The translations under genes and the position numbers were made by a program. Shown piece by piece: positions 1 to 40,101 of a DNA stretch of 40,101 nucleotides. The DNA comes from Magnetospirillum fulvum MGU-K5 (lineage in GTDB: Bacteria; Pseudomonadota; Alphaproteobacteria; Rhodospirillales; Magnetospirillaceae). Location of the stretch: positions 1-40,101 of the forward strand of contig NZ_AQPH01000029.1 of assembly GCF_000442515.1 (NCBI RefSeq). The letters are read 5' to 3'. The notes beneath the pieces were generated by a model, which was not told the origin of the DNA, made no database searches, and was given only the letters and a program-made list of their open reading frames with translations. Positions within the stretch are counted from its first letter, which is position 1; every line of letters begins with the position of its first letter.

Positions 1-29
1 GCATAGCCCCCAAAGCCTCCTCCCCACCC

Positions 30-107
30 AAAGAAAAACCCCCACTGCCCGGACAGGCGGTGGGGGTTTTGACCTTCTACGGTGTTTAGGCCGCCAGCGA
101 CGGATAG
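30..107. repeat. 78-bp copy of the mutB 3' end plus terminator
   Basis: This stretch matches 13238-13315 in the same orientation with 5 mismatches in 78 positions (46, 74, 77, 78, 79). Read on the minus strand it contains the last codons of methylmalonyl-CoA mutase (YPSLAA then TAA) followed by the same G+C-rich terminator. Homology stops abruptly at both ends: positions 108 onward do not resemble upstream mutB, and 1-29 do not resemble the sequence beyond the mutB terminator. It therefore looks like a recombination or gene-loss scar, not a gene. It lies just downstream of prpC and probably supplies that operon's terminator. Confidence 0.85.
34..66 (-). terminator. Terminator downstream of prpC
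   Basis: Inverted arms at 39-49 and 56-66 form an 11-bp stem with one mismatch (position 46) and a 6-nt loop. On the minus strand it is followed by a run of five T. It is the first strong hairpin after the prpC stop codon, about 105 bp downstream. It is a copy of the perfect-stem terminator after mutB. Confidence 0.75.
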
Positions 108-171
108 TGTCCTCGCCAGCCGTTGAAGCCTTGTTGTCGCTCTTGCGTTCCGAGGTGGCGAGGGTGTTCGC

Positions 172-1314
172 CTAACCGGCCAGACGCGAGGCTGGGGCGG
201 GCACGGCGCGCTGATCGGTTCCGCTATAGGCACTGAGCGGGCGGATCAGCGCGTTGGACTCGATCTGCTCGATGATATGGGCGGTCCAGCCGGTTATCCG
301 GCTCATCACGAAAATCGGGGTGAACATCGGAATGTCGAATCCCATCAGGTAATAGGCCGGGCCGGTGGGGAAATCGAGATTGGGGTGGATGCCCTTTTCC
401 TCGATCATCGTCCGTTCCAGCGCATCGTACATCTCGACCCATTTCTGGCCGTGCTTCTTGGCGGCCATTGCCAGGAACGCCTGCTTCATAGTGGGGACGC
501 GGGAATCGCCGTGCTTATAAACCCGGTGGCCGAAGCCCATCACCTTGCGCCGGGTCGCCAAGGCGTCGCGCAGCCAGTCGCCAGCCCGGATCGGATCGCC
601 GATCTCCAGCATCATGTGCATCACCGCCTCGTTGGCCCCGCCATGCAGCGAGCCCTTCAGTGCGCCGATCGCGGCGGTGACAGCGCTGTAGATATCGGAC
701 AGGGTCGAGGTCACCACCCGGGCGGTGAAGGTCGAGGCGTTGAAGCTGTGTTCGGCATAAAGGATCAGCGACACCTCGAAGCAGCGTACTGTTTCGGGTT
801 CGGGAACCGCGCCAAAGCACATGTAAAAGAAGTTCTCGGCAAAACCCAGCGCCGGGTCGGGCGGGATGGGGTCGAGACCGCGCCGACGGCGGTAATCGAA
901 CGCGACCACCGTCGGCAGCTTGGCCATCATCGTCAGCGCCTTGACCAGATTGGCGCGGGGATCGTTGTTTTCCGAAGACGGGTCCTCGGCCCCCAACGCA
1001 CTGATCGCGGTGCGCAACGTATCCATCGGATGGCAGGTGTCGGGCAGACGGCCGAGCAGCGACAACATGCTGCGGCTAAGCGCACGCTGGGTCCGCTCCC
1101 GCTCCATGAAGCGGCGAAGCTGGTCGGCATTGGGCAGATCCCCATGCCAGATCAGATAGGCCACCTCTTCAAAGCAGCAATTAGCCGCCAGATCCTGGAC
1201 CGGATAGCCGCGATAGGTCAGCGAATTGCTGTCCTCCATCACCTTCGAGATCGCGGTGGTATCGACCACCACACCGGCCAGACCTTTGCGAATTTCGACA
1301 TCCTGGGCGTTCAT
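172..1314 (-). CDS. prpC: 2-methylcitrate synthase
   Basis: This 380-residue citrate-synthase-family enzyme condenses propionyl-CoA with oxaloacetate to 2-methylcitrate in the cytoplasm. The catalytic triad is visible: His224 in HGGANE, His263 in GFGHRVYK and Asp314 in PNLDFPTG. The stretch LYAEHSFNASTFTARV is typical of PrpC and short bacterial citrate synthases. Assignment to PrpC over GltA rests on length, the PrpC-like N-terminus (LAGVVVDTTAIS, YRGYPVQDLA) and the position directly after prpD and prpB. The ATG is preceded by AGGGAGG at suitable spacing, and 22 bp separate it from prpB, so it is the last gene of the operon. Residual citrate synthase activity is common in this family. Confidence 0.95.
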   Translation of the reverse strand: MNAQDVEIRKGLAGVVVDTTAISKVMEDSNSLTYRGYPVQDLAANCCFEEVAYLIWHGDLPNADQLRRFMERERTQRALSRSMLSLLGRLPDTCHPMDTLRTAISALGAEDPSSENNDPRANLVKALTMMAKLPTVVAFDYRRRRGLDPIPPDPALGFAENFFYMCFGAVPEPETVRCFEVSLILYAEHSFNASTFTARVVTSTLSDIYSAVTAAIGALKGSLHGGANEAVMHMMLEIGDPIRAGDWLRDALATRRKVMGFGHRVYKHGDSRVPTMKQAFLAMAAKKHGQKWVEMYDALERTMIEEKGIHPNLDFPTGPAYYLMGFDIPMFTPIFVMSRITGWTAHIIEQIESNALIRPLSAYSGTDQRAVPAPASRLAG

Positions 1315-1336
1315 TGACGGGCCTCCCTGTTTTTCT

Positions 1337-2230
1337 TTAGATGTGGAAATTGAAAATGCCGGAATCGAACCGGTTATAATCCTCGTAGCCGAGCAGTTCG
1401 TAGAGGCGGGCGCGGTGCTGCATCCGGTCGAGGATGCTGTCCTGGCTTCCCTCGATCTGAAGGGTCTTCAGGCCCATTTCAGCCGCTCCCATCGCGAGGC
1501 GCAGCAGGGTGACCGGATAGATCACCATGTTGATCCCCAGATTTTGCAGCGTGCGGGCCGACAACAGCTTCGACTTGCCGAACTCGGTCATGTTGGCCAG
1601 CAACGGCGCGGGAATGGCGCGGCGGAACGCTTCGAACTCGCGTTCGTCGGCCATCGCTTCGGCGAAGATCATGTCGGCCCCGGCGTCAAGATAGGCCTTG
1701 GCCCGCTCGATCGCCGCGTCCAGCCCCTCGATGGCGCGGGCATCGGTGCGAGCGCACAGCACGAAATCGGGATCGCGCCGGGCCGAGGCGGCTGCCTTGA
1801 TCCGCCGTACCATCTCGGCGGTCTCGACCACCGCCTTGTTATCAAGGTGGCCGCACCGCTTCGGGTTGACCTGATCCTCGATGTGGCATCCGGCCAGTCC
1901 CAGGTCTTCCAGCATCCGGATGGTGCGGGCGGCGTTCATCGGCTCGCCGAACCCGGTATCAACGTCGATCAGGCTGGGGAGGTCGGTGACGCGGGCGATC
2001 TGGTGGCCGCGCTGCGACACTTCGGACAGGGTGGTCAGTCCGATATCGGGCAGACCGAGGTCGGCCGACAGCACCGCACCGGAGATGTAGATTCCGTCAA
2101 AGCCCTGTTCCTCGATCAGCATCGCCGTCAGCGGCGAAAACGCGCCGGGAAAGCGTTGTAGCTTGCCCGAGGTCAGACCGGAGCGGAACGCCTGCCGCTT
2201 TTCCTTGGGCGTAGACGTGGCGTGCAACAT
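1337..2230 (-). CDS. prpB: 2-methylisocitrate lyase
   Basis: A 297-residue member of the isocitrate lyase/PEP mutase superfamily that cleaves 2-methylisocitrate to pyruvate and succinate, the last step of the methylcitrate cycle. The signature KRCGH (residues 124-128, nucleophile Cys126) and the metal-binding stretch IDVDTGFGEP near residue 90 are intact. The length matches PrpB (about 295) rather than isocitrate lyase (over 400). The start codon overlaps the prpD stop in a TGATG arrangement, so translation is probably coupled. Two-gene neighbourhood with prpD and prpC makes the call firm. Confidence 0.95.
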   Translation of the reverse strand: MLHATSTPKEKRQAFRSGLTSGKLQRFPGAFSPLTAMLIEEQGFDGIYISGAVLSADLGLPDIGLTTLSEVSQRGHQIARVTDLPSLIDVDTGFGEPMNAARTIRMLEDLGLAGCHIEDQVNPKRCGHLDNKAVVETAEMVRRIKAAASARRDPDFVLCARTDARAIEGLDAAIERAKAYLDAGADMIFAEAMADEREFEAFRRAIPAPLLANMTEFGKSKLLSARTLQNLGINMVIYPVTLLRLAMGAAEMGLKTLQIEGSQDSILDRMQHRARLYELLGYEDYNRFDSGIFNFHI

Positions 2231-3732
2231 CAGAAGATTCCCCTGCTGGCTGGCGTCCCCAGACGGGACGGATCGACGGTGAAGCTCAACCCACCCAACT
2301 CACCGGCACCGAGGTCGGGCAGATTCTGGACATGGGCGAGAAAGCGGTCCTGCTCGGCGTCCGGGACAATGCCCTCGGCCAGGGTGCGGAACTTGGCGAT
2401 GTACTGGTCACGGCCGAACGGGCGTGCCCCCAGCGGATGAGCATCGGCAACCGCGAGTTCGTCTTCGATGATGCTGCCGTCCTTCATCACCACCACCACC
2501 CGGCCTCCGAACGCCTTTTCGCCGGGGTCGCTCGAATGATAGCGCTGGGTCCAGGCGGATTCCTCGATAGTGCGGATCTTGTGCCACAGCCGCACCGTGT
2601 CGGGCCGGGCGGCCCGCTCGGGGGCGTAAGACCGTTCGTGGTGCCAGCCGCCATCCTGCAACGCCACCGCGAAAATATACATGATCGAATGGTCGAGTGT
2701 TTCGCGGCTGGCGGTCGGGTCCATCTTCTGCGGATCGCGGGCACCGGTGCCGATCACATGATGGGTGTGATGGCTGGTATGGATCACGATGCTGTCGACC
2801 TGCTCGAAATCGCCGATGCGCGGGCCCAGGCGGCGGGCGAGATCGATCAACGCCTGGCTTTGATATTCCGCCGAATATTCCTTGGTGTAGGTGTCGAGAA
2901 TCGCCCGCTTGGTCTCGCCCGGCTCGGGCAGGGGCACCCAATACTCGGCCTTGGGGCCATCCAACATCCAGGCGATGAAGCCGTCTTCGCCCTCATAGAT
3001 CGGCGAGGGGGCGCCTTCACCCCGCATCGCCCGGTCGATTGCTTCGACCGCCATCTTCCCCGCGAACGCCGGAGCATAGGCTTTCCAGCTCGAAATCTCG
3101 CCCTTGCGCGACTGACGGGTTGTGGTGGTGACGTGCAGCGCCTGCTGCACCGCCTGGAAGATGACCTCGGTCGGCAGGCCGAGCAGGGTACCGATCCCCG
3201 CCGCCGCCGACGGTCCCAGATGGGCGATATGGTCGATCTTGCGCTTGTGCAGGCAGATGCCCTTGACCAGATCGACCTGAATTTCATAGCCGGTGGCGAT
3301 GCCCCGGATCAGATCGGCCCCGCTGCGGCCGCAATGCTGGGCCACCGCCAGGATCGGCGGGATATTGTCGCCGGGATGGGAATAATCGGCGGCGAGGAAG
3401 GTGTCGTGGAAGTCGAGTTCGCGCACCGCGACCCCGTTGGCCCAGGCGGCCCAGTCCGGTGACACCCGCCGCTCGGGAGACAGACCGAACAGGGTCGCAC
3501 CGGGGGCATGGGGATGGGCCAGCGCCTGGGACCGGGCATTGATGACCGGACGACGCGCCAGCGAGGCGGCGGCGACGGCGGCATTGTCGATGATCCGGTT
3601 GACGATCATCGCGGCGACATCCGTCTCGACCGCGACCGGATCGGCGGCGGTTACGGCGATCTTCCACGCCAGGTGATCCTCGCGCCGCAAGGGCTCTTCG
3701 GATCGGTAGGATCTGACCAGATGGGTCTTCAT
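2230..3732 (-). CDS. prpD: 2-methylcitrate dehydratase
   Basis: A 500-residue MmgE/PrpD-family protein that dehydrates 2-methylcitrate to 2-methyl-cis-aconitate. Conserved features include [10 protein letters not shown] and the following [13 protein letters not shown] near residue 120, and [18 protein letters not shown] in the middle. The usual family length is about 480-500. The ATG at 3732 shares its first base with the TGA of the upstream thioesterase gene; a GTG one codon earlier (3735) is an alternative. AGGA lies about 6 nt upstream. Because PrpD is present, no AcnD/PrpF pair is needed; rehydration to methylisocitrate would rely on an aconitase encoded elsewhere. Confidence 0.95.
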
Positions 3733-4139
3733 CACGCGTCCTTGTTGGTTAACGGAATCGGAGCGGCGACAACGGGAACGGGGCGGCCATCGGCATCGAC
3801 CGCGACCATCGCGAAACAGCCCTGGATGGCGAGGCAGCGTTCGCCACTGACCGGGGATTCGGCGTGCATCTCGACCGCGACGGTCATCGAACTGCGACCG
3901 ATCCGTTCGACCCGGGCGACCAGTTCGACCATCTGGCCGACCTTGACCGGGACGCGGAAATCGATCCGCTCGGACGCCGCCATCACCACCGCATGACGGG
4001 CGGCGCGGGTGGCGGCGACAAAGGCCGCCTTGCCCATCAGATTGAGTGCGGTGCCGCCGAACAGGGTGCCGTAATGGTTGGCCTGTTCGGGAAAGATCAT
4101 TTCCACGAACCGGCTTTCGGGAAATCCGGGAAGAGCCAC
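3732..4139 (-). CDS. Hotdog-fold acyl-CoA thioesterase, first gene of the prp operon
   Basis: A 135-residue protein of the single-hotdog acyl-CoA thioesterase family (YciA/BACH-like). The signature [14 protein letters not shown], with the conserved Asn-His-x-Gly-x-x-Phe-Gly-Gly core, lies near the N-terminus, followed by the helix containing [14 protein letters not shown] chose a GTG start at 4139 because AAGGCGGTGA, one mismatch from the ideal ribosome site, sits just upstream; the frame stays open further up, but an ATG at 4190 has no ribosome site and longer versions would run into the divergent regulator gene. It overlaps prpD by one base, so it belongs to the propionate operon. The substrate is unknown; hydrolysis of surplus propionyl-CoA or methylcitryl-type CoA esters is an inference from context only. 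Confidence 0.85.
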
Positions 4140-4292
4140 GCCGTCACCGCCTTTGCCTAAAAGAGGGGGCTTGCCGCCCGCCCTGAACATTTGCAATTCT
4201 ACGCATCCCGGAACGGCGCATAACCCCTGAAAAGGCGGAGATTTGCGAGCGAACTTCCGGGCTGTTGCGAAGATTGCGAAGGATCGTGGTGA
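4140..4292. promoter_or_regulatory. Divergent prp operon/mccR control region with TTGC(A/G)A boxes
   Basis: This 150-bp divergent region contains four TTGCRA boxes: TTGCAA at 4191, TTGCGA at 4243, and TTGCGAA at 4265 and 4274. The last two form a direct repeat with 9-bp periodicity immediately upstream of the regulator gene. Regulators of the ScfR family (RamB, PccR, MccR) are known to bind TTTGCAAA-like half-sites, so these are candidate operators for the neighbouring regulator. Site function is inferred. Confidence 0.5.
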
Positions 4293-5720
4293 ATGCGGAA
4301 GGCGTATATGGGCGCGCGGTTGCAGCGCCTGCGCGAGGAACGGGGAATGACCCAGGCGACGCTGGCCCGCACGCTGGGGTTGTCGCCCAGCTACCTCAAC
4401 CAGCTTGAACGCAACCAGCGTCCATTGACCGTTCCGGTGCTGCTGAAGATCAATGCAACGCTGGGAATCGATGTCCAACTGTTCTCGGAAGACGAAGAGG
4501 CGCGGCTGATCGCCGATCTGCGCGAGGCGCTGGCGGACTCGGGCACCGGCGAAACGATCCCGCTCGGCGACATCAAAAGCCTCGCCACCGGATTACCGAC
4601 GATTGGACGTGCCCTGGTCGCGTTGCACCAGCGTGGCCGGGCCACCGACGACCGTCTGGTTGCCTTGGCCGCCAGCCTGGGCGCTCCGGCCGATCAGTTG
4701 ACGGCAACGGCGCGTCCGGCGATGCCGTATGAAGCGGTTCGCGACTATTTTTACGACCGCCACAACCATGTCGCGGAACTGGACGAAGCCGCCGAACAGC
4801 TCGTCGAAGCCTGCGGTTTGTCGATTGGGGCGATGGATGAAGGGCTGGAACGGCTGCTGTTCGATCGTCACCGCGTCCGCACCCAAATTCCGACAGACGG
4901 TGATCTGGCCCCCGGCGAGCATCGCCGCTTCGATTCCGATCAGCGGATTCTCCGGCTGGCCCGCTCGCTTCATCCGGGGCAGCGCGCCTTTCAGATGGCG
5001 ACACAACTGGCCTTTCTCGAACAGGCGGAGCTGATTGACCGGCTGACCGATTCGCCCCGTCTTTCGGGGAGCGAATCCCGCTCCCTGGCCCGGATCGGGT
5101 TGGCCAATTACTATGCCGGGGCGGTTCTGCTGCCCTATCGCGATTTCCTCGCCACAGCGGAGACGCTCCGCTACGACATTGATTTGCTCGGAGAACGGTT
5201 CGGGGTCGGCTTCGAAACGGTGTGTCACCGTCTCTCTACTCTGCAACGTCCGAATGCCCGTGGCGTGCCATTCTTTTTCGTCCGGGTCGATCGGGCGGGG
5301 AACATTTCGAAGCGCCAGTCGGCGACCGACTTCCACTTCTCTCGCGTTGGCGGCACCTGCCCACTGTGGAATGTCTATGAGGCGTTTGCCAGCCCCGACC
5401 GCGTTCTGACCCAATTGGCCCAGATGCCCGACGGCCGCACCTATCTGTGGATCGCCCGCACCGTGGCGCGTAATGCCGGCGGCTATGGCCGTCCGGGCAA
5501 GAGCTTCGCCATCGGCCTGGGCTGCGACCTGCGCCATGCCGGACGGCTGGTCTATGCCCGTGGGCTCGATCTGGCCGATCCCGCCGCCGCGATTCCGATC
5601 GGGGCGGGCTGCAAAGTGTGCGAGCGGCCATCCTGTCCGCAGCGAGCCTTTCCGCCGATCGGCCGGACCCTGCTGGTCGATGAGCGTCGCAGCCAGTTCG
5701 AGCCCTATCCGGCGGCATGA
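4293..5720 (+). CDS. mccR: XRE/ScfR-family regulator of the methylcitrate cycle (MccR-like)
   Basis: A 475-residue DNA-binding regulator. The N-terminus (about 10-65) is an XRE helix-turn-helix with MTQATLARTLGLSPSYLNQLE. The middle resembles the IrrE/ImmA-like domain of ScfR proteins, but LANYYAGAVLLPY lacks the metalloprotease HEXXH motif. The C-terminal domain ends with a cysteine cluster, GCKVCERPSCPQRAFPPIGR, conserved in short-chain fatty acyl regulators; in mycobacterial PrpR the corresponding region holds an iron-sulfur cluster. Relatives sense acyl-CoA and control prp or pcc/mut genes. Divergent placement against the prp operon supports an MccR role, though PccR-like control of mutAB 10 kb away is also possible. 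An alternative ATG at 4308 has a better ribosome site (GGAAGG). Confidence 0.85.
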   Translation: MRKAYMGARLQRLREERGMTQATLARTLGLSPSYLNQLERNQRPLTVPVLLKINATLGIDVQLFSEDEEARLIADLREALADSGTGETIPLGDIKSLATGLPTIGRALVALHQRGRATDDRLVALAASLGAPADQLTATARPAMPYEAVRDYFYDRHNHVAELDEAAEQLVEACGLSIGAMDEGLERLLFDRHRVRTQIPTDGDLAPGEHRRFDSDQRILRLARSLHPGQRAFQMATQLAFLEQAELIDRLTDSPRLSGSESRSLARIGLANYYAGAVLLPYRDFLATAETLRYDIDLLGERFGVGFETVCHRLSTLQRPNARGVPFFFVRVDRAGNISKRQSATDFHFSRVGGTCPLWNVYEAFASPDRVLTQLAQMPDGRTYLWIARTVARNAGGYGRPGKSFAIGLGCDLRHAGRLVYARGLDLADPAAAIPIGAGCKVCERPSCPQRAFPPIGRTLLVDERRSQFEPYPAA

Positions 5721-5730
5721 TCCCCAATAA

Positions 5731-5766
5731 AATCGGGGGACGGTGGTTTCCCTCCGCCCCCCGATT
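5731..5766. terminator. Bidirectional terminator between mccR and metE
   Basis: Arms at 5731-5743 and 5754-5766 pair over 13 positions with one mismatch, around a 10-nt loop. It lies between two convergent genes, 10 bp after the mccR stop, with an AT-rich flank on the left side that would give a U-rich tail to leftward transcripts. Confidence 0.7.
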
Positions 5767-5821
5767 CCTGCCAGCCCCCGCCGGATGCGTTCCCACCACC
5801 CGGCGAAGGCGGGCAATCCGA

Positions 5822-8104
5822 TCAGGCCAGTTCGGCCCGCAGGCGATGAGCCGCCTCGACCATGTTCACCAGCGAGGAAATCACCTCGCCCCACCCCCGC
5901 GTCTTCAGGCCGCAATCGGGATTGACCCACAGCCGCTCGGCCGGAATCCGCTTGGCCGCCAGTTCCATCAGGGCGACGATGTGATCGACCTCGGGAATGT
6001 TGGGCGAGTGGATGTCGTAGACGCCCGGACCGATTTCGTTCGGGTAGGCGAAATCGACGAAGGCGTCGAGCAGGTCCATATCCGAGCGCGAAGTCTCGAT
6101 GGTAATGACGTCGGCGTCCATCTCGGCAATCGACGCGATGATGTCGTTGAACTCGGAATAGCACATGTGGGTGTGAATCTGGGTTTCGTCGGCGATTCCG
6201 GCCGAGGTCAGGCGGAAGGCGGCTACCGTCCAGTCAAGATAGCTCTGCCAGTCGCGCCGCCGCAGGGGCAGGCCTTCGCGGAACGCTGCTTCGTCGATCT
6301 GGATGATGCGGATTCCCGCTTTCTCCAGATCAAGCACCTCGTCGCGCAACGCCAATGCAAGCTGCTGGCAGGTCACCGAGCGGGGCTGATCGTCACGGAC
6401 AAACGACCAGTTGAGCACGGTCACCGGCCCGGTCAACATGCCCTTCATCGGCTTCGTCGTCAGCGATTGGGCATGAACGGCCCAGGCAACTGTCATCGGC
6501 GCGGGCCTGGTCACGTCGCCATAGATGATCGGCGGCTTGACGCAGCGCGAACCATAGGATTGCACCCAACCGTTCTGGGTAAAGGCGAACCCGTCCAATT
6601 GTTCGCCGAAATATTCGACCATGTCGTTGCGTTCCGGCTCGCCGTGAACCAGGACGTCGAGGCCGATATCCTCCTGCTTGCGAACCACCAGGGCGATTTC
6701 ATCCTGCATCCGCTGGACGTATTCGGCCTCGGACAGAGTTCCGGCTTTGACGTCACGCCGTGCGGCGCGAATCGCGGCAGTCTGCGGGAACGAGCCGATC
6801 GTGGTGGTCGGGAACGGCGGCAGCTTCAGCCACGCTTTCTGCTTCGCCGCCCGCACCGGATAGGGCGACGTGCGATGTCGCATCGAGTCCGTCACCGCAT
6901 CCAGCCGCGCGGTCACCTCGGGGCGATGAAGGCGCGGCGATGCCCGCCGGGCCGCCAGCGCCTCGCGCGATGGACGCAGCAACTCGACCGCCGCAATCCC
7001 GCCCTGATCGAGCGCTTGTTTCAATGTCTGAAGCTCGTCCAGCTTCTGCGCGGCAAAGGCCAGCCACGAGCGAAGATCGGGCTCCAGCGCGGTCTCTTCC
7101 GCCAGATCGACCGGGACATGCAGCAACGAGCAGGACGGGGCCAGCCACAGCCGGTCGCCCAGCACACCCCGCATCAGCCGCACCCGCTCCAGCGCCGCGT
7201 CGAGATCGGTGCGCCAGATGTTGCGGCCGTCGATCAGTCCGACCGAAAGGATTTTCGGAGCATCAAGCCGGGCGGCAACCGCCTCGGCTTCGATTCCGCT
7301 CCGCACCGCGTCGATGTGGAGCCCATCGACCGGCAGATCAGCCGCGATCTTCAAGGCATCATCAAGCGGACCGAAATAGGTGGCCAGCAGAACCTTCAGT
7401 CCCTCGACCCGCAGCGCGGCATAGGTCGGAGCGTAAATGTCCTTCCAGGTCTGGGGCAGGTCGAGCGCCAGGGCCGGTTCGTCGATCTGGACCCAGTCTA
7501 CCCCCTGACGCTTCAGTTCGGTCAGGATGTCGCGATAGACCGGCAACAGCGCGGGCAGCAGATCAAGGCGGTCGAACGGTGCGCCCTTGACCTTGCTCAG
7601 CCACAGCCACGTCAGCGGACCGAGCAGAACCGGCTTGGCCTTGTGTCCCAACTCGGTTGCCTCGGCGACCTCGTCGAACAGTTTCTCCGAAGCCAGTCGG
7701 AACGTCTGTCCGGCATGAAGCTCCGGCACGATGTAATGGTAATTGGTGTCGAACCACTTGGTCATTTCGCAGGCGGATACCGGCACGCCACTCGGCGCAC
7801 GGCCGCGTGCCATCCGGAACATCGTGTCGAGATCGACCCGGTCGCCCGTCCAGCCAAAGCGCGGCGGCACCGCACCCAGCATCGCCGACAGATCAAGCAC
7901 ATGATCGTACCACGAGAAATCGCCGACCGTGACCATGTCGAGCCCCGATGCCGCTTGGCGGGCCCAGGCGGACGCACGCAGATCCCGTCCGGTCGCGGCC
8001 AGGGTCGCAGAATCGATCTCACCCTGCCAATAGCTTTCAACGGCCTTTTTCAGCTCGCGCCGGGGACCGATGCGCGGAAATCCGAGAACGTGACTGACGG
8101 TCAT
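5822..8104 (-). CDS. metE: Cobalamin-independent methionine synthase
   Basis: A 760-residue zinc enzyme transferring a methyl group from methyltetrahydropteroyl-triglutamate to homocysteine without B12. The N-terminal half starts with the typical [18 protein letters not shown]. The catalytic C-terminal half shows zinc ligands in HTHMCYSEF (His and Cys), a Glu in [14 protein letters not shown] and the final Cys in [13 protein letters not shown]. Length matches the E. coli enzyme (753). The start ATG is preceded by AGGGA. It is divergently transcribed from metR, its usual activator. No cobalamin riboswitch is evident in the short upstream region, although the window also encodes B12-dependent mutases. 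Confidence 0.97.
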
Positions 8105-8240
8105 AGGACCATTCCCTAATACTGATAGTGAGTTGCGAGACAGGATGATATGAGTCAGCCGAACCTTGATTCAATCTCATAGTTTTCATGAAGATTATGA
8201 ATTTTTCTAACATTTGCCGACAGAGGGAAAGGTCGATTCG
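8105..8240. promoter_or_regulatory. metE/metR divergent control region
   Basis: This AT-rich (for the window) 136-bp gap separates divergent metE and metR. It contains a perfect 8-bp palindrome TTCATGAA at 8185-8192 followed by ATTATGAA, resembling the TGAA/TTCA half-sites of MetR operators, but an exact TGAA-N5-TTCA match was not found. MetR with homocysteine normally activates metE from this kind of region. No riboswitch structure was recognised. Confidence 0.4.
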
Positions 8241-9140
8241 ATGATCCTCGATACCCGCTATCTTCGCCTGATCGCTGCAATCGATGAAACCGGCAATCTG
8301 GCCCGCGCCGCCGATCGGCTGAACGTTACGCAATCGGCATTATCTCATCAGATCAAGACTTTGGAGCAAGGTTTGGGGCTCCCCCTGTTTCTGCGCAACA
8401 GCAAGCCGCTGCGTCTGACCGCCGCCGGGAGCAAAGTGTTGATGGTCGCGCTTAAAGTGCTGCCCGAGCTTCAGGAGCTTGAATCCGAATTGAAGCGAAT
8501 GGCCGAAGGTGAAACCGGTCGGCTCTATATCGCGATCGAATGCCACGCCTGTTTCGAATGGCTGTTGCCGGTGCTGGAAGGCTTTCGTCGTAAATGGCCC
8601 GAGGTCGAAGTCGATATCCGTTTGGGGGCCAGCTTCGATGCTCTGCCTGCGCTGCAACGGGGCGAGGTCGATCTGGTGGTGTCTTCCGATCCCGCCGACC
8701 AGAGCGATATCGCCTTTGAGCCGCTATTCGGCTACGAGGCGCTGGCGGTGATTCCTCCCGCTCATGCGTTGGCCGGTAAGCCTTTCCTCGTGCCCGAGGA
8801 TTTGGCGGGCGAAACCCTGATCACCTATCCGGTCGATCGCTCCCGCCTCGATGTGTTCACCTTGTTCCTCCGTCCTGCCGGAATCGAACCCGCCGCAGTG
8901 CGCCAGATCGAATTGACGGCGGTGATCCTGCTGCTGGTCGCCAGCCAGCGCGGCATTGCCGTTCTGCCCGATTGGGTGATCCGCGAAACCGGGCGGGAAA
9001 GCGGCCTTGCCGTTCGGCCCCTGACAGAAACCGGGCTGCGACGGACGTTGTTCGCGGCGGTGCGCAAGGGCGAAAGCGAAACCGCGTTCATGGCCGATTT
9101 CATTGCTATCGCCCGTATGCGCGGCGCGGCTACGGCATAG
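8241..9140 (+). CDS. metR: LysR-type activator of methionine biosynthesis
   Basis: A 299-residue LysR-family regulator. The N-terminal winged helix (residues about 4-62) includes ETGNLARAADRLNVTQSALS. The effector domain carries MetR-typical stretches IAIECHACFEWLLPVLEGF and YPVDRSRLDVFTLFLRPAGI, close to those of enterobacterial MetR. The start at 8241 (ATG) is preceded by AAAGG; a TTG at 8214 in the same frame is less likely because the LysR fold begins right after 8241. Divergent position against metE makes MetR the best assignment; homocysteine is the expected co-inducer. Confidence 0.93.
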   Translation: MILDTRYLRLIAAIDETGNLARAADRLNVTQSALSHQIKTLEQGLGLPLFLRNSKPLRLTAAGSKVLMVALKVLPELQELESELKRMAEGETGRLYIAIECHACFEWLLPVLEGFRRKWPEVEVDIRLGASFDALPALQRGEVDLVVSSDPADQSDIAFEPLFGYEALAVIPPAHALAGKPFLVPEDLAGETLITYPVDRSRLDVFTLFLRPAGIEPAAVRQIELTAVILLLVASQRGIAVLPDWVIRETGRESGLAVRPLTETGLRRTLFAAVRKGESETAFMADFIAIARMRGAATA

Positions 9141-9209
9141 AGTACGTCATCTCAAGACGGCCCATGCCGTACCGCATTTTTGCGAATACCGAGCCGTCCC
9201 ATCGCACGG

Positions 9210-9920
9210 TCACGAATCCAGAGGGGACCCCACCTGCCATCGGGCGGCGGTGACGCTGGCTTCCAGACTGAGCCGTCCCACGGTCTTTTCCAATGCGAGG
9301 TCGTTGCGTCCCAGGGTGCTCAGAATCGCAGTCACCGAGACATGATCGGTGCCTTCGATATTCTGGCTTTCCAGACGCCTCAGGCTGAGAACATCGACAA
9401 GCCCTTGGAGGAGAAGCGCTCGGATATGAGCCTCACCATCTCCGCGACAGGTGACATGAACGGTGTACTCGGTTTCCACCTCGGTCATGGTGGGAAGAGG
9501 TTGGCGGTTGATGAGCCCGACGAGGGGACGCAAGAGCAGGTTGGTCAGAACCACGAACGCGGCAACGATGGCAGACTCAACAAGATGCCCGGCTCCCGTG
9601 AACGTGCCAACGGCGGCGGAACACCACAACGTCGCCGCCGTGTTCAAGCCGCGGACATTGACGCCCTCACGCATGATGACGCCAGCACCGAGAAACCCGA
9701 TGCCCGAGACGATCTGTGCCGCGATCCGGGTGGGACTGGCCTCTCCTGCGGTGATGGTCGAGAAAACCACGAAGCTGGCCGCGCCCAGCGAGACCAGTGC
9801 ATTCGTTCGAAGCCCGGCCATCCGTTGCCGCCACTGACGCTCGATCCCGATGATGGCACCGAACAACACGGCCCCACCCAACCGCAAAATCAGATCATGC
9901 CATTCCATAAAAAGTCCCAT
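9210..9920 (-). CDS. mgtC: MgtC/SapB family inner-membrane protein
   Basis: A 236-residue protein. Residues 1-150 carry four to five hydrophobic helices with family motifs GAIIGIERQ, GFLGAGVIM and GLNTAATLW. The C-terminal part (about 150-236) reads as a soluble ACT-like domain, as in MgtC of Salmonella and Mycobacterium. MgtC proteins are linked to growth at low magnesium and to inhibition of the F-type ATP synthase. AAAGGA sits 7 nt before the ATG. It is the last gene of a leftward cluster with a small protein and an NRAMP-like transporter, suggesting a divalent-cation role. Convergent with metR; no terminator hairpin seen in the 69-bp gap. Confidence 0.88.
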   Translation of the reverse strand: MGLFMEWHDLILRLGGAVLFGAIIGIERQWRQRMAGLRTNALVSLGAASFVVFSTITAGEASPTRIAAQIVSGIGFLGAGVIMREGVNVRGLNTAATLWCSAAVGTFTGAGHLVESAIVAAFVVLTNLLLRPLVGLINRQPLPTMTEVETEYTVHVTCRGDGEAHIRALLLQGLVDVLSLRRLESQNIEGTDHVSVTAILSTLGRNDLALEKTVGRLSLEASVTAARWQVGSPLDS

Positions 9921-9968
9921 TGCCCAGTCCTTTATAAACCCGACCTATACGCAAAAACCGAGGGGATG

Positions 9969-10286
9969 CTATCGAGAGCGCTCGTCGTTTCCTCGTGACG
10001 GTTCTGTTGCGGGCGTGAAAACGCTGTCTTTGTCGAGCGAAAGACCGTCCGCACTCCCTCTCCTGGACTCGTCTGTATCAGCCAGGCGCCGAAACAAGTC
10101 GGCCTCGGTTTTGCGGTAGCTTTTCAGGGCGTTGTACAGGGTCCGACGCGTGCGGGGTGTGTCGTCGCTCTTGGCGGCCCGTCTCAGATAATCGACGTGC
10201 TGGCGATGCGCCTGCCAGAGATGAAACGCCGCCTGTTCGAACGCGACCAGCGCTTGCTGGCTTTCTTCGTTTATATTCTTAAGCAT
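9969..10286 (-). CDS. Small helical protein of unknown function
   Basis: A 105-residue protein I do not recognise. Its first 75 residues are rich in Ala, Gln, Arg and Leu with strongly helical character (EESQQALVAFEQAAFHLWQ), followed by a polar tail that looks disordered. No signal peptide or membrane segment is seen. The chosen ATG at 10286 follows a weak GGGAA site; an ATG at 10310 or a longer form up to 10448 cannot be excluded. It lies 48 bp upstream of mgtC and on the same strand, so it may be co-transcribed with it. The reading frame looks coding by composition, but function is open. Confidence 0.6.
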   Translation of the reverse strand: MLKNINEESQQALVAFEQAAFHLWQAHRQHVDYLRRAAKSDDTPRTRRTLYNALKSYRKTEADLFRRLADTDESRRGSADGLSLDKDSVFTPATEPSRGNDERSR

Positions 10287-10507
10287 CACGATTTCCCGTT
10301 TGCTTAGCATTCGCCATGGGAGCGGAATGCGAATAAACCAACCAAAACGAGCATTCGGATGGTCAAGAGGTGGCGTGAGCGCAGGAAATTCGTCGTCATA
10401 ACGCAATCCTCGGGATAGGGGCTGTCCGCGCCAGGGATGCCCCACCACTCGTGGGGACAGCTTAGAGCGGCACTCCGATAAGAACGGACGAAGTGAGGGG
10501 GTGACGT

Positions 10508-10548
10508 GCGGACGGCGCGGTCAGCCGACAGGCCTCGGCGCCGTCCGC
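10508..10548. terminator. Hairpin after the NRAMP-like gene
   Basis: A perfect 11-bp stem (arms 10508-10518 and 10538-10548, GC-rich) with a 19-nt loop lies about 45 bp after the stop of the NRAMP-like gene. There is no clear T-run, so it could be a transcription pause, an RNA-stabilising structure or a weak terminator. Confidence 0.5.
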
Positions 10549-10593
10549 GGGACTAGGGCAATCTTCCATTGGACTCCTCAGACCAAGGACAGG

Positions 10594-12267
10594 TCAGACC
10601 GGACCGGACAAGGCGAGTTGGACGATCCGGACCAGCACCAGGCCAGCGGCAAGCACCAGATAAGCCCGCAAAACCCCCATCCACAGCCGGTTGAGACGGG
10701 ACATCCGGGGCGGAGGCAACTCGGACAGCGGCGGCATTTGCCAAAACTCGGGCGGATTCTGGTCGATTTCGGGGGTGAATGCCTGCTGCCGCGCCCGGCG
10801 CACGGGCCGAATCCGACGCCAGAACCAACTGGCCAACGCCACGACGATACCGACACTGCTGCCCCCGCCCAGGATGCCGAGGATCACATCCTCCCCGATG
10901 TCGGGAAACAGCACCGAGGACGTCAGAATGATCGACAGCATCACCAACACCGCGATGACTGCCCCGGTAAACCAGTTCAGACGGGTGGAATTAACCCACG
11001 GCCCCAGCACAGCGCGGTCGTTGCACAACAACAGCAAGAACACTGTGGCGCTGGGCAAGAGAATCCCGGCCAGGGTTTGCACCGCATTGGTCAGCAGGCC
11101 GAGTGGCGTGCCGGGAGTCAGCACCAGAAACGCCGCCACCAAGATCAGGCTGGCGTAGATGGCATAGAACCCCTTGGCTTCGCTTGCCTTATGGTGGAGG
11201 GAGTGGCGGAGCGACAGCACGTCACCGATCGCGTAAGCTGTTGATAGCGACACCGCAGCCGCACCGATGATGCAGGCGTTGAGCAAGGCGAGCGCGAAGA
11301 GAACCCCCGGCACCGCTCCGGCATATTTTTCAAGTCCGGCCGCCACGGCACCGGCGTCGGTGAAGTTCCCGAATTCGGGCCGACCCACGAAGATCGCCGC
11401 CGTAAAGGACATCATCGCCACCGCGCCGATCACCACCATCAGAATGCCCAGCCACAGATCGACCCGCTCATAACGGATGAAGCGCGGGGTGATCCGCTTG
11501 TCGATCACATAGCTTTGTTGAAAGAACAGCTGCCAGGGTGCGACGGTGGTGCCGACGATCGCGATCACCAGCAGCATCACCTCGCTGAGTTTGCTGTCTG
11601 GCGGCATCTGCGGCGTCATGAAATCGTGGGCGATCTGGTCGAGCGGCGGGTGCACCGCAAGGAATACCGGAACCAGCAGCAGACTGCCGAAGGCCAGTAC
11701 CATCGCGAAACGCTCGAACCGACGAAAGTTGCCGGTTCCGGCTGCCGCCATCACCAGAATCGCCGATATCCCCACGCCGATTTCGCGCGAAATGCCGAGA
11801 TAATCGAGCGCCAGGGTGATGCCGATAAATTCGGTGACGATGGTCAGGGCATTCAGAAGGAACAGATCGATCACGCTGAAAGCGCCCCAGAACTTGCCGA
11901 ACCGTTCGAGAATCAGCCGGGCATGGCCAACGCGGGTGACCGCCCCCAGGCGAAGAACCATCTCCTGGTTGACGTACAGAACGGGGATCAGCAGCAGCAA
12001 GGTCCACAGCAAGGCGGTGCCGTAATTCTGACCGGCCTGGGTGTAGGTGCCGAATGCACCGGCGTCGTTATCTCCGACCATCACGATCACCCCCGGTCCC
12101 AGCACGGCCAGCAGGGTTCTGATCCGGGCGCGCCACGTCGTCCGTGGTCCGGTATCGTCGTGGGAAATGGTCCCGAAGGCACCGTGGATGGACCCGAGAT
12201 GAGCCTCGTCGAGAACGGCCGAGCGCCGGTTTGGACCGAGGCCAGCCTCCTTTTCGATCGCAGTCAT
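10594..12267 (-). CDS. NRAMP-family divalent metal transporter, non-canonical metal site
   Basis: A 557-residue integral membrane protein with about 11 hydrophobic helices after an N-terminal cytoplasmic stretch. The first helix has GDNDAGAFGTYTQAG where classical NRAMPs have DPGN, and helix 6 reads GTTVAPWQLFFQQS where MntH has a methionine-containing MPHN. Loss of that metal-selective methionine is a mark of NRAMP-related magnesium transporters, so magnesium rather than manganese or iron may be carried; this is an inference. The start at 12267 is chosen for AAAGGA 8 nt upstream; an ATG at 12345 has no ribosome site. The cytoplasmic C-terminal region is Pro/Arg-rich with a final hydrophobic helix. 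Proximity of mgtC supports a magnesium context. Confidence 0.85.
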   Translation of the reverse strand: MTAIEKEAGLGPNRRSAVLDEAHLGSIHGAFGTISHDDTGPRTTWRARIRTLLAVLGPGVIVMVGDNDAGAFGTYTQAGQNYGTALLWTLLLLIPVLYVNQEMVLRLGAVTRVGHARLILERFGKFWGAFSVIDLFLLNALTIVTEFIGITLALDYLGISREIGVGISAILVMAAAGTGNFRRFERFAMVLAFGSLLLVPVFLAVHPPLDQIAHDFMTPQMPPDSKLSEVMLLVIAIVGTTVAPWQLFFQQSYVIDKRITPRFIRYERVDLWLGILMVVIGAVAMMSFTAAIFVGRPEFGNFTDAGAVAAGLEKYAGAVPGVLFALALLNACIIGAAAVSLSTAYAIGDVLSLRHSLHHKASEAKGFYAIYASLILVAAFLVLTPGTPLGLLTNAVQTLAGILLPSATVFLLLLCNDRAVLGPWVNSTRLNWFTGAVIAVLVMLSIILTSSVLFPDIGEDVILGILGGGSSVGIVVALASWFWRRIRPVRRARQQAFTPEIDQNPPEFWQMPPLSELPPPRMSRLNRLWMGVLRAYLVLAAGLVLVRIVQLALSGPV

Positions 12268-12353
12268 GTATTTATCCTTTATTTCGGCAATAAGAATCCA
12301 TGCGCAGAAACTACTGTCGTAGCCCTGCGGCGTATCCGTGGTCATGGGGGAGC

Positions 12354-12380
12354 GAGGGAGCGGGCGGACCCGCTGCCCTC
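12354..12380 (-). other. Leader hairpin upstream of the NRAMP-like gene
   Basis: Arms 12354-12364 and 12369-12380 form an 11-bp GC-rich stem with one bulged base and a 4-nt loop, about 87 bp before the chosen start codon. It could end transcription of the small upstream gene or act as a leader structure for the transporter. It does not match the M-box or yybP-ykoY riboswitch patterns as far as I can tell. Confidence 0.5.
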
Positions 12381-12398
12381 TTTAGAGATGCGTTCCGC

Positions 12399-12584
12399 TC
12401 AAGACGGATCGGTGCCCGATTTCCAGGCGCAAACAAGCCGCCCTGAAGCCGGATCAAGCGTCCAGGGGCAGATCAGAACGGGGGGATGGGGCCGACCGTC
12501 GCGGGCGGCGGCTTTGGTGCCGATGCCGGAAACTGGGCCGAAAAAAGTGCGGAAAACAGGGATTTTTGCAAAGGTGGCAGCCAT
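12399..12584 (-). CDS. Small conserved-looking protein, unknown function
   Basis: A 61-residue protein. Its core, PVLICPWTLDPASGRLVCAW, has the two Cys-x-Trp/Cys-x-Trp-like elements joined by a DPxxGRLVC turn that I associate with short hypothetical proteins of Rhodospirillales; this recollection could not be checked. The ATG at 12584 is preceded by TGGAGG at 5-nt spacing, which is a strong reason to accept it over the ATG at 12596. No signal peptide. It is encoded just upstream of the NRAMP-like gene on the same strand, separated by a hairpin. The paired cysteines could bind metal, but nothing else supports this. Confidence 0.55.
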   Translation of the reverse strand: MAATFAKIPVFRTFFGPVSGIGTKAAARDGRPHPPVLICPWTLDPASGRLVCAWKSGTDPS

Positions 12585-13237
12585 TTTCGCCTCCATTGCC
12601 TGGGGTTGACGGTGTCGTCCCAGGAGGCGTCCGCTCGGCTGCGAGGAGGACCTACCGGAGGGCGGTCTTCCTGGCCACAGGGCGATGTCTGCGGTCCTGG
12701 GTATGATCAGCGATGCTCACGATCGTCGAGAGACGACTCGGAGGCTCCGCCGGTGCGGTCTGAGATTGGGGCTTCATGGTTTTCTCAAGTTGAAGATGCG
12801 ATGGGCTGCGGGACAGGCCCGCCGATGTCGCAATTGCCGAAATACGCCTCAGCGACCGATGGGTCAAGTCCTGAATCCAATATAAAGGAAACTTCGTCTT
12901 GGAATCGCGGATGGCTTTCATTCTCTCCCCGCCATGTCAGGTGAGAAGGTGGGGCATGACACGCGACGCCGGGTTATCCCCCGATTCTGTGGATAGAGTT
13001 GTGGGCGGGTTGAGGGTAACGTCGGAAATTCCGGACGAACCGGGGGCGCTGTGGCCGATGCCGATATTTCAGGCAACCTTGTCCATAGGTTCCGGTTACG
13101 AGGCATCCCACGGCTCACCATCCGCCAGGAAACGGGCCAGCCGCCGACCGCAGACAACGCGATACCAGTCCAGGTCAGATCATTCGTTCCACGCTGTTCA
13201 GAGCCGTCCGGAGGAGTTCCCTACCGACGCCTCGGGC
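12585..13237. other. 650-bp stretch without a convincing gene
   Basis: Only short, poorly supported reading frames are present. The best is leftward from an ATG at 12777 to 12652 (41 residues, polar, no good ribosome site). Near 12974-12996 there is TTATCCCCC followed by TGTGGATAG, two facing 9-mers that resemble DnaA boxes with one or two mismatches. Composition is less biased than in the flanking genes, as in true intergenic or decayed DNA. Confidence 0.5.
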
Positions 13238-13315
13238 AAAGAAAAACCCCCACCGCCCGGACAGGCGGTGGGGGTTTTGACATTGGGCGGTGTTTAGGCC
13301 GCCAGCGACGGATAG
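13238..13315. repeat. mutB 3' end plus terminator, original copy of the 78-bp repeat
   Basis: Covers the last eight mutB codons including TAA, and the terminator behind it. It matches 30-107 at 73 of 78 positions in the same orientation. Because the sequence here continues into intact mutB, this copy is taken as the source. Confidence 0.85.
13242..13274 (-). terminator. Terminator of the mutAB operon
   Basis: A perfect 11-bp stem (13247-13257 with 13264-13274) and a 6-nt loop, flanked on the minus-strand exit side by five T. Four T also follow on the plus strand, so it may work in both directions. It lies 20 bp past the mutB stop codon. Confidence 0.9.
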
Positions 13316-15495
13316 CCCAGGCGGGCGGCGAGTTTCTTCAGCAAATCCTCGGCGGCGTCGCTGATGATCGTTCCGGGCGGGAAGATCGCGGCGGCACCGG
13401 CCTGATACAGCTCGTCCCAATCCTGGGGCGGGATGACGCCGCCGACGACGATCATCATGTCCTCGGCCCCCAGCTTGGCGAGTTCCTCGCGCAGCTTGGG
13501 CACCAGGGTCAGGTGACCGGCGGCGAGCGACGAAGCACCGATGATGTGGCAATCGTTTTCGACCGCCTGACGCGCCGCTTCTTCCGGGGTCTGGAACAGC
13601 GGCCCGACATCGACGTCAAAGCCGAGATCGGCAAAGGCGGTGGCGATCACCTTCTGGCCGCGATCGTGGCCGTCCTGGCCCATCTTGGCGACCATGATGC
13701 GCGGGCGGCGGCCGTCCAATTCCTGGAAGCGGCGCACCAGTTCCTGAACCTTCGTCACGCGTTCGGCTCCCCGGCTGTTGATCTCCCCGGCATAGACGCC
13801 GGAGATGGTGCGGATTTCGGCTTTGTGGCGGCCATAGACCGTTTCCAGCGCCGAGGAGATTTCGCCGACGGTGGCGCGCGCCCGGATCGCATCGACCGAA
13901 AGGGCGAGCAGATTGCCTTCGCCGGTTTCGGCGGCCTTGGTCAGGGCGTCGAGGGTCTGCTGGCAGCGGACGCTATCACGCTCGGCGCGCAGCTTCTGAA
14001 GCTGGGCGATCTGGCTGGCGCGGACGGCGGTGTTATCGACCTTCAACACGTCGATCGGCTGGTCGTCCTCGACCTGATACTTGTTGACGCCCAGCACGGT
14101 CTGGCGGCCGGAATCGATCCGGGCCTGGGTGCGGGCGGCGGCTTCCTCGATCCGCATCTTGGGGATGCCGGTTTCAATTGCCTTGGCCATGCCGCCGGTA
14201 GCTTCGACTTCCTGGATGTGGGCCCAGGCGCTTTCGGCCAGTTCGCGGGTCAGCCGCTCGACGTAATAGCTGCCGCCCCAGGGGTCGATGACGCGGCAGG
14301 TGCCGCTTTCCTGTTGGAGGAACAACTGGGTGTTACGGGCGATCCGGGCCGAGAAGTCGGTCGGCAGCGCCAGCGCCTCGTCGAGCGCGTTGGTGTGGAG
14401 CGACTGGGTGTGGCCCTGGGTCGCGGCCATCGCCTCGATGCAGGTGCGCGGCACGTTGTTGAAGACGTCCTGCGCGGTGAGGCTCCAGCCCGAGGTCTGC
14501 GAGTGGGTACGCAGGCTGAGCGACTTGTCGCTTTTCGGGTCGAACTGCTTAATCAGCTTGGCCCACAGCATGCGCCCGGCGCGCATCTTGGCCACTTCCA
14601 TGAAGAAGTTCATCCCGATCGCCCAGAAGAACGACAGGCGCGGCGCGAACTGGTCGATCGTCATTCCGGTGGCGATACCGGCGCGGGCATATTCGACGCC
14701 GTCGGCCAGGGTATAGGCCAGTTCGAGATCGGCGGTCGCCCCGGCTTCCTGGAGGTGGTAGCCCGAGATGCTGATCGAATTGAACTTCGGCATGTTCTGC
14801 GCGGTATAGGCGAAGATGTCCGAAATGATCCGCATCGAGGGCTTGGGCGGATAGATGTAGGTGTTGCGGACCATGAACTCTTTCAGAATGTCGTTCTGAA
14901 TGGTTCCGGACAGCTTGTCGGCGCTGACGCCCTGTTCCTCGGCGGCGACGATATACCCGGCCAGCACCGGCAGCACCGCGCCGTTCATCGTCATCGACAC
15001 GCTCATCTGGTCGAGCGGGATGCCGTCGAACAGGGTCTTCATGTCGAGGATCGAATCGATCGCCACCCCGGCCATGCCGACATCGCCCGGCACGCGGGGA
15101 TGGTCGGAATCATAGCCGCGATGGGTGGCCAGATCGAACGCGACCGACAGGCCCTTCTGACCCGCCGCGAGGTTGCGGCGATAGAAGGCGTTGGATTCCT
15201 GGGCGGTGGAGAAACCGGCATATTGCCGCACCGTCCAGGGCTGGTTGACGTACATCGTCGGATACGGCCCGCGCAGGAACGGCGGCAGGCCGGGCAGGGT
15301 GTCGAGATGGTCGAGCCCGGCGAGGTCGGCCCCGGAGAACAGCGGCTTGACGTCGATCAGTTCCGGGGTCCGCCACAGCGCGGTCTCGGCCCCGTGTCCG
15401 GTCTCGGCGGCAAAACGCGCCTGCCACGAGGCAAGATCGCCCTGGGCATCGGCACCGCTCAGGGGCAGGGTGGAGAAATCGGGAAAGCTCGACAT
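13294..15495 (-). CDS. mutB: Methylmalonyl-CoA mutase, large catalytic subunit
   Basis: A 733-residue adenosylcobalamin enzyme interconverting (R)-methylmalonyl-CoA and succinyl-CoA. The N-terminal TIM barrel includes [20 protein letters not shown] and [13 protein letters not shown], both typical of MCM rather than isobutyryl-CoA mutase. The C-terminal B12 domain has MGQDGHDRG with the cobalt-ligand His610, and later [10 protein letters not shown] and GGVIPPQD. The ATG at 15495 overlaps the mutA TGA by one base; a GTG just before it (15498) is an alternative. Paired with mutA, it forms the heterodimeric type of enzyme found in proteobacteria. Propionyl-CoA carboxylase and epimerase are not in the window. 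Confidence 0.97.
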
Positions 15496-17480
15496 CACGC
15501 ACAGACTCCGAGACGGGCGTGGGCGGCGCGCAGGGTGGCCAGCACGTCACAGCCCACAAAGATGAATTCGTCGACACCGGCGGCGGCATAGTCCGCCTTG
15601 CGCTCACCGGGATTCCCGGCGAGGTAGACACACTCGGCCCCGGCCTGCTTCAACGCCTGGGCAAAGGCGACGGCGTGGCTGTCATAGAGGCCGTCGCTGC
15701 CGCACAGGGCGACGATGCGCGCCCCGCTGGCCTTGAACGCGGCGACGCAGGCGGCGGCATCGGTGAAGCCGTCATTGCCCAGCGTCTCGATCCCACCCGC
15801 CTCGAAATAATTCTTGGCATAGGTGGCGCGGGCGGTGTGGCTGGCGACCGGGCCGAGATTGGCCAGGAACAGCCGGGGCCACGCCCCGGTGCGGGTGCGG
15901 AACGCCTCGGCGGCATCGCGCAGAGCCTCGAACGCTTCGCCCAGACGGTGGCGGGGCAGGGGAGCGATGCTGACCCCCGGTTCCGCCGCGCCGCCCGCTC
16001 CGGCCAGATATCCGGCGGCTTCGGCCCGCAGCGGCTTGAGGTCGGGGCGCGGCCGTTCGACCGGACGTTCATGCAGGTTGGGGAACTCGCTGATCCCGGT
16101 CAGCGGGTCCTTGCGCCGGGCGATGTTCTTTTCGCGCTCGGCCCAGGACAAGGCGATCCGTTCGGCCAGCGAGCCTTCGACCAAAGCGGCGGCCATCCCG
16201 CCGGTGCTTTCGATCTTCTGGAACTCGGCCCAGGCGGCTTCAGCGATCTGACGGGTCAGGGTCTCGACATACCACGAGCCGCCCGCCGGATCGATCACCT
16301 GCGCCAGCGAGGATTCTTCCTTCAGCAGAATCTGGATGTTGCGGGCGATGCGGCGCGAGAAGGCATCCGACGGTCCCAATTCAACATCGAACGGCAACAC
16401 CGCAACGCTGTCGGCCCCGCCGACACCGGCGGCGAAACCGGCGACGGTGGTGCGCAGCAGGTTCACCCATGGGTCGCGCTTCGACATCATCCGGCGGCTG
16501 GTCTGGGCCAGCAGACGCATCCGCCGCGCTGATTCGGGCGCGCCGCAGGCTTCGGCAATCCGGGCCCACATCATCCGTGCCGCACGCAGCTTGGCGATCG
16601 ACAGGAACTGATCGCAATCGACCGACAGGGTAAAGACGATCTGGTCAAGAGCGGCCCGGATGTCGAGACCGGCGGTGGTCAACGCCTTCAGATAGGCGGT
16701 ACCGGTCGCCATCGCCGCGGCCAGTTCCTGGGTCGCGGTCGCGCCCGCATCGTGATAGGCGGCGGTATCGATTCCAACCGCCGTTGCGTTCGGCCAGTCG
16801 CGCGCGGTGGCGGCGGCAATCTGGGCCATCCGGCTCAGGCTGTCTTCGATCGTCGCGGTCAGGCGACCTTCGGCGGCCAGGGTGCCGAGCGGGTCGATCC
16901 CGAACGAACCACGGGCCTGATCGGGGCGGGTGCCACGGCTGCGCCACAGATCGGTCAGCAGTTCGGCGGCGCGCTCGGCACTGGCCCCGGCATCAAGCGA
17001 CAGCGGGACGAATTCGAGCAGGACGCCCTTCAAGGTGCGGTCAAGATCGTCGGCGGCATGAATCGCGATGCCGCCTTCACCCCACAACGCGGCTTCGGTG
17101 GCGCGGCCGCTACGGGCGGCGTTGTCGAAGCGGAGATGAATCGCGGTCGCGCCGCGCATCAGATCGTCCAGGATCGCGGCATTGGCGTCGGCGGGCAGCG
17201 AGGCGCTGTGCTCGCTGCGGATTTCCCACCCCTCGGTTCCGGCACCGGAGGCGCGGCCACCACGGGCAAACGGGGCGGCACCGGGAAAGCCGGACGGGTC
17301 GGTCACGCCATCGACATCGGCGCGAGTGTAAAGGGGTTGTACCACGATCCCTTCGTAAAGCCGTGTCAGCAGCTTTTTGTCAAAGGGGGCGCCCTTCAGC
17401 GCCTTGTCTACGAGCGCCAGCCACTGCGCGCGATCGGGAACGGGAAATTCGGACGCAAGTTTCAAGGAAGGGTCACTCAT
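15495..17480 (-). CDS. mutA: Methylmalonyl-CoA mutase, small subunit
   Basis: A 661-residue non-catalytic partner of MutB. It keeps the overall barrel plus B12-like domain layout, but where MutB has DGHDRG the C-terminal domain reads [16 protein letters not shown], so the cobalt ligand motif is lost, as usual for this subunit. The N-terminus ([19 protein letters not shown]) matches small subunits. The ATG is preceded by AGGTTGAG. It leads a two-gene operon; an inverted repeat, ATACGC (17515-17520) with GCGTAT (17532-17537), sits just upstream and overlaps the end of nnr, a possible operator. No TTTGCAAA-type box was seen there. Confidence 0.95.
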
Positions 17481-17536
17481 GGTCTCAACCTGATGTCACA
17501 CAACGGCGGGCACTATACGCGGAGGAACGGAGCGTA

Positions 17537-18967
17537 TCAGGCGAAAAATGAGGGTATTCGTAACGATTCCATCATATCTTCCGCAATCATCCCCCGTCCG
17601 GCCAGTCGACCGGCCCGACCGTGCAGTGCAGCACCGGTCGCGGCAGCTTCAAACGGAGGTAATCCCTGCGCCAGTAACCCGCCGATGATCCCGGCCAGAA
17701 CGTCGCCTGAACCGGCGGTGGCAAGGTCGGGGGGTGCGTCGGTAACGATTTTGGCCCGTCCGTCGGGATGGGCGATCGCCGTATCGGGGCCTTTCACCAG
17801 CACCACCGCGCCCGATTGGGCCGCCGCGTGGCGGGCGCGGGCCAACCGGCTCCCCTCGGTATGGCCGAACAGAGACTGGTATTCGCCGTCATGGGGGGTC
17901 AGCACCGCCAAGGGCGACAGCGCCCTGAACAAACGGTCGGGCGCGTCGGCAAAGCTGGTCAGGGCATCGGCGTCGAGCACCGCCGGTCGTCCGGTGGCGA
18001 GAATCGCCAGAGTCCGCTCTGCCGTCGCCGCGCCGCGTCCGGCGCCGGGGCCGATCACCAGCGCATTGCGGCGGGGATCGGCCAGCAGGGCGTCGAACGG
18101 TTCCAGCGCGGCGATCAGGGTGCCCGGCTCGGCGGCCCGCAACGAAGCCAGGGTTTCGGCGGGGGCGGCAATCGTCGCCAGTCCGGCCCCGATCCGCCGT
18201 GCCGCCAACGCCGCCAGACGGGCCGCGCCGGTCATCGTGCTTCCGGCGACGACCAGGACATGGCCGCGCCGGTATTTATGGCCGTCGATCTTGGGGGTGG
18301 GGGGCGGATGGGCGACGGCTTCGGCGGTGAGGGGGGCGATGTCGGCCAGAACCGCGTCGGGAATCCCGATATCGGCCAGGACGATCTCGCCGCATTTGAG
18401 ACGGCCGGGCAGCAGGCAATGGCCCGGCTTCTTGCGAAAGAAGGTGATTGTGGCAACACAGTCCGCCGCCACGCCGCGAATCTCGCCGCTGTCGCCATCG
18501 ATGCCCGAGGGCACATCGACCGCGATCGTCGGCAGATTGCGGCGGATGATCTCTTCGATCACGGCGCGGGCGATGCCGTCGAGCGGGCGGGACAATCCAG
18601 CTCCGAACAGAGCGTCGATCACACCCGCGCATCCGTCGAGAGAGCCGGGCGAGAGTGCTTCGACCGGGCCGGTCCAGCGTGCCGCCATCCGGGCGGCATC
18701 GCCTTTCAGCGCGGCCGGATCGCCCAGCAGCGCCACCCGCACCGCCCATCCTCGGCGGGCGAGCAGGCGGGCGGCCACGAACCCATCACCGCCATTGTTG
18801 CCGGGGCCGCACAGAATGGCGATCCGACCGCGGGGCAGACGGTGGACGGCTTGGCGCGCCACCGCCCATCCGGCGGCTTCCATCAGCCGCTCGCCCGGGA
18901 TGCCGTGGGCGATGGCAAGGGCGTCGGCACGCGACATTTCCGCAACGGTGAGCAATTCCTGAGCCAT
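17537..18967 (-). CDS. nnr: Bifunctional NAD(P)H-hydrate epimerase/dehydratase
   Basis: A 476-residue metabolite-repair enzyme that restores hydrated NADH and NADPH. The N-terminal YjeF/epimerase domain (about 1-210) shows GPGNNGGDGFVAARLL and AVDVPSGIDGDSGE. The C-terminal ribokinase-like ADP-dependent dehydratase domain (about 225-470) shows KYRRGHVLVVAGS, VIGPGAGR, LTPHDGEY and TAGSGDVLAGIIGGLL. Domain order and length match E. coli Nnr/YjeF. It ends 56 bp before mutA on the same strand, so read-through is possible, and it is divergent from dadA across 96 bp. No regulatory motif recognised. Confidence 0.95.
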   Translation of the reverse strand: MAQELLTVAEMSRADALAIAHGIPGERLMEAAGWAVARQAVHRLPRGRIAILCGPGNNGGDGFVAARLLARRGWAVRVALLGDPAALKGDAARMAARWTGPVEALSPGSLDGCAGVIDALFGAGLSRPLDGIARAVIEEIIRRNLPTIAVDVPSGIDGDSGEIRGVAADCVATITFFRKKPGHCLLPGRLKCGEIVLADIGIPDAVLADIAPLTAEAVAHPPPTPKIDGHKYRRGHVLVVAGSTMTGAARLAALAARRIGAGLATIAAPAETLASLRAAEPGTLIAALEPFDALLADPRRNALVIGPGAGRGAATAERTLAILATGRPAVLDADALTSFADAPDRLFRALSPLAVLTPHDGEYQSLFGHTEGSRLARARHAAAQSGAVVLVKGPDTAIAHPDGRAKIVTDAPPDLATAGSGDVLAGIIGGLLAQGLPPFEAAATGAALHGRAGRLAGRGMIAEDMMESLRIPSFFA

Positions 18968-19063
18968 GCAGCGAGCCTATCTCGGCCATGCTGCATTTGC
19001 CAAGGGCGGGCCGCTGAACTACATGCTGTATCAGAGACTTGTTTTCGTGATGGAGGATTGCTG

Positions 19064-20317
19064 GTGAAGATCATCGTCATCGGAGCTGGCGTGGTCGGGA
19101 CCACCACCGCCTGGTATCTGACGGAAGAAGGGCACGAGGTCGAGATCCTGGAACGGCGAGAGGCCGCCGGGATGGAAACCAGCTTTGCCAATGGCGGCCA
19201 GATTTCTCCCTGCCATACTGATCCTTGGGCCAGTCCGACGGTTTTACCCAAAATATTGCGGTGGCTGGGGCGCGAGGATGCGCCGCTGTTGATGCGCTGG
19301 CAGCGTTGGGACCCTGAATTATGGGCCTGGGGGCTTCGGTTCCTCGCCAATTGCACGCCCGGTCGGGCCAAGCTCAATACCGAGCGCGCCCTTCGTCTGG
19401 CCATGTTCTCGCGCCAATGCCTGCGCGATCTCCGTCAGCAAACCGGACTCGCCTATGACCAGAGAACCGCCGGTATTCTCCATATCTATCGCGATGCCGA
19501 CGAATTCGCCCATGCCTGCGCCACCGCCGGGATGATGCTTGATCACGGGCTGGAACGTCTGATGAAGACTCCCGCCGAATGCGTCGCGGTCGAACCGGCT
19601 CTGGCCAACGTTGCTCCTGAACTGGCTGGTGGCATCTACACTCCCGGCGACGAAAGCGGCGATGCTCATCTTTTCACTCAGGCCCTGGCCGATCTGGCGG
19701 CGGCGCGTGGGGCGCGATTCCGCTGGAATGTCGCGGTGCAGGGATTGGTGCGCGACGGCAACCGCATCGACGGGATCGTCACCGATAGCGGAACGGTGCG
19801 TGCCGATGCCTATGTTCTGGCGACCGGCTGCGTCAGCCCGGCTTTGGTCCGCCCGCTCGGGCTGCGTCTGCCGATCATTCCGGCCAAGGGCTATTCGCTC
19901 ACCGTTCCGGTCGATCATCATCTCGGTGCTCCCGTCGTTTCGATCACCGATGACGAGCACAAGATCGTCTATTCCCGGCTGGGTGACCGGCTGCGCATCG
20001 CCGGAACCGCCGAGATGACCGGCTTCGACCTGACCCTGACGCCGTCGCGGCTGGAATCGATCAAGACGAAGGCGCAGGAGATGTTCCCCGATGGTGGCGA
20101 TTACAGCCGCGCCGAGCCGTGGACCGGGTTGCGCCCGACCACGCCCGACGGTGTCCCGCTGCTTGGAGCGACCCCGTTCCGCAACCTGTGGCTGAACACC
20201 GGCCATGGCACGCTGGGCTGGACGATGGCCTGCGGTTCGGGTCGCCTGCTGGCCGATCTGATCACCGGGCGTCATCCGGGAATCGATCCCGCCGGGCTGG
20301 GGATGGAGCGGCTGTAA
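19064..20317 (+). CDS. dadA: D-amino acid dehydrogenase
   Basis: A 417-residue FAD-dependent oxidoreductase that deaminates D-amino acids (typically D-alanine) and passes electrons to the membrane chain. The N-terminus is a Rossmann nucleotide-binding fold, VIGAGVVGTTTAWYL, followed by ETSFANGGQISP, typical of DadA. The KGYSLT motif and the C-terminal GWTMACGSGRLLADL are also present. Start is GTG at 19064, with GGAGG 7 nt upstream; the frame is open far upstream but that part is antisense to nnr. Length is near the 432 of E. coli. No alanine racemase gene accompanies it. Confidence 0.93.
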   Translation: MKIIVIGAGVVGTTTAWYLTEEGHEVEILERREAAGMETSFANGGQISPCHTDPWASPTVLPKILRWLGREDAPLLMRWQRWDPELWAWGLRFLANCTPGRAKLNTERALRLAMFSRQCLRDLRQQTGLAYDQRTAGILHIYRDADEFAHACATAGMMLDHGLERLMKTPAECVAVEPALANVAPELAGGIYTPGDESGDAHLFTQALADLAAARGARFRWNVAVQGLVRDGNRIDGIVTDSGTVRADAYVLATGCVSPALVRPLGLRLPIIPAKGYSLTVPVDHHLGAPVVSITDDEHKIVYSRLGDRLRIAGTAEMTGFDLTLTPSRLESIKTKAQEMFPDGGDYSRAEPWTGLRPTTPDGVPLLGATPFRNLWLNTGHGTLGWTMACGSGRLLADLITGRHPGIDPAGLGMERL

Positions 20318-20326
20318 GCTCCCCCC

Positions 20327-21244
20327 CTACATCAGGCAGGATTCGACCGGCTGGAGCATCTCGGGCAGGTCGGTTTCGCCCAGCGCGTCGCGCAGGTCGA
20401 TTTCGATCCGCCGCGAGAGTGCATCAAGCGGCAGGTTGTTGGGCAGCATCCCGAACGGGTCTTCGATTTCGTCGGCGATCGTATCCAGGCCAAAGAAGGT
20501 ATAGGAGATCAGCCCCACCACCACCGGGGTGGCAAAGCCGATCGTATCGACCAGACCAAACGGCAGCATCAGACAGTACATATGTGCCGTCCGATGCAGC
20601 AGCAGGGTGTAGGAGAACGGAAGCGGGGTGCCGCTGATCCGTTCGCACCCCGCCTGGACCCCGGCCAGGGCGGTGACATTCTCTTCGATCACGGCGGCCA
20701 TCATCGGGGTGACTCGTCCCGCCGCAGCGGCTTTGGCCAGATCGTCGCTGAAGGCGGCCAGGATGCGGTTGGGCGGATTGACCGAGCCCAGCAGGGCCGC
20801 CCGCTCGGATACGGGCAGGAAGGCGGCGCTGTCCTTGTCCTCGCTGCCGCGCAAAGCGTGGCGGAGGGAATGGGTAAAGGCGATGATCCGCCGCACCTGA
20901 ACCCCGACCAGATCATCACCGTCTCTGGGGGCGATGTGGTTTTGGCACAGCCGGGCCAGCGAGCGGGCGTGGATCACCAGATCGCCCCATTGCTTGCGCC
21001 CCTCCCACCAGCGGTCATAGGTCGAGCTGTTGCGAAAGCCCAGGAAGATCGCCAGGGCCAGACCGATCAGGCTGAACGGAATGGGCGTGAGGGTGATTTT
21101 GGTGTCGAACACCCGACCATGCAGGATCGTGACGCCGATCGCGATGCAGACCGTCGTGGTTACTTCCCATTTGATGCGGTGAAGAATCGAGCCGCGCACG
21201 GCGAAGAACAGGCGCCACGCGGCGGGGCGTTCGCGGATAATCAT
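20327..21244 (-). CDS. Bestrophin-like membrane channel (YneE/UPF0187 family)
   Basis: A 305-residue membrane protein of the bacterial bestrophin family, thought to form cation- or anion-conducting pentamers in the inner membrane. Family features include SLIGLALAIFLGFRNSSTYDRWWEGR in two parts: the hydrophobic helix ending in GFRNSSTYDRWWEGRK, and near the C-terminus FFGLDTIADEIEDPFG, which in bestrophins corresponds to the acidic cytosolic cluster. The start at ATG 21244 is chosen because relatives begin with similar MIIRERP-type N-termini; a GTG at 21289 is possible, and neither has a good ribosome site. Convergent with dadA, 9 bp apart. Physiological role unknown. Confidence 0.85.
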   Translation of the reverse strand: MIIRERPAAWRLFFAVRGSILHRIKWEVTTTVCIAIGVTILHGRVFDTKITLTPIPFSLIGLALAIFLGFRNSSTYDRWWEGRKQWGDLVIHARSLARLCQNHIAPRDGDDLVGVQVRRIIAFTHSLRHALRGSEDKDSAAFLPVSERAALLGSVNPPNRILAAFSDDLAKAAAAGRVTPMMAAVIEENVTALAGVQAGCERISGTPLPFSYTLLLHRTAHMYCLMLPFGLVDTIGFATPVVVGLISYTFFGLDTIADEIEDPFGMLPNNLPLDALSRRIEIDLRDALGETDLPEMLQPVESCLM

Positions 21245-21371
21245 GGGGGGATGTCCGAGGCAGGGGGGAACCTGCCATCGCTTATACACGATTTGCCGCC
21301 GCGAAGGGGGACGGCGTAAATCGCTTAACCGGATCGGAGAATGCGGTCCTTCCGGATCGGAAGGGGAGGAA

Positions 21372-21446
21372 TGGTGGGCGCGACAGGGATTGAACCTGTG
21401 ACCCTTCGCGTGTGAAGCGAATGCTCTCCCGCTGAGCTACGCGCCC
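21372..21446 (-). tRNA. tRNA-Val (anticodon CAC)
   Basis: A full cloverleaf folds on the minus strand: 7-bp acceptor stem (GGGCGCG with CGCGCCC), D arm with AGCTCAGCGGGAGAGC, anticodon stem TTCGC/GCGAA around loop TTCACAC giving anticodon CAC for GUG codons, and a T arm with GGTTCAATC. Discriminator A and the 3' CCA are encoded. Isolated single tRNA; no integrase or attachment duplication is seen beside it. Confidence 0.96.
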
Positions 21447-21573
21447 TTAAAAACCATTTCCTGCGGGCCGCTCCGGTGACTGTCTGGGGGGCTGCCCCAG
21501 CCGCTCCGGTGCGGAGGCCGACCTTCTACCCAATTCTTTGGGGGGATGCAACGGCTAAATCGGGGCTAGGCGA

Positions 21574-24102
21574 TCACTTTCGCTTCGCCAGGGTTGGGGG
21601 AAGGCGTCCGAGCCGTAAATAGGTGGTGATTTCCGCCGCCGGCAGGGGGGGAGAGAACAGGAAGCCCTGGAGCATGTCGCACTCATAGCCGGTCATCGTC
21701 GCCAGTTGCGCCTCGGTCTCGATTCCCGGCGCGACCACCAGGATGTGCAGGCCATGGGCCACCGCGACAATGGCTTGGATCACTTCGGCATTGCCCGAAC
21801 TCCCGGCGGGGTCGCGGACAAGATCCTGGCTGATTTTCAGGGTATCGGTCCGCACCTGACGCAACAGGCTGAACGACGAATGGCCCGAACCGAAATCGTC
21901 GATCGCGATACCGACCCCCAGCGCCTTCAGGCTGGCGAACTGGGCGTCGGTATCCGGCTCCCTTTCGGTCAGGCAGCTTTCGGGCAGATCGAGTTCCAGG
22001 ATAGACGCGGGCAGGGCATATCGGTCCAGGGCCTCCTGGATATCGGCGATCAGATCGGCGGAGTGGAATTGGTGCGGCGACAGATTCAGGCAGACTCGCG
22101 GCGGCGCGATCCCCTGATCCAGCCACGATCGGGCCTGACGGCAGACCGAGTCGAGCGCCAGACGGCCAATCGGCAGGATCAGCCCGGTTTCCTCGGCCAG
22201 GGGCAGGAAATGATCCGGGAGCATCATGCCGATTTCGGGGTGATGCCAGCGCAACAAAGCCTCGACCGCCGCGATCTGGCCGGTATCAGCGGCGAAAACC
22301 GGCTGGTAATAAACCTCGAACTGGTTGCGTTCGACGGCGAGGCGCAGCGCGTTTTCCAGCCCCAGCCGCTCGAACGCCTGGGCGTAGACGGATTCGGAAT
22401 GGAAGCGGCAGGCGTTGCGGCCCTGATTTTTCGCCTGATACATCGCGGCGTCGGCCAGTTTGATCAGGGTCTGGGTGTCTTCGGCGTCGGTGGGGTACAG
22501 GGCGACGCCGATCGAGGCGCTGATCCGCGCCTCGTGCCCCTGGAGGTCGAACGGCTCGGCCATCAGCGACAGGATTTTCTGGGCGACGACGGCGCTGTCA
22601 CGGGCCTCGGTGATGTCTTCAAGGATTACGGTGAATTCGTCCCCGGCCAGCCGGGCGATGGTGTCGCCCTGACGCACGCAGGAGGACAGGCGGTCGGCCA
22701 CGTGCTGCAACAGGCAATCCCCGGCCAGATGACCCAGCGTGTCGTTGACCTGTTTGAAATGGTCGAGGTCGATGAACAGCAAGGTCACGATCGAGTGGTT
22801 GCGATGGGCACGGGTCAGCGCCCGCGACAGCCGTTCCAGGAACAAGGTGCGGTTGGGCAGCCGGGTCAGCGGGTCGTGGTTGGCCTGATAGCTGAGGCGC
22901 TCCTCGTCTTCCTTGCGTGAGGTGATGTCAGAGAACACCGCGACGTAATGGGTCAATTGGTCGCGCTCGTCGCGGACTTCGGCTATGTTCAGCCACTCGG
23001 CGAACATTTCGCCGGTCTTGCGCCGGTTCCACATCTCGCCTTGCCAGCGCCCGGTGTTGGCCAGACTCTCGTTCATCCGGTCATAGAATTCGGGGGAATG
23101 ACGCCCCGAGGCGAGGATGCGCGGTGTCTTGCCCAGCACGTCCTCGGGGGTATAGCCGGTCAGTACGGTAAAAGCGGGGTTGACGTGGATGATCCGCCGC
23201 CGGTCGTCGGTGACGAACAGGCCTTCGCCGGTATTTTCGAACACCGTCGCGGCAAGGCGCATGTGATCTTCCAGCCGCTTGGTCGCGGTTACGTCCTCGA
23301 CCACGGCGACGGCGCGGTGGAGATGGCCAGCTTCGCCATCGCGGATCGGGGTGACGGTCAGACGCCCCCAGCGCACCGTTCCATCGCGGTTCAGGTAGCG
23401 TTTGGTGATGTCGCAACTGTCGATCTCGCCGCCGATCACCTGACGGTACAGATCGCTGACGGCGTCGCGGTCATCGGGGTGAGAGATGTCGCGGAAGGTC
23501 ATCAGATGCAGTTCGGCTTCGCTATAGCCGACCATCGCGCAGAATGCGGGGTTGCTGTGCAGGTAGTGCCCCTCGGCATCGGTCAGGATCACTCCGGCCC
23601 CGGCATTCTCGAACAAAGCGCGGAAGCGCGCCTCGCTCTCGCGCAGGGCGGCATCAGCGCGCGAGCGGCCGATGGCATAGCGGATCGCCCGACGGACCAG
23701 TTCGCCTTCGCCCTGGCCTTTGACCAGATAATCCTGGGCTCCCTGGCGCAGCGCCTCCAGCGCCAGCCCTTCGTCGACGGTCCCGGTCAGCACCACCACC
23801 GGCAACAGAGGCGCCGCCAGCCGCAATTGGGTCAGCCCGTCCAGCCCGAACGAATCCGGCAGGGACAGGTCGAGCAGCACCACATCGACCGGGTGCGATT
23901 TCAGGTAATCAAGGGCTTCGGACAGGAAACTGACGCAGGTGACGGTAAAAGGCCGCGCCCGATCCTCCTCCAGATACGCCTTTACCAGGCGCGCATCTCC
24001 GGGATTGTCCTCGATGACCAGGACCGACAGAACCGGAAGGAGAGCGGGCGGGGCCATGGCGGCGCGGCCGGTCAGCGGGGAGGCAGCGTCACCACCGAAC
24101 AC
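21574..24102 (-). CDS. REC-PAS-PAS-GGDEF-EAL signalling protein
   Basis: An 842-residue cytoplasmic protein. Domains in order: response-regulator receiver (about 25-140, acceptor Asp in [10 protein letters not shown]), PAS (155-275), PAS (285-400), GGDEF (405-570) and EAL (585-830). The cyclase signature reads AGDEF, a tolerated variant. The EAL domain keeps EALLRW and DDFGSGHSS, but the usual AEGVE reads APGIE (Pro near residue 792) and LKID reads LKIS, so phosphodiesterase activity is doubtful. No membrane segment. Start GTG at 24102 has GAGGA 6 nt upstream and overlaps the preceding regulator gene by 31 bp; an ATG at 24057 is the alternative. Probably makes cyclic di-GMP in response to phosphorylation and PAS signals. 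Confidence 0.92.
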
Positions 24103-24518
24103 CAATATTCCTCGATCGAGCGTACCACGGCGATGAAGCGATCGAGGTCAACCGGCTTGGTGATGTAGCAATTGGCGTGCAGATCGTAACTGCGCAGGAT
24201 GTCCTGGCCGGCCTGCGAGGTGGTCAGAACCACCACCGGAATGCGGCGGAGTTCGGGGTCTTCCTTCATCTCGGCCAGAACCTGCCGCCCATCCTTGCGG
24301 GGCAGGTTGAGGTCGAGCAGGACCAGATCGGGCCGTGGGGAATCGGCGTAAATGCCTTCGCGCCGTAGATAAGCCATCGCTTCGACGCCATCGACCACCA
24401 CCTTCAGGCGGCTGGTCATTCGCCCTTCCTTCAGAGCCTCCTGAGCCAGACGTGCATCGCCAGGGTTGTCTTCGACCAGGAGAATGTCAAAGGTTTCGGG
24501 TGCGTTCCGTTGACTCAA
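24072..24518 (-). CDS. Single-domain response regulator (Rcp1-like)
   Basis: A 148-residue stand-alone receiver domain. The acidic pocket is at Glu16-Asp17 ([12 protein letters not shown]), the phospho-acceptor is Asp69 in LLDLNLP, followed by Thr99/Thr100 and Lys121 in TKP. No output domain. The long loop before Asp69 and the EDNPGDARL start are typical of Rcp1-type regulators that pair with phytochrome-like or orphan histidine kinases. The start is TTG at 24518, with GGGGAG 6 nt upstream. It is co-directional with and overlaps the GGDEF/EAL gene, whose own receiver domain starts with the same EDNPGDARL, suggesting a shared phosphorelay. Confidence 0.92.
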
Positions 24519-24576
24519 TGGTTTCTCCCCTTCCGGTAAGACTTATCCTTTTGGAGTATAATAGAGGATGCAGCGC

Positions 24577-24613
24577 GTTGGGAACCAACTTGGCGTCGCC
24601 AACGGTTCCCAAC
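24577..24613. repeat. 37-bp inverted repeat upstream of the response regulator gene
   Basis: GTTGGGAACC (24577-24586) and GGTTCCCAAC (24604-24613) are perfect 10-bp arms with a 17-nt spacer. The spacer holds a nested TTGGCG/CGCCAA pair. A TATAAT-like box lies about 15 bp to the left (24557-24562; TATTAT on the minus strand), so the dyad would sit at or just upstream of the promoter of the leftward regulator gene. It may be an operator, or the end of the upstream gph transcript. No T-run follows. Confidence 0.55.
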
Positions 24614-24675
24614 GTTCCCCCATTCGACCGGTAAGGGGTAAGGAGAAAAAAGTTTCGACGAACTCTATTGTAGCG

Positions 24676-25617
24676 CTATGGCGCTTCGGGTGCCAGCCAC
24701 CCGAGACGGGTGAAAACCGGCTGGGCGAGATGATCCAGCTCTTCCGGCGCGCCCTGTTCGAGCCGGTCGAGCAGATCGGCCAGGATAGGCTCGCCGAACA
24801 TCGCGCATTTGCCCCGCATGCCATGGACGTGTTCGTTGAGGGCATTCCGGTCGGGTCCGGCGAGCAATTGGCGCAGCACGGCGCGGTCCGCCGCCATTTC
24901 CCGGACGAACGCCGGTTTCAGGTCGGCCAGTTCCGGCGGCGATGGGGCGAGCCCCAGAACGGACGGCAGGTCGCGGTAATCGTCGATGATCCAGTCCGCC
25001 CCCAACTCGGCGACCGGGCCATGGGCATAGCCGAACGAGACCGCAACGGTGGGCACGCCCGCCGCCCGCGCCGCGGCGATGTCATTATAGGAATCGCCCA
25101 CCATCGCCGCCTGATCGGCGGAAACGCCCAGGCGGTCGAGGATCACCTGGATATGGATCGGGTCGGGCTTCAGCGCGGGGGTTTCGTCGGCACCGACGAC
25201 GACGTCGAAGAAATCGGCCAGCCCCAGCTTGGCCAGCACCACCCGGGTCGCGCCGCTGGGCTTGTTGGTGCAGACGGCGAGCGCCAGACCGGCCTCTTTC
25301 AACAGGGTCAGGGTCTCGATCACTGCGGGCCAGGGACGGGTCAATTCGGCCGAACGCGGCTCGTAATCGGCCAGGAAGCGGCGCAGCAATTCCTCTACCG
25401 GCAGCGCCACGGGGCCTCCGGTGGTCAAAAACGCCTGTTCAACCAGGATCGCGGCACCACCGCCGACCAGCGCCTTGACCGCGTCGGGGGAGAGCGGGGC
25501 GCGGTTCCACGCGGCCAGCATCCGGTTTACCGCCGCCACCAGATCGGGCAGCGAATCGATCAAGGTGCCGTCGAGATCGAACAGGACGGCTCGAGGCGGC
25601 GAGATGAGAAGCGACAT
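24676..25617 (-). CDS. gph: Phosphoglycolate phosphatase-like HAD protein fused to an HPt domain
   Basis: A 313-residue protein with two parts. Residues 1-225 are a HAD phosphatase close to Gph: DLDGTLIDS with Asp14/Asp16, Thr117 in CTNKP, Lys150 in ALKPDP and GDSYND at 174-179. Gph would normally end here (220-250 residues). Residues 230-313 are an added helical domain whose centre, HGMRGKCAMFG (His265), aligns with the HPt signature HxLKGxxxxxG, followed by ILADLLDRLEQGA. That matches stand-alone HPt proteins of Rhodospirillaceae. The ATG at 25617 has GGAAGG 5 nt upstream. It lies upstream of a response regulator and a receiver-GGDEF-EAL gene on the same strand. Phosphoglycolate as substrate is assumed from the HAD part. 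Confidence 0.85.
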   Translation of the reverse strand: MSLLISPPRAVLFDLDGTLIDSLPDLVAAVNRMLAAWNRAPLSPDAVKALVGGGAAILVEQAFLTTGGPVALPVEELLRRFLADYEPRSAELTRPWPAVIETLTLLKEAGLALAVCTNKPSGATRVVLAKLGLADFFDVVVGADETPALKPDPIHIQVILDRLGVSADQAAMVGDSYNDIAAARAAGVPTVAVSFGYAHGPVAELGADWIIDDYRDLPSVLGLAPSPPELADLKPAFVREMAADRAVLRQLLAGPDRNALNEHVHGMRGKCAMFGEPILADLLDRLEQGAPEELDHLAQPVFTRLGWLAPEAP

Positions 25618-25711
25618 CGAAACCTTCCGTAACAAAGATTGACTTGGCCGGGAGGGACCGTTGTGGCACGTTGCCGCGACTGCCGCAACAGATTGGGTTC
25701 ACGCCGCTATT

Positions 25712-27055
25712 ATGGCTTCCCGCGCGCTTGCCGTCATCGTCCTTGCCGCTGGCATGGGCACCCGTATGAAATCCACTTTGCCCAAAGTGATGCATCCTCT
25801 GGCCGGTCGGCCGATGATCCGCCATCTGATGGACACGGTGCATTCTCTGTCCCCTGACCGCGTTGTCGTTGTTGTCGGACCCGATATGGATTCGGTCGGC
25901 GCCGCGGTCGCCCCGGTTCCTACCGTGGTCCAGACCCAGCGCCTCGGCACCGGCCATGCCGTCGCCCAGGCTCGCGCCGCGTTGGGCGATTTCGACGGCG
26001 ACGTGATCGTTCTTTACGGCGATACCCCGCTGATCACCGCCGAGACGCTTCAGCGGCTGCTGGCGGAACGGCGCGGGCCGCGCGATCCGGCGGTGGTGGT
26101 GCTCGGCTTTAAACCCGACAAAGCCAGCGAATACGGGCGGCTGGTGGTCGGAGCCGAAGGGCTGAAGGCGATCGTCGAATATCGCGACGCCACCCGCGAG
26201 CAGCGTGAGAATCCGCTGTGCAATTCCGGGGTGATGGCTCTGGACGGGCGGCGGATGTGGAGTCTGATCGACCGGATCGACCCCACCACCAACAGCAAGG
26301 GCGAATATTACCTGACCGACGCGGTGGCGCTGGCCCGGGCCGACGGCTGCTGTTGCAGCTTTGTCGAGGGCGAGCAGATCGAACTGCTTGGTGTCAATTC
26401 GCGGGGCGAGCAGGCGATTGCCGAAGCGGTGATCCAGGCCAAGTTGCGCGATGCGGCGATGGAAGGCGGCGCGACCCTGATCGATCCGGCCTCGGTGTGG
26501 TTCAGTTGGGACACCAAGATTGGCCAGGATGTCGTGATCTGGCCGCATGTGGTGTTCGGCCCCGGCGTCACGATCGGCAACCGGGTCGAAATTCGTGGTT
26601 TCTGTCACTTCGAGGGCTGCTCCATCGCCGATGGTGCGACGCTGGGCCCGTATGCCCGGTTGCGGCCCGGTGCCAAGATCGGAGCCTCGGCTCATATCGG
26701 CAATTTCGTCGAGATCAAGGCGGCAACGGTCGAGACCGGGGCCAAGGTCAATCACCTGACCTATATCGGCGATGCCCGTGTGGGCGCGGGGGCCAATGTC
26801 GGGGCGGGGACGATCACCTGCAATTACGACGGCTTCTCAAAATCCTTCACCGATATCGGGGCAGGCGCCTTCATCGGGTCGAACAGCGCCTTGGTGGCGC
26901 CGGTCAAGATCGGTGACGGTGCGATTGTCGGGGCAGGTTCGGTCGTGACCCGCGAGGTTGCTCCGGGCGCGCTGGCGGTCGCACGCGGGGTACAGGCCGA
27001 CATTCCCGGCTGGGCCGATAATTTCCGGGATCAGCAGCGCGCTAAGAAGGGGTAA
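25712..27055 (+). CDS. glmU: Bifunctional GlmU (UDP-GlcNAc synthesis)
   Basis: A 447-residue enzyme that acetylates glucosamine-1-phosphate and then uridylylates it to UDP-N-acetylglucosamine for peptidoglycan and LPS. The N-terminal pyrophosphorylase has the nucleotide-binding LAAGMGTRMKSTLPK (about residues 9-23), and YGDTPLI and NSKGEYYLTD later. The C-terminal left-handed beta-helix (from about 245) is visible as hexapeptide repeats, with GNFVEIK, NHLTYIGDA and NVGAGTITCNYDG lining the acetyltransferase site. ATG at 25712 is chosen to fit the fold; no clear ribosome site is present. Six bases separate it from glmS, so the two form an operon. Confidence 0.97.
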   Translation: MASRALAVIVLAAGMGTRMKSTLPKVMHPLAGRPMIRHLMDTVHSLSPDRVVVVVGPDMDSVGAAVAPVPTVVQTQRLGTGHAVAQARAALGDFDGDVIVLYGDTPLITAETLQRLLAERRGPRDPAVVVLGFKPDKASEYGRLVVGAEGLKAIVEYRDATREQRENPLCNSGVMALDGRRMWSLIDRIDPTTNSKGEYYLTDAVALARADGCCCSFVEGEQIELLGVNSRGEQAIAEAVIQAKLRDAAMEGGATLIDPASVWFSWDTKIGQDVVIWPHVVFGPGVTIGNRVEIRGFCHFEGCSIADGATLGPYARLRPGAKIGASAHIGNFVEIKAATVETGAKVNHLTYIGDARVGAGANVGAGTITCNYDGFSKSFTDIGAGAFIGSNSALVAPVKIGDGAIVGAGSVVTREVAPGALAVARGVQADIPGWADNFRDQQRAKKG

Positions 27056-27061
27056 TCGTCC

Positions 27062-28885
27062 ATGTGCGGAATCGTCGGAATCGTCGGTCGGCAGGATGCC
27101 GCGCCCTTGCTGGTCGAAGGACTTCGGCGGCTGGAATATCGCGGCTACGATTCTGCCGGGATCGCCACCCTGGTTGACGGGCGGATCGACCGCCGCCGCG
27201 CCGAGGGCAAGCTGGTCAATCTCGAAACTCTGCTGAAGACCCAGCCCTTGGGCGGCAGTACCGGGATCGGTCATACCCGCTGGGCCACCCACGGCGTTCC
27301 GACCGAGCGCAACGCCCATCCTCATGCGACGTCCCGCGTCGCGGTGGTGCATAACGGCATCATCGAGAATTTCCAGGAACTAAAGTCCGAACTGACCGCC
27401 GCCGGGCAGGTTTTCGAAAGCGACACCGATACCGAGGCGGTGGCGCAGTTGATCGATCATCTGCTGGCTCAGGGGTTCGATCCGGTCGAGGCGACCGACC
27501 GTGCTTTGGCCCGGCTTCAGGGTGCCTTTGCGCTGGGCATCATCTTTGCCGGTCGTCCCGAGATGATGATCGCCGCCCGCCAGGGATCGCCTCTGGCGAT
27601 CGGCTATGGCGAGGGCGAGATGTATCTGGGCTCGGACGCGCTGGCGTTGGCCCCCTTGACCCGGCGGATCAGCTATCTCGACGATGGTGACCGCGCCGTG
27701 ATTACCGCGACCAGCGTTGCGGTGTGTGATCGCGACGGCCGTGCCGTCGAACGCGAGGTGCGTCAGACCAATCTGTCCGGGGCCTTGATCGGCAAGGGGC
27801 AGCACCGCCACTTCATGCTGAAGGAAATCTTCGAGCAGCCGGAAGTGATCGGCGGCACCTTGAAGACGATGCTGAACCCGGCGGAACGGACGATCACCTT
27901 GCCGCATCTGCCGTTCGATCTGGCCGGGATCGCGCGGGTACGGATCATCGCCTGCGGTACCTCGTATTACGCCGCGATGGTCGCCAAGTACTGGATCGAA
28001 CAATTGGCCCGGGTTCCGGTCGAGGTCGATATCGCCTCGGAATTCCGCTATCGCTCGCCGCCGCTGGAACAAGGTGGCCTGGCGATCTTCATTTCGCAAT
28101 CGGGTGAAACCGCCGATACCCTGGCGGCGTTGCGCCATTGCCGCGCCAACGGCCAGCATTGTCTGGCCCTGGTCAATGTCCCGGAAAGCACCATCGCCCG
28201 CGAGGCCGACGGTGTGCTGGAGACTCTGGCCGGACCGGAGATCGGTGTCGCATCGACCAAGGCGTTCTCCACCCAATTGACGGTACTGGCCTGTCTGGCG
28301 GTGGCGTTGGGCCGGTCCAAGGGGGCGCTGGACCGCGCCGCCGAGGCCGATATCTGCCGCGCCCTGGCCGAAGTGCCCGCCCATGTCGCCGATGTGCTGC
28401 GTGACGATAGCGCGATCCGCGCCATCGCTCCCTCCGTCGCCGAAGCCCGTGACGTGCTGTATCTCGGTCGCGGCACCGGCTATCCGATCGCGCTGGAAGG
28501 CGCGTTGAAGCTGAAAGAAGTCAGCTACATCCACGCCGAAGGCTATGCGGCGGGCGAGTTGAAGCACGGCCCGATCGCCTTGATCGACGATTCGGTACCG
28601 GTGATCGTGATCTGTCCGTCCGACGATCTGTACGACAAGACTGCCTCGAACGTGCAGGAAGTGGTGGCGCGCGGCGGTCGGGTGATCTTCCTGTCCGACC
28701 CGGCCGGGATCGCCCGTTTGTCGGCCAAGGTCGCCGCGACGATCGAATTGCCCGCCGTTCCGTCTTTCGTCGCGCCGCTGCTCTATGCGATCCCGGTGCA
28801 GTTGCTGGCCTATCACGTCGCCATCGCCAAGGGCACCGACGTCGATCAGCCGCGCAATCTGGCCAAAAGTGTCACGGTCGAGTAA
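27062..28885 (+). CDS. glmS: Glutamine-fructose-6-phosphate aminotransferase
   Basis: A 607-residue enzyme making glucosamine-6-phosphate from fructose-6-phosphate and glutamine, the first step of the amino sugar pathway. After removal of Met, Cys1 of CGIVGIVG is the glutaminase nucleophile. GHTRWATHG and HNGIIENF are in the glutaminase half. The isomerase half has two SIS domains, with CGTSYYAAMV, SQSGETADT and EGALKLKEVSYIHAE; the C-terminus DQPRNLAKSVTVE is canonical. Length equals that of E. coli GlmS (609). It follows glmU directly and is followed by a terminator-like hairpin. No glmS ribozyme is seen, as expected outside Firmicutes. Confidence 0.98.
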   Translation: MCGIVGIVGRQDAAPLLVEGLRRLEYRGYDSAGIATLVDGRIDRRRAEGKLVNLETLLKTQPLGGSTGIGHTRWATHGVPTERNAHPHATSRVAVVHNGIIENFQELKSELTAAGQVFESDTDTEAVAQLIDHLLAQGFDPVEATDRALARLQGAFALGIIFAGRPEMMIAARQGSPLAIGYGEGEMYLGSDALALAPLTRRISYLDDGDRAVITATSVAVCDRDGRAVEREVRQTNLSGALIGKGQHRHFMLKEIFEQPEVIGGTLKTMLNPAERTITLPHLPFDLAGIARVRIIACGTSYYAAMVAKYWIEQLARVPVEVDIASEFRYRSPPLEQGGLAIFISQSGETADTLAALRHCRANGQHCLALVNVPESTIAREADGVLETLAGPEIGVASTKAFSTQLTVLACLAVALGRSKGALDRAAEADICRALAEVPAHVADVLRDDSAIRAIAPSVAEARDVLYLGRGTGYPIALEGALKLKEVSYIHAEGYAAGELKHGPIALIDDSVPVIVICPSDDLYDKTASNVQEVVARGGRVIFLSDPAGIARLSAKVAATIELPAVPSFVAPLLYAIPVQLLAYHVAIAKGTDVDQPRNLAKSVTVE

Positions 28886-28894
28886 GGCCGAAAC

Positions 28895-28924
28895 CTCGCG
28901 GACGGGGTATCCCCGCTCCGTGAG
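28895..28924 (+). terminator. Terminator-like hairpin after glmS
   Basis: Arms 28895-28907 and 28911-28924 pair over 13 positions with one G:U pair and one bulged base, around a 3-nt loop, 10 bp after the glmS stop. No T-run follows, so the hairpin may mainly stabilise the 3' end. Confidence 0.6.
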
Positions 28925-28949
28925 TTGACGCACCGCGTGCCGCTGCATC

Positions 28950-29172
28950 GATACCATCGTTATCAAGCGGCTGTGGCGATCCCTGAAATACGAGTGCGTC
29001 TACCTACCTCTATGCCTGGGAAACAGGATCGCAGGCAAGGACGGGGATCGGACGCTGGATCATCGTCTACAACCATCAACGACCTCACGCCGACCATGGC
29101 GGACAAACGCCCGCCATGGTCGGCTGGAACAGTATCAACCAAACCGATCAGCAGTCCCGGCGAGTAGCTTAA
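28950..29172 (+). pseudogene. IS3-family transposase (OrfB) C-terminal remnant, frameshifted
   Basis: From 28950 the frame reads DTIVIKRLWRSLKYECVY, close to the DNIFVERLWRSLKYE block of IS3-family OrfB (DDE integrase fold). A 4-bp tandem duplication (TACCTACC, 29001-29008) shifts the frame. From 29005 the next frame continues with YLYAWETGSQARTGIGRW, then IIVYNHQRPHADHGGQTP, to a TAA at 29170. These are the final conserved blocks with the catalytic-domain end RPH. Only about the last 75 codons remain; the rest of the transposase is missing, so it is inactive. Confidence 0.85.
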
Positions 29173-29211
29173 ACGTCCCCGATTTCTGTCCAACCAACGG
29201 GGAGTAGCTCA
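28950..29211 (+). mobile_element. Right-end fragment of an IS3-family insertion sequence
   Basis: The transposase remnant is followed by 40 bp ending in AACGGGGAGTAGCTCA at 29211, which on the other strand begins TGAGCTACTCCCC, a plausible IS3-type terminal inverted repeat (TG...CA ends). No matching left end is present near glmS, so it is a decayed, truncated copy. Confidence 0.65.
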
Positions 29212-29223
29212 GGCCGGAGAATG

Positions 29224-29271
29224 AGGGGCTCGCGCGGATCGGTTCCACTTATTGCAGCTTGGTATCAGACC
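29224..29271. repeat. 48-bp inverted repeat, left copy
   Basis: Matches the reverse complement of 38673-38720 at 44 of 48 positions. It includes the TGA stop codon and last codon (GTC) of the acyl-CoA synthetase gene and extends into the downstream intergenic region, 13 bp from the IS3 fragment. Confidence 0.9.
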
Positions 29272-30956
29272 ATCGCGTCGGTGAAATCCTCCTCGAAATA
29301 CTCACCTTCGACCCGGATGCCCTGAAGACGGCGCTGTTCCTCGATCCGCTTCAGTTCGACGCGGCGGATCTTGCCCGAGATCGTTTTGGGCAGATCGGAA
29401 ATCTCGATGCGGCGAATCCGCTTGTAGGGGGCTAGCGAGCTGGCGATGTGCTTGAAGATCGACAGGACCAGTTCGCGGCTGGGCTGGTATCCGGCGCGCA
29501 GGACGATGAACGCCTTGGGCACGGCGAGGCGAAGCGGATCGGGGCTGGGGACGACGGCGGCCTCGGCCACCGCCTCGTGCTCGATCAGGGCGCTTTCCAG
29601 CTCGAACGGGCTGATCCGGTAGTCCGATGCCTTGAACACGTCGTCGGTGCGGCCGACATAGGTGATGTAGCCGTCGTCATCGATGCTGGCGACGTCGCCG
29701 CAATGGTAATGACCGGCCCGCATCAGGCTGGCGGTTTTTTCCGGATCGTTCTTGTAGCCCAGCATCAGCCCGAGCGGACGCGGATCGAGCGCCAGCGAGA
29801 TTTCGCCTTCGCGGGCCGGATTGTCGTCGTGGTCGAGCAGGGCAACGCGATAGCCCGGCAGCGGGCGGCCCATCGATCCTTCCTTGACCTTTTGTCCCGG
29901 CGGATTGCCGATCTGGCAGGTGGTCTCGGTTTGGCCATAACCGTCGCGGATGGTGATGTTCCACGCCTTCTTGACCCGCTCGATCACCTCGGGATTAAGC
30001 GGCTCGCCCGCGCCGACCAGTTCGCGCAGCTTGACCGGATAGGCGGCTAGGTCTTCTTGGATCAGCATCCGCCACACCGTCGGCGGTGCGCACATCGAGG
30101 TGACGCCACAGCGGCTGATCGCGTCGAGCATGTTTTTGGCGCTGAAGCGGCCATAGGTATAGACGAACACCGTCGCCCCGGCGTTCCACGGCGCAAACAC
30201 GTTGGACCAGGCATGCTTGGCCCACCCGGCTGAGCTGATATTGAGGTGGATGTCGCCCGGACGCAGCCCGATCCAGTACATCGTCGAGAGATGGCCGACC
30301 GGATAGGACTGATAGGAATGGGTCACCAGCTTCGGCTTGGCCGTCGTACCCGAGGTGAAGTACAGCAGCAGGGTGTCGGTGACCCGGGTAGGGGCGTCGG
30401 CGACAAAGCTGGCGCTGGCCAGGGCCGAATCGCGGTAATTGACCCAGCCGTCGCAATCCTCGCCGACGACGATCCGGGTGAAGTCGGCACCCAGATGCGC
30501 GAACTTCGCGGTGTCGGCCGCACCGACGACGACGTGACGGACGCCGCCGCGCTCGAACCGGTCCTTCAAATCGTCGGCGACCAGCAAGGTGGTGGCGGGG
30601 ATGATCACCGCGCCCAGCTTCATGCAGGCCAGCATCGTTTCCCACAGCGGCGCGACATTGTTAAGCATCAGCAGCACCGCCTCGCCGCGTCCGACGCCCT
30701 GAGCGCGCAGGAAATTGGCGACGCGGTTCGAACGTTCCGACATTTCGGCGAAGGAAATCCGGGTCTCGCCCTCGTCATCGAGCAGCCACAGCGCGGTGGC
30801 GTGGTTGTCCTTGGCCATATCGTCGAAATAATCGAGCGCCCAATTGAACTCGGTCAGAACCGGCCATTTGAAGTCGCGATAGGCAGTATCGTAATCGCTG
30901 CGATTGGCGACGAGAAAGTCACGCGCCTTCAGGAACTCGTTCAGGTCTTTGGACAT
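29265..30956 (-). CDS. Acyl-CoA synthetase (AMP-binding, medium/short-chain type)
   Basis: A 563-residue adenylate-forming ligase that would activate a carboxylic acid to its CoA thioester using ATP. Motifs: LLLYFTSGTTAKPKLVTH (P-loop-like A3), DGYGQTETTCQIGN (A5), YITYVGRTDDVFKASDYRI (A7/A8 hinge) and LPKTISGKIRRVELK with the catalytic Lys. The family resembles MACS-type synthetases; substrate cannot be read, but being last in an operon with icmF and beta-oxidation genes suggests butyrate, isobutyrate or a branched acid. ATG at 30956 with AGAGGGAGA just upstream; the open frame beyond is antisense-type noise overlapping icmF. Fifty bases separate it from icmF. Confidence 0.93.
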   Translation of the reverse strand: MSKDLNEFLKARDFLVANRSDYDTAYRDFKWPVLTEFNWALDYFDDMAKDNHATALWLLDDEGETRISFAEMSERSNRVANFLRAQGVGRGEAVLLMLNNVAPLWETMLACMKLGAVIIPATTLLVADDLKDRFERGGVRHVVVGAADTAKFAHLGADFTRIVVGEDCDGWVNYRDSALASASFVADAPTRVTDTLLLYFTSGTTAKPKLVTHSYQSYPVGHLSTMYWIGLRPGDIHLNISSAGWAKHAWSNVFAPWNAGATVFVYTYGRFSAKNMLDAISRCGVTSMCAPPTVWRMLIQEDLAAYPVKLRELVGAGEPLNPEVIERVKKAWNITIRDGYGQTETTCQIGNPPGQKVKEGSMGRPLPGYRVALLDHDDNPAREGEISLALDPRPLGLMLGYKNDPEKTASLMRAGHYHCGDVASIDDDGYITYVGRTDDVFKASDYRISPFELESALIEHEAVAEAAVVPSPDPLRLAVPKAFIVLRAGYQPSRELVLSIFKHIASSLAPYKRIRRIEISDLPKTISGKIRRVELKRIEEQRRLQGIRVEGEYFEEDFTDAMV

Positions 30957-31006
30957 GGAATCTCCCTCTGATTGCTCGGTGTCGGGTGGGGCTTTGCGCC
31001 CTCTTG

Positions 31007-34000
31007 CTACATATTCCGCCGGTACTGGCCGCCGACGTCGTACAGCGCGCCGGTGATCTGACCCAGCGAGCAGTGGCGGACGGCATCGACCAGGACGGCG
31101 AAGACGTTTTCGTTCTGGATCGCCGCCTGTTGCAGCCGCGCCAGCCAGAGCGGGGCGGTGTCGGCGTGGCGGCGGTGGAAGTCGCGCAGGCGGGTCAGTT
31201 GGCTTTGCTTTTCCTCGTCGCTCGACCGTTGCAGCACGATCTCCCGCTCGTCGTCGGGATTGGGGTTGAGGAAGGTGTTGACCCCGACGATGGGGAAGCT
31301 GCCGTCGTGCTTTTTGTGCTCGTAATAAAGCGATTCGTCCTGGATACGACCGCGCTGATAGCCGGTTTCCATCGCCCCCAGCACGCCGCCGCGTTCGGCG
31401 ATCCGGTCGAATTCGAGCAGAACCGCCTCTTCGACCAGATCGGTCAGCTGTTCGAGGAAGAACGAGCCCTGGTTGGGGTTCTCGTTGTTGGCGACCCCCC
31501 ATTCGCGGTTGATGATCAACTGGATCGCCATCGCGCGGCGGACGGATTCCGGCGTCGGCGTGGTGTAAGCCTCGTCATGGGCGTTGGTGTGAAGCGAGTT
31601 GCAATTGTCGTAGATCGCGATCAGCGCCTGCAAGGTGGTGCGGATGTCGTTGAAATCGACCTCTTGGGCGTGCAGCGAGCGGCCCGAGGTCTGGATGTGG
31701 TATTTCAGCTTCTGCGACCGCTCGTTGGCGCCGTAGCGGTCGCGCATCGTCACCGCCCAGATCCGCCGCGCCACCCGGCCGATCACCGAATATTCCGGGT
31801 CCATCCCGTTCGAGAAGAAGAACGACAGGTTGGGGGCGAAATCGTCGATTGCCATGCCACGGGCCAGATAGCTCTCGACATAGGTGAAGCCGTTGGCCAG
31901 CGTAAAGGCCAGTTGCGAGATCGGGTTCGCCCCGGCTTCGGCGATGTGATAGCCCGAAATCGACACCGAATAGAAATTGCGGACCTTGTTGCGGACGAAA
32001 TATTCCTGGATGTCGCCCATCAGCTTTAAGGCGAAATCGGTCGAGAAGATGCAGGTGTTCTGGCCCTGATCCTCCTTCAGGATGTCGGCCTGGACGGTGC
32101 CGCGCACGGTTTGCAGGGTCCGGGCGCGGATTTCGGCTTCTTCGTCGGGGCGGGGCGGGCGTCCGGTCTCGGCTTCGAACCGCTCGGTCTGCTGGTCGAT
32201 CGCGGTGTTGAAGAACAAGGCCAGGATCACCGGGGCCGGGCCGTTGATCGTCATCGACACCGAGGTGGCTGGCGCACAGAGGTCGAAGCCGGAATACAGC
32301 ACCTTCATGTCGTCCAGCGTCGCGATCGAGACGCCGGAATTGCCGATCTTGCCATAGATGTCGGGGCGTTCGTCGGGGTCGCAGCCATAAAGCGTTACCG
32401 AATCGAACGCGGTCGACAGCCGGGTCGCCGGGCTGTCCTTCGACAACAGCTTGAAGCGGGCATTGGTGCGGAAGGCGTCGCCTTCGCCCGCGAACATCCG
32501 GGTTGGGTCCTCGTTCTCGCGCTTGAACGGGAACACCCCGGCGGTGAAGGGGAAGAAGCCGGGCAGATTCTCGCGAAACAGCCAGCGCAGCAGCTCGCCG
32601 TGATCCTGATAGGGCGGCAGCGCCACCTTGCGGATCTTGCTGCCCGATAGCGAGGTGACGACCAGCGCGGTGCGGATTTCGCGGTCGCGCACCCTCACCA
32701 CCTGTTCGTCCCCAGCATAGCTCTCCACCATCTGGGGCCAGCATTCCAGCAGGGCGCGGGCGGCGGGGCTCTGCTGCGCCTCGCGCCCGGCGATCAGGGC
32801 GTCGATCTCGGCGACGGACGCGCCGCATTCGGCCTCCAGCATCCGCTTGGTCGCGCCAAGCTGCTGGCGTTCGCGGGCCAACTCGCTTTGGCGCGCGGCC
32901 TCGGCGTGATAGGCGCGCAAAGTCGCGGCGATCTCGGCCAGATAGCGGACCCGGCTGGGCGGCACGATCGCGGTGGCGGCGGTCGATGTGCGGCCGTCCG
33001 GGCGGGGCAGGGTGGTTGGCGCCAGCGCGAAGCTCCGCTCCGCCAGCATGTCGCGCAGCCCGTGATAGAGTGCGGTGACGCCGTCGTCGTTGAAGCGCGA
33101 GGCGACGGTGCCATAGACCGGCATCGCCTCGGCGGGGACGGCAAAGGCGGTGCGGTTGCGCTGGACCTGCTTGCGGACGTCGCGCAGCGCGTCCTCGCCG
33201 CCCTTGCGGTCGAACTTGTTGATCGCGACCAGATCGGCGTGATCCAGCATGTCGATCTTTTCCAACTGGCTGGCCGCGCCGAATTCCGGGGTCATCACAT
33301 AAAGCGCCAGATCGCCCAGCCCGGCGACGGCCGAATCCGCCTGACCGATGCCGGGGGTCTCGACGATCACCAGATCGAAGCCTGCGGCCCGGCACAGATC
33401 GACGATCGCCAGCGCATGGGGCGGAATCTCGCTGCCCGACGAGCGGGTGGCGAGCGAGCGCATGTAGACCGGGCCGTTAACTGCGTTCATCCGGATGCGG
33501 TCGCCCAGCAGCGCTCCCCCGGTCCGCCGCCGCGACGGGTCGATCGCGATCACCGCGATCTTGAAGTCGGGGCAATCAATGCGGAAACGGCGGATCAGTT
33601 CGTCGGTCAGCGAGGATTTGCCCGCGCCACCGGTGCCGGTGATGCCCAGAACCGGAACCGGCCGGGCCCGCGCCGCCTGGGCGATCGCCGCCCGCAGCTC
33701 GGGGCCGACATGGCCGTTCTCCAGTCCCGAAATCAGCCGGGCCAGGGTGCGGCGGTCGGGGTCGCCCAGCCCGTCCAGGCTGGCGGGTTGGGTGGCGGCG
33801 ACATCGAAATCGGCGCGGCGCACCACGTCGGCGATCATCCCCTCCAGCCCCAGCCGTTGGCCGTCCTCGGGGGAGTAGATCCGCTCGACCCCATAGGCTT
33901 CGAGCTCGCGGATTTCGTGGGCGACGATGACGCCGCCGCCGCCGCCGAACACCTTGATGTGAGCCGCGCCGCGCTGGCGCAGCAGGTCGACCATGTATTT

Positions 34001-34252
34001 GAAGAATTCGAGGTGGCCGCCCTGGTACGAGCTGATCGCGATGCCTTGGACGTCCTCTTGGATCGCGGCGGTGACGATATCTTCGACCGAGCGGTTGTGG
34101 CCGAGATGAACCACCTCGACCCCGTTCTGCTGCAACAGCCGCCGCATGATGTTGATCGCGGCGTCATGGCCGTCGAACAGGCTGGTGGCGGTGACAAAGC
34201 GGATCTTGTTGGCGGGCGTGACGCCGACCTGATGTTCGTTTCCGTCGGGCAT
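31007..34252 (-). CDS. icmF: Fused isobutyryl-CoA mutase (IcmF)
   Basis: A 1081-residue fusion. Residues 15-150: B12-binding domain with LFDGHDAA (cobalt-ligand His29). Residues about 195-420: MeaB-like G-protein chaperone with Walker [21 protein letters not shown] and NKFDRKGG. Residues about 560-1081: substrate TIM barrel with [18 protein letters not shown], the isobutyryl-CoA mutase version rather than the MCM one. The enzyme interconverts isobutyryl-CoA and n-butyryl-CoA, and in some species isovaleryl- and pivalyl-CoA. ATG at 34252 with GGGGGGAAGG just upstream. A longer form to 34330 is unlikely. Its leader contains a conserved repeat also found before the SDR gene, suggesting its own promoter. 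Confidence 0.95.
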
Positions 34253-34275
34253 GAGCCTTCCCCCCTTATTGCTTT

Positions 34276-34338
34276 GTTGGGCGAAGCGTAGCGGGTTCAG
34301 TGGTTGGGGCGCGATGTCGCAACCAACCATTATGGTTG
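34276..34338 (-). promoter_or_regulatory. icmF leader element and 15-bp palindrome
   Basis: Positions 34276-34320 resemble 37532-37577 (GTTGGGCG...AAGCGTAGCG...TGGGGGC/GATGTCGC), and both start 23-24 bp before a leftward start codon. Beside it, 34324-34338 is a perfect 15-bp palindrome (CAACCAT-T-ATGGTTG on the plus strand). This suggests a promoter or operator for icmF inside the operon. Binding protein unknown; the neighbouring AraC-type regulator is a candidate. Confidence 0.5.
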
Positions 34339-34376
34339 AGCGGTTTTGCCATCTTGGGCGGGCGCCGCGCCGCGCC

Positions 34377-35504
34377 CTAAAGCGAGCGGGCGATCAGCAT
34401 CCGCTGGATTTCGCTGGCACCTTCGTAGATCTGGCAGACGCGGACGTCGCGATAGATCCGCTCGACCGGGAAATCCTTGAGATAGCCATAGCCGCCCAGC
34501 ACCTGGATCGCCGACGAAGCGACGGTCTCGGCCATTTCCGAGGCGAACAGCTTGGCCATCGACGCCTCGGTCAGGCAGGGCTGGCCGTGATCGCGCAGAT
34601 CGGCGGCATGAAGCACCATCAGCCGGGCGGCGGCGATTTTGGTCGCCATGTCGGCCAGCCGGAAGGCAATTGCCTGATGCTCGATCAGCGGCTGGCCGAA
34701 GGTGACGCGGTCGCGGGCATAGGCCCGGGCCGCGTCCAATGCCGCCTGGGCCATGCCGACGCATTGGGCGGCGATGCCGATCCGGCCGCCTTCGAGGTTC
34801 GACAGGGCGATCTTGTAGCCCTGGCCCTCTTCGCCCAACCGCAGGGCGGCGGGCAGGCGCAGATCCTCGAACACCACCTGACAAGTGTCCGAGGCGTGCT
34901 GGCCCATCTTGTCCTCGATCCGGGCGACGCTATAGCCCGGCCGGTCGGTGGGAACGATGAAGGCGGTAATGCCCTTTTTCCCGGCGGCGGGGTCGGTGAC
35001 GGCAAAGGCGATCAGCACCTGGGCCGAGCGGCCCGAGGTGACGAACTGCTTGGTGCCGTTCAGTACGTAATGGTCGCCGTCGCGGACCGCCCGCACCTTC
35101 AGCGCCGCCGCGTCCGAGCCTGCCTGCGGCTCGGTCAGGGCGAACGCCCCCAGCCACTCGCCGCGGGCCATCCGGGGCAGGAATTCGCGCTTCTGCTCCG
35201 GGGTGCCGAATTTGTAGAGCGGCATGCAGGCGACCGAATTATGGACGCTCATCACCGTCGACAGCGCGCCGCATCCGGCCGCGATTTCCTCCAGCGCCAT
35301 TGCATAGGCGACATGACCGGTGGCGCTGCCGCCAACCTCCTCGGGCAGCAGCATCCCCAGAAAGCCAAGCTCGCCCATTTCTGCCAGGGCCTCGCGGGGG
35401 AAGCGGGCTTCGCGGTCCCACGCCTCGGCATGGGGGGCAAGACACTCACGGGCGAAGGCGCGCGCGGTGTCGCGGATCAGACTCTGTTCCTCGGTCGGGA
35501 TCAT
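34377..35504 (-). CDS. Short/branched-chain acyl-CoA dehydrogenase
   Basis: A 375-residue FAD-dependent acyl-CoA dehydrogenase. Conserved blocks: [13 protein letters not shown] and [16 protein letters not shown] in the flavin region, [11 protein letters not shown], and the C-terminal [15 protein letters not shown] in which Glu361 is in the position of the catalytic base of short-chain enzymes. The likely substrate is butyryl-CoA or a 2-methyl-branched acyl-CoA, judged from neighbours. ATG at 35504 lies one base after the TGA of the thiolase gene, so the two are translationally coupled. Electrons would go to ETF, not encoded here. IcmF follows after 124 bp that hold a repeat element. Confidence 0.93.
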
Positions 35505-35505
35505 C

Positions 35506-36696
35506 TCAGATCATCTCCACCGCAAGCGCGGTGGCTTCGCCGCCGCCGATGCACAGCGCGGCGATCCCCCGCTTCAGACCGTTGTTCTGCAATGCCGCCA
35601 GCAGGGTCGCGATGATCCGGGCGCCCGACGCGCCGATCGGGTGGCCCAGCGCGCAGGCCCCGCCATGGATGTTGACGATGTCTTCGGCCAGGCCCAGATC
35701 GCGGATCGCCGCCATCGTCACCACCGCGAAGGCTTCGTTAATCTCGAACAGATCGACCTGATCCTTGCTCCAGCCGACCCGATTCAGCAGCGTGCGGATC
35801 GCGCCGATCGGGGCGGTGGTGAACAGGCTGGGCTGCTGGGCGTGGGTGGCATGGCCGCAAATCGCGGCCAAGGGACGCAGCCCCAGCGCCTCGGCCTGGG
35901 ACCGACGCATCAGAGTCAGCGCGGCGGCCCCGTCCGAGATCGAGCTGGAATTGGCCGGGGTGACGGTGCCGCCCTCGCGGAAGGCCGGTTTCAGCGTCGG
36001 AATCTTGTCCAGATTGGCCTTGCCCGGCTGTTCGTCGGTATCGATTGTCCGTTCGGTCTTGCCCGCCTTGACCGTGACCGGAACGATCTCGGCGGCGAAG
36101 CGGCCACTGGCGATCGCGGCGCGGGCGCGGGTCAGCGAGGTGACCGCCCAGCGGTCCTGGTCCTCGCGGGAAAAGCCATAGGCCTCGGCGCACTCCTCGG
36201 CATAGGTGCCCATCAGACGGCCCTTGTTGTAGGCGTCCTCCAGCCCGTCGAGGAACATGTGGTCGAGCACCCTGCCATGGCCGATCCGATAGCCGCTCCG
36301 GGCGCGGTCGAGCAGATAGGGCGCGTTGCTCATGCTCTCCATGCCGCCCGCCACCATCACTTTGGCGCTTCCGGCCAGGATCGCGTCGTGGGCCAGCATC
36401 GCCGCCTTCATCCCCGATCCGCACATCTTGTTGACGGTGGTGCAGCCCGCCGATAACGGCAGACCCGCCCCCAGCGCCGCCTGCCGGGCCGGGGCCTGGC
36501 CCTGACCGGCGGGCAGGACACAGCCGATGATAACCTCGTCAATCTGGTCGGGGCGCAGGCCCGCCCGCGACACGGCGGCACCGATCGCGGCGGTGCCCAG
36601 CGCCGGGGCGGCGAGATCGCGCAGATCGCCCTGAAAGCCGCCCTGGGGGGTACGGACGGCGCTGACGATGACGACGGGGTCGGAGGCGTTGCTCAT
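35506..36696 (-). CDS. Acetyl-CoA acetyltransferase (thiolase)
   Basis: A 396-residue thiolase splitting acetoacetyl-CoA or a 2-methyl derivative into acetyl-CoA plus acetyl- or propionyl-CoA. The acyl-carrying Cys92 is in [11 protein letters not shown], the His in [15 protein letters not shown] and the second Cys in [27 protein letters not shown] is also canonical. The length is typical of biosynthetic/degradative type II thiolases (about 393). ATG with GGGAG 9 nt upstream. It follows the SDR gene after 45 AT-rich bases with three TTTGATT repeats (36720, 36728, 36737). Distinguishing acetoacetyl-CoA from 2-methylacetoacetyl-CoA thiolase is not possible from sequence alone. Confidence 0.95.
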
Positions 36697-36741
36697 GATT
36701 GTGGTCTCCCTGCTGTTCTTTTGATTCTTTGATTGTTTTGA

Positions 36742-37509
36742 TTATTTCGCGGCCATGCGGACCGCCCCGTCGAGGCGGATCACCTCGCCGTTCAGCATCA
36801 CGTTGCCGATGATCGCCCGGCACAGGTCGGCGAACTCGGCCGGGTCGCCCAGCCGGGCCGGGAACGGGACCAGCCGGGCCAGTGAGTCCTGCACCTCCTG
36901 CGGCATCGCCTGGACCATCGGGGTGGCGAAGATGCCGGGCGCGATCGTCATTACCCGGATGCCGTGGCGGGCCAGTTCGCGGGCGATCGGCAGGGTCATC
37001 CCGATCACGCCGCCTTTCGAGGCGGCATAGGCGGCCTGTCCGATCTGGCCGTCGAAGGCGGCGATCGAGGCGGTGTTGATGATGATTCCGCGCTCGCCCT
37101 GGTCGTTGGGCTGGCCCGCGCTGATCGCGGCGGCGGCCAGCCGCACCATGTTGAAGGTGCCGATCAGATTGACCGTGATGGCGCGGGTGAAGGTTTCGAG
37201 CACATGGGGGCCGTCGCGGCCGACCACCTTTTCCCCCGGACAGATTCCGGCACAGTTGATGAGGCCGTGCAGCCCACCGAACTGGGAATAGGCGGTCTCG
37301 ATCGCTTTGATCGCGCTGGCTTCGTCGGCGACGTCGGTGACGACGAAGCGGGCGACGTCTCCCAGGTCGGCGGCGATCGCGGCTCCGGCGGTGGCGTTGA
37401 TGTCGGCGATCACGACGCGGCCGCCGCCCGCCGCGATCATCCGCGCCGCTGCGGCACCCAGCCCCGATCCGCCCCCGGTGACGATAAAGACTGAATCGTT
37501 GATCCGCAT
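36742..37509 (-). CDS. 3-hydroxyacyl-CoA dehydrogenase, SDR type (HSD17B10-like)
   Basis: A 255-residue short-chain dehydrogenase. Cofactor motif TGGGSGLG (11-18), NAG-like CAG (86-88), catalytic Ser148, Tyr161 and Lys165 (YAASK), and the HSD17B10-type [14 protein letters not shown]. Human HSD17B10 relatives oxidise 2-methyl-3-hydroxybutyryl-CoA and 3-hydroxybutyryl-CoA to the keto form. An Asp following the second strand (VVIADIN) points to NAD over NADP. It is the first gene of the five-gene leftward operon, divergent from an AraC-type regulator. Ribosome site CGGAGG about 10 nt before the ATG. No enoyl-CoA hydratase gene is linked, so that step must be supplied elsewhere. Confidence 0.93.
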
Positions 37510-37531
37510 CGTGTGTTGCCTCCGATCGCAC

Positions 37532-37577
37532 GTTGGGCGCGAAGCGTAGCGAAGCCAACCGGTGGGGGCGATGTCGC
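37532..37577 (-). promoter_or_regulatory. Operon leader element shared with icmF
   Basis: About 46 bp starting 23 bp before the SDR start codon resemble 34276-34320 in the icmF leader. It includes AAGCGTAGCG and the near-palindrome GCGATGTCGC. The arms GTTGG and CCAACC could form a small hairpin. Likely a promoter-proximal operator or a REP-like palindrome. It lies in the 147-bp divergent gap before the AraC-type gene. Confidence 0.5.
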
Positions 37578-37656
37578 CAGAGTTCAGAGTTCCTGACAGT
37601 TTTTACGTCTTGGGATAGTCTGCGACGGTTGCAACGCCAGGACTTGGCCGGGGGGT

Positions 37657-38679
37657 ATGGAAAAGGGCACGATCTCGATCTCGTTCGTCGATGCCGTTCT
37701 CGACGGGGTGCGCCGTAATGGCTTTGACGCCGACGAAATGCTGGAACAGGTCGGCCTGTCGCCCGCCCTGCTGTCGCATCCCCATGCCCGGGTGTCGTCC
37801 GACACCTACACCATGTTGCTGCGCCTGATCGCCCAGATCCTCGACGACGAGTTCTTCGGCCAGGATTCTAGGCGAGTGAAGATCGGCAGCTTCGCGATGA
37901 TGTGCCATTGCGTGATCGCCTGCCGCACCCTGGACAAGGCGCTGGCGCGCTCCTTGCGCTTTTTCGATCTGGGGCTCGACGATCTGCGCGGCACCTTGTC
38001 ACATCTCGACGGACAGGCGCGGCTGACCCTGGTCGAGCGGGCACCCGACGCCCCCGCCCGAATCTTCGCCCACGAGACTCTGCTGATGTTCGTGCACCGG
38101 CTGGCCTGCTGGCTGGTCAACCGGCGCATTCCGCTGCTATGGGCCGGGTTCCGCTATCCCCAGCCGCCCCAGGCCGAGGAATACCGGTTGATGTTCAGCG
38201 CCGATCTGCGGTTTGACCAGCCCGCGACGACGGTCGCCTTCGAGCCCCGCTATCTGGCGCTGCCGGTGGTGCGAACGGCGCAATCGCTGAAAGCGTTCCT
38301 GGCCGTCGCACCCGAAAATCTGCTGATCCAGTACAAGGACGGGTCGTCGCTGGCGATGCAGATCCAGCGCCGCCTGCGCACCCTGCCGCCGGGCGAGTGG
38401 CCGGGCTTTGACGAGATCGCCATCGACAAGCGTCTGTCGGTCTCGACCCTGCGGAGGCGGCTGGAGGCGGAGGGCAAGTCCTATCAGGCAATCAAGGATC
38501 AACTGCGCCGCGACATGGCGATCAATTTGCTGTCCGACACCAAGCTCAGCGTGATGGACATCGCCGCCGAGCTGGGCTTTGCCGAAACCAGCGCCTTTCA
38601 CCGCGCTTTCAAGAAATGGACCGGAGCCAATCCCGGCGAATACCGCCGCACCGCCCGCCCCCCGTCGCCGCCGGTCTGA
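37657..38679 (+). CDS. AraC-family transcriptional regulator
   Basis: A 340-residue regulator. The N-terminal 200 residues match the arabinose-binding-like sensor domain of the OruR/ArgR/PchR group (VSSDTYTMLLRLIAQ; FAMMCHCVIACRTLDKAL). The C-terminal double helix-turn-helix (about 245-335) has LSVSTLRRRLEAEGKSYQAI and then MDIAAELGFAETSAFHRAF, KKWTGANPGEYRR, the AraC signature. ATG at 37657 with GGGGGG just upstream. It is divergent from the icmF operon, which it probably controls in response to an acyl-CoA or fatty acid; the ligand is not known. Its stop codon lies inside the 48-bp inverted repeat. Confidence 0.93.
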   Translation: MEKGTISISFVDAVLDGVRRNGFDADEMLEQVGLSPALLSHPHARVSSDTYTMLLRLIAQILDDEFFGQDSRRVKIGSFAMMCHCVIACRTLDKALARSLRFFDLGLDDLRGTLSHLDGQARLTLVERAPDAPARIFAHETLLMFVHRLACWLVNRRIPLLWAGFRYPQPPQAEEYRLMFSADLRFDQPATTVAFEPRYLALPVVRTAQSLKAFLAVAPENLLIQYKDGSSLAMQIQRRLRTLPPGEWPGFDEIAIDKRLSVSTLRRRLEAEGKSYQAIKDQLRRDMAINLLSDTKLSVMDIAAELGFAETSAFHRAFKKWTGANPGEYRRTARPPSPPV

Positions 38680-38720
38680 TACTAAGCTGCAAGGAGTGGA
38701 ACCGATCCGCGCGCGCCCCT
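38673..38720. repeat. 48-bp inverted repeat, right copy
   Basis: Contains the last Val codon and TGA of the AraC-type gene plus 42 bp downstream. Its reverse complement equals 29224-29271 at 44 of 48 positions. A short hairpin (CCCCT at 38716-38720 with AGGGG at 38730-38734) starts at its outer edge. Confidence 0.9.
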
Positions 38721-38857
38721 GCGGAAGCAAGGGGTTAGACCTGCATCAGGATGGCGGCTTATTATCGGCAGACAAAGGGTGTCCGGCGTCCTGCTCACGG
38801 ACTGGGGCACCGCCACCTGACCCGCGGTTGGGTCCTTCTGGGTGGCGTTGATCGCGG

Positions 38858-39766
38858 GTGCGATTGGGGGAAGGCGTGCGGATCGCTGAGATCGAGTGCA
38901 AATCCATGCTGGTGGCCAGCAAGCTGCCTGCCAGCGATTACGTGGTGAATCCCTATACCGGGTGCAGTTTTGCCTGCGCCTATTGCTACGCCTCGTTCAT
39001 GGGCCGCTTCGTCGGCGAGCCCATCGAGGCGTGGGGGGAGTACCTTTCCGTCAAGGTGAACGCCGTCGCGGTGTTCCAGCGTGAACTGCGTCGGATGCCG
39101 CCTGCGCGGCGGGAGTCCACCATCCTGCTCAGTTCGGTTACCGATGCCTGGCAGGGCGTGGAAAAGAAATACCGGCTGGCGCGCGGCATCCTCGAGGCCC
39201 TGCACGCCGAAGCCTATCCCGGACAGGTCATGATGCTGACCAAAAGCCCGCTGATCCTGCGCGACACGGACCTGATCTCAGCCTTGCCGCGCACGGAGGT
39301 TGGAGTTACCGTCACCGCCACCGATGATGCTGTCGGCCGCTTCCTCGAGGGTCATGCCCCCTTCGCCACGGACCGGCTGCGCACCTTGGCGGCTCTGAAT
39401 CAGGCGGGCATCCCCACCTATGCCTTCGTTGGCCCGCTTCTGCCCCATTACCGCTATCGAGGCGATTTGCTGGAAGACCTGTTCCGCTGCATCCGCGACA
39501 GCGGCACAAGCTCGGTTTTCGTCGAGCACCTCAACACCTCGCCCTACATCGTCCGTCGCATCGCTCCCCTGGTCCGCGATGAACCTGCCGAGGTCCAGGC
39601 GGTCTACGCGGCGGCACGGACCGACGAGCACCGCCGGGCGCTGTCGGACATGGTGATGGACCTCGTGGCGAAGTACGGATTGGAAATCCGCCTCGGTCGT
39701 GTGCTGGACCACAACCGGGATAAGAAAGCCGCCCCCGCGCGATCCTCTCTCCAGGGATCCGCATAA
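38858..39766 (+). CDS. SPL-family radical SAM protein
   Basis: A 302-residue radical SAM enzyme. The cluster motif is GCSFACAYCYA (Cys-x3-Cys-x2-Cys), preceded by DYVVNPYTG as in spore-photoproduct-lyase-like and Rv2578c-like proteins. Further blocks are ILLSSVTDAWQGVEKKY and MMLTKSPLILRD, typical of this family. The start is uncertain: GTG at 38858 (used here) or GTG at 38876; neither has a well-placed ribosome site. Substrate unknown; the family includes DNA-repair and uncharacterised members, and the organism type makes spore DNA repair unlikely. It lies alone, 178 bp after the AraC-type gene, and is not obviously part of the acyl-CoA module. Confidence 0.85.
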   Translation: MRLGEGVRIAEIECKSMLVASKLPASDYVVNPYTGCSFACAYCYASFMGRFVGEPIEAWGEYLSVKVNAVAVFQRELRRMPPARRESTILLSSVTDAWQGVEKKYRLARGILEALHAEAYPGQVMMLTKSPLILRDTDLISALPRTEVGVTVTATDDAVGRFLEGHAPFATDRLRTLAALNQAGIPTYAFVGPLLPHYRYRGDLLEDLFRCIRDSGTSSVFVEHLNTSPYIVRRIAPLVRDEPAEVQAVYAAARTDEHRRALSDMVMDLVAKYGLEIRLGRVLDHNRDKKAAPARSSLQGSA

Positions 39767-39841
39767 GGCTCCCCGCTCAGGGCATGGTGCCGCCGGCACG
39801 ACGTACCCGTTGGCATTTGATTTCCGAGGTGTCCTGTCGCG

Positions 39842-40101
39842 TCACCCGACAGTTTGCCCCGGTGGGAGAGGGGGCGCGGCTGGGGCGGCGATCATCGGTA
39901 CCGACACCGTGAAGACCGATCCTCGTCCCGGAATCGATTGCAGGCCGATCCGGTGGCGCAGCAACCGGGCCAGCCGCACCACGATCGCCAGCCCCAGGCC
40001 CAGTCCCTTGGCGCGATCGCGCTCGGGATTGCCGACCTGGAAGAATGCATCGAAGACCCGGTCTTGCTTGTCGGCTTCAATGCCGATTCCGGTGTCATAT
40101 A
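39842..40101 (-). CDS. Histidine kinase, C-terminal part (cut by the window edge)
   Basis: The minus frame entering at 40101 gives 85 residues of a histidine kinase ATPase domain ending at a TGA (39842-39844). Visible are the G1 box DTGIGIEADKQDRVF, the F box DAFFQVGN and the G2 box KGLGLGLAIV, then GRGSVFTVSVP and a Pro/Ala-rich tail. No start codon lies in the window, so sensor and histidine parts are unseen. The F box FQVGNPERDRAKGLGLGL is typical of kinases in hybrid or RpfC-like signalling proteins; no receiver domain follows the ATPase domain. Confidence 0.9.
   Translation of the reverse strand, partial: YDTGIGIEADKQDRVFDAFFQVGNPERDRAKGLGLGLAIVVRLARLLRHRIGLQSIPGRGSVFTVSVPMIAAPAAPPLPPGQTVG

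Follow-up and report, generated by a model that had tools for sequence, protein, structure and literature searches.

The gene that runs from 25617 to 24676 on the minus strand of the window (by which is meant the whole stretch of 40,101 nucleotides from Magnetospirillum fulvum MGU-K5 that was analysed) encodes a Gph-type HAD enzyme joined to a genuine histidine phosphotransfer (HPt) domain. On balance, and well short of certainty, the reading to be preferred is that this is a real HAD(Gph)-HPt fusion, specific to one clade and produced by the collapse in place of two neighbouring genes, in which the HPt domain would act in relays in trans and gph would serve mainly as its carrier. The gene and its two parts are as follows:

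25617..24676 (including stop), minus strand: the gph-HPt fusion gene, an open reading frame of 313 amino acids.
24943..25617, minus strand: the HAD part, of phosphoglycolate phosphatase type (residues 1-225), assigned from HAD_2, TIGR01449, motifs and a PDB fold match.
24676..24942, minus strand: the HPt domain (residues 226-313 plus stop), assigned from Pfam Hpt, a four-helix model, fold ranking and an invariant histidine.

The original prediction, which gave the gene's span but named no strand, had placed a Gph-like HAD domain at residues 1-225 with an HPt domain after it, and this assignment holds for both parts. For the first, Pfam HAD_2 is found at residues 11-193 (E 2.8e-37), and the fusion protein scores 197.4 bits against TIGR01449 (PGP_bact), for which the cut-off is 180, although it stays below the cut-off of the narrower phosphoglycolate phosphatase model NF009695 (198.9 bits against 225). 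The HAD motifs that define the phosphoglycolate phosphatase family are intact, namely DLDGT at 14-18, CTNKP at 116, KPDP at 150 and GDSYND at 174. The window's genome holds five other matches to a Gph-type HAD, each at 36% identity or less, and the HAD of the fusion protein is the sole close match of this type; in the preferred reading it stays a phosphoglycolate phosphatase, this being its predicted activity. For the second part, Hpt (PF01627) is matched at residues 236-290 with 34.8 bits when the whole protein is scanned, and with 37.7 bits in a scan of the 88-residue tail by itself (the profile check that had been proposed for it), the cut-off being 24.6 in each case.

Structure prediction, which had also been proposed, gives the expected four-helix bundle. 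The AlphaFold model of the whole fusion protein (mean pLDDT 90.5, pTM 0.77, made from an alignment of 29 rows of which 3 span both the HAD and HPt parts) consists of the HAD part and four C-terminal helices at 228-253, 257-273, 277-288 and 291-308, with His265 inside the second, and the tail modelled by itself reaches a pLDDT of 92.2. When the whole chain is searched with Foldseek, places 1-5 are taken by structures titled phosphoglycolate phosphatase (the top match, 2hsz_A, is titled as a predicted one and has an E-value of 9.2e-18), while for the tail HPt domains fill ranks 1-7 (including 3myf, 7c1i, 1wn0, 2ooc and 3iqt, at probabilities of 0.96-1.00 and TM of 0.52-0.76), with E-values that are weak (0.12 and up) and with designed four-helix bundles appearing from rank 13. 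A sequence search of the PDB with the tail gave nothing significant, the best E-value being 0.69 for a non-HPt protein and that of the BarA HPt 1.1. The possibility that a chance helical tail had been mistaken for an HPt domain was considered and rejected, since profile, fold and conserved histidine all agree.

The candidate phospho-acceptor is His265, which lies within HVHGMRGKCAMFG of the HPt part; its numbering (in HGMRGKC), like that of Asp69 in the receiver discussed below, is as originally given. Conservation of this residue among homologues was one of the points on which the original prediction had chosen to stand or fall, and it is complete: the histidine is invariant in all 20 rows of alignment A1, composed of HPt sequences collected by similarity with the histidine not a search requirement, and the same residue is present in the extension of all three species that carry the fusion. 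Alignment A4 has it in 22 of 22 rows, yet all of these except the window's come from a pattern scan that required it. Of the 13 positions of HVHxMRGKCxMFG, the block around the histidine, 11 are identical across the three fused proteins, as against 32 of 77 in the remaining linker and HPt (Fisher p 0.006, with 4 gap columns left out of the count).

Some features of this HPt subfamily may be recorded here in their own right. The RGKC that follows the histidine is unusual, and its cysteine is likewise invariant in the 20 rows of A1 (the 22 rows of A4 are uninformative on this, the scan having required RGKC); exceptions outside A1 are L110 and L113, which have RGKA, and L109, from a genome that is itself represented in A1, which has GGKC. 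In the family's other genera the subfamily is found at the end of histidine kinases, as a stand-alone protein, or after a lone REC, according to Pfam typing of chosen HPt proteins (sets of 8 and 4); some of the kinases have a 7TMR-DISM part, and in two of these the HPt lies just below the Pfam cut-off. Across the order, the HPt profile has matches at 1e-4 in 72 of 317 genomes. One further 7TMR-DISM-HisKA-REC-Hpt protein (L076) belongs to a record titled Stygiobacter sp. (Ignavibacteriota), and its HPt groups in the tree with that of Magnetospirillum sulfuroxidans; the record is probably mislabelled, or a mixed bin.

A survey of how widespread the fusion is, and of whether the receiver genes beside it stay adjacent, had been called for. 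The spread proves to be narrow: the full-length fusion is present in 3 of the 17 genomes of the genus, namely the window's, M. fulvum DSM 13234 and M. molischianum DSM 120, the latter two being the only fusions among the 22 loci given by a contig scan with one peptide pattern, [AV]H[AG]MRGKC (L080, a locus whose contig is cut upstream, was left out of alignments A2 and A4). No stop interrupts the fused frame in any of the three species. As to adjacency, the receiver genes follow gph in the three fused genomes only and do not do so in any of the 14 others. Scans of the class (385 genomes, of which 211 gave a match at 1e-30) and of the phylum (398 genomes, of which 7 did so at 1e-60) showed, among the matches listed, only the window's own extending to the HPt end; these are weak as surveys, the other two fused genomes being missing from the tables of both samples, and a phosphatase fused to a different HPt subfamily would probably have been missed by them.

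The remark that no described system of such architecture was known agrees with the literature searched. Searches on the HPt domain together with phosphoglycolate phosphatase returned no description of a HAD-HPt fusion, those combining HPt, haloacid dehalogenase and phosphorelay returned only a fungal redox study (PMC5371717, from the portion available), and broader searches, by the titles among the matches listed, likewise yielded no such fusion. As regards published HPt surveys, the words “hydrolase” and “phosphatase” are both absent from the accessible part of one (PMC4709007), and in the accessible part of another (PMC4558063) the former is absent and the latter occurs twice. To judge from sequence, the fusion is a genuine enzyme-HPt protein of one small clade.

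The gene order in the 14 congeners that lack the fusion is informative as to its history. In 12 of them gph is unfused, with a divergent glmU beside it, and the next gene on its strand has an HPt of the same kind at its end (for one of the 12, G013, this order was read across a contig gap), and the gene in question was typed by Pfam in G008 as PAS-GGDEF-EAL-REC-Hpt; the exceptions are G007, in which the HPt gene is elsewhere, and G012, which has none. The fused gene sits at the junction between gph and the HPt gene of these congeners, its HAD is complete, and its HPt part begins where the congeners' HPt begins. What most likely happened, as inferred from this synteny, is that the fusion arose in place through loss of the body of the second gene: gph and the downstream PAS-GGDEF-EAL-REC-Hpt gene would have collapsed in frame, the sensor, cyclic-di-GMP and receiver domains being lost and a complete phosphatase, a short linker and the HPt remaining. 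In G002 the gene after gph (L041:4416-5741, 442 amino acids) keeps only part of a GGDEF domain, REC and Hpt, possibly an intermediate of the kind of loss that the fused species show. No copy of the ancestral gene was found elsewhere in the fused genomes, either by its receiver domain or by HPt profile; the receiver that precedes the HPt in congeners has a best match of 47% or less in the three fused genomes, as against 64% in G009, and G012, which is without the HPt gene, resembles the fused genomes in this respect.

It is synteny, not the tree, that supports joining in place. In an HPt tree of 28 rows (from which loci of already represented genomes, and L080, were left out) the three fused HPts group together (97/92), their common stem being long (2.14 changes per column). 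This group is not placed inside the genus's other HPts but joins, with weak support (78/80), two stand-alone HPts that are themselves on long branches; a tree uniting the fused HPts with those of the genus is not rejected (p-AU 0.395), HPt trees being too short and too long-branched to place the clade.

The HPt part is still under purifying selection. Pairwise comparison of the three fused species by Nei-Gojobori yields a dN/dS of 0.11-0.13 in the HAD part and of 0.23-0.36 in the HPt part; with a synonymous distance of 0.9-1.2 in the fused HPt, these values are rough. Where this kind of HPt still belongs to the signalling gene of the congeners, dN/dS is 0.045-0.45 (28 pairs from 8 genomes). 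Constraint was therefore not lost when the fusion arose, and with values of this order the fused HPt is unlikely to be a decaying leftover. It does diverge faster than the HAD: the other two fused species are 64% and 57% identical to the window in the HPt, against 90% and 86% in the HAD, and because of this faster change, together with the long stem, it may be that the function of the HPt has shifted since the fusion.

These observations can be turned to the support of a different account, one we think unlikely without finding it negligible, in which an accidental deletion joined the HPt to gph and the domain has since been carried along passively, taking part in no relay and kept because its removal would destabilise the enzyme. 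A small clade, a long stem, an HPt diverging faster than the HAD and a built-in receiver that has gone would all suit it. However, the constraint on the HPt is within the range found in a working context, it is concentrated on the phosphotransfer block in the proportions given above, and the frame has stayed open, without a stop, in three species. A decaying read-through tail was set aside on this constraint and on the open frames in the three species, and is retained as a rival.

In the reading we prefer, that of an HPt relaying in trans, the domain would have kept its phosphotransfer chemistry and lost its built-in receiver, and His265 would now act in trans: some hybrid kinase's receiver would supply it with a phosphoryl group, which it would pass to a free receiver. 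The most convenient candidate recipient would be the single REC next door, which is paired with a REC-PAS-PAS-GGDEF-EAL protein; the HAD would remain a phosphoglycolate phosphatase that mainly carries the HPt and sets its abundance and place, and the state of the HPt could possibly modulate the enzyme. A relay of similar shape, leading from the CdgK receiver to an HPt and thence to the CdgS receiver, is reported in the available text of PMC9927289. Points to be counted against the preferred reading are the receiver pair's own upstream block and its distance, the faster change of the HPt, its placement in the tree, and the presence of 14 other HPts able to serve the same receivers. The downstream features concerned are these:

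24072..24518, minus strand: a single-domain REC of 148 amino acids with acceptor Asp69 and a TTG start, the candidate partner (Response_reg, 1.1e-18).
21574..24105, minus strand: a REC-PAS-PAS-GGDEF-EAL protein, 843 amino acids from its first start, the candidate relay output (Pfam).
24555..24584, minus strand: a promoter-like site, TTCCCA-18-TATACT, 5' of the receiver gene (consensus match only).
24696-24667, minus strand: a second promoter-like site, overlapping the end of the fused gene (consensus match only).

The original prediction had a relay partner at hand in these two genes, and it stands to the extent that both are real, on the same strand and downstream of the fused gene. It does not stand as regards their being specific companions: the pair occurs in all 17 genomes of the genus (adjacent in 16; split between two contigs in G014), and although it follows the fused gene in each of the three fused genomes, in all 14 of the others it lies on other contigs than gph or at 0.7-2.0 Mb from it (G009, G011, G016), while the window's genome contains 15 HPt domains over the Pfam cut-off, the fused one and 14 others. 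For the larger protein, the part similar to M. fulvum starts at residue 16; in its translation the GGDEF motif reads AGDEF, and EALLRW is intact. The single REC is strikingly conserved, at 97-99% identity among the three fused species and 88-93% in the rest of the genus, and its dN/dS among the fused species is 0.006-0.025.

In 13 of the 14 non-fused congeners (G013 being the one absent from this upstream reading, in which 40 loci were read, 8 genomes twice) the region 5' of the receiver gene has a related block, made up of GGTTTTCAACCGG or a variant of it and then TATAGT, and this block may be a regulated promoter. Its presence in congeners as well suggests that the pair brought a promoter of its own; no terminator-like site was seen between the fused gene and the downstream genes. 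The idea that the latter form a fixed partner operon with the fused gene was rejected, the pair being away from gph in all 14 non-fused genomes and having its own promoter-like block. The block (at 24555-24600 in the window, and 5' of the receiver gene in loci L114-L121 and L137-L163) is found in the genus and, in looser form, in related genera, with TATAGT alone in L182 and L183.

Across the order a match to the REC at 1e-50 is found in 69 of 317 genomes, and among the 20 of these receiver loci that were read a gene with REC and GGDEF parts resembling the window's is nearby in 16, with partial likeness in 2 and none in 2. A PAS-HisKA-HATPase-REC-Hpt kinase stands directly before the receiver homologue in G196 (one of those 20) and in G195 (read separately), and a cut REC-Hpt frame some 2.8 kb before the receiver gene in G189; the HPts of all three match the fused HPt weakly. 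Because such REC-Hpt proteins precede the receiver gene, it is plausible that receiver and HPt are relay partners, and for the fused HPt in particular the case for the downstream pair may be called suggestive. A separate observation concerns L182 (G023, from another genus of the family), where gph (7184-7825, plus strand) lies no more than about 2.4 kb from the receiver pair (receiver 4366-4809 and a REC-PAS-GGDEF-EAL-like gene at 1841-4315, both minus strand), on the opposite strand and with no HPt match between; this proximity could be due either to chance or to an older link.

Rather than the enzyme being mainly a carrier, it is conceivable, if rather improbable, that the relay controls metabolism, phosphorylation of His265 altering the activity or stability of the HAD and so tuning the removal of 2-phosphoglycolate made by Rubisco. 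It is in favour of this that the only close Gph-type HAD in the window's genome is the one joined to an HPt with an intact His block, that both domains are under purifying selection, and that a gene of the RuBisCO large-subunit family (which also holds Rubisco-like proteins) is present in all three fused genomes, owing to which 2-phosphoglycolate may well be made in the fused species. Against it, the HAD is the slower-evolving of the two parts, an HPt domain generally acts as a passive carrier, and in congeners enzyme and HPt are separate proteins, so that neither needs the other. Form II Rubisco of P. molischianum has already been used in print (PMC8106553, as far as the accessible portion goes).

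A much less probable notion is that the HAD acts as a phosphate sink, taking up or hydrolysing the phosphoryl group of the attached HPt and so switching the relay off. HAD phosphatase catalysis proceeds via a phospho-Asp, and with both domains on the same chain the local concentration would be high. The mammalian phosphatase LHPP is also a HAD phosphatase. It has been reported to act on phosphohistidine, which counts for the notion, but evidence of its action on folded proteins is limited (both according to the available part of PMC12687438), and the HAD considered here scores as an ordinary phosphoglycolate phosphatase and matches structures of such enzymes. It is doubtful whether phospho-His265 couples cyclic-di-GMP signalling to the removal of 2-phosphoglycolate, be it by tuning of the HAD or with the phospho-Asp as an in-built off-switch for the relay.

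HPt domains usually occur on kinases or as stand-alone proteins, and to find one joined to an enzyme that removes the product Rubisco makes when it reacts with oxygen gives the fusion much of its significance. In addition, close relatives still show both the likely ancestral gene order and the derived one, which allows a direct comparison of a receiver-HPt signalling protein with the enzyme-HPt fusion that came after it. Set beside Gph/CbbZ (TIGR01449), the fused HAD is alike in scoring above the family cut-off, in its HAD motifs and in having as its best folds structures titled phosphoglycolate phosphatase, but the fused protein differs in its C-terminal HPt and in falling below the NF009695 cut-off. 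With HPt proteins (PF01627; for example those of a Shewanella hybrid kinase, 3myf, of HptB, 7c1i, and of BarA, 3iqt) it shares score, four-helix fold and His block, the difference being that here the HPt is on a metabolic phosphatase, not on a kinase or alone, and is of the HxMRGKCxMFG subfamily. The congeners' PAS-GGDEF-EAL-REC-Hpt protein encoded beside gph has the same kind of HPt in the same genomic place, whereas the fused species lack, at this place, its sensor, receiver and cyclic-di-GMP domains. Finally, the Anabaena CdgK-CdgS system, as described in the available text of PMC9927289, is similar in having an HPt and a cyclic-di-GMP-making receiver protein as possible steps; transfer to REC2-Hpt was measured there, and the step to the CdgS receiver is stated in the discussion. 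In that system, however, the HPt is part of the kinase, whereas here it is carried on a phosphatase.
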